64,000 nucleotides of DNA, from contig KK211275.1 in NCBI GenBank assembly GCA_000621425.1, forward strand, positions 226,523-290,522, written 5' to 3'. Below, one piece after another: positions 1-64,000 of the stretch. Every line of letters begins with the position of its first letter. Position 1 is the first letter of the stretch. Below the pieces are notes generated by a model. It saw only the letters and a list, made by a program, of their open reading frames with translations. It was not told where the DNA came from and searched no databases. The stretch is from Lachnospiraceae bacterium AB2028. Its GTDB lineage: Bacteria; Bacillota; Clostridia; Lachnospirales; Lachnospiraceae. A program made the translations under genes and the position numbers.

Positions 1-93
1 AAAGGAATATGATAGTGAATTTCCTGCTGAATAGAGAGTAGCTATTATTACATATTTAGCATGAGTTTGAACTTGAAATGAATATCGAAGAGT

Positions 94-576
94 ATGAAAC
101 CTGAAAAATTTTTACCAGTTTTTGTGACGATCATATCTATACCCGGATTTATCTTTTTCATCCATCTGAAAGAATGGGTGCTGGCTGCAATATGCGTTCC
201 GGCTTTTTTCCTTGGTTTGTGGACTGCTGTCTCCCAATTCAAAAAAGAAAAGCACGAAAAAGAAATGGACGAAAAACACAGCGAGGAATTCAAAAGGGTA
301 AGACGGGGGATGCACTTAGGATATGAGTATGCTTACAGTGAATACAGAAGGGATTGTTTTGACAAGATCTATGAGTGGGAAAGAAGTGAACTGGAGGATA
401 TGATCTGGAATGATTATCTGAAAGGCAATATTAAATTCGCAGGACTTCTGCCGTATCTGGAAAAATATGACGGCATGAGTAAACTGAAGGAAGACCTGGA
501 ATCGCCGGATACACCGGAGGGCTGGAAAAAAGAAATTTCATTTGTATTGGATTTAGCGGATAAAGAAAAGAACTGA
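94..576 (+). CDS. Hypothetical two-helix membrane protein
   Basis: A 160-residue protein of no family I recognise. Two adjacent hydrophobic segments (about residues 7-21 and 28-45) form an N-terminal membrane hairpin. The remainder is a highly charged, probably helical cytoplasmic tail rich in Lys, Glu and Tyr (about 48-160). The ATG at 94 has only a weak purine stretch (GAAGAG) upstream; no better start is in frame. It precedes the GNAT-methyltransferase gene by 39 bp and may share its transcript. Positions 1-93 hold no gene, only a possible C-terminal tail of an upstream frame ending with TAG at 32-34. Confidence 0.6.
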   Translation: MKPEKFLPVFVTIISIPGFIFFIHLKEWVLAAICVPAFFLGLWTAVSQFKKEKHEKEMDEKHSEEFKRVRRGMHLGYEYAYSEYRRDCFDKIYEWERSELEDMIWNDYLKGNIKFAGLLPYLEKYDGMSKLKEDLESPDTPEGWKKEISFVLDLADKEKN

Positions 577-615
577 TGGTAGCTGGGATACAGAGGGAGC
601 AATAAGGGATAGTTT

Positions 616-1749
616 ATGAATATACGGGAATATAACGCAGATAAGGATTTTTCGATAATAAAGGACTGGATCACGGATGAAAGGCTTCACGCTATGTGGT
701 GTGCGAACCGGACATCTTTTCCTCTTCAGCAAGAATCATTTGACAGCATGCTTAAAGATATTGCCGATAAGTGTGGCGACAGACCGTTCGTAGCATTGGA
801 TGATGAGGGAAATGTTGAAGGTTTTTTTTGCTATTCTCTTAACAACGATACAAACGAAGGGATGCTCAAGTTTGTGATGCTGGATCCGGCAAAGCGTGGA
901 AAGGGGCTGGGCAGGGAAATGATCTGCCGTGCAGTACAGTACGCTTTTGAGGATTCCGGTGCGGCTGCAGTCCAGCTTATGGTTCTTTCAGCAAATTCAA
1001 GGGCAAGGAAATGTTATGAAAGCGCAGGTTTTAAGGAGCGGCACATTCAGGAAGGGGCTTTTACTTTCGAAGATGAAGTCTGGGACAGATGCAATATGGT
1101 AATAGAGAAAGATAAAGCACAGACGGACTGCAATCCCTGGGAACAGATCAGCCTTGATGATTATGAGAATCACATGAGCCTTGATTCCGTACAGCAGCTT
1201 CAGAAGATGAATGCCATGATGAAGGATCAGTTTGCAACATATCCTGTTAAGACTGCGATGGTTCTCGGCGTCGCCGGGGGAAACGGCCTGGAACATGTCA
1301 GACCGGAAAAGTATCAGACCGTATATGGTGTTGACATCAATGACGATTACCTGAAGGCTGTTGCTAAGCGTTATGAAGAACTTGGTGATGTGCTGCAGTG
1401 CATTAAGGTTGACCTTATCAATGACTTTGCAATACTTCCGAAGGCTGAGCTGGTGATCGCAAACCTGCTGATAGAGTATATAGGATACTCGGTTTTTCAG
1501 AATGTGATCCGTCAGACGGAGCCGGAATATGTGTCCTGCGTGATCCAGATAAATACGGATGAGAAAAAATGGGTATCAGAGTCACCGTATATCCATGCCT
1601 TTGACGATCTGGACAAAGTACATTGTCAGATGGAGGAAGATGTACTGAAAGAGAAAATGGCTGAAATCGGTTATGAAGGAATAATGAGGGAAATGGAAAC
1701 ACTGCCGAACGGAAAGGCATTATTGAGGCTGGATTTCATGAAAAAATAA
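616..1749 (+). CDS. GNAT acetyltransferase fused to a SAM-dependent methyltransferase-like domain
   Basis: A 377-residue two-domain protein. Residues about 1-165 are a GNAT N-acetyltransferase: the acetyl-CoA loop reads RGKGLG, followed by the usual NSRARKCYESAGF end of the fold. Residues about 185-377 look like a class I methyltransferase: motif I is LGVAGGNGLEH, and the acidic loop after the next strand is YGVDIN. Catalysis by the second half is inferred from these two motifs only; its acceptor is unknown. The GNAT half probably acetylates a small amine or a protein N-terminus. A start at 616 is supported by AGGGAT about 5 bases upstream. The fusion is real in this sequence: there is no stop or frameshift between the halves. 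Confidence 0.8.
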   Translation: MNIREYNADKDFSIIKDWITDERLHAMWCANRTSFPLQQESFDSMLKDIADKCGDRPFVALDDEGNVEGFFCYSLNNDTNEGMLKFVMLDPAKRGKGLGREMICRAVQYAFEDSGAAAVQLMVLSANSRARKCYESAGFKERHIQEGAFTFEDEVWDRCNMVIEKDKAQTDCNPWEQISLDDYENHMSLDSVQQLQKMNAMMKDQFATYPVKTAMVLGVAGGNGLEHVRPEKYQTVYGVDINDDYLKAVAKRYEELGDVLQCIKVDLINDFAILPKAELVIANLLIEYIGYSVFQNVIRQTEPEYVSCVIQINTDEKKWVSESPYIHAFDDLDKVHCQMEEDVLKEKMAEIGYEGIMREMETLPNGKALLRLDFMKK

Positions 1750-1750
1750 A

Positions 1751-1884
1751 ATGGAATTTATTATTCCGGAATGGCTGGTGGCAATGCTTCGTAAAGATAA
1801 TTAATGGGACTCTACTTTCCGTAGGTTGTTCAGGAGGAACTGCGGTTTTATTATTTTGACATGGAACGGTTCCTGAACGATTAA
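1751..1884 (+). pseudogene. Short coding remnants between two genes
   Basis: Two tiny frames lie here. One runs 1751-1804 (17 codons). The next starts with ATG at 1804, meets an in-frame TAG at 1822, and then continues open to TAA at 1882 with a protein-like composition (VVQEELRFYYFDMERFLND). Neither is long enough to be a confident gene. They look like debris of an older gene. Family unknown. Confidence 0.25.
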
Positions 1885-1929
1885 CTGAACGTTGGTGTCG
1901 CAAGGCGGCCCGATGTTCAGCATCGCATC

Positions 1930-1988
1930 AGAGAATTTGCCTGTACAAATTCTCTTTGCGTAGCCGCTTTGCGGCAGAAAGGGGAAGT
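1930..1988 (+). repeat. Terminator-hairpin-RBS cassette, copy A
   Basis: A perfect 10-bp stem (AGAGAATTTG at 1930-1939 with its complement at 1946-1955) is followed by TTGCG. Then comes a second hairpin, GCCGC-TTT-GCGGC (1963-1975), and AGAAAGGGGAAG, which is the ribosome site of the XRE gene at 1989. The same order of parts recurs at 3419-3488 and 20898-20949, and its second half recurs at 55204-55229. Confidence 0.6.
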
Positions 1989-2666
1989 ATGAATCAGTAT
2001 ATTACGGGCGCGGTGATAAAAGAACTGCGCGAACAGAAAAAAATGACCCAGTCGGATCTGGCAGAGAAACTGGGGGTAAGTGATAAAGCAATTTCAAAAT
2101 GGGAGACAGGTAAGGGATATCCTGATATCACATTGCTGGAACCCATAGCGGATGCTTTCGGGGTGTCGGTACCGGAACTCATATCAGGCAATCAGGTGCG
2201 CAACGCCAATGTTTCGGCAAATATGCTCAGGTCAAAATTTTATGTCTGTCCTGTATGCGGCAATGTGATACATTCCATGGGTGAAGCTGTCATACACTGT
2301 CATGGAGTACAGCTTATGCCGGCAGAGGCAGAGCAGACAGATGAGGATCATATGATCTTCATAGAGTGCGTCGAGGATGAGTACTATGTCAGGATAGACC
2401 ATGAAATGACCAAGACACATCATATTTCCTTCATCGCTGCAGTTTCTTCGGACAGGATACAGATGGTAAAGCTTTATCCGGAAGGAAACGCAGAGGCAAG
2501 GTTCAGGATAAACGGTGTACGCCGTGTTTATTTCTACTGTAACAGGGACGGGCTGTTTTTCCTGGATGTGGTGAAAGGCATTGATGACAGGGATAAAGGC
2601 TATGATGACGTGGAGGAGAGGCGGGCGCTTGAGAACGCAGCGAAGAATATGTTCTGGAAGGCGTGA
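1989..2666 (+). CDS. XRE-family regulator with a C-terminal Zn-ribbon/sensor-like domain
   Basis: A 225-residue DNA-binding regulator. The N-terminal helix-turn-helix (about residues 7-62) is the classic lambda-repressor type: MTQSDLAEKLGVSDKAISKWE with the following helix. After a linker, CPVCGNVIHSMGEAVIHCHG offers a C-x2-C...H-x-C-H metal-binding pattern, then a beta-rich domain. This resembles the XRE proteins of Firmicutes that carry a desulfoferrodoxin-N-like knuckle, but I cannot assign a ligand. Start chosen at ATG 1989 because it sits directly behind AAAGGGGAAG; the frame is open 33 bases further upstream, but that stretch is the repeated hairpin. Targets unknown. Confidence 0.8.
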   Translation: MNQYITGAVIKELREQKKMTQSDLAEKLGVSDKAISKWETGKGYPDITLLEPIADAFGVSVPELISGNQVRNANVSANMLRSKFYVCPVCGNVIHSMGEAVIHCHGVQLMPAEAEQTDEDHMIFIECVEDEYYVRIDHEMTKTHHISFIAAVSSDRIQMVKLYPEGNAEARFRINGVRRVYFYCNRDGLFFLDVVKGIDDRDKGYDDVEERRALENAAKNMFWKA

Positions 2667-2711
2667 TGTTTTCAAATCTATTTTGATAATAGCAGGTGTA
2701 AATCATAAAGG

Positions 2712-2738
2712 AACACTATGTAATCATAGTGTTTTTTT
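2712..2738 (+). terminator. Rho-independent terminator after the XRE gene
   Basis: AACACTATG (2712-2720) and CATAGTGTT (2725-2733) form a 9-bp stem with a TAAT loop, followed by a T tract. Confidence 0.85.
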
Positions 2739-2755
2739 ATTTCTGAAAATTTTTG

Positions 2756-2784
2756 TTGACAAAATAGATTGCATAAAATATAAT
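2756..2784 (+). promoter_or_regulatory. Sigma-A promoter of the glutathione peroxidase gene
   Basis: TTGACA at 2756-2761, exactly 17 bp spacer, TATAAT at 2779-2784: both boxes match consensus. Two near-direct repeats, ATTGCATAAAA and ATTGTATAAAA, overlap the -10 region and could bind a regulator; none is identified. Confidence 0.85.
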
Positions 2785-2827
2785 TGTATAAAACATAATA
2801 AGCAACCAAACAAAGGAGGAATAAATT

Positions 2828-3373
2828 ATGGCAACGATATATGACTATAAAGTAAAGGACAGAAAAGGAAATGAAGTTAGTCTCAATGAGTATGCAGGCA
2901 AGGTGCTGCTTGTTGTCAATACAGCTACCGGCTGCGGTTTTACGCCACATTATGAACCACTTGAGGCAATGTATAAGGACCTTCGTGATAAAGGCTTCGA
3001 GATCCTTGATTTTCCCTGCAATCAGTTTGCCGGCCAGGCTCCCGGAACAGAGGATGAGATACACGAGTTCTGTACTCTCAAGTTCGGGACGGAGTTTCCC
3101 CAGTTTGCAAAGATAGATGTAAACGGAGAAGAAGCAGATCCGCTGTTTGCATGGCTGGCAGCTGAAAAGCCTTTTGCAGGCTTCGGAAAGGGAATCAAGA
3201 ATTTCTCTCTTGATAAGTTTGCGGATATGAACAATAAGAAGTTCGGAGACAAGGCATACATAAAGTGGAATTTCACCAAGTTCCTTATCGACCGTGAAGG
3301 GAAGGTAATCGCAAGGTTTGAGCCTACTGAAGATATGGCTGATGTCAGGAAAGCTGTAGAAAACGCGCTTTGA
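2828..3373 (+). CDS. Glutathione peroxidase family (thiol peroxidase) protein
   Basis: A 181-residue cytoplasmic peroxidase that reduces hydroperoxides. The catalytic tetrad can be seen: Cys36 in TATGCGFTPHY (Cys form, not selenocysteine), Gln70, and Trp147-Asn148 in KWNFTKF. Cys64 lies in the FPCNQF family signature, and Cys82 in EFCTLKFG sits where the resolving Cys of thioredoxin-dependent members lies. In most Clostridia thioredoxin rather than glutathione is the reductant. Length is normal. It has its own strong promoter and an AAGGAGG ribosome site, so it is a single-gene oxidative-stress unit. Confidence 0.93.
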   Translation: MATIYDYKVKDRKGNEVSLNEYAGKVLLVVNTATGCGFTPHYEPLEAMYKDLRDKGFEILDFPCNQFAGQAPGTEDEIHEFCTLKFGTEFPQFAKIDVNGEEADPLFAWLAAEKPFAGFGKGIKNFSLDKFADMNNKKFGDKAYIKWNFTKFLIDREGKVIARFEPTEDMADVRKAVENAL

Positions 3374-3418
3374 CCTGCATCGAAAAATGATATAAAATTT
3401 AAAAAGATTCTTATACAA

Positions 3419-3488
3419 AAAGAACTGTGGAGTCATTCTCTGCAGTTCTTTAGCGTGGCTACACAGAATGTGGCAGAAAGGGGAAGAT
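3419..3488 (+). repeat. Terminator-hairpin-RBS cassette, copy C
   Basis: AAAGAACTG (3419-3427) pairs with CAGTTCTTT (3443-3451) and probably ends the peroxidase transcript. Then GCGTGGCTAC, a short loop and GTGGC form a second weak hairpin, followed by AGAAAGGGGAAG, identical to copy A at 1976-1987. The cassette leads into a 12-codon frame rather than a full gene. Confidence 0.55.
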
Positions 3489-3527
3489 ATGAGACGTTGC
3501 GTTGTTGCAGCTCCATGCAGAGTTTGA
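3489..3527 (+). other. 12-residue ORF behind a strong ribosome site
   Basis: ATG at 3489 follows AGAAAGGGGAAG with good spacing and encodes MRRCVVAAPCRV then TGA. It is either a leader peptide or the decapitated start of a lost gene. The stretch 3528-3630 up to the MFS gene shows no other feature. Confidence 0.3.
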
Positions 3528-3630
3528 GGAGACTGTATGGAGGAACGGATCTGAAATGATAATGATCTGAAGATCCTCAAGCTTTGCTTCTTGTAATGAT
3601 ATGAATTTTTAAAACAAAAGGAGCAAAGAA

Positions 3631-4911
3631 ATGAATAAAAAAGAAAATAGTTTAAGGGATTTTTATATCCTTTGGAGCACACAGAGTTTATCACAGCTTG
3701 GTAGCAGCATTACGGCATTCGCCCTGACTTTATGGCTATATGAAAAGACGGGCTCCGCCTTAAGTACCGCTGCACTGACTATCTGTACATATGCACCGTA
3801 TGTGCTTATGAGCATATTTGCCGGAGCGTTGACAGATAAGTTCGACAAGAAGAAGACAATGCTTGTCTGTGATACTATTGCGGCTTTGTGTACCCTATTG
3901 GTATTTGTGCTTTACAAGACTGACAGTCTTGCCATATGGCATCTGTATGCTGTCAATGTTTTTTCAGGGCTAATGAATACGGTCCAGCAGCCGGCATCGG
4001 AAGTTACGATGACGCTGATCGTTCCTAAGGAACGCTATCAGAAGATCAGCGGGCTGCAGAATCTGTCCAGATCTCTCGTTTCAGTGTTGAATCCGCTTAT
4101 CGCCTCTGCGTTGTATGCTTTTGCGGGACTGGATGTGGTTATCACGGTTGACCTTTTTAGCTTTGTTTTGGCTTTTGTGGCACTGGCAGGGCTCATCCGT
4201 ATTCCGGCATATGAAAAAGAAAATAAGGAGAGCACGCTTAAGCTGGCAAAGGAAGGTCTGGCATTCCTTAAAAAGACTCCGATGATCATGACGCTGATCC
4301 TTTTTATGTCGGGTGTCAATCTGGTAGCGTCTGCATTTGATGCAACGCTTCCCGGATATGTAATTCCGAATCCGAAAGGCGGATCGGCAGTGTTTGGCAT
4401 GGTTACTTCTGCAGCGGGAGTGGCAATGGTTATCGGCAGCATTCTGGTATCATTCATGCCTAAGCCCAAAGATAGGGTCAAGGTTGTGTACATCACGATG
4501 CTCATTTCCCTTGGAAGCGAGAATTTTATTCTTGCATTGTCAAGAGAACCTGTGCTGTGGGTGATCGCACAGGTGGTAGGCTGGATACTTGTTCCTATAA
4601 TGAGCACAAACCTGGAAGTCATACTTAGGAATGTGGTTCCGGTAGAACTGCAGGGCAGGGTGTATGCATGCAGGAATACTTTTCAGTTTTTTACCATACC
4701 GATCGGGCTTTTCCTTGGCGGATTGTTGGTAGATGAAGTCTGTGAACCTTTTATGGAAAACCACAGCTATATGAAAATCCTTACCATTATGTTCGGCAGC
4801 GGCAAAGGGTCAGGAGCGGCACTGATGATGTTTTTGCTCGGCATAGCGGGAGTTGTCATGTGCCTTGTTACCGGGAGAAGGTTAAGAAAATATCATTACA
4901 GCGATGAGTGA
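3631..4911 (+). CDS. MFS transporter, MefA-like drug efflux family
   Basis: A 426-residue polytopic membrane protein with about 12 hydrophobic segments, of the DHA3 (macrolide-efflux) branch of the major facilitator superfamily. The motif A loop between helices 2 and 3 reads GALTDKFDKKK, and a central charged loop (about residues 190-205) divides the two six-helix halves. Members export hydrophobic drugs by proton antiport; the substrate here is not predictable. Start supported by AAAGGAG at 3618-3624. Followed after 33 bp by a GNAT gene, a pairing often seen in resistance or self-protection clusters. Confidence 0.88.
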   Translation: MNKKENSLRDFYILWSTQSLSQLGSSITAFALTLWLYEKTGSALSTAALTICTYAPYVLMSIFAGALTDKFDKKKTMLVCDTIAALCTLLVFVLYKTDSLAIWHLYAVNVFSGLMNTVQQPASEVTMTLIVPKERYQKISGLQNLSRSLVSVLNPLIASALYAFAGLDVVITVDLFSFVLAFVALAGLIRIPAYEKENKESTLKLAKEGLAFLKKTPMIMTLILFMSGVNLVASAFDATLPGYVIPNPKGGSAVFGMVTSAAGVAMVIGSILVSFMPKPKDRVKVVYITMLISLGSENFILALSREPVLWVIAQVVGWILVPIMSTNLEVILRNVVPVELQGRVYACRNTFQFFTIPIGLFLGGLLVDEVCEPFMENHSYMKILTIMFGSGKGSGAALMMFLLGIAGVVMCLVTGRRLRKYHYSDE

Positions 4912-4944
4912 TGATCCGGTGAGAATAATGGAACCGGAAAAGCC

Positions 4945-5412
4945 ATGGGAATTATTTTGGAAAGAGTAACAAAAGATGATATAGAAACAGTCTGGAAGAT
5001 GCAGATAGAAGCTTTTTCGGGCCTTCTGGAGAAGTACCGTGATTACGACACGAATCCCGGTGCTGAAAACTTTGAAAAGGTACTGACCCGTTTTGAGCAG
5101 CCATGGACCGCATATTACTTCCTGGTGGCTGACGGCCAAAGGATAGGCGCCGTCAGGGTAATTTACAAAAAGGACGGAAGCCGTAAGCGCATCTCTCCTA
5201 TGTGGATCATGGCGGAGTACAGAAATAAAGGGTACGCACAGCAGGCTATAGCGGCGGTCGAGGATATGTACGGTTCTGACAACTGGTGCCTTGAGACTAT
5301 AAAGCAGGAGGCCGGGAACTGCTATCTGTATGAAAAGATGGGGTATCATCGTACAGGTGAAGAACAAAAGGTCAATGAGTCGATGGACTTAGTCTTTTAC
5401 GAAAAAGACTGA
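4945..5412 (+). CDS. GNAT-family N-acetyltransferase
   Basis: A 155-residue single-domain acetyltransferase. The core strand and acetyl-CoA loop are visible as SPMWIMAEYRNKGYAQQAI (about residues 89-107), with the C-terminal NCYLYEKMGYHRTGE element. The R/Q-x-x-G-x-A loop is slightly divergent (RNKGYA). Substrate unknown. No strong ribosome site precedes ATG 4945, so it may be coupled to the MFS gene. Confidence 0.85.
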   Translation: MGIILERVTKDDIETVWKMQIEAFSGLLEKYRDYDTNPGAENFEKVLTRFEQPWTAYYFLVADGQRIGAVRVIYKKDGSRKRISPMWIMAEYRNKGYAQQAIAAVEDMYGSDNWCLETIKQEAGNCYLYEKMGYHRTGEEQKVNESMDLVFYEKD

Positions 5413-5430
5413 ACGGTAGTAGGAGGAAAT

Positions 5431-6027
5431 ATGATTACAAGGGATGAAGCCTTTGAACTTTTAAAGAAATATAATAAGGACGCTTTCCATATCCAGCATG
5501 CGCTTACTGTTGAGGCAGTTATGAAGTGGTATGCGAATGAGCTGGGATACGGCGATGATGCTGAATACTGGGGGATAGTGGGACTGCTCCACGATATCGA
5601 CTTCGAGCTTTATCCGGAGGAACACTGCCTGAAGGCGCCGGAGCTTCTGAGGGAAGGCGGAGTCAGTGATGATGTCATACATGCGGTCTGCTCCCATGGA
5701 TACGGGATCACTGTAGGCTGCGGTACAACCATAGATGTGGAGCCGGTGCATGAGATGGAGAAGGTTCTTTTTGCTGCTGATGAGCTTACGGGGCTTATCG
5801 GTGCAGCTGCCCTTATGCGTCCTTCAAAAAGCACGAAGGATATGGAACTGAAGTCTCTTAAGAAAAAATATAAGAGCAAAGGATTTGCGGCCGGCTGCTC
5901 CAGGGAAGTGATAGAACGCGGAGCTGCCCAGCTTGGCTGGGAGCTTGATAAGCTGCTGGAGATGACGCTCCGTGCAATGGCAGCCACAGAAGACTACATA
6001 AATGCGGAAATGGTTATAAAGGGATAA
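5431..6027 (+). CDS. HD-domain hydrolase
   Basis: A 198-residue HD-superfamily phosphohydrolase. His23, then the HD doublet His53-Asp54 in LLHDIDFEL, a histidine in the next helix (CSHGYG) and a late Asp (AADELTG) provide a plausible metal-binding set of the HDIG type. Such proteins cleave phosphomonoesters or phosphodiesters of nucleotides. An excellent AGGAGG site lies 6 bases before the ATG. The following restriction island begins 35 bp downstream. Confidence 0.85.
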   Translation: MITRDEAFELLKKYNKDAFHIQHALTVEAVMKWYANELGYGDDAEYWGIVGLLHDIDFELYPEEHCLKAPELLREGGVSDDVIHAVCSHGYGITVGCGTTIDVEPVHEMEKVLFAADELTGLIGAAALMRPSKSTKDMELKSLKKKYKSKGFAAGCSREVIERGAAQLGWELDKLLEMTLRAMAATEDYINAEMVIKG

Positions 6028-6062
6028 ATTTGTACATTATATAAGCAAGGCGGAGGTTTAAA

Positions 6063-6707
6063 ATGGTTGTTGAACAGGTGACTAGGGGGCGTAATAATTT
6101 ACCGGTGAATGTTTATAGACTGGACGTAACTCGTGATATGAAGGAACGGTCATTGGATTTTGCAACAAGAATAATTATGACTAATAATCAGTACTCTCGT
6201 TTGTTACCGAGACAAGTATGGCAGTCAGGTAATCTTGAAAAAAAGGAAAAACTTGAAATACAGCGCACATATGTAGGTAAATTGGGGGAGCTGGTTTTCC
6301 GGGACTTATTAAACAACATGGGAAAACAGGTTGATACATCGGGAATGTTTGAGATATATGAAGGTCAGGATAACGTTGATGAGTTTGATTTCAGAACCAG
6401 GGATGGCAGGTCAGTTGATATAAAGACAGGGTTTAGGACAATTCATAGCAGGTTGTTGATAAATATTGACCAATTTGAGCGTATCCCTAAAGATTTCTAT
6501 GTTGGTATCTGGTTGAATGGTGCGGATGGGGATTCCGAAGGCAAGATTATTGATTTAGATTCGATAACAGAAGGCGTTGTGTACGGCTATGCAGAGCATG
6601 ACTATTTACAGAATCGTGCACAGACGTCTAATTTTACAGAGAGTCCGGCAAAATTTATTGCGTACAATCAGTTGATGGGAATTGACCGACTGATTGCGCT
6701 GTTTTAA
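6063..6707 (+). CDS. Putative PD-(D/E)XK nuclease, first gene of the restriction island
   Basis: A 214-residue protein of no named family that I recognise. It shows the skeleton of a PD-(D/E)XK nuclease: a GKLGE helix start (Glu76), Asp109 in DEFDF, and Asp119-Ile-Lys121 on the next strand. Spacing and the preceding hydrophobic helix fit that fold. It could be the site-specific endonuclease of the island or an accessory subunit, in the place that YdiR-like proteins take in BsuMI-type clusters (position only; sequence relation not tested). GGCGGAGG precedes the ATG. Like the next four genes it is visibly richer in A+T than the flanking genes, which suggests transfer. Confidence 0.6.
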   Translation: MVVEQVTRGRNNLPVNVYRLDVTRDMKERSLDFATRIIMTNNQYSRLLPRQVWQSGNLEKKEKLEIQRTYVGKLGELVFRDLLNNMGKQVDTSGMFEIYEGQDNVDEFDFRTRDGRSVDIKTGFRTIHSRLLINIDQFERIPKDFYVGIWLNGADGDSEGKIIDLDSITEGVVYGYAEHDYLQNRAQTSNFTESPAKFIAYNQLMGIDRLIALF

Positions 6708-6757
6708 ATACGGCTTGGATAAATCCCGAGTAAATAGCGGAAAGAGTGCGATAGACG

Positions 6758-8398
6758 ATGAAACAAAAAGTAAGTGGTGTGATGAACGATGTTCTCAATG
6801 CGGCGTATGTTTATCTGGATTCGAAATATGCGGGAGAGGATCTCAATGCATTAAAAGGGATCTTATTGAGCCTGGCTGGGATAAAGAGTTTTGAATTCAG
6901 TACCGATAAGGATGTTCATTACTCATACGACGACATTCAGGATGTCTTATCTAATCTCAACGAAAAGGAGTCGATACGGAAAAGCAAAGGGGTGTATTAC
7001 ACGCCACTGGATGTAGTTAAGTTCATACTTGAGAACAGCATAAAAGCAATGTATGGAAAACTTGGAACTAACGGTCTTCATGTGATGGACTTGAATGGGA
7101 TACCATATCGTTCTTTTTGTTTGAGTAAACAGGTGTTTGATCCTACCTGTGGAGCCGGAGAGTTTCTGCTTGCTGCATTAGAAATGAAATTTGATTTACT
7201 GGACAATCATACAGATTCGATTACTGAAAGTATGATAAAAAAAATAGTGAAATCAGTTCATGGAAATGATATCAATGTAGAGTCTGCAGCCATAACTAAA
7301 ATCAGGCTGTTTCTTTGTACACTTAGAAGATATGGATTAAAGCGGGTAAAAGGGATTGGTCCACTGTTGAATGAAAATTTCCATCATTATGATTTTATTT
7401 CAAATGCGTTCAAGTCTCGGGATAGGTATGATTTGATTATTGGGAATCCGCCGTATGTTGAGGATAGTCAATGTGGGTTGGATTTAAAAGAGAAATATGG
7501 AAATATTTATGCCAATGTTTTGATTAATTCTAAAGATATTCTGAATGCCGGGGGCGCGATAGGTTTTGTCATTCCACTTTCATATGTGGCAACCCCGCGG
7601 ATGCAAAGAATACGTGACGACTTGTTTGAAAATATATCGGAACAGTATATATTGAGCTATGCAGATCGACCGGACTGTCTGTTCAAATCCGTGCATCAGA
7701 AACTCTGCATTTTAATCGGCAGTAAAAGAAACGGCGAAAAGAAAGTATTTACGGGTAATTATCAGTATTGGTACAAGGAAGAGAGAGAAAAACTTTTTGA
7801 ACAGACTGTTGCGGTAAAAAATGTCTTTGCAGCAGACGGCTATATTCCGAAATTAGGGACGTCTGAAGATATTAGTATTTATAAAAAGGTTTGTAGGACA
7901 AAAGGCAGGATCCCGCTGATAAATCTTCAAAAAGCGGGGGGGGAGAGCGTATATGTAAATATGAGGGCTGCCTTTTGGATCAAAGCCTTTAGGGAAAAAC
8001 ATTCGGGATCAGAATATAAGCGTTTTACCTTTGATTCATCCGAAAAGGCATATTATTTTGATTGTTTGATAAATTCATCATTGTTTTGGTGGTATTGGAT
8101 TTGCATTTCGGACTGTTGGCATATAACCAACAAGGAACTCCAAGGATTTATGGTTCCTTTAGCAGCAAACTTGGAAAAAGCGAGGATTCTTTCGGTTTCA
8201 CTTGAGGAAAAATTAGAAGAAACGAAATTATATGTTGGAACAAAGCAAACGGAATATGAGTATAAGCATAGGGAATGCGTGGATGAAATACATGCCATTG
8301 ATGACTATGTTAATTCGGTTTTTGGATTGACTGATGCGGAGAACCTGTATATAAAGAATTTTGGATATCGTTATAGAATTAGCGGAGGAGCGGAGTGA
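6758..8398 (+). CDS. N6-adenine DNA methyltransferase (Eco57I-like)
   Basis: A 546-residue DNA methylase that transfers a methyl group from SAM to the N6 of adenine. In order: an N-terminal helical region, motif X GVYYTPLDVVKFI (78-90), motif I VFDPTCGAGEF (126-136), catalytic motif IV NPPY at 230-233 within DLIIGNPPY, and a C-terminal region (about 330-546) that should contain target recognition. The order X-I-IV is that of Type II gamma and Type IIG enzymes, but no nuclease domain is fused. A run of eight G (7936-7943) lies inside the coding sequence. The stop overlaps the GTG start of the next gene. Confidence 0.9.
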   Translation: MKQKVSGVMNDVLNAAYVYLDSKYAGEDLNALKGILLSLAGIKSFEFSTDKDVHYSYDDIQDVLSNLNEKESIRKSKGVYYTPLDVVKFILENSIKAMYGKLGTNGLHVMDLNGIPYRSFCLSKQVFDPTCGAGEFLLAALEMKFDLLDNHTDSITESMIKKIVKSVHGNDINVESAAITKIRLFLCTLRRYGLKRVKGIGPLLNENFHHYDFISNAFKSRDRYDLIIGNPPYVEDSQCGLDLKEKYGNIYANVLINSKDILNAGGAIGFVIPLSYVATPRMQRIRDDLFENISEQYILSYADRPDCLFKSVHQKLCILIGSKRNGEKKVFTGNYQYWYKEEREKLFEQTVAVKNVFAADGYIPKLGTSEDISIYKKVCRTKGRIPLINLQKAGGESVYVNMRAAFWIKAFREKHSGSEYKRFTFDSSEKAYYFDCLINSSLFWWYWICISDCWHITNKELQGFMVPLAANLEKARILSVSLEEKLEETKLYVGTKQTEYEYKHRECVDEIHAIDDYVNSVFGLTDAENLYIKNFGYRYRISGGAE

Positions 8399-9495
8399 AA
8401 GTAATAGATTTATTTGCCGGTTGTGGTGGGCTTTCGTTAGGATTTATGAAGAACGGATACAAGATTGAAAAGGCTGTTGAATTTGATCCTTCGATTGCAA
8501 ATACCTACAAGCTTAACCATCCTGATGTAGATGTCATTGTAGATGACATTAAGAATATTGATAGCTCGGGGTTATTTAAGAAAGGCGATGCAGATGTTAT
8601 TATCGGAGGACCACCTTGCCAGGGCTTTTCTATGGCGGGAGCCAGAATACGTCACGGTTTTATTGATGATCCAAGGAATTATCTTTTTAAGCATTACTTT
8701 AATGTGGTTAAGACAGTAAAGCCTAAGGTTTTTGTAATGGAAAATGTTAAAGGAATGCTTACAATGCAGGACGGCAAGATATTTGAAGAAATTATAGGTT
8801 CTTTTTCGAACCCGGACCTGCTTGACGGAGAACCCTATGATATTCACTATCGCGTAGTGAAGGCTTCGGATTTTGGCGTTCCGCAAAAACGTGAAAGATT
8901 AATTATAATAGGAACCACAGTTAAGAATGTTGATTTTGATAAATGCTGGGAGAATACGGTTGGTAGCATAAAAAGTGATATACCGTCCTTCTTTGATCCA
9001 GTGACGATTCAGGATGCTATTGGGAATTTAGGGGATGTTACTCCGGACGGAAAGATTACGAATCCGGACGCAGATAATGAATATGAAAGATTCTTATCAT
9101 GTGACAGAGAATACATAGAAAACCATATACAGACAAAACACTCCAAATTAGCGGTAGACAGGATGAGCCGAATAAATAATGGGGATAACTTTACCTCCTT
9201 AGATGAAAAGATAAATTCGGTTCATAGTGGATCCTATGGAAGGTTATGCTGGGATGAGCAGGCGCCTACAATTACGACTAGGTTTGATACTCCGGCAGGC
9301 GGAAGGTTTATCCATCCTGCTGAAAATAGAACCCTGACACCACGAGAGGCAGCCCGAATACAGAGCTTTCCGGATGATTTTGTGTTTTACGGCAACAAAA
9401 CGTCAGTGTGCAAACAGATTGGAAATGCTGTGCCACCTAAAATATCTTACTTTTTAGCAAGACTCATTAAGACGATCTTAAATGAAGAGGTGTAA
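8395..9495 (+). CDS. C5-cytosine DNA methyltransferase
   Basis: A 366-residue 5-methylcytosine methylase. Motif I is DLFAGCGGLSLGF (5-17), motif IV is GGPPCQGFS with nucleophile Cys75, motif VI is ENVKG (116-120), motif VIII has QKRER, and the C-terminal motif X reads GNAVPP. The variable stretch around 190-290 is the target recognition region. It starts with GTG at 8395, overlapping the preceding TGA by four bases, so the two methylases of different chemistry are translationally coupled. It protects host DNA or sets the mark recognised by the McrBC-like pair downstream. Confidence 0.95.
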   Translation: MKVIDLFAGCGGLSLGFMKNGYKIEKAVEFDPSIANTYKLNHPDVDVIVDDIKNIDSSGLFKKGDADVIIGGPPCQGFSMAGARIRHGFIDDPRNYLFKHYFNVVKTVKPKVFVMENVKGMLTMQDGKIFEEIIGSFSNPDLLDGEPYDIHYRVVKASDFGVPQKRERLIIIGTTVKNVDFDKCWENTVGSIKSDIPSFFDPVTIQDAIGNLGDVTPDGKITNPDADNEYERFLSCDREYIENHIQTKHSKLAVDRMSRINNGDNFTSLDEKINSVHSGSYGRLCWDEQAPTITTRFDTPAGGRFIHPAENRTLTPREAARIQSFPDDFVFYGNKTSVCKQIGNAVPPKISYFLARLIKTILNEEV

Positions 9496-9501
9496 TAATA
9501 G

Positions 9502-12500
9502 ATGAAAAATGTTTTGTTAAGGGGAGGCACGGGAACAGGAAAAACCGTTACTGCCAGAGCAATTGCTTTTTATGTTGGACATGAGGGACAAGATATTGAT
9601 ACCGTATATGGAAATGACTTTTATGCAGATCGTTATTACATTGAAAATTTTATCCAAGGTGATTTTGTAGAGTATATTCAGGTTCATCCATCAATGTCCT
9701 ATGAAGACATTGTTTACGGAATAGAGATCAAACCTAATCAGTCCCTTACTATAAATTATGTTGAAAAGAGAATAAAGGCAATTTGTGATAGGGCAATCGG
9801 CAGGGCTGAAACATTTTTTATTATTTTGGATGACATCGGAAGGACTAATGTTGGAAGGCTATTAGGTAACCTTTTGTATGCACTGGAGTATAGAAATCAG
9901 CCTGTTTCATTAGCGGACGGTGGTACTCTTATTGTCCCTGATAATATCTGTTTTATTGCAACTGAATGCAAAGCGGCCTATGGAACGCAGATGGAATATG
10001 CTGTTCGTAGAAGGTTTGACTACGTCAAGGATTTATCTGCAGATAAAACTGTGTTGAATAAATATTATAGTACTGTTATACATAACGGCTTAAGTAATAT
10101 AATCATTACAGTGTTTGACAGTATTTGTAACTTTGTAAGTAGTCATATAATGTTGGATCCTGCGATTCAAGTGGAAAACTATCTTCCGGGCCATGGAATG
10201 TTCATTGTGGATAGGTGTGGGACGGTTAATGATATTCTTATCAGACTGAAACAAAAAATCAACTACCAGGTGTTTCCGTATTTGAGTGATTTAAGAAAAA
10301 ACGGGACTATAATAGCCAAGGATGATGAGATAGATAATCTTTTGAATCTTGTAATGAATCAAATAAATGCCGGGCAAAATAGCGCAACAAATAATGCTAC
10401 TGTTAAAAAAATCTTTAGTGATACGTCTCATCAAGGTCAACCGGTACCCATTTTTAGTATAGCAGATTCTTTTAATTACTATGGTAAATCAATCATCCCT
10501 AATGGCTGTACAGAGCATAGGACAATTATAGAATGCATTGTTGATGCCATCTTTTTAAATGGAATATTTTCTGTAGATAAAGCCTTGTCTGATATACTTC
10601 TCGATACAAAAAAAATTGGATTTGCACATCAAACTCTACCGGGAACGTATGCATCGTTTCTGGTAGATAAAAAAGAGACAGATAATTATGGATATACTAG
10701 ACCAAAATTTAGACCTTATCATTCGCCAAATGCATGTGCCGTCCCGGGAACGAGGTGGGGACCAACCCCGAATCCTAATTATGTGCCGGGATCCAGTAAG
10801 GCCGGTGAAAAAAACAAGTTAAATAAAGATGGTAAAGGCATCGGATATGAAGTGACATTTGCAAATGGAAATACGGCTGTTTATATTCCGCTTAATGCTT
10901 TCAGGAATACTTCAGCTAAGATTAATTCGTATACTATTTATGGAAAAGACGAACCTGCGGCTATTTACCCTGCGCTGTATCATCTGATAAAAACTTATTT
11001 ATCCGCATATGAATCAAGCTTGTTGCTAATGAGTGTTTCGGACTCAAAGTATACAGATGTCTATAATTTGGTGAAATTAGAGAATCAATACTGGGATTCA
11101 AAACATGCTGAGTCAATAAGGCAAAAGGGTAATCCAGACAAACTTAGCAATTTAGCAGGAGCGGTAATGAAACTGCGGACTCTCAAAAATAGTGCCGGTA
11201 CATCCTTAGATGTGGATTTAAACAAATTTACTAATTTGGTTAATGGAGTAACGCCTTTTTCGGTAGCGGCTTATGAGGATTTATATACTATCACGGGAAC
11301 CGTTAAAACAATAACATTAGAAGGAGTAAAAACAATGATTGATGTAAATGATTACCAGGCAATTATGGAAAACACGAATGTCAGACAGATGGTATTTCAG
11401 GGCCCCCCCGGAACATCAAAGACCTTTGAGAGCCAAAGATTTGTTTTAAAAAATCTTGATCCAAATTCTTCAGTAGCAAAAGACAATAATCCGAAACCGG
11501 AAGATATTTCAAAGGCACTTGATCCATATAAATTGACAGCAACTGATTATGCTAATCCTTCCGGCTCTGCAAAATTGAAAACCGGTGGTTGGGATCTGGT
11601 TCAATTTCATCCATCTTACGGATATGAGGATTTTATTCGCGGGATTGATGTAAAACCTGTAGCTGGCCAGCCTGTATATGAATCGGTTAACAGATTGCTG
11701 GGTAAGATTTCTGAATTTGCTAAATTGGCGGAAAAGGCAGCCGGACAAAGCGTATCTACACAGGATCATCCTGAGCAAGATAAATCCAAGCCCAAATTTT
11801 ATTTAATAATTGATGAAATAAATAGGGCAAATCTGGCAACAGTATTCGGCGAACTGATATATGGTCTGGAATATAGGGATAGTGAAGTTTCAACCCCGTA
11901 TGAGGTTAATGATAGGGTTACAAATGGTGTTACTAAAGATATCGTTTTGGGAAAGAATCTTTATATCATTGGAACCATGAACACGGCTGACAAATCAATA
12001 GATGCAATAGATTATGCAATCAGAAGAAGATTTATTTTTGTAGATAGTCCGGCGAGACGTGATGTCATAATTAACTGTTATAAAAATACTATGAACGTGT
12101 CGGATGAGAATTCTATCGAACTACTTGTTTTTGATGCTGTATCAAAGCTTTTTGATGATGATCGTTTCTTCAATGACGAATATCAAAAGAGTGATGTTAA
12201 GATAGGACATACATATTTTCTGCGTAGGGATAAGGATAATTATTGTGATATGCTGGCTAATCGATTTGTATTTCAGGTTATCCCTATTCTTAGGGAATAT
12301 GTAAAAGACGGAATATTAAATTCTTATGAGGAAAAGAGCAGCCTGGAGCATGGCGCAGCGGACATAGTGAATGCTACAAATGAAGACAGAGCAAAATTAT
12401 TATCGGAAGAAATAATGCTGTTCATAAAGCATTTTGGAGAGAAGGACTCTGCAAATAAGATCATTGACAATAAATATATTGCAGAATATCTGGATGACTT

Positions 12501-12522
12501 ATGTAATCAATTAGGCTATTAA
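9502..12522 (+). CDS. McrB-like restriction motor with two AAA+ modules
   Basis: A 1006-residue NTPase. The first AAA+ module starts at the very N-terminus: Walker A GGTGTGKT (8-15), Walker B ILDDIGRTN (Asp110-Asp111) and an RRRF arginine, but the McrB-signature MNTAD is replaced by an unrelated sequence. The second module (about 620-940) is canonical: Walker A GPPGTSKT (634-641), Walker B IIDEINRAN (Asp771-Glu772), GTMNTADKS and IRRRF. The middle (about 230-600) has no recognisable domain. No N-terminal DNA-binding domain of the E. coli McrB type is present. It should pair with the McrC-like protein 17 bp downstream to translocate and cut DNA. McrB proteins usually use GTP. Confidence 0.88.
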   Translation: MKNVLLRGGTGTGKTVTARAIAFYVGHEGQDIDTVYGNDFYADRYYIENFIQGDFVEYIQVHPSMSYEDIVYGIEIKPNQSLTINYVEKRIKAICDRAIGRAETFFIILDDIGRTNVGRLLGNLLYALEYRNQPVSLADGGTLIVPDNICFIATECKAAYGTQMEYAVRRRFDYVKDLSADKTVLNKYYSTVIHNGLSNIIITVFDSICNFVSSHIMLDPAIQVENYLPGHGMFIVDRCGTVNDILIRLKQKINYQVFPYLSDLRKNGTIIAKDDEIDNLLNLVMNQINAGQNSATNNATVKKIFSDTSHQGQPVPIFSIADSFNYYGKSIIPNGCTEHRTIIECIVDAIFLNGIFSVDKALSDILLDTKKIGFAHQTLPGTYASFLVDKKETDNYGYTRPKFRPYHSPNACAVPGTRWGPTPNPNYVPGSSKAGEKNKLNKDGKGIGYEVTFANGNTAVYIPLNAFRNTSAKINSYTIYGKDEPAAIYPALYHLIKTYLSAYESSLLLMSVSDSKYTDVYNLVKLENQYWDSKHAESIRQKGNPDKLSNLAGAVMKLRTLKNSAGTSLDVDLNKFTNLVNGVTPFSVAAYEDLYTITGTVKTITLEGVKTMIDVNDYQAIMENTNVRQMVFQGPPGTSKTFESQRFVLKNLDPNSSVAKDNNPKPEDISKALDPYKLTATDYANPSGSAKLKTGGWDLVQFHPSYGYEDFIRGIDVKPVAGQPVYESVNRLLGKISEFAKLAEKAAGQSVSTQDHPEQDKSKPKFYLIIDEINRANLATVFGELIYGLEYRDSEVSTPYEVNDRVTNGVTKDIVLGKNLYIIGTMNTADKSIDAIDYAIRRRFIFVDSPARRDVIINCYKNTMNVSDENSIELLVFDAVSKLFDDDRFFNDEYQKSDVKIGHTYFLRRDKDNYCDMLANRFVFQVIPILREYVKDGILNSYEEKSSLEHGAADIVNATNEDRAKLLSEEIMLFIKHFGEKDSANKIIDNKYIAEYLDDLCNQLGY

Positions 12523-12538
12523 GTAAAGGTGATAAAGC

Positions 12539-13891
12539 ATGGCTAGTAAGATAATTCTGCATGAATTTGAAGACTGGGATGAAATCAAAAAGAAAGAAGA
12601 ATTCATCCAGCGAATTGATATGTCCAGGGAAGAAAATTTTGGCATCCATCCTTATAAAGGGAAAATATGGACAAGCGGATATGTGGGGGTGGGACGTCTG
12701 TACGGATATGGCGGCAGGCCTTTGGTTTCGGATGGAAAGGAACATGTGGCTGTAATTAATTCGAAATACCATGTTGATCCGTGGAAGATGTTGGAAAAGG
12801 TTATGGCTGATAAAGAGGAATATGATGACTATGTAGCAGAATTGGAAAAAAATGGAAAATTTCTTTTTAAGGTTTTTTATGACCAGTCGGTAATAAAGCT
12901 TGATCAGGATCAGGAATACGATGCGGACGTGCTTTATGCATTAAGCTTTATAAATTCATGCTTTGACCTTTGCAAAAAGGGCGTGAAAAAAAGAATGATC
13001 CATCAGGAAGATAATTATAATGCAAGGATTCGTGGACGAATAGATATAAGAAAGAATATCAGAAAAAACACAGTTAATGGGCGTAATGATAGGTTTTATT
13101 GTAAGTATATCGATTTTACGGCTGATACTATTGAGAATCGTATACTGAAGGCGACCTTAATAAAGTGTAAAGGAATTTTAGGAAAGAAGTTTGAATTAAA
13201 ATCTGAGGTTATGAGCAGGCTGCATTATTGTCTGAATGTATTAAAAGGCGTAAGTTCAACCAAGATAAAAATAAAAGACTTTAATGATGTTGTAGTGACG
13301 GGGTTGTATATATACTACAAACCTTTAATAAAGCAGGCAAAAGCTATTTTGACGAAGAAACTTAATTCGTATAAAGCAGAGGGCGAGTCAGCTATTAACA
13401 AAAGTGTGTTTGTTATACCGTATATGATTAATATGGAGAGTTTGTTTGAATTTTATGTTCGAACAGTGTTAAAGGAAATCCTTGATAGTAACAAGTATTA
13501 TGTGAGAAAATTTTCCGAGCATATATTAATAGAGAAAGGCATCACAAGAGATGAAGACGCCTTAAAGGGAATTCATTTAATGTCATATTGCATTCCGGAT
13601 ATCATTATTGTTGAAAAAACAACAGGAAAACCTGCGTATGTATTTGATGTAAAATATAAGTCAAATGCTGAATCACAGAGGAATGACAGTCATCAGTTGC
13701 TGTCGTATGTTCTGCTTACAGGCGTTAAAAAGTGCGGTTTTATCTTCCCAGGAGAGAAAACCGAAATTAAGAAAATGAGAAATAATGATTCATTGGATGT
13801 AACGACGCCGTTTATACCACAGTTGCAATATTATGAGCTGATTGTCGGAAACAAAGTTGAAAAGACGGTAATTGACAGTGTGATTGCGTAA
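12539..13891 (+). CDS. McrC-like nuclease subunit
   Basis: A 450-residue partner of the McrB-like motor. The C-terminal part carries the McrC PD-(D/E)XK core: IPDIIIVE with Asp354, then YVFDVKYK with Asp370 and Lys372. The N-terminal two thirds (residues 1-300) would dock on the AAA+ ring and stimulate its hydrolysis. Length is within the McrC/LlaJI-R2/YdjA range. It is the last gene of the island; a degraded gene fragment follows at once. GGTGATAAAGC serves as a modest ribosome site. Confidence 0.88.
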   Translation: MASKIILHEFEDWDEIKKKEEFIQRIDMSREENFGIHPYKGKIWTSGYVGVGRLYGYGGRPLVSDGKEHVAVINSKYHVDPWKMLEKVMADKEEYDDYVAELEKNGKFLFKVFYDQSVIKLDQDQEYDADVLYALSFINSCFDLCKKGVKKRMIHQEDNYNARIRGRIDIRKNIRKNTVNGRNDRFYCKYIDFTADTIENRILKATLIKCKGILGKKFELKSEVMSRLHYCLNVLKGVSSTKIKIKDFNDVVVTGLYIYYKPLIKQAKAILTKKLNSYKAEGESAINKSVFVIPYMINMESLFEFYVRTVLKEILDSNKYYVRKFSEHILIEKGITRDEDALKGIHLMSYCIPDIIIVEKTTGKPAYVFDVKYKSNAESQRNDSHQLLSYVLLTGVKKCGFIFPGEKTEIKKMRNNDSLDVTTPFIPQLQYYELIVGNKVEKTVIDSVIA

Positions 13892-13927
13892 CTGCATTAT
13901 TTTTAATGAGGTAAAAGTCAGTGATAA

Positions 13928-14140
13928 AAGTCTTATTTATATGCCACGGCAGGATACACAGATAGTGCCTCAAACCCTTATGAATACTGGGTTTCAGGGA
14001 TATATACGAACTGTTTTATACCGAATTTATACCTTTTGTTCAGAACCGCCTCAAAAGAACAGCAGTATGACAGGATCCGTAAGGAATCTGAGCAGTTGAA
14101 GAGGAAATCGGCAGGCTTTAAGGAATGGGGGTACGGCTGA
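13928..14140 (+). pseudogene. C-terminal remnant of a lost gene
   Basis: From 13928 to TGA at 14138-14140 one frame of 70 codons is open with protein-like composition (for example NPYEYWVSGIYTN and KEQQYDRIRKESEQLKRK), but it has no start codon with a ribosome site and is preceded in frame by TAA at 13925. It looks like the tail of a gene whose 5' part was lost, perhaps when the restriction island inserted. Family not recognised. Confidence 0.4.
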
Positions 14141-14193
14141 TAAAAGAGTCACTGAGAATAACGAAAATAAAATGCGGGTAGTAAGGGGGTAAA

Positions 14194-15009
14194 GTGAGTA
14201 TGGAAAAGAAAAAGGTAAGAAAACACTCATTATGTGAGAAAAATGCTGTGATTGCAATGATACTGACTGTTCCGCTGGGATTTCTTACTCAGATTGCGGC
14301 ACAGCTACCGGGAGCTGCAGGTGCACTTATAGTTTCCGCACTGTCCATAGTTCTTTTGATAATTTACAACAAGTGGTTTTCGCCTGAATTTGATGGGGTA
14401 TTTAAGGCTCGTGTTCCGGTAAAAGAGATTCTTGTGGTATCATCAACGATGGTGATCCTCATTGTCGGTTGTGTGATCATAAATGCTGTGTATTCGGGAA
14501 TTGTTTTCAGACCATCATTAACGTTTCTGTGTCTTGCACTTATGGCAGGCATCAGTGAAGAGACCATTTTCAGGGCAATGCTTATTCCTATAGGAATGAG
14601 ATACCTGAAAGGGTGCAACAGGGCAGTGACAGCAGTTATTATCTCATCTGCCATCTTTGGACCGATCCACATGATGAATATAATAGTTGGGGCAGATCCG
14701 CTTATGACAATACTGCAGGCTTTCATGGCAACCTGTGGAGGTGTTGTTCTTGCAGGAATATATCTACGGACGGGATCTGTAATACCCGGTATGATTGCTC
14801 ATGCTATATATGATTTTATCAATTTTGTCACCGATCCAAGCATCAATGAATCAGGTGTTGTGGTTTCCGATGTTGGAAACACCGGGATTTCGTATTATGC
14901 GCTTCTCATAGTCCTGTCGGTGGCTCTCCTTGCTGCAGGTATCTGCCTGATCAGAAAGGCTAAACAGGAAGAAATCGGGAAGATATGGCAAACCAAGTGG
15001 AACATATAA
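14194..15009 (+). CDS. CPBP-family intramembrane metalloprotease
   Basis: A 271-residue polytopic membrane protein of the CAAX-protease/bacteriocin-processing (Abi) family. The three signature motifs are present: EETIFR (Glu122-Glu123, Arg127), a histidine in FGPIHMMN, and a histidine in GMIAHAIYDF. Such proteins cut within the membrane; in Firmicutes they often serve in bacteriocin immunity or peptide maturation. Start is either GTG 14194 or ATG 14200, both behind AAGGGGGT. Confidence 0.88.
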   Translation: MSMEKKKVRKHSLCEKNAVIAMILTVPLGFLTQIAAQLPGAAGALIVSALSIVLLIIYNKWFSPEFDGVFKARVPVKEILVVSSTMVILIVGCVIINAVYSGIVFRPSLTFLCLALMAGISEETIFRAMLIPIGMRYLKGCNRAVTAVIISSAIFGPIHMMNIIVGADPLMTILQAFMATCGGVVLAGIYLRTGSVIPGMIAHAIYDFINFVTDPSINESGVVVSDVGNTGISYYALLIVLSVALLAAGICLIRKAKQEEIGKIWQTKWNI

Positions 15010-15129
15010 TTTCTATTACAGTTTCACTTAAGATTTATTGTTTTTATACGGGAGTTGACGGATAATGAAGATATTAGCGGCTTGCGGAAATGCTCGTGCT
15101 GCCTGAAAAAACACCGGAAGACGAAACGT

Positions 15130-15400
15130 ATGATATATTTTGTAAGGCACGGGGAAACCGTATGGAATGTTGAAAATAAAAACTGTGGCGCTACGGACAG
15201 TCCACTGACAGACCTGGGGCACAGACAGGCCGTAGAAACCGCAGAGAATATATAATCTTCTAGATGAGCTTAAGGCTGATGGCGTAGACTATATACTTGT
15301 GGCACATAATGGAATAGCAAGGGTGGTGCAGTCATATTTTTATGAGATGACCAATGACGAGTATGCTGCTTTTGGCATAAAAAACTGTGAAATAAGGTAA
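15130..15400 (+). pseudogene. Histidine phosphatase (phosphoglycerate mutase-like) gene with internal deletion
   Basis: The N-terminal frame from ATG 15130 begins MIYFVRHGETVWN, the phospho-accepting RHG motif of the histidine phosphatase superfamily, and stops at TAA 15253. From 15254, in the next frame, a matching C-terminal part continues (DYILVAHNGIARVV with the second catalytic His) to TAA 15398. About half of a normal 180-210 residue protein is missing in the middle, so an out-of-frame internal deletion at about 15250 killed the gene. The remaining 15010-15129 shows only a 13-codon frame. Confidence 0.8.
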
Positions 15401-15476
15401 TACAGATTTTAAGGAATGGATTTGTGATCATATAAGGCCCCTGTAGGATAAGAGACCGATATAAGGAGAGAAGAAT

Positions 15477-16919
15477 ATGTTTTTCAGTGAAAAGTATCCT
15501 GAGATAATGGCATCTATTGAAGAAAAATTAAAGACACAGGTTGAAGAGAGAGGTCTTGATTTTGAAACTGTAAGAAAGGATGTGGAAGACGGACTGAAGT
15601 ATGAGCTCGAATTCTACGGGATCGCCGGGTTTGGAAGCAGCTATGCTTTGATGAGAACTCCGGGACCGCTTTTTTTTGAGTATAAGGATGTTTTCTGGGC
15701 ATGCGGAAGAGAAGCCGAGACCCTTAGCGGGGAAGATATTGCCGTCGTATTTATCGTTTTTAACGATGGCGGGGAACTGATCGTTAAGATCCGGGACCAC
15801 AGGGATGAGAAGGATATCCTGTCCAGGATCGAAAAAGCGAATAAGAAAGCGATGATCGGATACACTGAAAAATACCAGGCTCTTTATGAGGAACATAAGA
15901 AAAGTCTGGGGATTCAAGAGGAACCGCCGCAAAAGACCACGGCTCCGGATCCGGAAGAAAATCTTCCGGAGGAACGGATCGCTTCTGCGATGAGCAAATT
16001 TCAGAAGATCATGGATCTTTCCGGGAGATTAAAGGAGCTGGACGGAAAATGGTATGTTAAGACAAATGCTCCGGCAGTAAAAGAGGAGATCTTTAAGTGG
16101 ACCTGGGAGAATTATGCGCACATGCCGGAAGAGTATATCCATATCCTTACATTAACGAATGGCTTTTGCGTTGATTACAACTCCGAGGTAGGATACTTTA
16201 CTCTTTATTCATTTTCCGCGGACAGCGATGTAAACAGTCTGTATGGCAGAAGTCTGGAAGATATGAAAGAACGAAAATATTCTTCCTACGAAAACTGCAA
16301 GCCGTCTTTTGGCTGGATCAACCACAAAATGCTCCATTACAACCCGTATACAGCCGAGATGTTTATTGAAAAGGAAAGATATAAATACGAGAAAATAGAG
16401 AACTTTGAAAAAGAGATCCTGGATGAAGTGATCCGTTATCTGGAAACAAAAGTAAAACGTTATGAGCAGAAAGAGGAGCTTCTAAAGGCAGCGACGGCAA
16501 ATCCCTTCAAAGAAATGTATGATAAACTGCTCATATACATGGAAGAAAAAGATGAGGATTTTTCGCGTATCGAGATATACGAACCATTGAGCCGAGAGGA
16601 AATAGCGGCGTGGGAGGAGAAAAATCATACCCGGCTTCCGGAAGATTATAAGAACTGGCTGCTGCTGTCAGATGGTGCAAGCTTTGGTAACAAGTATGTA
16701 TATCCGTTGGAGCAGGTGGATACGCAAGCGCTTGCAATTGGCCCGGATAATGAGAAAGGATATGTCGTTATCGCAGATCTTTCAGGGGCTTCCGATATCC
16801 TCGTTTTTGATCCCGAAACAACAGAGCTCTTTGTGCTGGATGACGACGGGGATATCAGTGATGGGGATTTTGAGATTGATATCTTTGAAGATGGTTTTGA
16901 ATATCTGGAAGACGAGTGA
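15477..16919 (+). CDS. Protein with two SUKH (SMI1/KNR4) domains, possible polyimmunity protein
   Basis: A 480-residue soluble, acidic protein. A unique N-terminal domain (about 1-135) is followed by a Pro/Glu linker, a SUKH-like domain (about 195-330, VKEEIFKWTWENYAHMPEEY), a charged linker, and a second, clearer SMI1/KNR4 domain (about 365-480, LSREEIAAWEEKNHTRLPEDY). SUKH proteins are common immunity proteins against contact-dependent and other polymorphic toxins. No toxin gene is adjacent, so it may be an orphan immunity gene. RBS GGAGAG precedes ATG 15477. Confidence 0.7.
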   Translation: MFFSEKYPEIMASIEEKLKTQVEERGLDFETVRKDVEDGLKYELEFYGIAGFGSSYALMRTPGPLFFEYKDVFWACGREAETLSGEDIAVVFIVFNDGGELIVKIRDHRDEKDILSRIEKANKKAMIGYTEKYQALYEEHKKSLGIQEEPPQKTTAPDPEENLPEERIASAMSKFQKIMDLSGRLKELDGKWYVKTNAPAVKEEIFKWTWENYAHMPEEYIHILTLTNGFCVDYNSEVGYFTLYSFSADSDVNSLYGRSLEDMKERKYSSYENCKPSFGWINHKMLHYNPYTAEMFIEKERYKYEKIENFEKEILDEVIRYLETKVKRYEQKEELLKAATANPFKEMYDKLLIYMEEKDEDFSRIEIYEPLSREEIAAWEEKNHTRLPEDYKNWLLLSDGASFGNKYVYPLEQVDTQALAIGPDNEKGYVVIADLSGASDILVFDPETTELFVLDDDGDISDGDFEIDIFEDGFEYLEDE

Positions 16920-16968
16920 TAAAACATCCATATCTGTTTTGCAGTTTGGGCGGTTAGGGGCAGATATA

Positions 16969-18402
16969 CTATCTGAACTTCAACGTGCTGCCATTGAACT
17001 TTTTACTCTCATATACACCGCTGTCTGCCAGTTTGTACAGATCTTCGAAAGAACGCTTATCTCCGTCTTTGAAGAACACAGCACCCGCGCTTACACAGAT
17101 TCTGTTGTCCCCAAGCTCCGGAATATCCATACCTGCGATTTCCTTAAAGAACCGGTCCATCATTTCCCTGCCGGCTTCTTCGCCATTTAAATTCATAACA
17201 TATAGGGCATACTCGTCACCGCCCAAACGGAAAATGATATCCTCGTCTCTGAAAACGTGTTTCAGTGAGTCAGCAATACCGCGGATCACCTTATCACCTA
17301 CATTATGGCCATAGTCATCGTTGATATCCTTGAAATTGTCAACATCCAGGATGCAGAGCATTCCGGCCTGGTTGTTTGCCATGGCTTCGATCACTTTTTG
17401 TTCGCCGCTGCCACGGTTCAGTATGCCTGTCATGATATCGGTGCTGGCAAGGATCTCAAGGTTCTGCCGTTCCTTTGCCGAGGCTACAATATCGTCTACG
17501 TTCTTAAATCCGGCCAGTATATCGCTGCCCGGAATATTGGCATTGATAAGAATATATGTGAACTGATAATAATGTACTTCACCTTTATCTATAACACGGT
17601 AACTGGAAACATATTCCGAATTATCCCTGAGTTTGTTTTTAATAGTCTCCAGAGAAATGGCATCATACATCCATTCCTGGTCCTCAGAATACACACGGTC
17701 CTTTACATACTGTTTATAGAGCACATCGTAGGAATATACCTTTTCTCCTGCGCCCTCCATACCCTTTGTTACATAACCGTCAAGCTTTAAGATCACTACT
17801 CCGCCCGTCTGGGGATTGATCTTGAAGATATTGTAGTAATCGCGGCTTAAGGTCTCCACTATATCCAGCTGTTCCCTTAAATAGCGTTTATCGGAAATAT
17901 GCTTGCGAATGGATTTGTCAATATCACGAAAAGCGAGAATAAAATTCTCGGTTTCCCCCGGCTGTCCGGCCAGTGCGAAGGCCATCTGATGATAGGACAT
18001 ATTCCCGTCATCAGCCAGACGCATATAATCAAGTGTAAAAAGATCACCGTTTTTTATCCGTGAAATAACGACATCCAGTTTCACGTCCCTTTGGATGCTC
18101 TCTATGCTGTTTACCACGCACCTGTCCACATATTCCTCAATAAAACGGTCGTAATTGTCAAAACGGTATCCCAGCTCTACCGCGTAACGGTTCGTATTTT
18201 CTCCCGTCGAGCGGTACAGATACATCTTCTTTGTATTGGCATTGATTACCCAGATCGTATGATATTCTTTTCCGATTCCGGTAATGATACCTGTCAGACG
18301 ACGTATGCGTGCGTTAAAATCATCTACAAGTTTGTGCTGGTCTTCGGGATAGTTCGCCGGATCGATCAATTCATTCTCTTTTATGACTAAATCTGATTGC
18401 AT
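16969..18402 (-). CDS. Diguanylate cyclase with N-terminal sensory region
   Basis: A 477-residue soluble protein. The C-terminal GGDEF domain (about 310-477) makes c-di-GMP from two GTP: the active site reads GGDEY and the substrate loop NFKDINDDYGHNVGD. The product-inhibition I-site RDED lies exactly five residues before GGDEY, so feedback control is expected. Residues 1-300 contain two repeated alpha/beta segments resembling degenerate PAS domains; the signal is unknown. No membrane segment. The start codon is preceded by AGGAGGG on the minus strand. Confidence 0.92.
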   Translation of the reverse strand: MQSDLVIKENELIDPANYPEDQHKLVDDFNARIRRLTGIITGIGKEYHTIWVINANTKKMYLYRSTGENTNRYAVELGYRFDNYDRFIEEYVDRCVVNSIESIQRDVKLDVVISRIKNGDLFTLDYMRLADDGNMSYHQMAFALAGQPGETENFILAFRDIDKSIRKHISDKRYLREQLDIVETLSRDYYNIFKINPQTGGVVILKLDGYVTKGMEGAGEKVYSYDVLYKQYVKDRVYSEDQEWMYDAISLETIKNKLRDNSEYVSSYRVIDKGEVHYYQFTYILINANIPGSDILAGFKNVDDIVASAKERQNLEILASTDIMTGILNRGSGEQKVIEAMANNQAGMLCILDVDNFKDINDDYGHNVGDKVIRGIADSLKHVFRDEDIIFRLGGDEYALYVMNLNGEEAGREMMDRFFKEIAGMDIPELGDNRICVSAGAVFFKDGDKRSFEDLYKLADSGVYESKKFNGSTLKFR

Positions 18403-18558
18403 ATTCCCTCCTGCAAGCGGATCCTGATCTGATCAAACCGCTTGTGTACTTAAAATTTTACATCACTTTATATAAAGCGACAATACCGCATAGAATAAAA
18501 TCTATTACCTGTGTGTGTACTCCGCCGGACAGGTGAAGCGGAATTCATTTTTGACCGG

Positions 18559-18644
18559 GATAACAGGTGTCGGATAACAGGTATTGTCTAAAAAGCAATC
18601 CCGGAAAAGAATCAGGTGTCGGAAGGAATGGAAAATGGTATAAT
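18559..18644 (+). promoter_or_regulatory. Extended -10 promoter with upstream direct repeats
   Basis: GATAACAGGT occurs at 18559-18568 and again at 18573-18582 (period 14), and AGGTGTCGG occurs at 18566 and 18615. TGGTATAAT at 18636-18644 is an extended -10 box feeding the lipoprotein gene at 18673. The repeats may be operator sites. The rest of 18403-18558 shows nothing I can name. Confidence 0.45.
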
Positions 18645-18672
18645 CGCCGTGTAGGATGATAGGACAGATGTT

Positions 18673-19230
18673 ATGGTTGATCTTAAGAAAATGTTTTACA
18701 GAAAAAAGTTTATGAAGAAATCTGTATTGCCGGTTATGATGCTTGTCATTGCCTGCCTGTTATGTTCATGCAATGTTTCGGATAACACGGAAGAAAAGCC
18801 TGAAGTAAATCCAATAGAAAATCCAACAGAGAATTCTTTGGAAAATGACGGTGGGTACCATCCGGCCACAGATGAACAGGGAGTATTTGTCGGGCAGGAT
18901 AAAGAGGTGATCGGATATTATAAGCGCACCGCCATTGCCAGGGATTGCGAGACGCTCGAGGAAATGCAGTCGTTGCTTGATGAAGCAAAAAGGGGACATC
19001 TTGTCGTGAAGGAAGACGGCACGGCGTACTTTGAGCTTGATGGAGAAAAAACGGAATATTTTTATGATGATCATAATTTTTATCTGAGCAGTGATACAGA
19101 AAGAGCCAATGGGCTTTCTTATACCTATATTAACGGCAGGCTGATCATCTCTGACGAAACATCAGTAACACAGTATATGAGGCTTACGGATGATGAGATT
19201 GCGGCCTACCTTGAGAGTGAAGGATATTAA
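18673..19230 (+). CDS. Small lipoprotein of unknown function
   Basis: A secreted lipoprotein: a positively charged start, a hydrophobic stretch and a lipobox LLCSC, so the mature protein begins at a lipid-modified Cys. The start is either ATG 18673 (185 residues) or ATG 18712 (172 residues, MKKSVLPVMM), the latter giving a more typical signal peptide. The mature part has a Glu/Asn-rich linker followed by a domain in the style of Lachnospiraceae lipoproteins with a predicted beta-rich core (YFELDGEKTEYFYDDHNFYL). Function unknown. An inverted-repeat element begins at the base after its stop codon. Confidence 0.75.
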   Translation: MVDLKKMFYRKKFMKKSVLPVMMLVIACLLCSCNVSDNTEEKPEVNPIENPTENSLENDGGYHPATDEQGVFVGQDKEVIGYYKRTAIARDCETLEEMQSLLDEAKRGHLVVKEDGTAYFELDGEKTEYFYDDHNFYLSSDTERANGLSYTYINGRLIISDETSVTQYMRLTDDEIAAYLESEGY

Positions 19231-19456
19231 CTAAAACTTCCCACCCTTAACTTAACCACATGTACATGGTTGATAGTATCAATAAGCATTTCTGCATAAC
19301 TGAAGAACAGATGGATGCCTTCATTAGTGAATTCTACCTCGGATTACCGGATTATATGCAGAGCGCATTGGCCAAAGCGGCATAAATAACTATTTTGTTA
19401 GCTGAAATATTTAATTTTCAATGTGCGAGCCCCACTTTAGATGTGGGAAGTTTTAG
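19231..19456 (+). mobile_element. 226-bp element with perfect 14-bp inverted ends, possibly IS200/IS605-derived
   Basis: CTAAAACTTCCCAC at 19231-19244 is exactly complementary to GTGGGAAGTTTTAG at 19443-19456. The right end also contains CCCAC-TTTAGAT-GTGGG, a hairpin like the right ends of IS200/IS605 (TnpB-carrying) elements. No transposase is encoded; the only frame is a 39-codon one (19266-19385) without a ribosome site. It is best read as a non-autonomous or decayed element inserted directly behind the lipoprotein gene. Confidence 0.5.
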
Positions 19457-19529
19457 TAAATTACCAATCATTTGATATAATAAAAAAACATGTATGTCGC
19501 CATACCTAGTTTTTCAAGGAGTTTCAACA

Positions 19530-20000
19530 ATGATCAAGGTACTATTCATCTGCCATGGCAATATCTGTAGGAGCACAATGGCTCAGAGCATGTTTGCTTA
19601 TATGGCTGAAAAAAATTATAAGAAGGATGTTTTCGAGATCGAGTCTGCGGCCACTAGCCGTGAGGAGATCGGGAATACGCCGCACTACGGAACTGTTCAG
19701 AAGCTTCGTGAAGTGGGGATTCCCCTTGTGCCCCACAGGGCTGTTCAGATGACATATGAGGACTATGAATATTATGATTATTTGATCGGAATGGATACGG
19801 CAAACATCCGCAATATGCAGCGGATAGCCGGCGGACGGTCTGACAAGATATATAAGCTTTTGGATTTTGTATCCGGAATGGGACGGGGCAGGGATGTGGC
19901 TGATCCCTGGTATACCGGGAATTTTGATGCTACATACAGCGACCTGACCAAGGGGCTGGATGCTTTTTGGAAATACCTGGAAACGGAAGGCGTATTATGA
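19530..20000 (+). CDS. Low-molecular-weight protein tyrosine phosphatase
   Basis: A 156-residue cytoplasmic phosphatase. The C-x5-R active loop is CHGNICRS near the N-terminus and the general-acid aspartate lies in DPWYTG near the C-terminus, both typical of LMW-PTPs. Start moved to ATG 19530, 12 codons inside the open frame, because AAGGAG lies at the right distance and the family begins with this strand. No kinase or capsule gene is adjacent, so the partner is unknown. Confidence 0.93.
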   Translation: MIKVLFICHGNICRSTMAQSMFAYMAEKNYKKDVFEIESAATSREEIGNTPHYGTVQKLREVGIPLVPHRAVQMTYEDYEYYDYLIGMDTANIRNMQRIAGGRSDKIYKLLDFVSGMGRGRDVADPWYTGNFDATYSDLTKGLDAFWKYLETEGVL

Positions 20001-20026
20001 TCGTCTGAATGTATTTAAACTAATAC

Positions 20027-20054
20027 TTGTATTATTAATGATATAAGTTATAAT
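20027..20054 (+). promoter_or_regulatory. Promoter of the YhhQ-type transporter
   Basis: TTGTAT (20027-20032), 16-bp spacer, TATAAT (20049-20054). It places the transcript start near 20060, directly at the leader hairpins. Confidence 0.6.
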
Positions 20055-20057
20055 TGA

Positions 20058-20118
20058 GCCTGCGCGTGCATAGGGCAGGCGCCAAGCAGTTCGGGTCCGA
20101 TATCCTGCTTGTAAAATA
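20058..20118 (+). ncRNA. Compact leader RNA, candidate preQ1-type riboswitch
   Basis: GCCTGC (20058-20063) pairs with GCAGGC (20075-20080) around an 11-nt loop, and CAAGCAG (20083-20089) pairs with CTGCTTG (20105-20111). An A-rich single strand and the ribosome site AAAGGAGAG follow before ATG 20140. The leader is about 80 nt. Placement before a queuosine-precursor transporter fits the known use of preQ1 riboswitches, but the sequence does not match the class I consensus, so assignment is inference. Confidence 0.45.
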
Positions 20119-20139
20119 TTAAAACCAAAGGAGAGAAAA

Positions 20140-20886
20140 ATGAATTATCTGAAGAACGAACTGAAGGATTACAGGATCCTTCTGCGGAATGTGCCGTCCA
20201 TGGTCATTTCGATCTTTATCCTGTCGGTTGTCTGCATGAATCTTGTGGCAGGCAAGGAACTTTTTTCATCAAAGTATTTTTGTATAAACTGCGGGCTTGC
20301 ACTTTCATGGATATCTTTTTTGTGCATGGACTGCATCTGCAAGAGATTCGGGGCAAAGGCTTCCATTAAGATTTCACTTCTTGCAATGGTTGTAAACATT
20401 GTAACGGTGGCTGTCTTCTGGCTGCTCTCAATGACACCAGGACGCTGGGCCGCATATTACAGCGCTTCGGACCCTGAGGTTGGCGAGTATATCAATGCCG
20501 GACTGAATTCCACATTCGGAAGCGCATGGTATGTGGTGCTGGGCTCTGCCATTGCCATGCTTTTGTCTTCAGTAGTCAATGCACTTTTAAATGAAGTGAT
20601 CGGTAAAAAAGCTGATAAGGGCGGCTTCGGAGGTTTTGCTGTGCGTAGTTACATATCCACGGCAGTAGGCCAGTGGGTAGATAATTTTGTTTTCTCAGCC
20701 CTGGTTTCCCATGTGTTCTTCGGCTGGAACTGGACGCAGGTGCTTATCTGTTCAACCACATCAATGATAATTGAGCTTGTCGCTGAGGCAATATTCTCGC
20801 CTGTTGGCTACCGTGTATCCAAAGGCTGGGAGAAGGACGGCGTAGGCATAGAGTACTTAAAGACTGTATCAAAGAAAGCAGCGTAA
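20140..20886 (+). CDS. Queuosine precursor transporter (YhhQ/VUT family)
   Basis: A 248-residue membrane protein with about six hydrophobic segments. Family traits: an early VCMNLVAGKEL segment and the late GQWVDNFVFSALVSHVFFGW signature of the VUT family (DUF165), which imports queuine or preQ1 for tRNA queuosine. An insertion in the middle (about 105-165) is longer than in E. coli YhhQ. It has its own promoter and structured leader. A perfect 10-bp terminator hairpin follows. Confidence 0.85.
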   Translation: MNYLKNELKDYRILLRNVPSMVISIFILSVVCMNLVAGKELFSSKYFCINCGLALSWISFLCMDCICKRFGAKASIKISLLAMVVNIVTVAVFWLLSMTPGRWAAYYSASDPEVGEYINAGLNSTFGSAWYVVLGSAIAMLLSSVVNALLNEVIGKKADKGGFGGFAVRSYISTAVGQWVDNFVFSALVSHVFFGWNWTQVLICSTTSMIIELVAEAIFSPVGYRVSKGWEKDGVGIEYLKTVSKKAA

Positions 20887-20897
20887 TAATGAATGTC

Positions 20898-20949
20898 AGA
20901 GAATCCGATCATTCGGATTCTCTTTGTATGGCCGCATGTATTGTGGCGG
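20898..20949 (+). repeat. Terminator-hairpin-RBS cassette, copy B
   Basis: AGAGAATCCG (20898-20907) pairs perfectly with 20914-20923 and should end the transporter transcript. TTGTATG, then GCCGC and GTGGC (second hairpin), then GGAATGAG follow, just before the amidase start. The order and the TCTCTTTG junction match copy A at 1930. Confidence 0.6.
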
Positions 20950-20961
20950 AATGAGTATAGT

Positions 20962-22437
20962 ATGAAATTGGAAGAATTGTCAGGCGTTGAGCTTGGATCT
21001 GAGATAAGACGCGGAAACATCACTCCGACGGAAGTGGTGGATTATTTTGCTGACCGTATTGAAAAAAGGAATCCCGGAATCAATGCCTTTGTTTATACAA
21101 AATTTGACGTGGCAAGGGCAGAGGCTAAGCTCCTCGAGGAAAAGCTTGCACATGGGGAGGATACAGGTCCTTTGTCGGGAGTTCCTGTGGGGCTTAAGGA
21201 TTTCCTTCCTTCAAAAAAAGGTTGGACCAACAGTCACGGCGGCGTAAAGTCCCTTATCAGGGTAGATGAGGCAGACTCAGCCTTTTATGCTGCAGCAAGA
21301 AAGGCGGGAGCCATTGCTGTAGGTAAGACCAATGCACCTGCATTTGCTTTCAGGGGGACCTGTGACAATAAGCTCTACGGACCTACCTGCAACCCCTTCA
21401 ATACAGAATATAATTCCGGGGGATCATCCGGCGGATCTGCGGCAGCTGTTGCTGACGGCCTGGTTCCAATTGCAGAGGGTTCTGACGGAGGCGGCTCCAT
21501 AAGGATACCTTCTTCCTGGTGTTCATGTTTTGGCTACAAGGCTTCGGTGGGAACTATCCCTAGCATCTGCAGGCCGGATGGCTGGACTGCTACCCATCCA
21601 TATTGCTTTGATGGTGCCATTACCAGGACAGTTCTTGATAGTGCCGTGATGCTAAACTACATGGCTGTATATGATCCAAGGGATCCTTTGAGTTTAGACC
21701 ATGGCAGGAAAGACTTCACGGAGCTTATGAAAAAGCCCGTAAAGGGCTGGAAGGTTGCCTTTACTTCTGATTTTGATATCTTTACTGTTGATAATGAAGT
21801 GGCAAAAATAGTTGAGGCAGCAGCTCACCGGCTGGAAGAAGCTGGGGCGGATGTGGAAAAGGTACATTTTAACTTTAAGCATTCCCAGAATGATTTTGCA
21901 GAGCTCTGGTGCAGGAGCATATGTGTTGATACTGCCATTGATATGGAACTCTGGAAGAAAGACGGTTTTGAACTGGTCAGGGACCATAGGGATGAACTGC
22001 CGGAAGAATTCATATACTGGAACAAAGAGGCTCTTAATTCAAACATTCTGGATTACAGGTATTTCAATGATCTCCGCACAGAAATCCTGGATGCACAGCA
22101 GGACATATTCGATAATTATGACATTATCGTTTCGCCTGTTACTATCTGTCCGCCTGTAAGAAATGCTGATGACGGAAATACAAAGGGGCCTGAAGAATTA
22201 AACGGCAGGAAGATTGAGCCGTTAATTGGTTTTTGTGAGACTTTCTTTGAAAACTTTACAGGAAATCCTGCAGCATCAGTGCCTGCAGGACTGACGGCCA
22301 ATGGCCTGCCCGTGGGAATGCAGATAATTGGCAGGAAATTCAGGGATGAGGATGTGTTTGCCGTGGCACATTCATATGAACAGATAAGTCCGTGGGATTA
22401 TAGAATCCCTTATGGCAGGAAAATCCCCGGCACTTGA
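20962..22437 (+). CDS. Amidase signature family enzyme
   Basis: A 491-residue Ser-cisSer-Lys amidase. The catalytic Lys is in VGLKDF, the Gly/Ser-rich core is NSGGSSGGSAAAVA, and the nucleophilic Ser lies in SDGGGSIRIP. The family hydrolyses carboxamides; GatA is related, but no gatB or gatC is near, so this is more likely a catabolic amidase. ATG 20962 is chosen because it begins the conserved N-terminal helix (LSGVELGSEIRRG); the frame is open 23 codons further upstream through the hairpin repeat. Confidence 0.9.
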   Translation: MKLEELSGVELGSEIRRGNITPTEVVDYFADRIEKRNPGINAFVYTKFDVARAEAKLLEEKLAHGEDTGPLSGVPVGLKDFLPSKKGWTNSHGGVKSLIRVDEADSAFYAAARKAGAIAVGKTNAPAFAFRGTCDNKLYGPTCNPFNTEYNSGGSSGGSAAAVADGLVPIAEGSDGGGSIRIPSSWCSCFGYKASVGTIPSICRPDGWTATHPYCFDGAITRTVLDSAVMLNYMAVYDPRDPLSLDHGRKDFTELMKKPVKGWKVAFTSDFDIFTVDNEVAKIVEAAAHRLEEAGADVEKVHFNFKHSQNDFAELWCRSICVDTAIDMELWKKDGFELVRDHRDELPEEFIYWNKEALNSNILDYRYFNDLRTEILDAQQDIFDNYDIIVSPVTICPPVRNADDGNTKGPEELNGRKIEPLIGFCETFFENFTGNPAASVPAGLTANGLPVGMQIIGRKFRDEDVFAVAHSYEQISPWDYRIPYGRKIPGT

Positions 22438-22456
22438 ACAAAGTGCCGTTTTTTTT
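22428..22456 (+). terminator. Terminator overlapping the amidase stop codon
   Basis: CGGCACTT (22428-22435) pairs with AAGTGCCG (22441-22448) and is followed by eight T. Confidence 0.9.
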
Positions 22457-22560
22457 GTATCATATAAGGATAATGGAATAAATTTTGGATTCCGGAGGAC
22501 TGTATCGGTGTTAAGGAAAAGGAACAGTCCCGGACGGAATTACCGGCAACGGGGGCAGTT

Positions 22561-23817
22561 TTGCGCAGAAGGAACAGAAAAAGAGGATACTACAGTTCAT
22601 ATGGTTCGTATGGTTCATATGGACGGGACAGGAATAAGGAAAAGAAAGTAGCCATAGGCGTTGCAGCCGTTGTGCTGGTTGCCATTCTTATTATAGTGGT
22701 ATTAGGCTTAGTGCTTGGCGGCAAGAAGCCTGATGAAAATGAGATGGCAGAGGCTGTATCAGAGGATTTGGTTTCCGTAGACCTTATATTCCCGACGGTT
22801 TCCGTGGATGAAGCGGTTTCAGAGGATATAGCTGAGCCTGTGACACATCCGGATGATGATTTCAGGTGTAAGCCGCTGACTCCATTTTATGAAGGATATA
22901 AAGTTTATTCTGATGACACCACAGCTACTATTACAAGCGACAAGGTTATCAGTGAATACGCTGTCCTTATTGATTTAAGCGACGGACATGTGGTTGCCAG
23001 GAAGAATGCAGATACGGTTATTTATCCTGCGTCTATGACAAAGGTTATGACTGTGCTGGTGGCTGCAGAGAATATAACGGATCTGGATGCGGAATATGCA
23101 GTTTCCCAGGAGACCATGAACTATGTATTTACGAATGACTGCTCGGCCGTAAATTATGAAGTGGGCGAGGTGGCTACTGCCAGGGAGCTTTTTTACGGAA
23201 CCATTCTTCCCTCCGGGGCGGATGCGGCTCTTACGCTGGCAGATGCAGCCTGCGGCTCGAAAGATGCCTTCGTAGATGCAATGAATGACAAGGCGAAGGA
23301 ACTTGGCATAGCTAATACGGCACATTTTGAAAATCCTGTAGGCATTTTTTCTGAAGATAATAAATGTACCGTTACTGATATGGCCATGATAATGAAGGCT
23401 GCATTAGAGAACGAGATGTGTTTCAAGGCTTTGTCAGCCCACAAATATAAGACTGCAGAGACCGAAGAGCATCCGGACGGCATCAACATTTCAAATCGTT
23501 TCTTAAGGCGTATAGAGGATTTAGAAACTCCCGGTGAAGTAGTGGCTGCCAAGACCGGTTTCGTGAACCAGTCAAGGAACTGTGCGGTAAGCTACTTTGA
23601 GGCTTATGACGGAAAAGAATATATATGCGTTACCGGAAAATCAACTAGCGCATGGCAGGCGATATATGACCATGTGGAGATTTATAACAGGTACTGTGCC
23701 TGTGAGAAACCTGAGGAAACTGTATCCGAAGATACGGCGGCAAGTGAAAACCAGGCAGTAAGCGATGATCAGGCTGTGAGTGAAAACAGGACCACTGATA
23801 AGCCGGCGCTGCAGTAG
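22561..23817 (+). CDS. D-alanyl-D-alanine carboxypeptidase (serine-type, membrane anchored)
   Basis: A 418-residue penicillin-binding carboxypeptidase that trims peptidoglycan stem peptides. A short basic, Tyr/Ser/Gly-rich cytoplasmic start is followed by one membrane helix (about 30-52), an acidic linker with repeated AVSED units, and the peptidase S11 domain: SMTK (SxxK) within YPASMTKVM and KTGF near the end. At the place of SGN the sequence reads SGADAAL, so the third motif lacks its Asn. The C-terminus again carries acidic repeats (VSEDTAASENQAVSD). The start is uncertain: TTG 22561 is the only one in frame, and an alternative start GTG 22508 lies in a different frame. Confidence 0.85.
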   Translation: MRRRNRKRGYYSSYGSYGSYGRDRNKEKKVAIGVAAVVLVAILIIVVLGLVLGGKKPDENEMAEAVSEDLVSVDLIFPTVSVDEAVSEDIAEPVTHPDDDFRCKPLTPFYEGYKVYSDDTTATITSDKVISEYAVLIDLSDGHVVARKNADTVIYPASMTKVMTVLVAAENITDLDAEYAVSQETMNYVFTNDCSAVNYEVGEVATARELFYGTILPSGADAALTLADAACGSKDAFVDAMNDKAKELGIANTAHFENPVGIFSEDNKCTVTDMAMIMKAALENEMCFKALSAHKYKTAETEEHPDGINISNRFLRRIEDLETPGEVVAAKTGFVNQSRNCAVSYFEAYDGKEYICVTGKSTSAWQAIYDHVEIYNRYCACEKPEETVSEDTAASENQAVSDDQAVSENRTTDKPALQ

Positions 23818-23868
23818 AGGGAATCGCGTGTGTTCCATCGGATACAAGGATTTAATGAGGGGAAGCGT

Positions 23869-24774
23869 ATGATCCACGAAGATCTTGAGGCAAAACTTAA
23901 TATTTCATATTCGGTTCCGGAAGGAATAAAGGAATCAAAGGTACTGCTTTACCGGTACATCGACAGGGCTGTTTATGTGAAACAGAAGACGGATGATACA
24001 GTAGTGCTTCCTGATCTTGATGAGGTTGTGAAAGCTATAGCGGAGGAGGCCGAGCTGGTGACCGGAGGCAAGCTTGCTGACGGAAGCAGCGGTCCTGATC
24101 CGATATATCTTTTTACGATCGGGGAAACGGCTTTTTATACGATTGCAGAGGAATACCTGACTGCATATACCAGCCTTGTTGCAATGAACCTTGCTACCGT
24201 TGAACTGAGGTTCTTCAGGAAATCAGCAGACAGGGCATATAATTTTGCGGCTGCAACAGGATGGCAGCTTTATAAATGGTATGTTGAGAACAGGTACTGC
24301 GGAAGATGCAGCGATTACATGATACCCGGCAAGACAGAACGGTCACTTGTGTGCAGCAAATGCGGGATGACTATATATCCCAATATCATGCCTGCGGTGA
24401 TAGTCGGTGTCACCAACGGGGATAAGATTCTGATAACAAGATACAAAGACCGGGCTTACAAAGGCCATGCCCTGATAGCAGGCTTCTGTGAGATAGGCGA
24501 AACTGCTGAGGATACCGTAAGAAGAGAAGTAATGGAGGAGTCCGGACTCAGGGTAAAGAATATAAGGTATTACAAGAGCCAGCCCTGGGGCTTTGACCAG
24601 GACCTGCTGATGGGATTTTATTGTGATGTTGACGGCAGTGATGAGATAAAGATGGATATGGGGGAACTTTCGGAAGCTGTCTGGCTTGAACGTACAGAGA
24701 TAGAAGACACTTTCGAGAACATGAGCCTGACAAATGAAATGATAGTCAGATTCAAAGAGGGGGAACAGGTATGA
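23869..24774 (+). CDS. nudC: NADH pyrophosphatase, NudC-like Nudix hydrolase
   Basis: A 301-residue enzyme that splits NAD(H) into AMP and NMN(H) and, in known homologues, removes NAD caps from RNA. A four-Cys zinc ribbon (CGRC...CSKCG, about 141-166) precedes the Nudix box GFCEIGETAEDTVRREVMEE, which has all metal-binding Glu residues, followed by the SQPWGFDQDLLMGF stretch that marks the NudC subfamily. Start ATG 23869 is behind AGGGGAAG. The stop overlaps the next start by ATGA. Confidence 0.92.
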   Translation: MIHEDLEAKLNISYSVPEGIKESKVLLYRYIDRAVYVKQKTDDTVVLPDLDEVVKAIAEEAELVTGGKLADGSSGPDPIYLFTIGETAFYTIAEEYLTAYTSLVAMNLATVELRFFRKSADRAYNFAAATGWQLYKWYVENRYCGRCSDYMIPGKTERSLVCSKCGMTIYPNIMPAVIVGVTNGDKILITRYKDRAYKGHALIAGFCEIGETAEDTVRREVMEESGLRVKNIRYYKSQPWGFDQDLLMGFYCDVDGSDEIKMDMGELSEAVWLERTEIEDTFENMSLTNEMIVRFKEGEQV

Positions 24775-26435
24775 ATAAGTATGAGGCTATAAGCGATTTT
24801 CAGTTTAAGGAAAGCCAGATAAGGGAGTTTTTCTGTCCGGCGGATAAGGGCCTTGTTGAAGATGTTGCAAATAAGCTTGACATCGGACTTGTGGAATTCA
24901 TTGAATACGAGAGCGAGCAGACGGAGAAACGCGGCATACCGGAACAGCATCTGATCTATTATGAGGACGGGAAAGGGTACGATGAGTACGAGATAGTAAT
25001 CGGTGAAAAACGCGTTATCGGCGGTAAGTTTTATTTCAGGGCATATCCGAAAAAAGGTGTGAAGTGGTCTGCGGAGGATGAAAAAGCTGCCAGGGCCTTC
25101 CTGAATGCTCTCTTTGTAGTAAAGAGCAGGACTCGCCTGCATGAAAAACTGGATTACTGTACATTCCATGATATGCAGACCGGAAACCATAATATGGCAT
25201 ACGGCATAAGTTTCATAAACGATAAGATAGAGCGCGGCATTATCTCACAGTATGCGTCATTCTTTATCAACATCAGGAACATGACGGATATCAATAAGTG
25301 CTTCGGTAATGAAGCTGCAACGCAGCTGATGTACCTTTATGCTGCTGAGTTTGAAAAAGTTATTGGAAAGAATGAATGTTTCTGGAGGCTGGGGGGAGAT
25401 AATTACTGTGCCCTCATTCTTAAGGAAAATGTAGAAAAGTTTGTTTCACTGATAAATGAAAAGTACATAGCATACGGCGACCGCGACAGGGACAATGTAA
25501 GGATGTCTGCGTCAGCCGGAATCTATATGCTGGACGGTTTTATTACAAGGTATAATCAGGTGCTGGACGGTGCCCAGTCTGCGCTGGCTTATGCAAGGTA
25601 TGTGGTCAGGGTTCCCTATGTTTTTTTTGACCAGAAGTCGGCTAAGCTGATGGAAGAGAACAGGAGCATGGAGCTGCATTTTAATGATTATTTAAATGCA
25701 GGAGAATTTGTGCCCTATTATCAGCCTAAGATCAACCTGGGGACCGGTAAGATAGACGGCGGCGAGGCGCTGTGCAGGTGGATAAAGAACGGCGAAGTAG
25801 TGCCACCTGCAAGGTTTATTCCTGTTTTTGAACGCTCGAATCTAATATGTGAACTGGATTTTGAGATACTGAGAAGAGTTTGTTCTGATATAAGCAACTG
25901 GGTGGCAGCGGGAAACGAGGCTGTTCCCATGTCAGTCAATTTTTCAAGAAGGCATTTATCAAATCCCGCCATTGCAGACGATATAGCAAAGGTTTTAGAC
26001 AGCAAGGGGCTTGACCATAAGTTAGTGGTCATAGAGTTTACTGAGACTGAGTCTGTGGCTGACCAGAAGAGGCTGGAGCAGGTGATCTCAAGATTAAACG
26101 AGCTGGGAGTCAGGACCTCAGTTGATGATTTTGGAGTAGGGTATTCTTCAATGACACTTATACAGGATATTCACTTTGATGAGCTGAAGATTGACAAGAG
26201 CTTTGTTGATCATATCGGAATCGGAGATGAGCGTAAGAATGTTATGCTTAAGCACGTAATAGCCTTTGCAGGTGAGCTGGGAATGGAATGCATAGCAGAA
26301 GGCGTGGAAAATACCGAGCAGATCGCGTTGCTTAAGGAATACGGATGCAGCAGGGCTCAGGGATTCTATTTTGCAAAGCCGCTTCCAAAGGAAGAATTCG
26401 AGAAAAAATTAAAAGAGGAGCCATTCGATATATAG
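24771..26435 (+). CDS. c-di-GMP phosphodiesterase (degenerate GGDEF plus EAL)
   Basis: A 554-residue soluble protein. The N-terminal sensor region (about 1-120) is unassigned. The GGDEF domain (about 130-290) is degenerate: GGDNY replaces GGDEF, so it probably only binds GTP as an effector. The EAL domain (about 300-550) keeps the catalytic residues: GGEALCRW, EFTETES, DDFGVGYSS, KIDKSFV, AEGVEN and QGFYFAKPL. It should linearise c-di-GMP to pGpG. It overlaps nudC by four bases. Confidence 0.92.
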   Translation: MNKYEAISDFQFKESQIREFFCPADKGLVEDVANKLDIGLVEFIEYESEQTEKRGIPEQHLIYYEDGKGYDEYEIVIGEKRVIGGKFYFRAYPKKGVKWSAEDEKAARAFLNALFVVKSRTRLHEKLDYCTFHDMQTGNHNMAYGISFINDKIERGIISQYASFFINIRNMTDINKCFGNEAATQLMYLYAAEFEKVIGKNECFWRLGGDNYCALILKENVEKFVSLINEKYIAYGDRDRDNVRMSASAGIYMLDGFITRYNQVLDGAQSALAYARYVVRVPYVFFDQKSAKLMEENRSMELHFNDYLNAGEFVPYYQPKINLGTGKIDGGEALCRWIKNGEVVPPARFIPVFERSNLICELDFEILRRVCSDISNWVAAGNEAVPMSVNFSRRHLSNPAIADDIAKVLDSKGLDHKLVVIEFTETESVADQKRLEQVISRLNELGVRTSVDDFGVGYSSMTLIQDIHFDELKIDKSFVDHIGIGDERKNVMLKHVIAFAGELGMECIAEGVENTEQIALLKEYGCSRAQGFYFAKPLPKEEFEKKLKEEPFDI

Positions 26436-26501
26436 TGATCCCGGTGACCGTAAAGCACGGAGTGATCTGCTTTAATATAACGGCTTTGGCGAGTTAGTGA
26501 T

Positions 26502-27869
26502 ATGGACAGATCTGACAAAAGAATATATACGCTGAGCAGCGAAAAGCCTGTTATTGCAGTATTAAAAACAGGCGTTCCGCTGGTTCTCGGTATGTTTGTT
26601 ATGGTGTTCTACAATCTTGTGGACACTTTTTTCATCGGAAAACTGAATGATGATTTCCAGATGGCAGCAGTAAATCTGGGGTATCCCGTGATGATGATAA
26701 TGATCGCAGTGGGCAACATGGTAGGAACCGGCGGGTCTTCGGTTATTGCCAGGTTTTTAGGCGCAGGGGATACTGACAAGGCAGAGCAAACGCTTTGCAT
26801 GGGTTATGTACTGACACTGGTTAATTCTCTTGCACTTGGCGCGGCAGGACTGCTGTTTTTACAGCCCTTAGTAAGCGTGCTTGGAGCTGCAGAAAACACT
26901 TTCGGATATACAGCTGACTATGTGTCTGTGCTTCTGGCAGGGGGATTCTTTTTAATGGGAAATTACACTTTCGGCCAGCTTATGCGCGCTGAGGGATCTG
27001 TAAAATATTCCGTGATCGGAATGATGACGGGCGCCGTGGCCAATATAGCCCTTGACCCAATATTCATATTTGGACTGTCAATGGGGGTTAAAGGTGCGGC
27101 TGTTGCTACGGTGCTTGGAAATGCGACCGGCAGCGCTGTAATGGTATTCCTTTATATAATCAGAAAGACAATACTTAAATTTCATGCAGTTAATTTCAAA
27201 CCTGACTTTGGGCTTATTACGGAGATATACAGGGTGGGTATACCTGCATCGTTGGAGACAACTTTTTCGGCTGCGACCTTTGTTGTGCTGAATAACCTTG
27301 CAGTTGATTACGGAGAGTTAGCGGTAGCGGGTATGGGAATATCCCAGAAGGTAATGAGTTTCGGAAGCTATATTTACCAGGGCTTTGCCGCAGGACTGCA
27401 GCCCCTTATGGGATACAACTGCGGGGCAAAGAATTTTGACAGGATGTTAAAGCTTCTTAAGGCCAATGTGCTTGTTACAGGTGCAGTGGAAATAGTTGTG
27501 ATGGTGGTCTTCGGTATATTTGCTCCGGTCATCATAGGACGTTTTACGATTAATCCGGTGGTTATAAGGTACGGCTGCAGAGTACTTAGGGCGAATATGT
27601 TCATTCTGCCTTTTGTAGGTGCCACATCTTCTTCAAGGGCGACTTTCCAGTCCATGGGCAAGCCGTTATATGCACTGGGGATAACTATTGTAAGACAGGG
27701 AGTACTGTATATTCCGCTGTTGCTTTTGATGAATACGATGTTTGATTTTTACGGACTTATATGGGCTCAGCCGGTGACCGAACTTATAACAATGATCGGT
27801 GCACTTGTTCTGCTGACAGGATTCTTGAAAAGGGCAAGAAATAATGTTCAGGATCTGCAGGCGGGCTGA
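26502..27869 (+). CDS. MATE-family multidrug efflux transporter
   Basis: A 455-residue membrane protein with about 12 helices in two similar halves. Helix 1 carries VPLVLGMFVMVFYNLVDTFF and helix 7 begins GIPASLETTFSA, typical of NorM/DinF-type MATE exporters, which use Na+ or H+ gradients. The substrate cannot be predicted. No regulator is adjacent. The 66-bp gap upstream shows only a small AAAGCA/TGCTTT dyad. Confidence 0.9.
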   Translation: MDRSDKRIYTLSSEKPVIAVLKTGVPLVLGMFVMVFYNLVDTFFIGKLNDDFQMAAVNLGYPVMMIMIAVGNMVGTGGSSVIARFLGAGDTDKAEQTLCMGYVLTLVNSLALGAAGLLFLQPLVSVLGAAENTFGYTADYVSVLLAGGFFLMGNYTFGQLMRAEGSVKYSVIGMMTGAVANIALDPIFIFGLSMGVKGAAVATVLGNATGSAVMVFLYIIRKTILKFHAVNFKPDFGLITEIYRVGIPASLETTFSAATFVVLNNLAVDYGELAVAGMGISQKVMSFGSYIYQGFAAGLQPLMGYNCGAKNFDRMLKLLKANVLVTGAVEIVVMVVFGIFAPVIIGRFTINPVVIRYGCRVLRANMFILPFVGATSSSRATFQSMGKPLYALGITIVRQGVLYIPLLLLMNTMFDFYGLIWAQPVTELITMIGALVLLTGFLKRARNNVQDLQAG

Positions 27870-27949
27870 ACAAATCGACAGTTGAAATTATTATCATCAT
27901 GTGAAATAATGTAGCAATAAAATCAGGATTAAACAAAGAGGAGAGCTAT

Positions 27950-29326
27950 ATGGCACAGCTTTGGGGTGGACGATTTACAAAAGAAACAGACAAGAATGTT
28001 TATCTTTTTAATGCGTCCATAAATTTTGATAAAAGGCTTTATAAGCAGGACATAGAGGGAAGCATTGCACATGCTACCATGTTGTCCCGTCAGGGCATCA
28101 TTACTGCGGAAGAAAAAGATTCCATAGTAAAGGGTCTTAATGACATTAGGACAGAGCTGGAAAACGGCTCCCTTGAAATTACCGAAGAGTATGAGGACAT
28201 CCACAGTTTCGTGGAGGCAAAGCTTACGGAACGCATAGGCGATGCAGGTAAGAAACTTCATACAGGACGCAGCCGTAATGACCAGGTGGCGCTTGATATG
28301 AAACTGTATGTCCGGAATGCGGTGGATAACACTGACGCACTGGTAAAAGAGCTGCAGGGGGCCCTGCTTAAAATAATGGAAGAAAATCTCGATACATACA
28401 TGCCGGGATTTACACATATGCAGAAGGCTCAGCCTGTGACCCTGGCCCATCATATCGGAGCATATTTCGAGATGTTTATCAGGGATCGCTCAAGGCTTGC
28501 GGATATCAGGAAGAGGATGAACACCTGTCCGCTTGGATCCGGAGCACTTGCAGGCACTACATATCCTCTGGACCGGGATTTCACAGCAGAGTTCCTTGGC
28601 TTTGATGCACCCACAGGCAACTCCATGGATTCGGTTTCCGACAGGGACTATATCATAGAATACCTGGATGCCCTTTCCATTATAATGATGCATCTTTCAA
28701 GGTTCTGTGAGGAGATAATCTGCTGGAACTCAAATGAGTACCGGTTCGTGGAGATAGATGACGGATTTTCAACAGGCTCATCCATCATGCCGCAGAAGAA
28801 AAATCCGGATATCGCAGAGCTGGTAAGAGGAAAGACCGGAAGGGTGTACGGAGCGCTGATGGGAATGCTCACTACAATGAAGGGCATACCGCTTGCATAT
28901 AATAAGGATCTGCAGGAGGACAAGGAAGGCGTATTTGATGCCATAGATACCGTGTCAGAATGCCTGGAGATGTTTACGGGAATGGTTGTCACTATGAAGT
29001 TCCGCAGGGATGTGATGGAAGAAAGCGCAAAGAAGGGCTTTACCAATGCGACTGATGCGGCTGACTATCTGGTGAGAAAGGGGATGCCTTTCAGGGATGC
29101 ACATTCCGTCATAGGCAGGCTTGTACTGGAATGCATCGACAAGGACAAGAGCATAGAAGAAATGACACTTGAAGAACTTAAGGAAATCTCTTCAATGTTC
29201 GATGAAGATATATATGAAGCTGTTTCAATGAAGACCTGTGTGGAACGGAGACTTACTAAAGGAGCACCGGGACATAAGGTAATGGCAGAAACGGTAGAAA
29301 CATATAAAAAATACCTTGCCGGTTAA
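27950..29326 (+). CDS. argH: Argininosuccinate lyase
   Basis: A 458-residue enzyme of the last step of arginine synthesis: argininosuccinate to arginine plus fumarate. The start MAQLWGGRFTKETD, the HTGRSRNDQVALD segment and the family signature GSSIMPQKKNPD with the catalytic Ser loop are all intact, and length is normal. It stands alone here; argG is not in the window. AGAGGAGAG precedes the ATG. Confidence 0.97.
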   Translation: MAQLWGGRFTKETDKNVYLFNASINFDKRLYKQDIEGSIAHATMLSRQGIITAEEKDSIVKGLNDIRTELENGSLEITEEYEDIHSFVEAKLTERIGDAGKKLHTGRSRNDQVALDMKLYVRNAVDNTDALVKELQGALLKIMEENLDTYMPGFTHMQKAQPVTLAHHIGAYFEMFIRDRSRLADIRKRMNTCPLGSGALAGTTYPLDRDFTAEFLGFDAPTGNSMDSVSDRDYIIEYLDALSIIMMHLSRFCEEIICWNSNEYRFVEIDDGFSTGSSIMPQKKNPDIAELVRGKTGRVYGALMGMLTTMKGIPLAYNKDLQEDKEGVFDAIDTVSECLEMFTGMVVTMKFRRDVMEESAKKGFTNATDAADYLVRKGMPFRDAHSVIGRLVLECIDKDKSIEEMTLEELKEISSMFDEDIYEAVSMKTCVERRLTKGAPGHKVMAETVETYKKYLAG

Positions 29327-29380
29327 TAGCATATTCCGTTTCCTGCGGAACGTTAAAAGAAAAAAGTAACATGATAAACA

Positions 29381-29423
29381 ATGATGGGTAACCAGAGCTG
29401 ATGACATCTGAAGTTTCCATCAT
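29381..29423 (+). promoter_or_regulatory. Leader hairpin upstream of asd
   Basis: ATGATGG (29381-29387) pairs with CCATCAT (29417-29423), with partial extension inward (AAC/GTT) and an inner CAGA/TCTG pair. It lies 26 bp before the asd start. It may be an attenuator-like element; it does not resemble a lysine riboswitch, which is much longer. Confidence 0.35.
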
Positions 29424-29448
29424 CAAATAAACAATAAGGAGAAAAGCT

Positions 29449-30531
29449 ATGGAAAAGTTAAGAGCAGCAATTTTAGGTGCAACAGGTATGGTAGGACAGA
29501 GGTTCATTACCATTTTATCAACTCACCCCTGGTTTGAGGTTACTGTTGTAGCAGCAAGCCCCAGGAGTGCAGGAAAGACATATGAAGAGGCTGTAGGCGA
29601 CAGATGGAAAATGGATGTTCCCATGCCTGAAGCAGTAAAGAAACTGGTTGTAATGAATGTTAACGAAGTTGCGGCTGTTGCATCGCAGGTTGATTTCTGT
29701 TTCTCAGCAGTTGACATGACTAAGGATGAGATAAGGGCTATCGAGGAGGCTTATGCAAAGACCGAGACTCCTGTTGTTTCAAACAACAGCGCGCACCGCT
29801 GGACACCTGATGTTCCTATGGTAGTGCCTGAGATCAATCCGGAACATATGGATGTAATCGAGTTCCAGAAGAAACGTCTGGGTACCCAGAGAGGCTTTAT
29901 CGCAGTTAAGCCCAACTGTTCGATCCAGGCTTATGCACCTGTATTTACTGCATGGATGGAGTATGAGCCCTATGAAGCTATCGTATCAACATACCAGGCT
30001 ATAAGCGGTGCAGGAAAGACCTTTAAGGATTGGCCTGAAATGGAAGGCAATATAATCCCTTACATCGGCGGTGAGGAAGAGAAGTCAGAGAAGGAGCCCC
30101 TTCGTCTGTGGGGTAAGATCGAGAACGGCGTGATCGTTCCCGCTACTTCACCCGTTATCACCAGCCAGTGCATCCGTGTACCTGTGCTTAACGGACATAC
30201 TGCATCTGTATTTGTAAAGCTTAAGAAGAAGGCTACAAAGGAAGAGCTTATTGAGAAGATGGTTAATTTCTCAGGTGAGCCTCAGAAACTGCAGCTTCCC
30301 AGCGCACCGAAGCAGTTCATCCAGTATCTTGAGGAGGATAACCGTCCTCAGGTAGCTCTTGATGTTGACTATGAAGGTGGTATGGGTGTAAGCGTGGGCC
30401 GTCTGCGTGAGGACAGCGTTTACGACTGGAAATTTGTAGGCCTTGCACACAATACTTTAAGGGGCGCTGCAGGAGGAGCTGTACTCTGCGCTGAGCTCTT
30501 AAAGGCAAAGGGATACATTACTGCAAAATAA
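29449..30531 (+). CDS. asd: Aspartate-semialdehyde dehydrogenase
   Basis: A 360-residue NADP-dependent enzyme converting aspartyl phosphate to aspartate semialdehyde, the branch point for Lys, Met, Thr and diaminopimelate. The NADP-binding start is AAILGATGMVGQRF and the catalytic Cys lies in KPNCSIQAY. The sequence is of the archaeal/fungal-type subgroup (PWFEVTVVAASPRSAGK) rather than the E. coli type. Codon use is strongly biased, as in well-expressed genes. AAGGAG precedes the ATG. Confidence 0.95.
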   Translation: MEKLRAAILGATGMVGQRFITILSTHPWFEVTVVAASPRSAGKTYEEAVGDRWKMDVPMPEAVKKLVVMNVNEVAAVASQVDFCFSAVDMTKDEIRAIEEAYAKTETPVVSNNSAHRWTPDVPMVVPEINPEHMDVIEFQKKRLGTQRGFIAVKPNCSIQAYAPVFTAWMEYEPYEAIVSTYQAISGAGKTFKDWPEMEGNIIPYIGGEEEKSEKEPLRLWGKIENGVIVPATSPVITSQCIRVPVLNGHTASVFVKLKKKATKEELIEKMVNFSGEPQKLQLPSAPKQFIQYLEEDNRPQVALDVDYEGGMGVSVGRLREDSVYDWKFVGLAHNTLRGAAGGAVLCAELLKAKGYITAK

Positions 30532-30543
30532 GGAGTTAATAGT

Positions 30544-30661
30544 GTGAAAAATCGCTCTGAAAGAGTCGATTTTTCACCAGCGATTTGTGCCGAGCCCAAA
30601 TCGCCTGATCGCACGGCAAATCTGATATTCGTCGTGCGTGCCTCGCACAAAGTGCTCGGCA
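30544..30661 (+). repeat. Structured intergenic element with hairpins and a possible pseudoknot
   Basis: First, GTGAAAAATCG (30544-30554) pairs with 30567-30577, probably ending the asd transcript. Second, GCGATTTG (30580-30587) pairs with CAAATCGC (30597-30604); its loop holds GCCGAGC, which is complementary to GCTCGGC at 30654-30660. Third, CGCACG (30610-30615) pairs with CGTGCG (30633-30638). The last complementary piece abuts the ribosome site AAGGTGG of the next gene. Confidence 0.55.
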
Positions 30662-30672
30662 AGGTGGATCAT

Positions 30673-32037
30673 ATGTATGTCGGTAGAAAAAAAGAGTCAG
30701 CTTATCTGTCTGAAGTTTACCAGAAAGAGGGCAACGGACTTTACGTGTTGTACGGATGTCCGGGCATAGGTAAGACTGCACTTGCCCTTAGGTTTGCCAA
30801 GGGAAAGAATTACAGTTACTATCAGGCAAGAAGCTGTGCCGAAATGCATCAGAAACTCTTATGGATGAGAGAAGCAGGCGGACTTGATGAGAGTCTGCCT
30901 GCATATTATGATATTTTCAGGGCATTATATGATGATGCCATGGAAAAGGATCCGGATAAGAAATTTGTTCTGATGGTAGATGAGTTTCAGGATATCATCC
31001 GTTACTCGGATACATTTATGGATGACCTTGTTGAGTTTGTTGAGACGGCTGAGACAGATGTCTTTGTTCTTCTTATATCATCATCCATTTCTTTTGTTGA
31101 AAATGATTTTGTACCCAGGATAGGTAAGCTGTCGCAGGCTATTAAAGGGTTTTACAAGCTTCCGGAGCTTGGTTTCCTTGACTGCGTCAATTTCTTTTCA
31201 AAATATAGCACGAAGGAATGCATGGAAGTATATAGCATTCTTGGTGGTATACCTGCTTACTGGGAGCAGTTTTCTGATGAAGTCAGCGTAAAGGACAACA
31301 TCATAAAGAAGATTTTGAATAAAGACAGCATGTTATGCAGGGAAGGCATGAGGTTAGTGGAGGAAGAACTCAGGGAGACAAGTGTTTATTGTACCATTCT
31401 CCACTGCATGGCTAACGGCATGAATAAGCTGAATGACCTGCATCTTTATACAAATTATTCCAGGGCAAAGATAAGCGTTTATTTGCGTAACCTTATGGAG
31501 ATGGAGCTTGTAAAAAAGGTATTTCCTTTTGACGGAGCGTCCTTAGAAAATGCAAGAAAGGGGCTTTATCGTATAGGTCCACATTTCCTTTTGTTCTATT
31601 TCAGATTTATCTATGGCAACGCATCGCAGTACCAGTGCGTTGATGCTGAAGAATTTTATGACAATTTTGTAGAGCCTGAGCTTGATGCTTTCTACGGTGA
31701 GAGTTTTTCACGGGTATGCAGGGAGTATCTGAGCATAATGAATGACGAACACGGTCTACCCATAGATGCTGCTACTACCGGTGAGTGGCCGGGGAAAAAG
31801 GGCAGCATAGACATAGTCATGCAGGATCAGGATGAGACCAATCTGCTTGCCTTCTGTATCTCAGGAGAAGAGTTGACAGATGTGGATGCCCTTGACCGTG
31901 CTTTTGACATTGCAGAAAGTGCCTCGCTTACGCCTGATTATATTTATATCTTTTCCAGGGGCAGTTTTACTGATGAACTTAAGGAAGAGGCAGAGAAAAC
32001 AGGCGGCATTACGCTTATTGGCATAGATGACCTGTGA
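30673..32037 (+). CDS. P-loop ATPase of the archaeal-ATPase/DUF234 type
   Basis: A 454-residue AAA-like ATPase. Walker A is GCPGIGKTAL near residue 30 and Walker B is VLMVDEFQDI. A winged-helix segment follows (about 245-290, NYSRAKISVYLRNLMEMELV), then a C-terminal DUF234-type PD-(D/E)XK-like part with GSIDIVMQD. Family members are widespread in Bacteroidetes, Clostridia and archaea, with unknown function. Start set at ATG 30673, behind AAGGTGG; the frame is open upstream to 30544 but that stretch is the structured element. Confidence 0.8.
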   Translation: MYVGRKKESAYLSEVYQKEGNGLYVLYGCPGIGKTALALRFAKGKNYSYYQARSCAEMHQKLLWMREAGGLDESLPAYYDIFRALYDDAMEKDPDKKFVLMVDEFQDIIRYSDTFMDDLVEFVETAETDVFVLLISSSISFVENDFVPRIGKLSQAIKGFYKLPELGFLDCVNFFSKYSTKECMEVYSILGGIPAYWEQFSDEVSVKDNIIKKILNKDSMLCREGMRLVEEELRETSVYCTILHCMANGMNKLNDLHLYTNYSRAKISVYLRNLMEMELVKKVFPFDGASLENARKGLYRIGPHFLLFYFRFIYGNASQYQCVDAEEFYDNFVEPELDAFYGESFSRVCREYLSIMNDEHGLPIDAATTGEWPGKKGSIDIVMQDQDETNLLAFCISGEELTDVDALDRAFDIAESASLTPDYIYIFSRGSFTDELKEEAEKTGGITLIGIDDL

Positions 32038-32055
32038 TCAGTGAGGTAGGTAGTT

Positions 32056-34209
32056 TTGTCTGACAAGGCTTTATTTATCGCCGAGAAACCTTCTGTCGCG
32101 CAGGAGTTTGCCAAGGCATTGAAATACAATATGAAGCGTGCAAACGGCTACCTCGAAAGCGAGGAGGCCGTTATCACGTGGTGTGTTGGCCATCTGGTCA
32201 GCATGAGCTACCCGGATAAGTATGATCCGGAGCTAAAGCGCTGGAGTTTTGAGACAATTCCTTTTATTCCCGAAGAATTCAAATATGAGATAATTCCATC
32301 TGCGGCGGCGCAGTTTAAGATTGTCAGCAGCCTTCTTAATCGTGCTGACATAAAGACTATCTATGTATGTACCGACTCAGGACGTGAGGGAGAGTATATT
32401 TACCGTCTTGTGGCCCAGGAAGCCCATGTGAGTGGAAAGGTTCAGAAGAGGGTATGGATTGATTCTCAGACTGAGGAAGAGATACAGCGTGGGATAAGGG
32501 AGGCAAAGGACATAAGTGCCTATGATAATCTCTCTAATGCGGCATATCTTAGAGCCCAGGCTGATTACCTGATGGGAATTAATTTTTCCAGAGCCCTTAC
32601 TTTAAAATATGGCGGGTATGTAAAAAGTTATCTGAAGGCTGACCGTGCGGCTATTTCCGTGGGCAGGGTAATGACCTGCGTTCTTGGAATGGTTGTTATC
32701 AGGGAGCGCGAGATCAGGCAGTTTAAAAAGACACCGTTTTACAGGATAAACGGTAATTTTGTGATAGGCGAAAAAACTATTCCGGCACAGTGGAGGGCAG
32801 TGGAAGGTTCTGCATATGCAGGATCACCGCTTTTGTATAAGGACAACGGTTTCCTGAAGAAGGAAGATGCGGAAGGTCTGATCAAAAAGATATGTGATGA
32901 TGCGTCCTGTAAAAACGGAACATCTGCATTGATAGCCGGGAAGGAAAAGAAAACAGAAAAAAAGAATGCGCCCCTGCTTTTTAACTTGGCGGAACTGCAG
33001 AATATCTGCTCAAAGTTTTTTAAGATTTCACCGGATGAGACACTTAAGATTGCCCAGGAACTCTATGAGAAGAAACTTACAACTTATCCCCGTACCGATG
33101 CGAGAGTGCTTTCAACGGCGGTGGCCAAGGTCATAGATAAAAATATAAAAGGCCTTACTTCGTATCCGGTATGTTCCACTATTGCCAGTGATGTTCTGCA
33201 GAACGGAACATATAAGAATATTGCCAAGAGCCGTTATGTGAATGACAAACAGATAACGGATCACTATGCGATAATTCCCACAGGCCAGGGACTTCAGAAT
33301 ATTCAGGGATTATCGCCGGTGAGCGCAAAGGTTTATGAAGTGATAGTCCGCAGGTTCCTTGCGATTTTCTATCCGCCCCAGGTATATAAAAAGATTTCAC
33401 TTACGCTTAAGCAGGGAAAGGAGACTTTTTTCGCAAGTTTCAAGGTGATGGAAAGCGAAGGTTTCGGGGTAGTAATGAAGTACAGTTTCTTTAAAAATAA
33501 CCCTGCCGATAGTGCTGAAAAGGAAAATAACGGAGCGGATGAAAACAGCGGGGCCGATGATACTGCAGGAAAGAAATCAGATAACTCTGATAATGATGAG
33601 GCTGAGTATGGCTGTGATCCGGAGTTCTTAAAAGTTCTGGACGGACTCAAGGCAGGAACGGAGACGGAGTGCTCAGGCCACGATATAAAGGAAGGTGAGA
33701 CATCACCGCCTAAACGCTATAATTCCGGTAGCCTGATCTTAGCTATGGAGAATGCGGGACAGCTAATCGAGGATGAAGAAATGCGTGCCCAGATAAAGGG
33801 CTCAGGAATCGGCACCAGTGCTACCAGGGCTGAAATACTGGACAAGCTGATAAATAAAGAGGAGTATCTTGCCCTTAACAAAAAGACCCAGATAATTACG
33901 CCTACGCTTAAAGGGGAAATGGTCTTTGATGTGGTCAGGTATTCCATAGGCGCAATGCTGAATCCCACGCTGACCGCCAGCTGGGAGAAGGGGCTTTCCC
34001 AGGTTACAGAGGGAGAGCTTGGGAAAAATGATTATACTGTAAAGCTGAATGAATTTGTAAGGAACAATACGGAGAAGGTCAAGGGATTGACGAATACTTC
34101 GACCTTGTACAAATGCTTTGATTATGCCGCATCATTTTATAAGGATGCTGGAAATACGAAGGATAAAGGAAAGTCAAAAACAAAAGCTAAGAAAAAGCAG
34201 GAGGAATGA
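32056..34209 (+). CDS. topB: DNA topoisomerase III
   Basis: A 717-residue type IA topoisomerase. The Toprim glutamate is in FIAEKPSVA and the metal aspartates in CTDSGREGEYI; the catalytic Tyr is in TTYPRTDAR. The TTG start at 32056 is behind GAGGTAGG. Odd: a strongly acidic, Asn/Asp/Glu-rich insertion (about residues 478-515) splits the gate domain before the conserved EGETSPPKRYNSGSLI. There is no C-terminal zinc finger; the C-terminus is Lys-rich. The enzyme decatenates DNA and resolves recombination intermediates. Confidence 0.93.
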   Translation: MSDKALFIAEKPSVAQEFAKALKYNMKRANGYLESEEAVITWCVGHLVSMSYPDKYDPELKRWSFETIPFIPEEFKYEIIPSAAAQFKIVSSLLNRADIKTIYVCTDSGREGEYIYRLVAQEAHVSGKVQKRVWIDSQTEEEIQRGIREAKDISAYDNLSNAAYLRAQADYLMGINFSRALTLKYGGYVKSYLKADRAAISVGRVMTCVLGMVVIREREIRQFKKTPFYRINGNFVIGEKTIPAQWRAVEGSAYAGSPLLYKDNGFLKKEDAEGLIKKICDDASCKNGTSALIAGKEKKTEKKNAPLLFNLAELQNICSKFFKISPDETLKIAQELYEKKLTTYPRTDARVLSTAVAKVIDKNIKGLTSYPVCSTIASDVLQNGTYKNIAKSRYVNDKQITDHYAIIPTGQGLQNIQGLSPVSAKVYEVIVRRFLAIFYPPQVYKKISLTLKQGKETFFASFKVMESEGFGVVMKYSFFKNNPADSAEKENNGADENSGADDTAGKKSDNSDNDEAEYGCDPEFLKVLDGLKAGTETECSGHDIKEGETSPPKRYNSGSLILAMENAGQLIEDEEMRAQIKGSGIGTSATRAEILDKLINKEEYLALNKKTQIITPTLKGEMVFDVVRYSIGAMLNPTLTASWEKGLSQVTEGELGKNDYTVKLNEFVRNNTEKVKGLTNTSTLYKCFDYAASFYKDAGNTKDKGKSKTKAKKKQEE

Positions 34210-34213
34210 ATAG

Positions 34214-34885
34214 ATGGAAAGTGCAAAGATCGCTAATCTTTATGATATTACTAAAACCATAGCGGCAGATGTGTTTGAAGGAAAGGAATATCCCTGGGAA
34301 GTGCTGCCGGAGATAGGTGCATTTATCGTTAAGCTGGGCGAGAGCCTGGATCCGGAAAAATATGAAAAAAGAGGCGAAAACATATGGGTAGCCAAAAGTG
34401 CCAAGGTTTTCGAGTCTGCATACCTTAACGGTCCCCTTATAATTGACGAAGAGGCTGAGGTAAGGCACTGTGCTTTCATAAGGGGCAATGCTATCGTAGG
34501 AAAGAACTGCGTAGTTGGTAATTCCACAGAGCTTAAGAATGTGATACTTTTTGATAATGTCCAGGTGCCCCATTACAATTATGTGGGTGATTCGATACTT
34601 GGATATAAGTCGCATATGGGTGCCGGCTCCATCACATCCAATGTAAAGAGCGACAAGACCCTGGTGGTTGTAAAGGACGGAGAGGACCGCATAGAGACCG
34701 GCCTTAAGAAGTTCGGCGCAATGCTGGGAGACTTTGTGGAAGTGGGCTGCAATTCAGTACTGAATCCCGGCTCTGTAATAGGGAGACATAGCAATATTTA
34801 TCCCACATCATGTGTCCGCGGCGTGATACATGAGAATAGCATATTTAAAAAGAGCGGCGAAGTCGTGAGGAAAGAAGAAAAATGA
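34214..34885 (+). CDS. Left-handed beta-helix acyltransferase-like protein (GlmU C-terminal type)
   Basis: A 223-residue protein whose core (about 60-205) consists of hexapeptide repeats forming a left-handed beta helix. NVQVPHYNYVGDSILG and MGAGSITSNVKSDK match the GlmU acetyltransferase half, but the uridylyltransferase half is absent. It may acetylate a sugar or act as a nucleotide-sugar-binding protein. It starts 4 bp after topB and overlaps the HD gene by ATGA. Confidence 0.8.
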   Translation: MESAKIANLYDITKTIAADVFEGKEYPWEVLPEIGAFIVKLGESLDPEKYEKRGENIWVAKSAKVFESAYLNGPLIIDEEAEVRHCAFIRGNAIVGKNCVVGNSTELKNVILFDNVQVPHYNYVGDSILGYKSHMGAGSITSNVKSDKTLVVVKDGEDRIETGLKKFGAMLGDFVEVGCNSVLNPGSVIGRHSNIYPTSCVRGVIHENSIFKKSGEVVRKEEK

Positions 34886-35376
34886 AGTTAAAGAATCTTT
34901 TCATACGGCATCTTCCGCCTGAAAATCTGAAGACATTCAAAAGTGTGCTTGCAGAAACCCGCAGGGATTCCCGTTTTGACGATATGACTAATTTCATTCA
35001 GCACGGTGATACCACGGTTAAGGAGCATTGCATTATGGTGGCATATACCGCATATTTCCTTGTGGTAAAGTTCGGTCTTAATGTTGATGAGAAATCCCTT
35101 ATCAGGGGCGCTCTTCTTCATGACTATTTTCTTTATGATTGGCATGAGAAATCCATGGCAAATATGATTCATGGGTTTACCCATCCCCATAAAGCATTCC
35201 TGCAGGCAAAGAAGGATTTTGATTTAAGTCATATCGAGTCTGATATGATAAAGCATCACATGTTTCCGCTGACGCCCATGCCGCCTGAAACAAAGGAGGG
35301 GCTTATCCTCTGTCTGGCGGATAAGATATGTGCAACAAGAGAAACCATTATGGGGCGGTTCCCCTGGAGGACTTAA
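34882..35376 (+). CDS. Small HD-domain phosphohydrolase
   Basis: A 164-residue HD-superfamily protein: KEHCIMVAYTAYF, the HD doublet in LLHDYFLYDW, then HPHKAF and IKHHMFPL, which supply further metal-binding His residues, and ending LADKICA. It resembles the phosphohydrolases often linked to cell-envelope operons. The start overlaps the preceding stop by four bases. Confidence 0.82.
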   Translation: MKLKNLFIRHLPPENLKTFKSVLAETRRDSRFDDMTNFIQHGDTTVKEHCIMVAYTAYFLVVKFGLNVDEKSLIRGALLHDYFLYDWHEKSMANMIHGFTHPHKAFLQAKKDFDLSHIESDMIKHHMFPLTPMPPETKEGLILCLADKICATRETIMGRFPWRT

Positions 35377-35380
35377 GGTT

Positions 35381-36286
35381 ATGATATTGGGTTATTTATC
35401 GGAGGGTGTTTCACTTTCGCCGTTTATGGTATGCGGAATGGATTTTCCCCAGCTTACCATCGCAATGCTTATTTACAGCTTTACGGGATGGATATACGAG
35501 TCAACTGTATATTCAATAGCTGAGCAGGGAAAGCTTATGAACAGGGGCTGCTTTATAGGGCCTTACTGTCCGATTTATGCGGTGGTCTCTATATTGAATC
35601 TTTATCTCCTGAGAGGCATAGAATCGCCGGTGAAGATAATGATAGTCTCATCACTTACGGTCTGTGCGGTAGAGTATATAACAAGCTGGGTGCTTGAGAA
35701 GGTTTTCAATGCCAGGTACTGGGACTACAGTGCATATCCGCTGAATATAAACGGAAGAATAAGCGTCCCTTCCGGAGTATTCTTCGGCCTTGCCATTTTA
35801 TTCCTGATAAAGCTTTATCATCCGGCTGTGGTCAGGTTCATGGCTCAGATACCGCCTGAGGTACGGTATTACGCATCCATAGCAATATGGATTGTATTCT
35901 TAAGCGATGCGGTATTTACTACCATAAGCATGTGCAATCTGAATAAGAAGTGTAAAGAGATTTATGATGCCATAGACAAGTATTCGGAGCAGCAGCTGGA
36001 CAAGATCAATTCAAAGGCCGGAAAGCTTAAAAAATTCCGTATGGTCCGCAGGGGACAGAAACTTGTGGTAATGGCCAAGGGTGTGAATAAGAAGATTGTA
36101 GAAGTTGAAGCACATTATCTGATGGCGGTAAAAGATTTCCAGTCCACAAGGTATCCGGGAATGATTGAACAGATGCGCCGCGTGCTCTCAAGGAAGGCAG
36201 GGGATTCATTTGATGAGCTTTCGGATGATGATATCGATGACGGAATTGTACCGGACACTGGGGAGTCGGAGGAATCGTTGAATTAA
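35381..36286 (+). CDS. CmpB-like membrane protein (PF06541, putative ABC-transporter type IV)
   Basis: A 301-residue membrane protein. The N-terminal half (about 15-190) has five or six membrane helices with the family signature SFTGWIYESTVYSI and GCFIGPYCPIYA. The C-terminal 110 residues are charged and likely coiled-coil, ending in an acidic tail. The function of the family is unknown; it is abundant in Clostridia. Start set to ATG 35381, behind TGGAGGAC; the frame is also open into the preceding gene. Confidence 0.8.
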   Translation: MILGYLSEGVSLSPFMVCGMDFPQLTIAMLIYSFTGWIYESTVYSIAEQGKLMNRGCFIGPYCPIYAVVSILNLYLLRGIESPVKIMIVSSLTVCAVEYITSWVLEKVFNARYWDYSAYPLNINGRISVPSGVFFGLAILFLIKLYHPAVVRFMAQIPPEVRYYASIAIWIVFLSDAVFTTISMCNLNKKCKEIYDAIDKYSEQQLDKINSKAGKLKKFRMVRRGQKLVVMAKGVNKKIVEVEAHYLMAVKDFQSTRYPGMIEQMRRVLSRKAGDSFDELSDDDIDDGIVPDTGESEESLN

Positions 36287-36289
36287 AAG

Positions 36290-36763
36290 CTACTGTTTAC
36301 TCTGCAGGATGTCGCTTATTTGGGTGAGACATTCGAAGGCGTAGTTGTAGCTTGCCCTTGCCTGGGCCTCTTTCTCTTCATCATATGTCTCAGCCTCATA
36401 TACTTCATGATAGAGCTGAACCGCATTGCGCATGGAAGTGGCTGCGCTGCGAGAAATATCAGATACGCTTTCATATCCCTTAGGCGGCTTTACATCTGCC
36501 ATCTGGGAGAATGTCTGGTCCATATAGTCCAGGTAGGAGAGCAGGTCAGTTGTAGCACCGTCGGATTGCGGATCAATGGCATTTATTGAAACCGACAGCT
36601 TTTCGACATTTGAAACAAAGGTGGTCATATTGGCAGTATAGTTTTCAACATCCTTTTTATTTGAGCAGCCTGTCATAAGTGTTACAAGTATGAATACAAG
36701 CATAATGGGGAGGATTTTTTGCCCCTTTTTTGATGTTTTTTCTGGGTTAAGGCTGAATTTCAT
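36290..36763 (-). CDS. Small lipoprotein of unknown function
   Basis: A 157-residue lipoprotein: basic N-terminus, hydrophobic stretch (PIMLVFILVTLMTGC) with lipobox LMTGC, then a helical acidic domain (about 40-157). It resembles the CHAP-less helical lipoproteins common in this group. It is convergent with the CmpB gene (3 bp between stops) and divergent from ilvB, with 125 bp between starts. Function unknown. Confidence 0.7.
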   Translation of the reverse strand: MKFSLNPEKTSKKGQKILPIMLVFILVTLMTGCSNKKDVENYTANMTTFVSNVEKLSVSINAIDPQSDGATTDLLSYLDYMDQTFSQMADVKPPKGYESVSDISRSAATSMRNAVQLYHEVYEAETYDEEKEAQARASYNYAFECLTQISDILQSKQ

Positions 36764-36888
36764 GATATAATAGTCCTTTAATGTATGTATTTTAACTGTT
36801 ATGAACAGTTTTTGATTTACCGTTAAGTTTTACTTAAGTGAATTTATCACAACTCATTTAATTATTCAAGTATGCGGGAGGTGGCGAG

Positions 36889-38502
36889 ATGAACGGTGCT
36901 GAGGCTCTGGTAAAATGTCTCGAACAGGAAAAAGTTAAGAGTGTATTCGGGTATCCCGGCGTGGCTATATGTCCTTTTTATGATGCCCTTTATAGTTCGG
37001 AAATAGAAACTGTGTTGGTTCGGACTGAGCAGAACGCTGCACATATGGCAAGCGGCATGGCAAGGGTGACGGGAAGGTCTGCAGTCTGTGCCGTGACATC
37101 CGGCCCGGGTGCGACCAATCTTATTACAGGCATAGCTACGGCTTTTGCCGATTCCATTCCTATGATCTGCATAACAGGTCAGGTAAGCTCAGAGCTTATC
37201 GGTTCTGATGTTTTCCAGGAGGCTGATATCACCGGCGCTGTGGAAAGCTTTGTAAAGTACTCATACCTGGTAAAGGATCCCAATGAGATCCCCAGGATCG
37301 TGAAAGAGGCTTTTTATATAGCCAATTCAGGCCGTCCCGGCCCTGTGCTTATCGACTTCCCCATGGATGTCCAGAAGGCAGAGATCAGGAAATTCGAGTA
37401 TCCCGATGAGGTGAAACTCCGTACCTACAAGCCTACCGTCAAGGGCAATGCGCTTCAGATAAAGAAGGTTATCAATGAATTTGAAAAGGCAAAGAAGCCC
37501 CTTATCTGTGCAGGCGGCGGCATCCATCTGGGCGATGCGGCAGCTAAGTTAAAAGAGCTGGTGGAGGAGTACCAGATACCGGTTGTTTCCACAATGATGG
37601 GAATAGGCGTGCTGCCTACGGAACATCATCTGTATTACGGAATGGTAGGAAATAACGGATCTCCTGCAGCCAACAGGGCGATGCGTGAAGCTGATATGAT
37701 CGTCATGATAGGCGCAAGGGTAGCTGACAGGGCAGTCAATCAGACAGAAGTGCTCACGGAGAATACGGTTCTCGTCCATATTGATGTGGATCCGGCGGAG
37801 ATAGGAAAGAATGCCGGTGCCACCATTCCTATCGTCGGTGACGCGGGACATATTCTTGCTGATATGGCGGAATACGAGATAGACGGTGATTATGCCGCAT
37901 GGATAAAGGAACTGGACGGCTACAAGAAAGACCTTAAGGTCATAAGGCCTGATCACCCGGGGTATGTGGATCCGGCAGCTTTTGTAAGAATGCTTTCACA
38001 GAAGATGGAAGATGATGCAGTTTATGTGGCTGACGTGGGACAGAATCAGATTTGGTCTTGCAGAAATCATATCGTGAGAAACGGAAGGTTCTTAACCAGC
38101 GGCGGCATGGGAACAATGGGGTATTCAATTCCTGCAGCCATAGGAGCAAAGTATGCATCTTCGGGAAGGCAGGTTGTTGCAGTCTGCGGTGACGGTTCTT
38201 TCCAGATGTCAATGATGGAGCTTGCCACCATGAAGCAGTACGGCATAAAGGTTAAGATAGTCGTAATGAGAAACAGCTATCTGGGAATGGTCCGTCAGTA
38301 CCAGCATTTTTCATTAAAGGACCGTTATGCAATGGTTGAACTGAATAAAGAGCCGGATCTTGAACATATTGCAAAGGCTTACGATATGAAATATATGCTG
38401 ATAGCAGATATGGAAGATGCGGAAAAGCAGATAGAGGGATTTTTGGCAGATGAGGATTCATGTCTTTGTGAGTGCCTGATAGACCCCATGGATCTGGTTT
38501 AA
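36889..38502 (+). CDS. ilvB: Acetolactate synthase, large subunit
   Basis: A 537-residue thiamine-diphosphate enzyme joining two pyruvates to acetolactate in valine/leucine synthesis. The catalytic Glu is in VRTEQNAAHMA, and the TPP motif is GDGSFQMSMMEL followed by NNSYLGM-like MRNSYLGMVRQ. FAD and regulatory regions are of the biosynthetic kind, and a small-subunit gene follows at once. RBS GGGAGGTGG. Confidence 0.94.
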   Translation: MNGAEALVKCLEQEKVKSVFGYPGVAICPFYDALYSSEIETVLVRTEQNAAHMASGMARVTGRSAVCAVTSGPGATNLITGIATAFADSIPMICITGQVSSELIGSDVFQEADITGAVESFVKYSYLVKDPNEIPRIVKEAFYIANSGRPGPVLIDFPMDVQKAEIRKFEYPDEVKLRTYKPTVKGNALQIKKVINEFEKAKKPLICAGGGIHLGDAAAKLKELVEEYQIPVVSTMMGIGVLPTEHHLYYGMVGNNGSPAANRAMREADMIVMIGARVADRAVNQTEVLTENTVLVHIDVDPAEIGKNAGATIPIVGDAGHILADMAEYEIDGDYAAWIKELDGYKKDLKVIRPDHPGYVDPAAFVRMLSQKMEDDAVYVADVGQNQIWSCRNHIVRNGRFLTSGGMGTMGYSIPAAIGAKYASSGRQVVAVCGDGSFQMSMMELATMKQYGIKVKIVVMRNSYLGMVRQYQHFSLKDRYAMVELNKEPDLEHIAKAYDMKYMLIADMEDAEKQIEGFLADEDSCLCECLIDPMDLV

Positions 38503-38517
38503 GGAGGGACAGTGCAT

Positions 38518-39000
38518 ATGAAAAGGATTTTTTCAGTACTGGTTGAAAACAGAAGCGGTGTTCTCTGGAAAGTGGCAGGACTCTTTTCCAGGAGAGGATA
38601 TAATATTAACTCGCTTGCAGTGGGCGAGACAGATGACAGCCATGTGTCAATGATGACCATATTGAGCAGCGGTTCTGAGCAGACATTAGAGCAGATTGAA
38701 AAGCAGCTTAATAAAAAACTGGATGTCATAAAGGTTAAGACCTTTGATGAGAGCAGGGCTATCACAAGGGAACTTATGCTTATGAAGGTTAAGTATAATA
38801 AGACCAACAGGCGTGAGATAATGGAGATCTGTGAGGTGATGGGGGCCGAGATCGTTGATATGTCTGAAAATCTTATGATGCTGCAGATCTGCAGCACACC
38901 GGAAAAGATACAGCTCATGATAAGCATGTTGGCCCAGGTCAGCATAGTGGAAGTGGCCCGCACCGGAACCCTTGCTCTTCAGAAATGCATGGAAGACTGA
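38518..39000 (+). CDS. ilvN: Acetolactate synthase, small regulatory subunit (first copy)
   Basis: A 160-residue valine-sensing subunit. The N-terminal ACT domain has the family signature FSVLVENRSGVLWKVAGLFSRRGYNINSL, shown here only as its start and end: FSVLVENRSG and RRGYNINSL. ATG 38518 is favoured over GTG 38512, because GGAGGG at 38503-38508 has correct spacing only to the former. It is co-transcribed with ilvB (15 bp gap). Confidence 0.92.
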   Translation: MKRIFSVLVENRSGVLWKVAGLFSRRGYNINSLAVGETDDSHVSMMTILSSGSEQTLEQIEKQLNKKLDVIKVKTFDESRAITRELMLMKVKYNKTNRREIMEICEVMGAEIVDMSENLMMLQICSTPEKIQLMISMLAQVSIVEVARTGTLALQKCMED

Positions 39001-39024
39001 GCAAAATAAGAATTTGAAATTTTT

Positions 39025-39053
39025 TTGCAGTAAATGATATTTTTTGGTATACT
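39025..39053 (+). promoter_or_regulatory. Internal promoter before the second small subunit
   Basis: TTGCAG (39025-39030), exactly 17 bp, TATACT (39048-39053). It lies in the 97-bp gap behind the first ilvN and should drive the second copy and ilvC. Confidence 0.7.
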
Positions 39054-39097
39054 CTTCTCTGTATTTGTTTTACAGAAAGATTTTTCAGGAGGCAAAA

Positions 39098-39637
39098 ATG
39101 ACTTCGCAGGCAGCACCGCAGATGAAAACTCAAATGAATAAAAAAGTATTTCAGCTTCTTGTAGATAATACATCTGGCGTTCTCAGCCGTATTGCCGGTC
39201 TTTTTTCAAGACGCGGCTACAATATTGAAAGTATCACTGCGGGCGTGACAGCAGATCCCCGCTTTACTCGTATAACCATAGTTACCAGCGGCGACGATGA
39301 GATCCTTGAGCAGATCGAAAAGCAGGTCGCTAAACTGGTGGATGTGCGCAATATCAAGGTACTTAATCCGGACGATTCTGTATACAGGGAACTCTGCCTG
39401 ATAAAGGTCGAAGTTACCGAGAAGAGCAGGGAAGGTCTTATAGCTGTTTCCAATGTGTTCAGGGCGAATATCATAGATGTTAGCCAGACCTCAATGATAG
39501 TAGAAATCACCGGTAACCAGAATAAGATCCATGCATTCTTGGAACTTTTGAACGGATATAAGATACTTGAGATAGGAAGAACAGGTATCACAGGTCTTAC
39601 CAGAGGCGATGAAGACGTGGTCTGGTTTGATGACTGA
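39098..39637 (+). CDS. ilvH: Acetolactate synthase, small regulatory subunit (second copy)
   Basis: A 179-residue ACT-domain protein paralogous to the first: FQLLVDNTSGVLSRI, RRGYNIESITAG and EKSREGLIAVSNVFRANIID. It is about 20 residues longer, with an N-terminal extension and a C-terminal tail ending in acidic residues. The symbol is used for a second small subunit; the real pairing is unknown. Start at ATG 39098 behind CAGGAGG. It has its own promoter. Confidence 0.85.
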   Translation: MTSQAAPQMKTQMNKKVFQLLVDNTSGVLSRIAGLFSRRGYNIESITAGVTADPRFTRITIVTSGDDEILEQIEKQVAKLVDVRNIKVLNPDDSVYRELCLIKVEVTEKSREGLIAVSNVFRANIIDVSQTSMIVEITGNQNKIHAFLELLNGYKILEIGRTGITGLTRGDEDVVWFDD

Positions 39638-39665
39638 AGCAGGGCATATTATATTAAGTTTGTAG

Positions 39666-40763
<1,098 letters not shown>

Positions 40764-40803
40764 TCATTTTCATACAAGATTAAGATAAATATGATATGAA
40801 TTA

Positions 40804-40838
40804 AGGGCTGCTGCAATGTTTTGTGGCAGCTCCTTTTT
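40804..40838 (+). terminator. Terminator after ilvC
   Basis: AGGGCTGC pairs with GCAGCTCC (one G-U), loop of about 13 nt, followed by six T. Confidence 0.8.
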
Positions 40839-40855
40839 TATGGGGCACGGCTACT

Positions 40856-40883
40856 TTGTTTTCAATAAAAAAAATAATATAAT
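40856..40883 (+). promoter_or_regulatory. Promoter of the chemoreceptor-like gene
   Basis: TTGTTT (40856-40861), 16 bp, TATAAT (40878-40883). The transcript start would lie almost at the ATG of 40891, and no Shine-Dalgarno sequence is present between. Confidence 0.5.
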
Positions 40884-40890
40884 GTAACAG

Positions 40891-42117
40891 ATGAAAAAAT
40901 GGGGTAAGGATAAAAAAAGAACGCATGCATATGAGATAAACCGGCTTATCAGCATAAGCTTCGGTATTGCCTTCGGTGTGATTTATCTTGCCGGACTGGA
41001 GATACTTTATCTGACAGGGGCGGAGACGAGTGTGCTGGTATGGGATGCTCTTGTCATGCTGGGGCTCTACCTGATTCTTTATCTGATAGTAGTGCTTTTC
41101 CTGATCCGGAAAATTAATAATATGTTTGCTCCTTTAGAGAGGTTCGTGCGAAACATGATCCGGGATAAGGAGATTGCGGCAACGGACGGTGATCTGGAAA
41201 AACTGGCACAGTCACTTAGTGATAATATGTCACAGCGTAAGGAGGAGAATAGTCTTCTTGAAAGCAAGCTTTCGACTACGCGAAGTGACTTACGCAGGGT
41301 AAACAGCAAGGCTAGAAGCGAGAGTGGGCAGCTTAGAAGGGAGCTGGTTAACTGTATAGATATTGCGGATGCCGCAGCCAACGGCATTATGGTTAATAAT
41401 GATGATTTAGAGAAACTACTTGATGAGCTGGATAAGCTTTTGCCTTATCTTGATAAAGTGTCAAAGGACAGGGATGCTTTATTAAGGGAAAGGGCAGACC
41501 TGGATGAAAGCCTTAAGGCTATTTCAAAGAAGGTAAAGGGAATAGCAGAGAACGTCAGTGAGCTAAAGACAGACCAGGAGAGCCTGGAAGATATGAATGA
41601 CAGGTCCGCGGAGCTGGTGGAGACCCTGTACAATGACATGGCTGGACTGCAGAGCCTTTCGGCCCAGCTTAACCTTTATGCAACTAATACGGCTATGGAT
41701 ATATCCAGGAACGGTTTTGAAACCTACGCGGCAGTTGCGGCAATAGATGAGATGGAGAGCCTTACAAAGAAGATACTTGATACGACGGATGCCCTTACCC
41801 TTATGATAATCAGGATACGGAACGAGCTCAGGCTTTCTGAGGACCAGACAAGGGTCTGCATAGAAAAGGGGGCCGAGAGCGGGACTGCAGCAGCTGAACT
41901 GGAAGATGATATCTCAAAGGCTGATGCAGAAATGGAGGGATTTTTCAGGACTGTGTCAGGAATGAATGATGATATCCAGAAGGCGGCTGAGCTTAAAAAC
42001 GTAGGCGGAAGAAGGGAAACATTAAGCAGAGGACTGAATGGAAGTGAAATGGCGGTCCGTGCACTTGCTGAAAGGCTGGTAATGATAGCAGATGAACACA
42101 ACGGAGAAGAAAATTAA
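40891..42117 (+). CDS. Degenerate chemoreceptor-like membrane protein
   Basis: A 408-residue protein: two N-terminal membrane helices (about 20-37 and 50-72) with almost no periplasmic loop, then a long coiled coil. Around 255-290 it contains LNLYATNTAMDISRNGFETYAAVAAIDEM, clearly patterned on the signalling tip of methyl-accepting chemotaxis proteins, though many tip residues differ (only parts quoted: LNLYATNTAMDIS, YAAVAAIDEM). It may have lost CheA coupling. It has a near-consensus promoter but no ribosome site. It overlaps mnmA by 26 bp. Confidence 0.7.
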   Translation: MKKWGKDKKRTHAYEINRLISISFGIAFGVIYLAGLEILYLTGAETSVLVWDALVMLGLYLILYLIVVLFLIRKINNMFAPLERFVRNMIRDKEIAATDGDLEKLAQSLSDNMSQRKEENSLLESKLSTTRSDLRRVNSKARSESGQLRRELVNCIDIADAAANGIMVNNDDLEKLLDELDKLLPYLDKVSKDRDALLRERADLDESLKAISKKVKGIAENVSELKTDQESLEDMNDRSAELVETLYNDMAGLQSLSAQLNLYATNTAMDISRNGFETYAAVAAIDEMESLTKKILDTTDALTLMIIRIRNELRLSEDQTRVCIEKGAESGTAAAELEDDISKADAEMEGFFRTVSGMNDDIQKAAELKNVGGRRETLSRGLNGSEMAVRALAERLVMIADEHNGEEN

Positions 42118-43195
42118 CAGAACAGCCCTTATAGCCATGAGCGGTGGTGTCGATTCTTCCGTGGCTGCATGGCTGATGATACAGAGAGGCTATGAGTGCG
42201 AAGGCGTGACCATGCGCCTTTATCATAACGAGGAAAACACCTGCAATTTCAAGAGCTGCTGTTCTGATAAGGATGTGGCAGATGCCAGGAGAGTATCCGC
42301 GTCAATGGGGATGCCTTATTCTGTGCTCAATTTTACTGATGCTTTTGATGAAAAGATAATAAAGCGTTTTGTAAACACTTATGAAGATGGCGGGACTCCT
42401 AATCCCTGCATTGACTGCAACAGGTATATGAAATTTGAAAAGCTGCTTGATACAGCGCTGGAACGTGGCAGGGAAAAAATTGTAACAGGCCATTACGCAC
42501 GCATAGATTACGATGTCCCTTCGGAAAGGTTTATCCTGAAAAAAGGCCTTGATGCTGACAAGGACCAGTCATATGTACTTTATGACCTGACCCAGGACCA
42601 GCTTTCACATACTGTGTTCCCACTGGGGGAGCTTACCAAGACGCAGGTGCGTGAGATAGCGACTGAAAACGGATTCCTTAATGCTGACAAGAGAGAGTCC
42701 CAGGATATATGCTTTGTACCTGACGGAGATTATGCGGCGTTTATAGAAAACTATACAGGGAAGAAATATGAGGCCGGTGATTTCGTGGATGCTGAGGGAA
42801 ATGTGCTGGGAAGACATAAAGGCGTGATTCATTACACCATAGGCCAGAGAAAGGGACTGGGTATCGCAGCGGAAAGCCCGTATTATGTGACGGGACTTGA
42901 TACAGTTAGCAATAGGGTAATTCTTTCTCATGGTGACGGACTGTTTGCAAGAGGGCTGTATGCCACAGAGCTTAATCTCATTTCCGCGCCGAAGATAGAG
43001 GGGGAAATCAGGTGTGCCGCTAAGATAAGATACCGGCAGAAGGAACAGCCATGCGTTGTGCGCCAGACCGACAGTGACCGTATAGAGGTGGTATTTGATG
43101 AACCCCAGCGCGCCATAACAAAGGGACAGGCCGTAGTGCTTTATGACGGGGATACTGTCATAGGGGGCGGCAGGATAGGCGGAAGACTGGACTGA
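42092..43195 (+). CDS. mnmA: tRNA-specific 2-thiouridylase
   Basis: A 367-residue enzyme that thiolates U34 of tRNA Lys, Glu and Gln. The PP-loop is AMSGGVDSSVA, the first catalytic Cys is in NPCIDCN, and the second is in SQDICFVPDGDY; the HYTIGQRKGLGI stretch is typical. Start at ATG 42092 lies inside the preceding gene in another frame, so translation is probably coupled. Length is normal. Confidence 0.95.
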   Translation: MNTTEKKINRTALIAMSGGVDSSVAAWLMIQRGYECEGVTMRLYHNEENTCNFKSCCSDKDVADARRVSASMGMPYSVLNFTDAFDEKIIKRFVNTYEDGGTPNPCIDCNRYMKFEKLLDTALERGREKIVTGHYARIDYDVPSERFILKKGLDADKDQSYVLYDLTQDQLSHTVFPLGELTKTQVREIATENGFLNADKRESQDICFVPDGDYAAFIENYTGKKYEAGDFVDAEGNVLGRHKGVIHYTIGQRKGLGIAAESPYYVTGLDTVSNRVILSHGDGLFARGLYATELNLISAPKIEGEIRCAAKIRYRQKEQPCVVRQTDSDRIEVVFDEPQRAITKGQAVVLYDGDTVIGGGRIGGRLD

Positions 43196-43219
43196 CGGAA
43201 TTCGAATAATAATTATTAT

Positions 43220-44743
43220 ATGTCAAAAGAAGATCGTACATACATTGCTATAGACTTAAAAAGTTTCTTTGCTTCAGTTGAGGCTGCAGACAGGGATCTG
43301 GATCCCCTGACAGTCAATCTTGTTGTAGCTGATTCATCAAGAACTGAAAAGACCATATGCCTGGCTGTTTCTCCGGCTCTGAAAGCTTACGGCATACCGG
43401 GGCGGGCCAGGCTTTTTGAGGTGGTCCAGAAAGTAAAGGAAGTGAATGCGGCAAGGCTAAGGGCGGCAGGCGGCGCATTTTCAGGCCGCTCTTTCAATGC
43501 GCCGGAGCTTGATGCTGATAAGACCCTGGAACTGGACTATATAGTCGCTCCGCCCAGAATGAAACTTTATCTGGATACCAGTGAAAAGATCAATTCTATT
43601 TATCTTAAATATGTAGCACCGGAAGACATGCTGATATATTCGGTGGATGAGGTTTTTCTGGATGTGACCCATTACCTGGATACTTATAAAATGACAGCCC
43701 ATGAGCTGGCCAGGCGCATGATACAGGATGTTTTAGCGGAAACTCATATAACAGCAACGGCAGGTATTGGCACGAACATGTACCTGGCAAAGGTTGCCAT
43801 GGACATAACCGCAAAGCATATCCCTGCGGACAAGGACGGTGTCCGTATTGCAGAGCTGAATGAGGAAAGCTATAGGACGTCGCTATGGAACCATAGGCCG
43901 CTTACTGATTTCTGGCGTGTGGGACCGGGGACAGCAAAAAAATTAAAATCTCATGGAATGAGTACTATGGGAGATGTGGCACTTTGTTCAACAGGTGATA
44001 AGGGGGAGTATTATAACGAAGACCTGCTGTATAAGCTGTTCGGTGTAAATGCAGAGCTATTGATAGATCACGCATGGGGGTGGGAACCCTGCACCATAGA
44101 AGATGCGAAAAGCTATCAGCCTAAGAGCAGCAGCTTAAGCGTGGGTCAGGTGCTGCAGGAAGCATATACAGCTGAGAAAGGCCGGCTTATCGCAAAGGAG
44201 ATGGCAGATTCCTTAAGCCAGGATCTAGTAGCGAAGGAGCTTGTGACAGACCAGGTAGTGCTGACTGTAATCTATGATGTGGACAACCTTCTGGATCCTG
44301 CAAGAAAGAAAGAGTATAAAGGCCCTATAGGGAAGGACTACTATGGCAGGCTGGTTCCCAAGCCGGCACACGGATCGGAGAATCTTGATGGATATACATC
44401 TTCTTCAAGCAGCATAACCAAGGCTGTTGAGCTGCTTTACGACCGCATAGTGGACAATAAGCTGTTAGTAAGAAAGATATATGTGGTAATGGAACATATT
44501 GTTGACAGGGATGTAAAGGTTGAGCAGGAATCTCAGTATAAGCAGCTGTCACTGACAGATATTACGGAGTCTGAGGAAAAAGCGGAGAAAGAACAGAAGG
44601 AATTAAAGGAGCTGGAACTGCAGAAAGCCATGCTGGGGGTTCAGAAGAAGTACGGACGCAATGTGATACTTAAGGGAATGAACCTGGAGGAAGGGGCTAC
44701 GGCAAGAGACCGTAACAAGCAGATAGGCGGCCATAAAGCATAA
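43220..44743 (+). CDS. Y-family DNA polymerase (UmuC/DinB-like)
   Basis: A 507-residue translesion polymerase. The first metal motif is AIDLKSFFASVEAADR and the second is YSVDEVFLDVT; a helix-hairpin-helix follows (FWRVGPGTAKKLKSHG). It is longer than DinB by a C-terminal charged tail (about 420-507), like the UvrX/YqjW type of Firmicutes. No obvious beta-clamp motif is seen except the QLSLTD stretch (about 443-448), which fits QxSLF-type clamp peptides. It lies 24 bp behind mnmA. Confidence 0.9.
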   Translation: MSKEDRTYIAIDLKSFFASVEAADRDLDPLTVNLVVADSSRTEKTICLAVSPALKAYGIPGRARLFEVVQKVKEVNAARLRAAGGAFSGRSFNAPELDADKTLELDYIVAPPRMKLYLDTSEKINSIYLKYVAPEDMLIYSVDEVFLDVTHYLDTYKMTAHELARRMIQDVLAETHITATAGIGTNMYLAKVAMDITAKHIPADKDGVRIAELNEESYRTSLWNHRPLTDFWRVGPGTAKKLKSHGMSTMGDVALCSTGDKGEYYNEDLLYKLFGVNAELLIDHAWGWEPCTIEDAKSYQPKSSSLSVGQVLQEAYTAEKGRLIAKEMADSLSQDLVAKELVTDQVVLTVIYDVDNLLDPARKKEYKGPIGKDYYGRLVPKPAHGSENLDGYTSSSSSITKAVELLYDRIVDNKLLVRKIYVVMEHIVDRDVKVEQESQYKQLSLTDITESEEKAEKEQKELKELELQKAMLGVQKKYGRNVILKGMNLEEGATARDRNKQIGGHKA

Positions 44744-44765
44744 CGAAAAAGCCTGAAGTTTTTGC

Positions 44766-44794
44766 TTGTGTAGGGACATTTTATTAGTTATAAT
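44766..44794 (+). promoter_or_regulatory. Promoter of the DAHP synthase gene
   Basis: TTGTGT (44766-44771), 17 bp, TATAAT (44789-44794). A leader of about 60 nt follows with the small dyad CAGCC-TT-GGCTG. Confidence 0.6.
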
Positions 44795-44862
44795 TGATTG
44801 GATTTGTTTGGAGCAGCCTTGGCTGTTTGCAGGGCTGTGCTTTTGACAGGAGAATTGCGACT

Positions 44863-45897
44863 ATGGATATGCAGATGGAGTTTATAAAGAAACTGCCTAC
44901 GCCGGAGGAATTAAAGAAAGAATATCCTATTCCGGAACAGGTGGCAGCGGTAAAGAAAGAGCGGGACGAACAGATCGCTGATATCTTTACAGGAAAGTCA
45001 GATAAGTTTTTGCTTATAATCGGTCCTTGTTCGGCTGATAATGAACCGGCTGTTCTTGACTATATGCAGCGTCTTAAGAAGGTTGCTGATGATGTCAAGG
45101 ATAAGATTTTTATAATCCCCAGAGTGTATACCAATAAGCCCCGTACTACAGGACTTGGCTACAAGGGCATGCTTCACCAGCCTAATCCGGAAGGAAACGA
45201 GGATATGCTGGCTGGTATAGTGGCAATCAGGGAGATGCACAGCAACATCGTAAAGGAGACTGGTTTTACCTGCGCGGAGGAAATGCTATATCCTTCAAAC
45301 CACAGGTATCTTTCGGATCTTTTATCCTATGTTGCCATAGGCGCCCGTTCTGTTGAGGATCAGGAGCACAGGCTGGTTTCCAGCGGGCTGGGAATACCGG
45401 CAGGCATGAAGAATCCTACCAGCGGTGATATAAGCGTAATGCTTAATTCGATCATTGCGGCACAGAACCCCCAGAGATTCCAGTACAGAGGGTGGGAAGT
45501 GCAGACCCCGGGAAATCCCCTGGCACATGCTATCTTAAGGGGATCCGTGGATAAATTTGGAAGAAGCCATCCGAATTACCACTATGAAGACCTTATCAAT
45601 CTTGCTGCGGCATATGCGGACAAAGATATTGCAAATCCTTCTGTCATTGTGGATACCAATCACGCAAATTCCGGCAAGCAGTATATGGAGCAGATAAGGA
45701 TAGCCAAGGATGTGCTTTACAGCGTAAGGCATTCCGATGATGTAAAGAAGATCGTAAAAGGACTTATGATCGAGAGTTATATCGAGGATGGTGCACAGAA
45801 GATAGGTGAAGGTGTATATGGCAAGTCCATAACAGATCCCTGTCTTGGCTGGGAAAAAACAGAGAGTCTTATTAGGCTTATAGCAGAGCTGCTGTAA
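44863..45897 (+). CDS. 3-deoxy-7-phosphoheptulonate synthase (AroF/G/H type)
   Basis: A 344-residue class I DAHP synthase, first step of aromatic amino acid synthesis, joining PEP and erythrose 4-phosphate. Family segments: GPCSADNEPAVLDY, KPRTTGLGYKGML and NPEGNEDMLAGI, and DTNHANSGKQ with a metal-binding His. Start set at ATG 44863 behind CAGGAGAA; 23 extra open codons precede it, but they cover the promoter region. No trp, tyr or phe attenuator peptide is evident. Confidence 0.94.
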   Translation: MDMQMEFIKKLPTPEELKKEYPIPEQVAAVKKERDEQIADIFTGKSDKFLLIIGPCSADNEPAVLDYMQRLKKVADDVKDKIFIIPRVYTNKPRTTGLGYKGMLHQPNPEGNEDMLAGIVAIREMHSNIVKETGFTCAEEMLYPSNHRYLSDLLSYVAIGARSVEDQEHRLVSSGLGIPAGMKNPTSGDISVMLNSIIAAQNPQRFQYRGWEVQTPGNPLAHAILRGSVDKFGRSHPNYHYEDLINLAAAYADKDIANPSVIVDTNHANSGKQYMEQIRIAKDVLYSVRHSDDVKKIVKGLMIESYIEDGAQKIGEGVYGKSITDPCLGWEKTESLIRLIAELL

Positions 45898-45943
45898 GTC
45901 TGTCAGGCATAAAAAAAGCAACAAAACAAGAGGGAGAAGAAAA

Positions 45944-46744
45944 ATGAGTGAAGAAGTAAAAGAGGAATTAAAGGAAGAAGTAAAGACAGAGGAAGCAAAG
46001 CCTGCCAAGGAGAAGAAACCTTTCTTAAGTGAAAATGCCATTGAGATAATCACGGTAATCCTGTTAGGTATTACCGCGCTGCTTACAGCTTGGGCAAGCT
46101 ATGTGGGATCCATCCATGGCGGAAACCAGGCTACAAACTATGCAAAGAGTAACAACATAGCCAGCGACGGTAACTCAAGATACAATGAGGCTGTTCAGAG
46201 AATGGCACAGGACCAGGAGATATGGAATCAGATATCCGAATATGAGGTGGCAATTCTTTATGCCGATTCAATAGGTGACGAGGATGCTCTTTCGGAAAAT
46301 GTATGGAAACTGCAGTGGCTTTGCTACGATAACCTTACTGATGAGATGGCCGAGCTTATAGGATATGATTCTTATACGTTTGGTGATGGTGATGGTGACA
46401 TAGATGACATACTCAACTGGCTCAATGATGAAAGCGGCAAGGCTATCACATCACCTTTTGTGAATGAGGAATTCGTAAATTCATACTTTGAGGATTCATT
46501 CAATGTTTTAGCTGAATCTGAAGAAGTGTTGGCACAGGGCCAGGAGGATAATGCAAACGGTGATAAGTTCTCACTTGTTACTGTAATATACAGCGTTGTA
46601 CTGTTCCTGCTTGGTATCGTAGGTGTGTTCAAGAACAGGACCAATAAGGTGGTAGTACTGATAATAAGCGTAGTATGTCTGCTTATCGCATTCATATATA
46701 TGCTTACCATACCCCTTCCTACATCAGGCGGAATCTTCGGCTAA
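45944..46744 (+). CDS. Hypothetical three-helix membrane protein (DUF4337-like)
   Basis: A 266-residue protein. A Lys/Glu-rich cytoplasmic tail (1-27) precedes helix 1 (about 32-52). A 150-residue acidic domain follows, then two adjacent helices (about 205-222 and 229-250). It recalls DUF4337-type proteins by its layout, but I cannot confirm this. RBS GAGGGAGAAG. A strong hairpin follows the stop. Confidence 0.6.
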   Translation: MSEEVKEELKEEVKTEEAKPAKEKKPFLSENAIEIITVILLGITALLTAWASYVGSIHGGNQATNYAKSNNIASDGNSRYNEAVQRMAQDQEIWNQISEYEVAILYADSIGDEDALSENVWKLQWLCYDNLTDEMAELIGYDSYTFGDGDGDIDDILNWLNDESGKAITSPFVNEEFVNSYFEDSFNVLAESEEVLAQGQEDNANGDKFSLVTVIYSVVLFLLGIVGVFKNRTNKVVVLIISVVCLLIAFIYMLTIPLPTSGGIFG

Positions 46745-46793
46745 AGAGCGATATAAGCTGCTGGCATGATGTGACATTATGAAAAAATTGACG

Positions 46794-46830
46794 GGGCAGA
46801 TTACAGGACTGAAACTGTGATCTGCCCTGT
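46794..46830 (+). terminator. Terminator after the three-helix protein gene
   Basis: GGGCAGATTACAG region (46794-46806) pairs with CTGTGATCTGCCC (46815-46827) with one G-U pair; a short T-rich tail follows. Confidence 0.75.
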
Positions 46831-46839
46831 TTGCATTAA

Positions 46840-46891
46840 ATTAAAGCGCGTTTAATGATATAATTTAATAAGTTTTCTGCATTGGGGGGGG
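46840..46891 (+). promoter_or_regulatory. Extended -10 promoter, dyad operator and G8 tract before an esterase
   Basis: ATTAAA-GCGCG-TTTAAT (46840-46856) is an inverted repeat that runs into TGATATAAT (46856-46864), an extended -10 box. The leader then contains eight G (46884-46891), which also serves as the ribosome site for ATG 46899. Confidence 0.55.
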
Positions 46892-46898
46892 AATAAAA

Positions 46899-47732
46899 AT
46901 GAACGATTATATGCGCGAGAGCCTGAGTTATTTCGGACTGTATTACAGGATGTTTCAGGTGAAGAAGCGTTTTGCACCTAAGCAGGTCAGTTACGGCAGG
47001 AACAAGGACCAGTATTTCCTTTATTATGAACCGGACAGAGTCATAAGCGATAAAGTCATCATCTGGGTTCATGGCGGAGGCTGGAATGCCGGTACCCCGA
47101 GGTTTTTTGATTATGTCGGACAGTGCATAGCCGGAGAGGGGTACAGAATGGTATCCATAGGCTACAGGCTGTCACCGAAATATAAATATCCCTGCCAGAT
47201 AAAGGATGTCTGCAGGGGCTTTAATGCGGCTGTTAAATACCTGAAAAGCAGAAATATCGATACATCAAAGCTTGTTGTAGCCGGACCGTCGGCAGGGGCG
47301 CATTTAACATCCCTTATGTGCTATTCAAAAAAGATCCGGGAGAAGTGCAATGTTGATATTTCAGGGATCATCGGATATATTGGTTCAGGCGGACCGTACA
47401 GCTTCAGAAGTGATCAGGGCCTTACCCTAAGCCTTCTGCTGGACCAGCTTTTTAAGAAGGGGTATGACAGGCGTAAAGGCGAGCCTTTGGTACTGATGTC
47501 CGAAAACCATATTCCTATGCTTTTAATTCAGAGCAGGCATGACGGGCTGATAGAGTATGCCTGTGCCGAGGATTTTGCAAGAAAGGCAAAGAGCGTGGGA
47601 AACAGTTGCGAACTGTACAGCGTAGTTGATAAAAAGAATACTCATTCCTGGTACACCGCAGGCATGTTCTTAGAGAGCAGAAAAGAAAACAAGGGACTGG
47701 ATAAGTTTTTCTCGTGGATAGAGGAATTATAA
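46899..47732 (+). CDS. Alpha/beta hydrolase, esterase/lipase (HSL/BD-FAE-like)
   Basis: A 277-residue cytoplasmic esterase. The oxyanion motif is WVHGGGWNAG, the nucleophile is Ser in GPSAGAHLTS, an Asp follows in SRHDGLIEY, and the catalytic His lies in NTHSWYTAG. It belongs with the carboxylesterases that often deacylate sugars or small esters. The next gene, also an alpha/beta hydrolase, starts 3 bp later. Confidence 0.85.
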   Translation: MNDYMRESLSYFGLYYRMFQVKKRFAPKQVSYGRNKDQYFLYYEPDRVISDKVIIWVHGGGWNAGTPRFFDYVGQCIAGEGYRMVSIGYRLSPKYKYPCQIKDVCRGFNAAVKYLKSRNIDTSKLVVAGPSAGAHLTSLMCYSKKIREKCNVDISGIIGYIGSGGPYSFRSDQGLTLSLLLDQLFKKGYDRRKGEPLVLMSENHIPMLLIQSRHDGLIEYACAEDFARKAKSVGNSCELYSVVDKKNTHSWYTAGMFLESRKENKGLDKFFSWIEEL

Positions 47733-47734
47733 AA

Positions 47735-48361
47735 ATGGAATCGGAAGCATATACATTTGGCAATCCGGATTCAGGCTCGGTGCTGATACAGATGGTGGAT
47801 GGGCACAGTCTTAAGGATATTGAGTCTGAAATAGCAGAAATAAGGAAGCTTACTGATAAGGATTTCTGCCTGATCTGTCTTAAGGTACGGAATTGGAATG
47901 ATGATCTTTCACCCTGGCAGGCCCCGCCGGTATTCGGCAAAGACGGATTTAGAGGGGCGGCAGAAGAAACACTGGAGCGCGTCTTACAGTGCACCGGTGA
48001 TAAAAGCAAAAGTTATTATATAGGCGGATATTCCCTGGCAGGGCTGTTTGCTCTGTGGTCAGTTTATCAGACTGATATATTCAAAGCTGTGGCAGCTGCA
48101 TCTCCGTCAGTATGGTTTCCGGGATTTACAGATTATATGAAGGAACATGAAATTAAAACTGAATCTGTTTACTTAAGCTTGGGTGACAGGGAAGAAAAGG
48201 CAAAAAATCCTGTAATGGCATCCGTCGGTGACAGGATAGGGGAAACAGAAACGTTATTAAGGGACAGGGGGATAAATACGGTCCTTGAATGGAATCCCGG
48301 CAATCATTTTACTGATGCCGGCCTGCGGACTGCGAAGGCCTTTGCGTGGGTGCTGAAGTGA
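47735..48361 (+). CDS. Alpha/beta hydrolase (putative esterase)
   Basis: A 208-residue hydrolase. The nucleophile elbow is GGYSLAGLFALW, followed by AAASPSVWFPGF and a catalytic His in NPGNHFTDAG; the fold is that of the esterase-D/Fes-like group. Start set at ATG 47735 behind GAGGAATT. Its stop overlaps the ATG of the phosphatase gene (TGATG). Confidence 0.78.
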   Translation: MESEAYTFGNPDSGSVLIQMVDGHSLKDIESEIAEIRKLTDKDFCLICLKVRNWNDDLSPWQAPPVFGKDGFRGAAEETLERVLQCTGDKSKSYYIGGYSLAGLFALWSVYQTDIFKAVAAASPSVWFPGFTDYMKEHEIKTESVYLSLGDREEKAKNPVMASVGDRIGETETLLRDRGINTVLEWNPGNHFTDAGLRTAKAFAWVLK

Positions 48362-48933
48362 TGGGGTCATTATTACAGTCAACATTGAATACAAGAGCTC
48401 TGCCTACAGTCGGCATGAGGTATGTCAGAAGCGATTTCCCGGGGAAACTTTCCGTTGAGGAAGTACGGTGGCTTAGGGAAAATAACATCACGACTATAGT
48501 CGACCTGCGTGAAGAGAGTGAATTTACGGGCAGGCCCTGCAGACTTGAAACGGAGAAAGGCTTCAACTATTATCATTTGCCTGTAACCGGTGGTGGCGGG
48601 GCACCGAGTACGCCGGAAACTGTAGCAGATTCATATATCTGTATGATAGATGCGCAGATGAAAAAGATCATTGATGTGATAATGAATGCAGACAGCAATG
48701 TGATGTATTTCTGCAACGCGGGAAAGGACCGTACCGGTGTGGTTTCAGCGATCATACTTAAGGAACTGGGGTACAGCGACCAGGTGATAATAGATGACTA
48801 TATGGAGACAAAGGACAATCTGCTGGAGTTCCTTATCTCATATGTCGGGGATCATCCGGAAGTGGATATTAATGTCATTATTCCGAAAGAAGAAAACATC
48901 AGAAAGGTTTTGGAATACATAAATGAGAAATGA
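48361..48933 (+). CDS. Tyrosine/dual-specificity protein phosphatase
   Basis: A 190-residue phosphatase of the bacterial Y-phosphatase-3 (TpbA/IphP-like) family. The C-x5-R loop is CNAGKDRTG and the early VDLREESEF segment supplies an Asp. Substrates of the family include phosphotyrosine and phosphoinositides. Start ATG 48361 overlaps the preceding stop; the next gene overlaps its end by 11 bp. Confidence 0.85.
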   Translation: MGSLLQSTLNTRALPTVGMRYVRSDFPGKLSVEEVRWLRENNITTIVDLREESEFTGRPCRLETEKGFNYYHLPVTGGGGAPSTPETVADSYICMIDAQMKKIIDVIMNADSNVMYFCNAGKDRTGVVSAIILKELGYSDQVIIDDYMETKDNLLEFLISYVGDHPEVDINVIIPKEENIRKVLEYINEK

Positions 48934-49561
48934 AAAGACCACACTTGGAAAAATAGTATTGATAATAGCATTGGTATATATTCTGACTGTTACAATTGAT
49001 ACCTTTGCCACACCGTTTTTCGTTTTCAGCGAGTACGCAGACATTATGCGGTCAAATTTACCTTACGGATTCCTGATGATGGTGACGATCGTTATGAGGT
49101 ATTTTGAACTGGCTGTAGCTCTTATATGGTTTGTACGCTTTTGGAGGAACAGTGATGCCGTCAGGATTCCGGCAGTGATCACGCTGGTTTATTGTGTCTG
49201 TCAGATTGGCCGTCAGATACTGAATTATCTGCTGATACATACCTACGAAAGTTTGTGGGAGGTTCTGAGATGCAACTGGACCTGGTTTCCCATCATTGCG
49301 GCATGGGTTTTTCTGGTAATAGGAACGAAGCAGCCGAACAGGATCATATTTTCTGTTATACGTGGGGTATCAGTTGTGATGCTTACAGTTATAAATTTCA
49401 GATCGCTGAAACTTTCGGTAAACGGAATGCTTACTGCTGATGACGTACTTACAAAGTTTGTACAGGCAAATATGGTTGCTTGCTTTATTTTAGACTGCAT
49501 TATATGGGTTCCGTTTATTATCTATATTGTTAAACCGAAACTGTTATTTAAATCTGAATAA
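48923..49561 (+). CDS. Hypothetical polytopic membrane protein
   Basis: A 212-residue protein with about six hydrophobic segments and little soluble sequence. No family recognised. It overlaps the phosphatase gene by 11 bp and precedes the cupin gene by 11 bp, so the six genes 46899-49911 look like one operon. Confidence 0.6.
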   Translation: MRNEKTTLGKIVLIIALVYILTVTIDTFATPFFVFSEYADIMRSNLPYGFLMMVTIVMRYFELAVALIWFVRFWRNSDAVRIPAVITLVYCVCQIGRQILNYLLIHTYESLWEVLRCNWTWFPIIAAWVFLVIGTKQPNRIIFSVIRGVSVVMLTVINFRSLKLSVNGMLTADDVLTKFVQANMVACFILDCIIWVPFIIYIVKPKLLFKSE

Positions 49562-49572
49562 AGGAGGCTGTT

Positions 49573-49911
49573 ATGCAGGATTTTCCGGAATTTATGAAAA
49601 GCTATATGAATCACATCGATGGCAGTCAGCAGAATACCCCTGATATTGACGGCTATTATTATGAGGGAAAAGACGGGAGCCAGATATGTTTCTGGACCTA
49701 TTTCTCAGACAGGGAATCAAAAGAGAATGTCCATGAGTTTGACGAGTATGTACTCTGCGTATCGGGTGAATATGTTGAGATATTTAATGGCGAGGAACAT
49801 ATACTGCATTCAGGAGAAGAATTACTGGTTCCTAAAGGTGTTCCGCATCATGGAAGAGTAAAAAAAGGAACAAGAACGATTCATGCATTCGGCGGGAAGA
49901 GAATAGTGTAG
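49573..49911 (+). CDS. Small cupin-fold protein
   Basis: A 112-residue single cupin. Metal ligands are arranged as HEFDEYVLCVSGEYVE and the second motif as PKGVPHHGRVKKG, with a trailing His (TIHAFGG). Such proteins bind metals, sugars or small effectors. No catalytic function can be set. Confidence 0.75.
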   Translation: MQDFPEFMKSYMNHIDGSQQNTPDIDGYYYEGKDGSQICFWTYFSDRESKENVHEFDEYVLCVSGEYVEIFNGEEHILHSGEELLVPKGVPHHGRVKKGTRTIHAFGGKRIV

Positions 49912-50005
49912 TCGTCCAAAAGGATGGATGTGTGGAATGGCCGACATGGAAAAAATCCTATATTTTTGTTAAAATATTCCAGTGGGAAGGGGGTTACATC
50001 GGAGA

Positions 50006-51460
50006 ATGAAAGAAAATTTTATTTCCCTTAAGATAAAACTGACCATCGGCGTCATTATGATCTGTATTATTACAGGTCTTGTTGCAATCCTTGCAGTGAA
50101 CAGAATAGCTTCGGATATTGTTGATAAGGAATACGAGGATAAAGCCGAGCAGATTGCCGAAGCGGTGGTAGCTTCCCTTGATAAGGATGAGATATGTTAT
50201 GTATCTGAAGCCGTTATGGAAATTTACGGTGACGGATCCGGTGTGGTTTCCAGTTCTGAATGGGGCTCTGATGAATGGAATTCGTATATGTCGAAATATT
50301 CGAGCATAGAAGAGCTTCCGGAATATCAGGATCTGATAAAGCAGCTTCGCGTATATCAGGACATATTTGAAGTGGACTGTATTTATGTCCTTGTCTACAG
50401 GCCTGAAGTCATGCATGCCATTTATGTAGTTGATGGGGATTATGTGGATGCATGTCCGCCGGGATGCGTGGATTCTTTTGATGACGGCATATGGCCCGAT
50501 GAAAATAATTCCATGATCCCTGCAACCATAACCAATGAGGATGTTTACGGCTGGCTGGTTACCACTGCTTATCCTGTAAAGTCTGAGGGCGAGGTTGTAC
50601 CTTTTATTGGTGTTGATATATCCATGAATGAGATTAAGACAAAGGAACGGGGATATGTCATAACTATCACGATAGTGATGCTATGCCTGACAATTCTTCT
50701 GCTTGCCATTACTTTATGGTATGTCAGCAAAAATGTCATAAAGCCTGTGATGGCACTTTCGGATACGGCAAAGAACTACTGTTCCGAGAATAATGATGTG
50801 ATACACCACGCTTTTGAAAAAATACAGATAAATACCCATGATGAAATCTCGCAGCTGCTTTCTTCCATGAAACAGATGGAAGCGGACATGAACCTGAACA
50901 TTAATAAGCTGATAGACACAAAGGTAGCACTGAAGGAGTCAGAGGAAATTGCGGGCAAGCTTCAGGCACTGGCGGTTAAAGATACACTGACCGGAATAAG
51001 GAACAAGACTGCTTATGACGGTGAAGTACAGCGGCTGGAGAATGAGCTTGCTGCGGGCTTTAAAGAATTCGGCCTTGCTATGGTTGACCTCAACTTTTTA
51101 AAGAAGACAAACGATACCTACGGCCACGAAAAGGGCAATCTTTCAATTATCCGGCTTTGTAAGCTTGTCTGTGTGACCTTTGACCATTCCCCGGTATTCC
51201 GTGTCGGCGGGGATGAGTTTGTGATAGTGCTGAAGAACAATGACTTGCGCGAAATAGACCGGCTTATAGATGAATTCAACAGCAAGTTGGAAGAAATGCA
51301 GAACGACAGCGAGCTGGAGCCCTGGGAAAAGATATCTGCCGCAATAGGATATGCCACATATGATGAGGCCACAGACAAGAATGTGGAAGATGTCTTCAGG
51401 AAAGCTGATAAAGCCATGTATGACCGGAAGGTTGCCATGAAAGCTCAAAGAAAAGATTGA
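50006..51460 (+). CDS. Membrane-bound diguanylate cyclase
   Basis: A 484-residue sensor enzyme. Helix 1 (about 10-32), an extracytoplasmic domain (about 33-210, dCache/PAS-like with conserved-looking Trp and Pro turns), helix 2 (about 215-238), a HAMP-like linker (KNVIKPVMALSDTAKNY), and GGDEF (about 330-484) with GGDEF intact and DLNFLKKTNDTYGHEKGN as the GTP loop. No RxxD I-site lies before GGDEF, so product inhibition is probably absent. An alternative start is at 49982. Confidence 0.9.
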   Translation: MKENFISLKIKLTIGVIMICIITGLVAILAVNRIASDIVDKEYEDKAEQIAEAVVASLDKDEICYVSEAVMEIYGDGSGVVSSSEWGSDEWNSYMSKYSSIEELPEYQDLIKQLRVYQDIFEVDCIYVLVYRPEVMHAIYVVDGDYVDACPPGCVDSFDDGIWPDENNSMIPATITNEDVYGWLVTTAYPVKSEGEVVPFIGVDISMNEIKTKERGYVITITIVMLCLTILLLAITLWYVSKNVIKPVMALSDTAKNYCSENNDVIHHAFEKIQINTHDEISQLLSSMKQMEADMNLNINKLIDTKVALKESEEIAGKLQALAVKDTLTGIRNKTAYDGEVQRLENELAAGFKEFGLAMVDLNFLKKTNDTYGHEKGNLSIIRLCKLVCVTFDHSPVFRVGGDEFVIVLKNNDLREIDRLIDEFNSKLEEMQNDSELEPWEKISAAIGYATYDEATDKNVEDVFRKADKAMYDRKVAMKAQRKD

Positions 51461-51464
51461 GAAC

Positions 51465-53258
51465 ATGTCTGTTGTTTGGGATAAATTAATAAAACGAAGC
51501 ACATCTATAGCAATCTTTCCGTGCTTGGTATCATTAGTATTAACCGCATACATTGTAAGCGGTATTTCATTAACCAATATGGTTTATGGAACAAGGACAG
51601 TTATTGTTGCTGTGGCTGTTACAGTGTTCTGGTTATGTATTTTTGCCATAGATCAGAGACGGATTTATAAAAATCCAAATGCTGATTTTTGCATAAAGGC
51701 TCCTGCTGTTTTAATGCTTTTGGCAGGAATGTTTATAGGCTTATATGTTTCTTCAGCAGTATGGGGGAAAGGGTATTTATCCTTAGCACCCTTAGAGAAA
51801 ATTGATAATGGAACTCAGCATTTGGATTCCCTGTTTCATGGAGCTGTTGCAGAAAGCTACAAACATTTTCCTTATGCATCAACGCTGCTAAATGATGAAA
51901 GTTATCTGAAATATCACACATTCAGTCATATGCTAATGGGCTGTGTTTCAAGAATTATGGGGATGCCTACGCTTGTGGCATACTGCTTTTTCTTTCCATC
52001 CATTTTTATTCCTTTATATTTGTTAGCAATTCTTGTGGCCATTCTTTCTGCAAGGGACTATTTTACCGATGAGCGTGAGATTAGTTTTCCGGACATAATG
52101 GTTGTTATTCTGTTTATTGCAGGGGGGATTTCTGCTTCTGTTTTAAACCGCTATGGTGTCTGGAAAACAAGCTATATTTTAAGCGAGTCATTTTTGATAG
52201 CGAATTCTTTGGCTTTTTTCGGCTATGCTTTAATTTTTAAGATGTTAAAGTCGTTGGGGAGCAGGAAGAATACTGGAATACTTCTGCTGATTGCAATTCC
52301 ATTTCTTATTTTCATAATTACATGGTCTAAGATATCTGTTGGATTTCTTTTTACGCTTTCAGTTGTTTATTATATATTTCGCACTAAGACGAAGGAACGG
52401 AGATTCTGGATTATCAATCTGATATATCTTGTAGTGTTCATGGCAGCATTTTATTTGTTTAATGGGTCAGGTATCAATTCAGATGACGGAATGCTTTCAA
52501 AATTTAAGTGGATGGCATTGGGAGAAAAATGTTCAGGCCGCCTTGGTATATGGGGACATTACCTGCTTTTGCTTTTTCTGCCGGTAATTTTCGTTTTATT
52601 AGATATTGTAAAGAATAAGCACAAAACTGTTTGGACAGAGGCTGTAATTCTTATTTGTATAATGGCTTTTATGCCGGGACTTTTTATTGAAATAGATGGT
52701 GGTAGTGCAGTATATTTTTCATATTTTGTTGAAATCCCTGCGATGGTTCTGCTATGCGGAAATAATTATCTGAATTTTAAAAAGTGTACGAAAGGAATTT
52801 TAAAATATACAATATGCGCAGTATGCTTTTGCTGGTGCATTTTTTTTGCGTATACAAATAAGGCAGATGATCCGCTGTCAGTTATAACGGATGAACATGC
52901 AACTGATTTAAGCAGTTTATTGCTTGAAATCAGGGGGATTGTTGACAAAGAGCCGGAAAGATATACAGTTTATATTGATGAAGATTCGGTGGTTGATCAG
53001 GTTTTTGATGATGCAAGGCAGGCATGCTATGTCTTTCCTGCTATGTCAGGCATTGGCGTTATTAATGCATCATACTGCCGGGACGGTATCTGTTACTCAT
53101 ATCGGGGCGAGATTGAAGAAAACAGATATTTTATGAATCAGACAGATAATGATAAGCAAATGTCATTAGATGATGCCCTGCTTAAAGCGAAAGGGATGGG
53201 GAAGAAGGGCATAGTCCATATTACGGATTCAGGTTATGAGATTATCGATATAGAATAA
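51465..53258 (+). CDS. Large polytopic membrane protein, possible GT-C glycosyltransferase
   Basis: A 597-residue protein with about 11 or 12 hydrophobic helices and an extracytoplasmic C-terminal part (about 470-597). The first large loop contains DNGTQHLDSLFHGAVAES, shown here in part as HLDSLFHGAVAES; acidic-His loops of this kind after helix 1-3 are typical of GT-C fold transferases. Family not firmly recognised. The gene is much richer in A+T than its neighbours (frequent TTT, ATT, AAA, TTA), which suggests recent acquisition. It begins 4 bp after the cyclase gene. Confidence 0.65.
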   Translation: MSVVWDKLIKRSTSIAIFPCLVSLVLTAYIVSGISLTNMVYGTRTVIVAVAVTVFWLCIFAIDQRRIYKNPNADFCIKAPAVLMLLAGMFIGLYVSSAVWGKGYLSLAPLEKIDNGTQHLDSLFHGAVAESYKHFPYASTLLNDESYLKYHTFSHMLMGCVSRIMGMPTLVAYCFFFPSIFIPLYLLAILVAILSARDYFTDEREISFPDIMVVILFIAGGISASVLNRYGVWKTSYILSESFLIANSLAFFGYALIFKMLKSLGSRKNTGILLLIAIPFLIFIITWSKISVGFLFTLSVVYYIFRTKTKERRFWIINLIYLVVFMAAFYLFNGSGINSDDGMLSKFKWMALGEKCSGRLGIWGHYLLLLFLPVIFVLLDIVKNKHKTVWTEAVILICIMAFMPGLFIEIDGGSAVYFSYFVEIPAMVLLCGNNYLNFKKCTKGILKYTICAVCFCWCIFFAYTNKADDPLSVITDEHATDLSSLLLEIRGIVDKEPERYTVYIDEDSVVDQVFDDARQACYVFPAMSGIGVINASYCRDGICYSYRGEIEENRYFMNQTDNDKQMSLDDALLKAKGMGKKGIVHITDSGYEIIDIE

Positions 53259-53316
53259 TATGGATTGGAATCAGAAAGGTTTCGTTATATTTGATAAAAA
53301 TTTTTTAAAAATAGTA

Positions 53317-53347
53317 TTGACTCTCACATTATGGTAGGGATTAAGGT
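53317..53347 (+). promoter_or_regulatory. MerR-type promoter with 19-bp spacer
   Basis: TTGACT (53317-53322), 19 bp, TAAGGT (53342-53347). The spacer holds CTCACATTATGGTAGGG, a weak dyad like those bound by MerR activators. It directly precedes the merR-type gene, so autoregulation is likely. Confidence 0.7.
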
Positions 53348-53387
53348 AGTAGTGAGCTCAAAAAAGACATCCATGGAGGTTGGATAA

Positions 53388-54191
53388 ATGCTTAAAATAG
53401 GAGATTTTTCAAAATTATCCAGAGTAAGTATCAGGATGCTTCGCCACTACGATGATATCGGCTTACTGAAGCCGGCAGAAATTGATGATCTTACCGGTTA
53501 CAGGTACTATCACGAGGAACAGTTATTCACTGTCGCAAGGATCACTGCACTTAAGGACATGGGCTTTGCCCTGGCGGATATTACGCGTATCCTTGAAATC
53601 TATGACGATAAGGAAAAGCTCGATGTTTTTCTGACTGCAAGACAGAATGAATTAACCGAGCAGGCGAAAGAAACGGAGTATAAGCTGATGCTTCTGGATA
53701 CAGCCCGAAAGAGGCTTAGAAAGGAGCAAAACATGAGTTTTGATGTTAATGTAAAAACAATACCGGAAAGGTATGCAGCCACTGTACATATGATAGTTCC
53801 CCGTTATGAGGATGAGGGATTAGCCTGGAGCATGATGGGAGAATGCAGGGATAAGCTGGTTCCCGCAGACCCATGCTATGCGGTAGCAGAATTCCTTGAC
53901 GGTGAGTACAAAGAGGAAAATGTAGAGATAGTTGTTTCAATGGCTGTGAAGGGAAAATATGAGGATACAGAGCACGTGAAATTCAAGACCATTCCCGCAG
54001 TCAAGGTTGCAAGCTGTATCATCAAGGGAAGTTATGACCAGATGGGTGATGCTTATGCAACTCTCGTTGCGTGGATCAAGGAAAACGGATACAAGATGAA
54101 TGGGCCTATGTTCAATATTTATCATGTAAGCCCTGCACAGACACAGAATCCGGAAGAGTATGTAACGGAAGCCTGCTTTCCGGTTGAGTAA
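53388..54191 (+). CDS. MerR-family regulator with GyrI-like effector domain
   Basis: A 267-residue activator of the BmrR type. The winged helix (1-70) reads IGDFSKLSRVSIRMLRHYD and is followed by a long dimer helix (about 75-118) and a GyrI-like ligand domain (about 120-267). It would sense small hydrophobic cations or drugs and twist the overlong spacer of its target promoter. No transporter follows; a strong terminator closes the gene, so its only visible target is its own promoter. Confidence 0.92.
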   Translation: MLKIGDFSKLSRVSIRMLRHYDDIGLLKPAEIDDLTGYRYYHEEQLFTVARITALKDMGFALADITRILEIYDDKEKLDVFLTARQNELTEQAKETEYKLMLLDTARKRLRKEQNMSFDVNVKTIPERYAATVHMIVPRYEDEGLAWSMMGECRDKLVPADPCYAVAEFLDGEYKEENVEIVVSMAVKGKYEDTEHVKFKTIPAVKVASCIIKGSYDQMGDAYATLVAWIKENGYKMNGPMFNIYHVSPAQTQNPEEYVTEACFPVE

Positions 54192-54201
54192 TAATGATTG
54201 T

Positions 54202-54242
54202 AAGGCACTTGAGAGTAATGATACTCTCAGGTGCCTTTTTCA
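54202..54242 (+). terminator. Strong terminator after the MerR gene
   Basis: AAGGCACTTGAGAGTA pairs with TACTCTCAGGTGCCTT over 16 bp (one T-G) with an ATGA loop and a T tract. Confidence 0.95.
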
Positions 54243-54357
54243 GTTGTCTGAATACTGATGTCTTTTGTGTTTGCTGATTTTATTGTATTATGTCTAAATG
54301 GATATTAATACAGAGATTATTCAAATGCAGCATTGTTAAGGAGGGGAAAACAAAAAC

Positions 54358-55203
54358 ATGCGTATATCAGAAAGCTGTGCCAAGTGCCTGTATGACAAAC
54401 AGGCGAATAAGTCGGATAATGCAGAGTACCTTGCTGAAGTAAGGGCTATTCTGGATAACAGGGCTGAAGATGACACAAGTCCCTATATGGTTTATCTCTT
54501 TAATAAAGCCCATATGAAATATTTTGGTCAGGGTGCAGATTATAAGGATATAAAGAAGAAATACAATGATCTGGTCCTGGGGATGGAGAATGACCTGCGG
54601 AGCGAAATAGAGAATTCTGCGGATCCGCTGGCTAAGGCCCTTATCATGTCCAGGATCGGTAACTATATTGATTTCGGAGCCATGAATCATGTGGATCAGA
54701 ATGAATTTATGAAGCTCTTTAAAGATACTGAACTGCATGAAAGGGATATACCGGTTTACGAGTCATTTATAAAGACATGTGAAGCGGGAAAAAACTTCCT
54801 TCTTGTATGTGATAACTGTGGCGAGGTGGTTCTGGACAGGCTGATGATAGAACAGCTTAAGAAGAGATTTCCACAGCTTACGGTAAAGGCGCTGGTGCGG
54901 GGCAGGGAAGTGCTTAATGATGCCACAGAGGATGATGCGCATTATACCGGACTTGATAAAGTGGCAGAGATCGTTTCAAACGGAGATGCAATTGCGGGAA
55001 CTATCTATGAAATGATGCCATTGGAAGCAAGGACTGCATTGGATGAAGCTGATGTGATACTTTCAAAGGGGCAGGGGAATTACGAATCATTGTCCGGACA
55101 TGGACGGCATGTATTCTATGCATTCCTTTGTAAGTGTGAACTATTTACAAGCCGTTTTGAAGTCCCGTTACTGACGGGAATGTTTGTAGAGGAGAAAAGT
55201 TGA
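54358..55203 (+). CDS. DUF89/ARMT1-family damage-control phosphatase
   Basis: A 281-residue metal-dependent phosphatase. N-terminal Cys pair SCAKCLYDKQ, the metal site CDNCGEVVLDRLMIEQL with Asp and Asn, and the C-terminal SKGQGNYESL are the marks of DUF89. Family members hydrolyse damaged or reactive sugar phosphates such as fructose 1-phosphate. AAGGAGGGG precedes the ATG. Confidence 0.88.
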   Translation: MRISESCAKCLYDKQANKSDNAEYLAEVRAILDNRAEDDTSPYMVYLFNKAHMKYFGQGADYKDIKKKYNDLVLGMENDLRSEIENSADPLAKALIMSRIGNYIDFGAMNHVDQNEFMKLFKDTELHERDIPVYESFIKTCEAGKNFLLVCDNCGEVVLDRLMIEQLKKRFPQLTVKALVRGREVLNDATEDDAHYTGLDKVAEIVSNGDAIAGTIYEMMPLEARTALDEADVILSKGQGNYESLSGHGRHVFYAFLCKCELFTSRFEVPLLTGMFVEEKS

Positions 55204-55229
55204 TGCCGCAAAGCGGCAGAAAGGGAAAA
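55204..55229 (+). repeat. Terminator-hairpin-RBS cassette, partial copy D
   Basis: GCCGC-AAA-GCGGC (55205-55217) followed by AGAAAGGGAAAA before ATG 55230 matches the second half of copies A and C. The first hairpin is missing; the DUF89 gene ends right at the boundary. Confidence 0.5.
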
Positions 55230-55898
55230 ATGAACGACAACAGGTCCGCATATAATTCAGGAATATATGATGATAAAATCATAAATGTACTGCCGTATTA
55301 CAGCGAGTTCCATGGTCAGATCATAGATCTTGTAAGGGCAATGGGTTTTAAGAATCCGGACTGGCTGGATACAGGCAGCGGAACAGGTACACTGGCACAG
55401 AGGTGTCTGGAACTTAGGGATGATGTAAAGTTTACCCTGTGCGATCCGTCTGAGAATATGCTTGCGGAAGCGAAAGAAAAGCTTTCAGGCAAAAATATCC
55501 GGTTTATAAGTATTTCGTCGCAGGAAATTGCTTTTGAAAGTAAGTTTGATGTGGTGACGGCTGTACAGAGCCATCATTATCTGAAACCGGAGGAGAGAAG
55601 GACTGCGGTTGGGAACTGCTATCGAGCATTACGGGATAACGGTGTGTTCATTACCTTTGAAAATATAAGAATGTCTACGGATGAAAGTGATGCTGTTGCG
55701 CTATCAAGGTGGACTGATTTTATGCGAGATAACGGAAATCCTGAGGAAGAAATTCAGAAACAGCGTGAGCGGAGAGGAACAAGTGTGTTTCCGATAACCA
55801 TAGAGGAGCATATAAAACTTATGCAGGAATGCGGATTCAGGTCTATTGACCTGCTCTGGACATCTTACTTACAGGCTGGATTCTGGGCGGTAAAATAG
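55230..55898 (+). CDS. SAM-dependent methyltransferase
   Basis: A 222-residue class I methyltransferase. Motif I is WLDTGSGTGTLAQ, the acidic loop is LCDPSENML, and motif post-I has VTAVQSHHYLKPEER. The C-terminal half resembles small-molecule methylases of the Methyltransf-11/25 type. Start at ATG 55230, directly behind the repeated ribosome site. Substrate unknown. The following 94 bp (55899-55992) holds only short broken frames. Confidence 0.85.
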   Translation: MNDNRSAYNSGIYDDKIINVLPYYSEFHGQIIDLVRAMGFKNPDWLDTGSGTGTLAQRCLELRDDVKFTLCDPSENMLAEAKEKLSGKNIRFISISSQEIAFESKFDVVTAVQSHHYLKPEERRTAVGNCYRALRDNGVFITFENIRMSTDESDAVALSRWTDFMRDNGNPEEEIQKQRERRGTSVFPITIEEHIKLMQECGFRSIDLLWTSYLQAGFWAVK

Positions 55899-55992
55899 AA
55901 GCTGGGTTGCCAATGCCTTTTACGGAATAGAAGAGCTTTGATATTGCAGGAGCTGGTGTTGAGGAGATGCCGGAAAACGTTGTCATTAAGCA

Positions 55993-57156
55993 GTGAATAA
56001 ACTTAATAAATACTATAGGAATGAAATATTTTCATACTGGTTTTTAAGTCTGCTTCCGTTCATTTTTCTGACGGAGGTTTTTGTGTATTTACATATGACT
56101 TCTGGCAGGGACATAAGCATAGATATATTATTTCAGGCACTGATCCCTATTTTGGCTGTGACGGGATGCGGGCTGGTAATATCTCAGATCGTATCAGATG
56201 TGCGTTTTTTCAGAAGCATAAAGCATTTACCATATGAGACACGGGAAGCAGTAAATGAAGAAATAGAAAAAGTCACTAAGCGGGGAAGGTTTCTTCTGAC
56301 AAAGAATGTGCTGATTTATTACGGCATGTTTAATAAGAAGGTCTATGACCGCAGGGAGATATCATTATGGAGACGAAATAAAGGTATTTATTCACAGTCG
56401 GTGCCCAAAGCAGGACGGATATCTGTGCCGTATGATAATACAGTGATCTATTTTAAGGGCAGACGCGGACATATGGATGTTATCGAATATCCGATAGATG
56501 CTCTTGAAACAAATGATAAAACAAAGGGTGAACTGCCATATACATCGTTTCTTGTTGCATGCGTATCGGTTATTTTCACGGCATCGATGATAATTTACCC
56601 GTGCATGCTTGCTGACGCGGCCACGGGAACGGAAGTAGAAAGGTTTCTGTTTTGTTTGGCCTTTGAGGTGGACCATTTTCTGGGTGCCGTTATTGTTACC
56701 GCAGTGTCGGGGCTGGTGGCATTCATAATCCGATGTATCGTCAAGCCCTTTAATCTGAAAAAGGACAAGCTGGCAACGAGGAACAGGATCACGTTTTATG
56801 CAATACTGCTGGTAGTAACAGGAATGTTTATGACAGGGGCTATCGGAACCTGGTATGAGGATGCAATGCTTGTCAGGGAAGATCTGGCGGCCTGCCATGA
56901 AGGCGGGTTATGCGTTGCCGAGGGCCGGTATAAAGAGAAAGGTGCCTGTCTTCGCGGTGAAGTAGGATTTACTGTTTATGACTATGCTGAAAGAAAAGGC
57001 TTCAGCCCTGTTCTTATGGAGAATCCCGGTTACAGGCTGATACTTTTAAGAAGTGCATTTGATGAACTGCCGGAGGAAGGCAGGGAGTACAGGGTTGAGT
57101 ACTTGGAAAATACGAAGATAGTTGTTTCTTTTTCGGAAATGACCAATGCAGAATAA
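55993..57156 (+). CDS. Hypothetical membrane protein
   Basis: A 387-residue protein with two N-terminal helices (about 15-33 and 45-65), a PH-like or beta-rich soluble part (about 75-175), three more helices (about 188-292) and a C-terminal soluble domain (about 295-387). No family recognised. Starts with GTG 55993. It overlaps the following GNAT gene by 11 bp. Confidence 0.55.
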   Translation: MNKLNKYYRNEIFSYWFLSLLPFIFLTEVFVYLHMTSGRDISIDILFQALIPILAVTGCGLVISQIVSDVRFFRSIKHLPYETREAVNEEIEKVTKRGRFLLTKNVLIYYGMFNKKVYDRREISLWRRNKGIYSQSVPKAGRISVPYDNTVIYFKGRRGHMDVIEYPIDALETNDKTKGELPYTSFLVACVSVIFTASMIIYPCMLADAATGTEVERFLFCLAFEVDHFLGAVIVTAVSGLVAFIIRCIVKPFNLKKDKLATRNRITFYAILLVVTGMFMTGAIGTWYEDAMLVREDLAACHEGGLCVAEGRYKEKGACLRGEVGFTVYDYAERKGFSPVLMENPGYRLILLRSAFDELPEEGREYRVEYLENTKIVVSFSEMTNAE

Positions 57157-57814
57157 TGATTTGTGCAGTAAGACAGTGGTAAAAACTGATCAAAAGCAGA
57201 TGATAAGAAAAGCAGAAAACTTAACGGACGACCGGCTTGAGAAAATCAGAAAACTTGTTGGTGAGGCATTCGTCACAAATAAACTTTTCCACAGCTGGGG
57301 CTCAGTGGATGAAAGACGGGAAGATGTATTAAAGTACATGTCCCTGTATGTTGATTATGTGTATCAGGCGGGTGAGCTGTATGTAAATGAGGACTTTACC
57401 GGTTTCATAGGACTGGAGGATTCTGCTAATGCCCCTAAGCTGCCGCAGATAAAAATGCTTATCCGTATGCTGTTCGGATTAAAATTTTCGAGGATCCGGT
57501 CAATCGTTCATTTTGCAAAACAGGTTGGCAGGTCAAATGAATGCTATGCTAAGAAAAGACATATTGATGCTCTGATGGTGTGTGTTGATAAAGAACATCA
57601 GGGAAAGGGCGTTGCATCCGAAATGATAGCTTTTGCAAAGAATATGTCAGATGAGCTGGGCGTACCGCTTCTGTTTGATACGGATATGAAAGAGTATGCG
57701 GAAATGTACCGGCACTTCGGCTGTGAGCTGTACAATATTGTAACGGCCGATAACGGAGTTACAAGATACAGTTTATATTATTTTAAAAACAATACCGGAG
57801 AAGAATCTGAATGA
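57146..57814 (+). CDS. GNAT-family acetyltransferase
   Basis: A 222-residue acetyltransferase. Strand 4 and the acetyl-CoA loop are visible as DALMVCVDKEHQGKGVASEMI (about residues 149-169, cited here in part as CVDKEHQGKGVASEM), followed by LLFDTDMKEYAEMYRHFGCE. The N-terminal 18 residues may not be translated, because ATG 57200 would give a more usual start. It is linked to VanZ by an ATGA overlap. Confidence 0.82.
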   Translation: MQNNDLCSKTVVKTDQKQMIRKAENLTDDRLEKIRKLVGEAFVTNKLFHSWGSVDERREDVLKYMSLYVDYVYQAGELYVNEDFTGFIGLEDSANAPKLPQIKMLIRMLFGLKFSRIRSIVHFAKQVGRSNECYAKKRHIDALMVCVDKEHQGKGVASEMIAFAKNMSDELGVPLLFDTDMKEYAEMYRHFGCELYNIVTADNGVTRYSLYYFKNNTGEESE

Positions 57815-58353
57815 TCACGATCACATATACAGCATTGTTTATTTTTATCACGATAGTATGGATTTTACTCAGGGTTATTTTTGCGGTAAAGAATAAGGCC
57901 GTTGATATAAAGAATGAATTAAAGCTTCTTACTGTTTATATATGCATAGTGGTGATCGCAAGATTCGTTTATTTTCCAATGGGACTGGAGAACGGCCATA
58001 TTAAACCGCTTATATTTGATGTGTCGCGTATCCTGCCCATATGGTTTAATCTTGTTCCGATAGTTCATCTGTTTGATGTTTATGACGGGTGGATAATAAA
58101 TATATTGGGGAATATTGCAATGTTCATCCCGGTGGGAATATGCTGGCCGTTCTGTTTTAAGAAGCTTGATAATATTGGGAAGGTGATAATTGCCGGAGCT
58201 GGCTTTACGCTATTCATAGAGATTTCCCAGCTTGTCTTTTATGACAGGTGCAGCGATGTGGATGACCTTATACTGAATACTACAGGGGTGGTAATCGGTG
58301 CAACCATATATTTTGCGGTAAAGAAGATAAAACAGAAAAATAGCATTAATTGA
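57811..58353 (+). CDS. VanZ-like membrane protein
   Basis: A 180-residue protein with four or five helices. VanZ family marks: LVPIVHLFD, ILGNIAMFIPVGICWP and FIEISQLVFYDRCSDVDDLILNT, shown in part as EISQLVF and DVDDLILN. VanZ gives teicoplanin tolerance in enterococci, but most family members have unknown roles in the cell envelope. Confidence 0.88.
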   Translation: MITITYTALFIFITIVWILLRVIFAVKNKAVDIKNELKLLTVYICIVVIARFVYFPMGLENGHIKPLIFDVSRILPIWFNLVPIVHLFDVYDGWIINILGNIAMFIPVGICWPFCFKKLDNIGKVIIAGAGFTLFIEISQLVFYDRCSDVDDLILNTTGVVIGATIYFAVKKIKQKNSIN

Positions 58354-58456
58354 GTTTAAGATGATTGAGTAAATAGTTTGATTCGCTGAACGACTTATTA
58401 ATACACACAGGGAATATATAGTGTATTTACTTAACGAAATTACAGGGAGGATTGAA

Positions 58457-59008
58457 ATGAGGTTAGAGACGGAAAGACTGATATTTCGACGCTGGGAGGA
58501 AAGCGACGCAGAAGATTTATTTAAGTATGCAAGTGATCCGGATGTGGGACCGGCAGCCGGCTGGCCTGCCCATAAGAGTGTTGAAGAGAGCAGGGATGTG
58601 ATAAAGAATGTCCTTAACGGGAAGGAGGGCTATGCCATCTGCCTGAGGGAAGATAATAAGGCGATCGGGACCATAGAGCTGAAGCTTAAGGGTCATACAT
58701 ACCTGACTGACAGGGATGATGAATGTGAGCTGGGATACTGGATCGGAAAGCCATTCTGGGGACAGGGAATGATGCCGGAAGCCGTGAAGGAAATGCTCCG
58801 CCATGCTTTTGAGGACTGCGGTATGCAGAAAGTATGGATAGGCTATTATGCGGGCAACGAAAAGTCAAAGCGTGTCCAGGAAAAATGCGGCTTTAGATAT
58901 CAATGGACATCCGAGAATGTGGATGTTCCCCTGCTGCATGAAAAGAGAAACGAATGCATAAGCCTGATGACCAGGGAAGACTGGCTGTCAGATAATAAGT
59001 TAAAATAA
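58457..59008 (+). CDS. RimJ/RimL-type GNAT acetyltransferase
   Basis: A 183-residue acetyltransferase of the RimJ/RimL branch: it begins LETERLIFRRWEESDAEDLF-like (cited in part), with IGTIELK, the strand CELGYWIGKPFWGQGMMPEAV containing the Q-x-x-G loop, and NEKSKRVQEKCGF. Start set at ATG 58457 behind GGGAGG. Typical substrates are protein N-termini or antibiotics. Confidence 0.9.
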   Translation: MRLETERLIFRRWEESDAEDLFKYASDPDVGPAAGWPAHKSVEESRDVIKNVLNGKEGYAICLREDNKAIGTIELKLKGHTYLTDRDDECELGYWIGKPFWGQGMMPEAVKEMLRHAFEDCGMQKVWIGYYAGNEKSKRVQEKCGFRYQWTSENVDVPLLHEKRNECISLMTREDWLSDNKLK

Positions 59009-59043
59009 GTATACTGACTGATATAAGAGGAAAGGGGAGAAAT

Positions 59044-59457
59044 ATGCAGATCAAAAGAGTGACCGGAGAAGATGACAGGATAGGTGATTTTATTTCGGAG
59101 GCATTTTCCGATTATTCGATTTCAAAAAATGTTGACCTGAATTATGAAGAATACTGCTTTATTGCAGAAAATGACAAAGGCGAGATAATCGGAGCAGTTA
59201 CCGGAAGGGCCTACTATAACGAAGTCCATATCGGGGACCTGATCATTGATAAAGAATACAGGGGACAGGATATCGGAACCAGACTCGTAAAGACTGTAGA
59301 AGAAGCATACGGGGATAAGGGCTATGAAAAGTTTGCGCTGACAACCTTTGGATTTCAGGCACCGGATTTTTATAAAAAATTGGGCTACAAACTGGAGTAT
59401 GTAAGGGAAGACAAGAATCCCAAGTTGAGTAAGTATTTTTATCTAAAGGAAATTTAG
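59044..59457 (+). CDS. GNAT acetyltransferase
   Basis: A 137-residue acetyltransferase. The loop reads IIDKEYRGQDIGTRLV and the end FGFQAPDFYKKLGYK. It is short but complete. The RBS is GGAAAGGGG. It is the third GNAT in 2.3 kb. Confidence 0.85.
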   Translation: MQIKRVTGEDDRIGDFISEAFSDYSISKNVDLNYEEYCFIAENDKGEIIGAVTGRAYYNEVHIGDLIIDKEYRGQDIGTRLVKTVEEAYGDKGYEKFALTTFGFQAPDFYKKLGYKLEYVREDKNPKLSKYFYLKEI

Positions 59458-59550
59458 ATAATGTATCTTTAGCCGATATATCAGTGTAACGTAATGCTTT
59501 AGGATATCATATGGCTGATTAAGAATTACGGGAAGAAAGGAAATGTGTTT

Positions 59551-60108
59551 ATGAAAAAGAAAGCAGTGATCTTTCCGGGAGTGGGATATACAAAGGATAA
59601 GCCCTTGCTTTATTATGCGGGGAAGATAGCAAAGGAATGCGGATACGAATTAAGCTATATTGAATTTTCAGACATAGAGTGGAGCAGGGATAAGCTTAAG
59701 GATCCCGGCTTTTTGAAGCAGATGGAAGAAGTATGTCTGAAAAAAACTGAAGACGCCATTGTGGGTGCAGATATCGGACCGGAAGACGAGCTTGTTTTCA
59801 TTTCAAAAAGCATTGGAACAGTAGCGGCCACAGCGTATGCAAAAAGGAATATGTTAAAACCAAAGCAGATATGCTTTTCGCCCCTTGTGCTGATAGAACC
59901 GTTTGTTGCGGATGAAGGTGCGGTTCTTTTCTATGGGGACAGCGATCCCTTGGCTGATTACCTGGCGATAGAAAGAATTGCAAAAGAAAAGGAGCTTGAA
60001 ACCCACAGGATTGCCGGCGGAAACCATTCCCTGGAAACGGGAGATACGGCTGCAGACCTGGAGATTATGAAATCCATAATGGATCGTGTGGCTGAAATAC
60101 TGAAATAA
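59551..60108 (+). CDS. Small alpha/beta hydrolase-like protein
   Basis: A 185-residue protein. FPGVGYTKDKPLLYY is the first strand and loop, FISKSIGTVAAT is the nucleophile elbow (SKSIG in place of GxSxG), FYGDSDPL gives the acid, and GGNHSLETGD the His. It resembles the KANL3/RBBP9-like hydrolases. Start may instead be GTG 59545. Confidence 0.72.
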   Translation: MKKKAVIFPGVGYTKDKPLLYYAGKIAKECGYELSYIEFSDIEWSRDKLKDPGFLKQMEEVCLKKTEDAIVGADIGPEDELVFISKSIGTVAATAYAKRNMLKPKQICFSPLVLIEPFVADEGAVLFYGDSDPLADYLAIERIAKEKELETHRIAGGNHSLETGDTAADLEIMKSIMDRVAEILK

Positions 60109-60137
60109 AATGCTGAAATTAAGGAAATTAAAATAAT

Positions 60138-60494
60138 ATGGAAATATTGCGTAAGATTTCAAAGGTTTTGGATATCGTGGTTTTTGTTGCCACTACCCTT
60201 GCTATTGCTGGCGTGTTTTACGAAGGCATGACCCTTAAGTGGTATGGGTTCGTGGGAATACTGGTAATCTGCATGGACTATTCCTTTATGCCGACAACGA
60301 TCATACATCTGATAACCGACAGAAAAGACAAAAGCATATGGTTTCATGTCTTTTCGATGGTGATGATAATCATTGCGGTCGTTATGAAGATAGCGGGCAT
60401 TGATTATCCTGCTGTTACGCTTGTGATGTGGTATTTTTACATCTGGTTCCTTTACGGAATACTGATAGTGAGAACATACAGAAAGCAGGTATAG
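60138..60494 (+). CDS. Hypothetical four-helix membrane protein
   Basis: A 118-residue protein made mostly of four hydrophobic segments. No family recognised. No strong ribosome site; it follows the hydrolase gene by 29 bp. Confidence 0.5.
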   Translation: MEILRKISKVLDIVVFVATTLAIAGVFYEGMTLKWYGFVGILVICMDYSFMPTTIIHLITDRKDKSIWFHVFSMVMIIIAVVMKIAGIDYPAVTLVMWYFYIWFLYGILIVRTYRKQV

Positions 60495-60556
60495 TCCGGC
60501 TGGTTCCTATGCCGACAGATCTTGTGTGTGGATCGTCTTGTTTACCGGGGAAAGTC

Positions 60557-60666
60557 TTGACTATTATTGGAATCAGTGATAATATCCCTGGTTAGCAAGG
60601 ACTAATCAGGGAGTGGCTAATACTGAAACAGTATGAAGCCTATGCCGCGGAAGCGGCTTTTTTTTC
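60557..60666 (+). ncRNA. Candidate small RNA unit with promoter, operator and terminator
   Basis: Promoter TTGACT (60557-60562), 17 bp, TAATAT (60580-60585). At +1 lies a dyad CCCTGGTTAG/CTAATCAGGG (60586-60611) that contains the 16-bp GTTAGC-N5-CTAAT operator (60591-60606). Then a hairpin ATACTG-AAA-CAGTAT (60620-60634) and a terminator. No ORF fits between. Confidence 0.4.
60644..60666 (+). terminator. Rho-independent terminator
   Basis: GCCGC-GGAA-GCGGC (60644-60657) followed by eight T. Confidence 0.85.
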
Positions 60667-60674
60667 AAGTTGCA

Positions 60675-60690
60675 GTTAGTTATAACTAAT
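60675..60690 (+). promoter_or_regulatory. TetR-type operator upstream of the isoprenylcysteine-methyltransferase-like gene
   Basis: GTTAGTTATAACTAAT, containing the perfect palindrome TTAGTTATAACTAA. It is the same 16-bp pattern GTTAGY-N5-CTAAY seen at 60591 and 63034. Confidence 0.6.
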
Positions 60691-60763
60691 TGATGTTAAA
60701 ACCCGATGTCTGGACCTTGTTCTGAAAAATGATTGTATTAAGCAGCAGGGAGGATATTGAAAA

Positions 60764-61270
60764 GTGAAATTAAAGAATTTTATTAAAGACGGGCAGAAAC
60801 TGCCGTTATTCGGAATAGGTCCGTATCTTATATACGGCATTGCTCTACTCAGCGCAATCTGTATTGTTTTGTCTGGCTATGTATTTAAGATAGGGATCAT
60901 GACGGGCCCCTGGGTTTGGCTGTTCAGGAGCGGCGGTGCAGTTTTCATAGTGCTTGGATTGACCGTCTGGTTTATAGGAGCAGTTAAATCCGGTATGGAT
61001 GATAACATTACGGAGAACAAGCTGAAAACAGACGGCATATATGCCTGGGTGAGGAATCCGATGTACAGCGGATGCTGGATGCTGATAACGGGATTAAGCC
61101 TTATGTGGCATAATGTGTGCGTGATTCCTTTATTCTTTGTGAACTGGGGAATAATGACTATCGTTCTTAAGAATACTGAGGAGAAGTGGCTTGCTAAAGT
61201 TTATGGAGCTGAGTACGAAGAATATAAGAAGCGTGTCAACAGATGCATTCCGTGGAAAAGACGGAGCTGA
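60764..61270 (+). CDS. Isoprenylcysteine carboxyl methyltransferase/PEMT-like membrane protein
   Basis: A 168-residue protein with about four helices and the C-terminal SAM-binding signature of the ICMT/phospholipid methyltransferase group: DGIYAWVRNPMYSG, then NTEEKWLAKVYGAEYEEYKKRV, cited here in part. GTG start behind GGGAGG. It probably methylates a lipid or lipid-linked substrate. Confidence 0.85.
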   Translation: MKLKNFIKDGQKLPLFGIGPYLIYGIALLSAICIVLSGYVFKIGIMTGPWVWLFRSGGAVFIVLGLTVWFIGAVKSGMDDNITENKLKTDGIYAWVRNPMYSGCWMLITGLSLMWHNVCVIPLFFVNWGIMTIVLKNTEEKWLAKVYGAEYEEYKKRVNRCIPWKRRS

Positions 61271-61273
61271 GTC

Positions 61274-61423
61274 TGTTGCAGGATTAAAAAGCTGGCAGGC
61301 TATGCGGATTCACTGATGGCAGCAAGTCCTGTCTGGGCACTTTTGGCAGTGGTCATTGCCGGAATCATTTTATCCGTGTTTATATCAAATGTGACATTGA
61401 GATTTTTCAAGCTTGAAAAGTAA
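61274..61423 (+). pseudogene. C-terminal fragment of a membrane protein gene
   Basis: One frame ending at TAA 61421-61423 encodes a hydrophobic helix and a basic end (ASPVWALLAVVIAGIILSVF; then RFFKLEK), with no start codon or ribosome site. It is the tail of a deleted membrane protein, perhaps a transporter permease. Family not recognised. Confidence 0.4.
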
Positions 61424-61433
61424 GGAGGACGGG

Positions 61434-62054
61434 ATGAAACTTGGTCATGTTATATATGTTGTGAAAAATTTGGATAAGGCGGTAAATGAATGGCAGGAAA
61501 AGGGGTTCACCGTAGAATACGGTAGAACAAAGAATCCGGTGAATGCACTTATTTATTTCAGTGAGGGACCGTATATTGAACTTCTCAAAGACGGCGGCAT
61601 GAGTGCAATGTCGAGAAGGATCATGAGGTTTTGGGGTAAGGGCGAGTTCATGAACAGGTTTGATTTCTGGGCAAATGCGCCGGAAGGCTGGACAAGCCTG
61701 TGCATAGAAAAGGAACCCGGCGGATTGGAGAAGGAGATAGCTTATCTTGATTCAGTCGGGATTAAAGGAACTTATATGAAAAAACTGAAGCGAATCGATA
61801 CTCAGAACAGGGAGCTTAAGTACAAGTGCTATTTCACTCATGATTACAATATGCCATTTCTTATGAGTTATTTTGAAATTGATCCCAAACCGAAGAATTA
61901 CATTCATCCCAATGGTATCAGGGGAATCGCCAAAGTGATTTACAGGTCGGATAAGAAAAACGCCGAAGCTTTAAGACATCTGGTGCAGGATAACATACTT
62001 GAGGTAATAGAGGATGACAGGACAAGTATTGATGCAGTGGAGTTTATGACATAA
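61434..62054 (+). CDS. Glyoxalase-like (VOC fold) protein
   Basis: A 206-residue protein of the glyoxalase-like group: LGHVIYVVKNLDKAVNEW with a first metal-site His, then GPYIELL with Glu. The second half diverges. Likely a dioxygenase- or isomerase-like enzyme of unknown substrate. Start set at ATG 61434 behind AAGGAGGAC. Confidence 0.8.
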   Translation: MKLGHVIYVVKNLDKAVNEWQEKGFTVEYGRTKNPVNALIYFSEGPYIELLKDGGMSAMSRRIMRFWGKGEFMNRFDFWANAPEGWTSLCIEKEPGGLEKEIAYLDSVGIKGTYMKKLKRIDTQNRELKYKCYFTHDYNMPFLMSYFEIDPKPKNYIHPNGIRGIAKVIYRSDKKNAEALRHLVQDNILEVIEDDRTSIDAVEFMT

Positions 62055-62069
62055 CATGCATTAACGGAT

Positions 62070-62208
62070 GACTGAAGAACTAATATGCGATGCCTTTGAT
62101 GAGAACGACAAGACATGAGTGGTTTAGTAAAGCGAAGGAGGCGCTGATATGAGCTTGATAGATTATTTTGCGATGAACATTGTTCCCAGAATGAACCGCA
62201 CCATATGA
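62070..62208 (+). pseudogene. Degraded short genes in front of tetR
   Basis: MTEELICDAFDENDK is followed, after a frame change, by HEWFSKAKEAL, and then GAAGGAGGCG leads to ATG 62149 and the 19-codon frame MSLIDYFAMNIVPRMNRTI. The pieces read as the end of one gene and the start of another, both truncated. Families not recognised. The remaining 62209-62296 shows nothing. Confidence 0.35.
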
Positions 62209-62296
62209 TTGTTTCTCAAACTCATAACCAGTGCAGTAGAACGCTATTGATAAATACTTTACACGATCAGTTTCCATTATCGGCAGAATCTTCCGC

Positions 62297-62338
62297 TTGA
62301 CAAAAAATTTGCAGTATAGTAATCTATGATAGCTAACG
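62297..62338 (+). promoter_or_regulatory. Promoter of tetR with a half operator
   Basis: TTGACA (62297-62302), 17 bp, TAATCT (62320-62325). GATAGCTAAC at 62328-62337 equals the right 10 bp of the operator at 63034-63049, so the repressor may bind here weakly. Confidence 0.5.
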
Positions 62339-62366
62339 ATGATTACTTTTTGTCAGGATCGAAGAA

Positions 62367-62987
62367 ATGCCAAGAGATAAAACATTAAGCCATGAAAAAG
62401 TAAAGAAAGCCATTAAAGAGGAGTTCCTTGAAAAAGGCTATGAGGATGCATCTATCAGAAGTATAGGAGCACGCGCCGGCATGACCTCTGCAGGCCTGTA
62501 CAGGCATTATGCTGATAAGGAAGCAATGTTTAATGCCATGGTGGAGCCTCTTATCGAAAGCATAAAGGACTGGACAGAGAAACACACAAGCAGGAAGTAC
62601 AGCATTATTGAAGACGGAGTTCCCGGTGATGAGCTTTTTGGAGAAAACTTTGTTGACATGGTCAAGGAAGTGATCCTTCCAAGGAGAGATGAGTTCATTC
62701 TTCTTATGTTACGCTCCGGCGGAACCAAATATGAGCATTTTATCCATGATTATGCAGAGGAAAACCAGAAGGAATTCCTGGATGCCATAAGGTATCTGAG
62801 GGAAAATGGATATTCTGCGGCAGACATTGGTGAGGAGGAGCTGCATATGCTGCTTTCTGCATATCTGACTGCGTGTTTCGAACCAATCATACACGACTAC
62901 GACGATGAAAAAGTCATAAAATATTTGGATACAGTTCAGAAATTCTTCATGCCGGGATGGCTTAAGATAATGGGAATCAGTAATTGA
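62367..62987 (+). CDS. TetR-family repressor
   Basis: A 206-residue regulator. The helix-turn-helix is SIRSIGARAGMTSAGLYRHYA (about 28-48, cited in part as ARAGMTSAGLYRHY), followed by the usual helical ligand domain. It lies between two sets of GTTAGY-N5-CTAAY dyads and in front of an ABC exporter, so it most likely represses that exporter and the methyltransferase gene at 60764. A terminator follows. Confidence 0.92.
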   Translation: MPRDKTLSHEKVKKAIKEEFLEKGYEDASIRSIGARAGMTSAGLYRHYADKEAMFNAMVEPLIESIKDWTEKHTSRKYSIIEDGVPGDELFGENFVDMVKEVILPRRDEFILLMLRSGGTKYEHFIHDYAEENQKEFLDAIRYLRENGYSAADIGEEELHMLLSAYLTACFEPIIHDYDDEKVIKYLDTVQKFFMPGWLKIMGISN

Positions 62988-62989
62988 GA

Positions 62990-63009
62990 AGAGCCGCAAG
63001 GCTCTTTTT
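62990..63009 (+). terminator. Terminator after tetR
   Basis: AGAGCC-GCAA-GGCTCT followed by TTTT; the stem may extend by one A-T pair. Confidence 0.85.
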
Positions 63010-63015
63010 AAATTT

Positions 63016-63049
63016 GTTAGTTATCACTTTTGAGTTAGCGATAGCTAAC
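63016..63049 (+). promoter_or_regulatory. TetR-type operator upstream of the ABC exporter
   Basis: GTTAGCGATAGCTAAC (63034-63049) is a 16-bp dyad; GTTAGTTATCAC at 63016-63027 is a half-matching second site. CCGATA...TATCGG follows at 63063-63083. Confidence 0.65.
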
Positions 63050-63112
63050 CGAAAACAAACAACCGATAGCTTTCGTTTATCGGATACATAAACAAACAGG
63101 GAGGACATCAAA

Positions 63113-64000
63113 TTGGGAAAGAATGAGAAGTACGATCACATGAAACTGATCAGGGAGTATGCGGGAGGGCATAAAATCCTGATCACATTAGGAAGGTGCC
63201 TTGCCGCAGTAAGCGCTGTAATGACACTGATCCCGTACTACGAACTATGGAAGATCATAAGGTGCGCGGTTATCGGAGAGGAATTAAATAAGATCAGGCT
63301 TTATGCATGGTCGGCAGTTGCACTGATCGTGGGAGCGCTGCTCGTATATATCTTGGCACTGTTATGTACACATATAGCTGCTTTCCGCGTACAGGCCAAT
63401 ATGAGAAGCTCTTTGATGCGCAGGATCATTACCTTGCCCCTCGGAGTTTTTGATGAAGACGGAACGGGCAGGATCAGAAGGATCGTGAACGACTCTACAG
63501 CGGCTACGGAAACATATATCGCACACAATCTTTGTGATAAGACCGTTGCGGCAATCACACCGATAGGTATCCTTGTTCTGGTGCTTGCATTTAACTGGAA
63601 GATCGGCCTTATCTGTATGATTCCTGCAGTGATCGGGTTTGCCTGTATGATGTCCATGATGGGGAAAGGCATGCAGGAGAAAATGAAAGAATACCAGGAT
63701 GCGCTGGAAACCATGAGCAGCGAAGCGACTGAGTATGTAAGGGGTGTTCCGGTAGTAAAGACCTTTGGGCAGACGGTACATTCATTTAAACGGTTCAAGG
63801 CATGCATAGACGGTTTCGGAAAGTGGACAACGGAATATACCATAATGCTCAGGTTTCCCATGACAGGATTCATGACCTGCATCAATGCGATATTTGCCTT
63901 TATCGTGATAGCGGCATTTGTTGTGACAAAGAATGGCGTGGATAATGCTGCAGTCTTAAATATCATGTATTACATCATCGTGACACCGCTGGTTACTATA
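63113..64000 (+). CDS. ABC exporter, membrane domain (partial, runs off the window)
   Basis: The frame is open from TTG 63113, behind GGGAGG, to the last base (296 codons). It encodes the membrane part of a type IV (ABCB-like) exporter half: helices at about 20-42 and 63-85, then NMRSSLMRRIITLPLGVFDEDGTGRI, the coupling-helix region of this family (cited in part as LPLGVFDEDGTGRI). The nucleotide-binding domain lies beyond the window. TetR-controlled exporters of this kind often come as heterodimer pairs. Substrate unknown. Confidence 0.88.
   Translation, partial: MGKNEKYDHMKLIREYAGGHKILITLGRCLAAVSAVMTLIPYYELWKIIRCAVIGEELNKIRLYAWSAVALIVGALLVYILALLCTHIAAFRVQANMRSSLMRRIITLPLGVFDEDGTGRIRRIVNDSTAATETYIAHNLCDKTVAAITPIGILVLVLAFNWKIGLICMIPAVIGFACMMSMMGKGMQEKMKEYQDALETMSSEATEYVRGVPVVKTFGQTVHSFKRFKACIDGFGKWTTEYTIMLRFPMTGFMTCINAIFAFIVIAAFVVTKNGVDNAAVLNIMYYIIVTPLVTI

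Follow-up and report, generated by a model that had tools for sequence, protein, structure and literature searches.

Classical McrBC systems are modification-dependent, and the BsuMI system carries two C5-cytosine methylases. LlaJI, found on pNP40 of Lactococcus lactis (NC_010901.1; our locus L087), is arranged in the order methylase-methylase-McrB-like motor-nuclease, and it is described as a system that restricts unmethylated DNA and whose site is recognised by R1 alone (PMC1459862). The LlaJI-like system PcaI of Pectobacterium is reported to combine one Dcm-like m5C methylase with a McrBC-like endonuclease with a single AAA+ module, and to target unmethylated DNA (PMC8989522). A four-gene LlaJI-like system of Clostridium cellulovorans acts as a barrier to plasmid DNA; the available part of that report leaves the modified bases unstated, and the system may be a prior relative of the one described here (PMC11779793). 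For the Type IIS system MboII, an adenine and a cytosine methylase are described for one asymmetric site, and the sections of the text available to us do not mention a McrBC-like motor (PMC3990576). Finally, a census of McrB GTPases notes McrB branches associated with methylases, whose treatment it leaves to a later paper; in the part of its text at hand, a mixed m6A/m5C pair, effector exchange and a double-AAA+ McrB are not described (PMC11090510). The combination found below was not described in our literature search, which covered publications as distinct from REBASE and DefenseFinder.

This combination lies at positions 6063-13891 of a 64,000-nucleotide stretch of the genome of Lachnospiraceae bacterium AB2028 (the window). 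An ORF check found five ORFs on the + strand, and the coordinates, strand and domain calls agree with the initial annotation of five co-oriented genes with tiny gaps (MA/MC, -4 bp; MC/B, 6 bp; B/C, 16 bp):

6063 to 6707, + strand: g1, a 214-aa PD-(D/E)XK-like protein, encoded upstream of the core by an optional gene (invariant residues and fold model; family match absent)
6758 to 8398, + strand: MA, an Eco57I-type N6-adenine DNA methylase of 546 aa (domain match; DPTCGAGEF and NPPY motifs)
8395 to 9495, + strand: MC, a C5-cytosine DNA methylase of 366 aa (domain match; GTG start overlapping MA)
9502 to 12522, + strand: B, a double-AAA+ McrB-like motor of 1006 aa (domain matches and motifs)
9502 to 10347, + strand: first AAA+ module of B, beginning at the very N-terminus (motifs in 11/11 sequences)
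10348 to 11322, + strand: middle domain of B, about 325 aa, a candidate DNA reader (no family match)
11323 to 12321, + strand: second AAA+ module of B, with canonical McrB GTPase motifs (GPPGTSKT, DEINRAN, MNTAD)
12539 to 13891, + strand: C, a McrC-type PD-(D/E)XK nuclease of 450 aa (domain match; invariant D354 and D370-x-K372)

The island is also richer in A+T than its flanks, as had been annotated, with a GC content of 0.373 versus 0.44 on both sides; the lowest GC among stretches of equal length that do not overlap it is 0.407. Remains of a frame-broken ORF lie directly downstream, at 13,892-14,193.

Pfam matches bear out the proposed pairing of an m6A-type with an m5C-type methylase: MA matches Eco57I (PF07669, 1.4e-11) and MC, whose GTG start overlaps the end of MA by 4 bp, matches PF00145 (1.8e-76). 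C matches McrBC (PF10117, 5.5e-30), its sole Pfam match at E <= 1, and hits the McrC model at 2.2e-15, which is below the curated cut-off of that model. Neither the MA profile nor the C profile found a PDB relative at the limits used, and PADLOC returned no match for C and only weak matches for B. The match of B to AAA_5 (PF07728, 3.5e-19) falls in two stretches. In all 11 aligned sequences, the first AAA+ module keeps Walker A and RRR and has DD as its Walker B, while the McrB GTPase signature (NxxD) is present in 0/11 first modules and 11/11 second modules, with GTP hydrolysis predicted only for the second. B begins at the first AAA+ module in the aligned relatives, with no N-terminal domain ahead of it. 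Its middle domain, when searched for on its own, was found in 2/392 genomes, namely the source genome and G765 (the genome of locus L063), both times behind MA-MC; a search of genome contigs with B as the query found nothing.

The locus shares with LlaJI the arrangement of a LlaJI-like Type II system, namely an operon in which two methylase genes precede those of a motor and a nuclease, and probably also the asymmetric-site logic. However, the LlaJI methylases are both C5-cytosine enzymes (26-28% identical to MC, with no real match to MA), its motor has a single AAA+ module with an N-terminal reader, and its nuclease belongs to RE_LlaJI (PF09563), a family that is absent from C and is matched by the nuclease of locus L034. 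As MA is of the Eco57I type, the locus does not have the two C5 methylases of BsuMI either. The second AAA+ module of B and C belong to the McrB and McrC families of Type IV McrBC (E. coli, Thermococcus gammatolerans), but here methylases sit directly upstream in the operon, B has two AAA+ modules, the first without NxxD, and it lacks an N-terminal modified-base reader. CoCoNuT systems carry an NxD variant of the signature and coiled-coil fusions; the second AAA+ module of B has NTAD, which fits NxxD. PcaI resembles the locus in joining a methylase to a McrBC-like cutter, and MboII resembles it in its mixed pair of methylases.

The comparison across genomes covers 42 loci at which a relative of MA reaches 40% identity or more; the weak MA relatives at six others (L076 and L082-L086) were excluded. 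MC accompanies MA at 38/42 loci and is in place at 12 of the 13 B-type loci; the genome of the remaining B-type locus carries a separate MC. Of the four loci without MC, three are truncated or fragmentary and one (L064) has MC elsewhere in the genome. The two methylases do not occur independently in these relatives; independent occurrence would have spoken against the initial annotation. An effector was seen at 37/42 loci: a LlaJI-type motor and nuclease at 23, B at 13 and an HNH enzyme at one. Of the five others, three are cut off by a contig edge, one contains a fragment of MA and one (L061) has g1-MA-MC without a motor, followed by a glycosyl hydrolase gene. The order MA-MC-B-C recurs at other loci, which makes it more than a chance arrangement, and this core is kept there at 43-77% identity. 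The MC/B and B/C gaps are tiny at the B-type loci, with the exception of L065, where the B ORF is split in the ORF call; at L052, no C was found within 5.7 kb of B. The motors and nucleases of the LlaJI-type loci, which share the MA-MC pair, have 78% and 69% identity to R1 and R2 of LlaJI, respectively, upholding the kinship in design that had been proposed, but these loci differ from LlaJI in the N-terminal domain of the motor and in their methylases.

The concatenated MA+MC tree (29 rows) requires four effector changes and rejects a single B-type clade (AU p 1.2e-5), and it places the window methylases in a 100/100 clade with the LlaJI-type loci L041 and L043. A single B-type clade was also rejected by the MA-only tree (30 rows, AU p 6.3e-5) and in the MC-only tree (28 rows, p 0.0077), which is weakly resolved, its well-supported branches forcing only one change. 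All trees omit L077 (same sequence as L044 at the locus), loci for which the ORF caller gave no full-length MA or MC and loci without a LlaJI-type or B-type effector; the single-gene trees also omit the long-branch row L067. Because a single B-type clade is rejected and the window methylases group with LlaJI-type loci, the methylase pair was kept while the cutter changed, which suggests that cutting machines were exchanged around a constant mark.

The initial annotation took all five genes as a unit, which we reject, as g1 is present at only 9/42 loci (adjoining MA in 8/9) and is rare in genomes. It was found in 2/144 genomes of relatives and in 2/391 genomes of the class, where the second match is weak and has no methylase nearby, and a search of viral contigs found nothing. 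Since g1 is not a fixed part, the unit is a four-gene core, MA-MC-B-C, with an optional neighbour. g1 has no match at E <= 1 in Pfam, PADLOC or NCBIfam, but E76, D109 and D119-x-K121 are invariant in an alignment of 7 sequences. Its AlphaFold2 model (mean pLDDT 84) has as its best Foldseek matches the restriction enzymes NhoI, Eco15I and DpnI, which are weak matches (best E 6e-3, none <= 1e-3). All three are methylation-dependent cutters. g1 is a candidate accessory or stand-alone nuclease.

Judging from sequence comparisons, the island is likely to be a LlaJI-like Type II two-methylase restriction-modification system, in which m6A and m5C would protect an asymmetric site and unmodified DNA would be restricted; its genes look like an anti-virus system. 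MA would place m6A on one strand of a short asymmetric site and MC would place m5C on the other, so that each daughter would keep one mark after replication; MA and MC could also mark different motifs. B and C would form a McrBC-type complex, with B as a nucleotide-driven DNA motor with a site reader and C as the nuclease, that binds unmodified sites, translocates and cuts. The second AAA+ module would hydrolyse GTP, the first would bind nucleotide and provide structure and arginine fingers, and g1 may serve as an optional second nuclease. That unmodified DNA is the target, as proposed initially, we infer from the swapping of cutters: different cutters on one methylase pair are most simply explained if all are blocked by the same marks.

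Alternatively, two systems could stand side by side, with g1-MA-MC as a complete Type IIS-like system whose endonuclease is g1, and B-C as an independent Type IV McrBC inserted behind it. The position of g1 next to MA at nearly all of its loci, the solitary g1-MA-MC of L061 and the weak fold matches of g1 to restriction enzymes are consistent with this, but g1 is missing from 33/42 loci while MA-MC keep a motor and nuclease, B adjoins MC and C with tiny gaps (L065 excepted for its split B), and the middle domain of B lies behind MA-MC in both of the 392 genomes searched that have it. We therefore consider this arrangement unlikely. A decayed or partial remnant, with genes that have ceased to function together, would fit the A+T-rich island and the frame-broken remains downstream; with five open frames, intact catalytic motifs and a core conserved at other loci, this is very improbable.

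The initial annotation also allowed that the cytosine mark is itself the signal. The McrBC-like complex would then respond to m5C, or to a half-modified state, and cut host DNA or DNA with the wrong modification, acting, for instance, in an abortive or post-segregational role. The modification dependence of classical McrBC, the McrB GTPase core of B, the McrC-type C and the weak fold matches of g1 to enzymes that cut methylated DNA point in this direction. We nevertheless find it quite improbable, because three unrelated cutters occur with one and the same pair and because a cutter of its own operon's mark would attack its own genome and be lethal. Among these cutters are the LlaJI-type and HNH effectors, and both LlaJI (PMC1459862) and PcaI, with its Dcm-like methylase (PMC8989522), are described as acting on unmethylated DNA.

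Under the preferred reading of a two-methylase system restricting unmodified DNA, some part of each effector would read the site. The LlaJI-type N-terminal domain is present at 23/23 LlaJI-type loci, and at L124 a domain of low similarity to it is fused to an HNH nuclease (E 2.4e-8, compared with 0.51 for the best of 210 shuffles). Being common to the LlaJI-type and HNH versions and tracking the methylases, this domain is likely the reader. B lacks it and has its own unique middle domain instead: by hhalign, the LlaJI-type N-terminal profile matched this domain with 0.2% probability and the N-terminal part of LlaJI R1 with 0.4%, and at E <= 10 it matched neither B nor LlaJI R1. With profiles as shallow as these (Neff 2-3), a distant kinship could have been missed. 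By elimination, the middle domain is probably the site reader of B; the role could also fall to the N-terminal part of C. In G443, the LlaJI-type N-terminal profile also matched a protein of the RecF/SMC type (E 2.5e-4), which was dropped.

More tentatively, and with some doubt on our part, the dual m6A/m5C mark might be a shared 'password' for at least two unrelated readers and at least three exchangeable cutters (the LlaJI-type motor-nuclease, an AlwI-like-domain HNH enzyme and the double-AAA+ McrBC). In the version found in the window, three B chains might form a pseudo-hexamer with alternating GTP-hydrolysing and dead AAA+ sites, an asymmetric McrB ring comparable to concatenated dynein modules or to the alternating sites of F1-ATPase. 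As the halves of B differ in their catalytic motifs, it becomes directly testable what inactive ring positions contribute to McrB translocation. The loci would also provide a natural experiment, with varying restriction machines on a constant protective methylation, making the rule that methylase and cutter share one site testable through swapping, and would extend McrBC-type cutters to mixed m6A/m5C protection.

No tRNA genes were found within the window, the longest word shared by the island ends in a search for direct repeats is 8 bp, and a clean empty site was not seen among the short loci examined. The HD gene to the left of the island is present in 20/35 genomes of the genus, including the source genome, and its neighbours vary.

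The five open reading frames in the initial annotation (6063-13891, plus strand) were all found in the same orientation: a PD-(D/E)XK-like protein (g1), an N6-adenine methylase (MA), a C5-cytosine methylase (MC), a double-AAA+ McrB-like motor (B) and a McrC-type nuclease (C). Spacing is tight from MA onwards (MA/MC -4, MC/B 6 and B/C 16 bp) and the g1-MA gap is 50 bp. The A+T richness noted earlier was likewise confirmed (GC 0.373 versus 0.44). Family searches identified MA as an Eco57I-type methylase, MC as a C5-cytosine methylase, B as an AAA_5/McrB protein in which two stretches match AAA, and C as a McrBC-family nuclease; the g1 sequence had no match in these searches. Relatives of g1 have E76, D109 and D119-x-K121 in common, and its model (mean pLDDT 84) shows weak likeness to the restriction enzymes NhoI, Eco15I and DpnI (best E 6e-3). 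Behind C lies a short stretch with broken frames (13892-14193), one frame of which resembles the start of a low-molecular-weight phosphatase ORF at 19494 (KVLFICHG); a DNA match between the two was looked for and none was found.

Relatives of MA comprised 36 loci on genome contigs, 10 on viral contigs, the Lactiplantibacillus plasmid locus L034 and the window (48 in all), which is a sample and not a census because the search used short conserved peptides. Counts refer to the 42 loci with an MA of at least 40% identity, among which L044 and L077 share one sequence and L078 is close to L079. A motor/nuclease pair of the type known from the two-methylase system LlaJI was present in 23/42, with the motor's own N-terminal domain conserved in 23/23 of those sampled and the nuclease in 20/23, the other 3 stopping at contig edges. 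B was present in 13/42, accompanied by C in 11 (L078 stops inside B; L052 lacks C), and one locus (L081) had an HNH protein as effector. Five showed no effector: L066, L072 and L073 stop at a contig edge, L075 is an MA fragment only, and L061 runs g1-MA-MC and then a glycosyl hydrolase gene. MC was found in 38/42, being missing from L072, L073, L075 and L064. The L064 genome has a separate MC (L212, 7479-8582, minus strand; 73% identical to that of L055) without MA or B adjoining, and its B-type operon has none. A 64-aa HTH_17 (excisionase-like) protein, possibly a regulator, lies upstream of MA in 14/23 LlaJI-type loci and L073, and in 0/13 B-type loci. As g1 occurs in only 9 of the 42 loci (7 LlaJI-type, the window and L061; about 6 kb distant in L050), the five-gene unit originally proposed did not hold, while the proposed LlaJI-like order and logic did.

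Effector types, named prior to the trees, did not follow methylase ancestry. The MA+MC tree (29 rows; 17 LlaJI-type, 12 B-type) requires 4 effector changes, of which well-supported branches impose 3 or more, and the AU test rejects a single B clade (p 1.2e-5). With the long row L067 removed, the tree of MA alone gave 5 changes, 4 forced (p 6.3e-5); MC alone agrees more weakly (p 0.0077), with 5 changes of which 1 is forced. The window's MA and MC are closest to those of the LlaJI-type loci L041-L043 (66% and 77% identity), and its B and C to L064 and L060. From the effector side, searching 392 genomes of the order with the B middle domain gave 2 matches, one in the window's genome and one in G765 (locus L063), each preceded by MA-MC. 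A search with the LlaJI-type N-terminal domain gave matches in 4/391 genomes of the class; in G206 (locus L044), G208 and G328, MA-MC lies immediately upstream. The match in G443 was spurious (RecF-like). What is new here is that the cutters have been exchanged while one predicted dual mark was kept.

The L034 motor is 78% identical to that of LlaJI on Lactococcus lactis pNP40 (L087) over 321 residues, with its first 310 residues unmatched, and its nuclease is 69% identical; MC is 26–28% identical to LlaJI's two methylases. The N-terminal domain, at low similarity, also opens a 463-aa protein with an HNH domain at its end (L124 in genome G328, 5347-6738, minus strand), directly behind MA (40%) and MC (62%), and L081 has the same arrangement split over two ORFs (12671-14132). 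The domain profile matched these HNH proteins at E 2.4e-8 and 1e-4 (best of 210 shuffled proteins, 0.51). Across different motors this domain stays with the methylases, which is what a site reader would be expected to do; the LlaJI motor R1 was shown to be the sole specificity subunit of that system (O'Driscoll et al, PMC1459862). The HNH enzyme may be a single-protein cutter, perhaps of the same site. The viral contig L131 encodes an SF2 helicase (3873-7996) whose end is AlwI-like or reader-like: this part resembles the N-terminal domain (26% identity, E 5e-9), and overlapping it is a match to the AlwI endonuclease family that stays below threshold (1.6e-4). Next to the helicase are a NOV_C protein and two methylases, one an amino-methylase and the other of the m5C type.

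All 11 full-length B sequences aligned (L063 and others per the ORF finder) begin at the first AAA+ and align end to end. Walker A and RRR are retained in the first AAA+, which has DD instead of DE at Walker B and shows NxxD in 0/11; in the second, DE and NTAD are present in 11/11. As GTP hydrolysis by McrB needs the motif N and D, with arginines acting in trans (PMC7680126), we infer from these motifs that only the second AAA+ of B hydrolyzes GTP. An McrB in which one half has no such signature is also new here. The AlphaFold2 model of B (mean pLDDT 77) best matches McrB AAA+ domains (T. gammatolerans 2.2e-11, E. coli 5.8e-11), then dynein motors (>1,100 columns, low TM scores); its domains' relative placement is unreliable given a pTM of 0.48, and how B chains assemble is a guess. 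Double-AAA+ McrB proteins are not limited to the MA-MC-B-C operon, since L039 (G034:C223, 10135-13272, minus strand), from the same genus as the window, encodes one of 1045 aa next to two McrC-like proteins of 427 and 510 aa. No methylase was seen near it in 17.7 kb, and its first AAA+ likewise lacks NxxD by eye.

The window system is like LlaJI in gene order and logic but has neither the PF09563 nuclease nor the N-terminal reader before a single AAA+, and because these two defining features fail it was not filed as a LlaJI member. The initial observation is thus confirmed and its interpretation partly supported; the system's function, its site and the strand placement of the marks are what we infer. 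A mixed adenine/cytosine methylase pair for one asymmetric site is described for MboII (PMC3990576), and an McrBC census mentions methylase-associated McrB clades and, in that passage, defers them (PMC11090510). The literature searched contained no description of MA-MC-B-C; REBASE and subscription papers lay beyond that scope, and the combination may therefore already be in REBASE as a predicted system.

An MC scan of viral contigs (best 80 of 555 loci; 24 inspected) gave seven loci (L132-L138) with an MC 41–45% identical and a LlaJI-like motor, and with neither MA nor the LlaJI-type N-terminal domain. In front of MC lies a small amino-methylase (PF01555 confirmed in L134, L136 and L140), and in L140 McrB- and McrC-like genes adjoin this pair. 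The cutters of these eight viral loci, LlaJI-like or McrBC-like, come with other reader domains, and an amino-methylase and m5C methylase joined to an McrBC-like cutter is therefore not rare.
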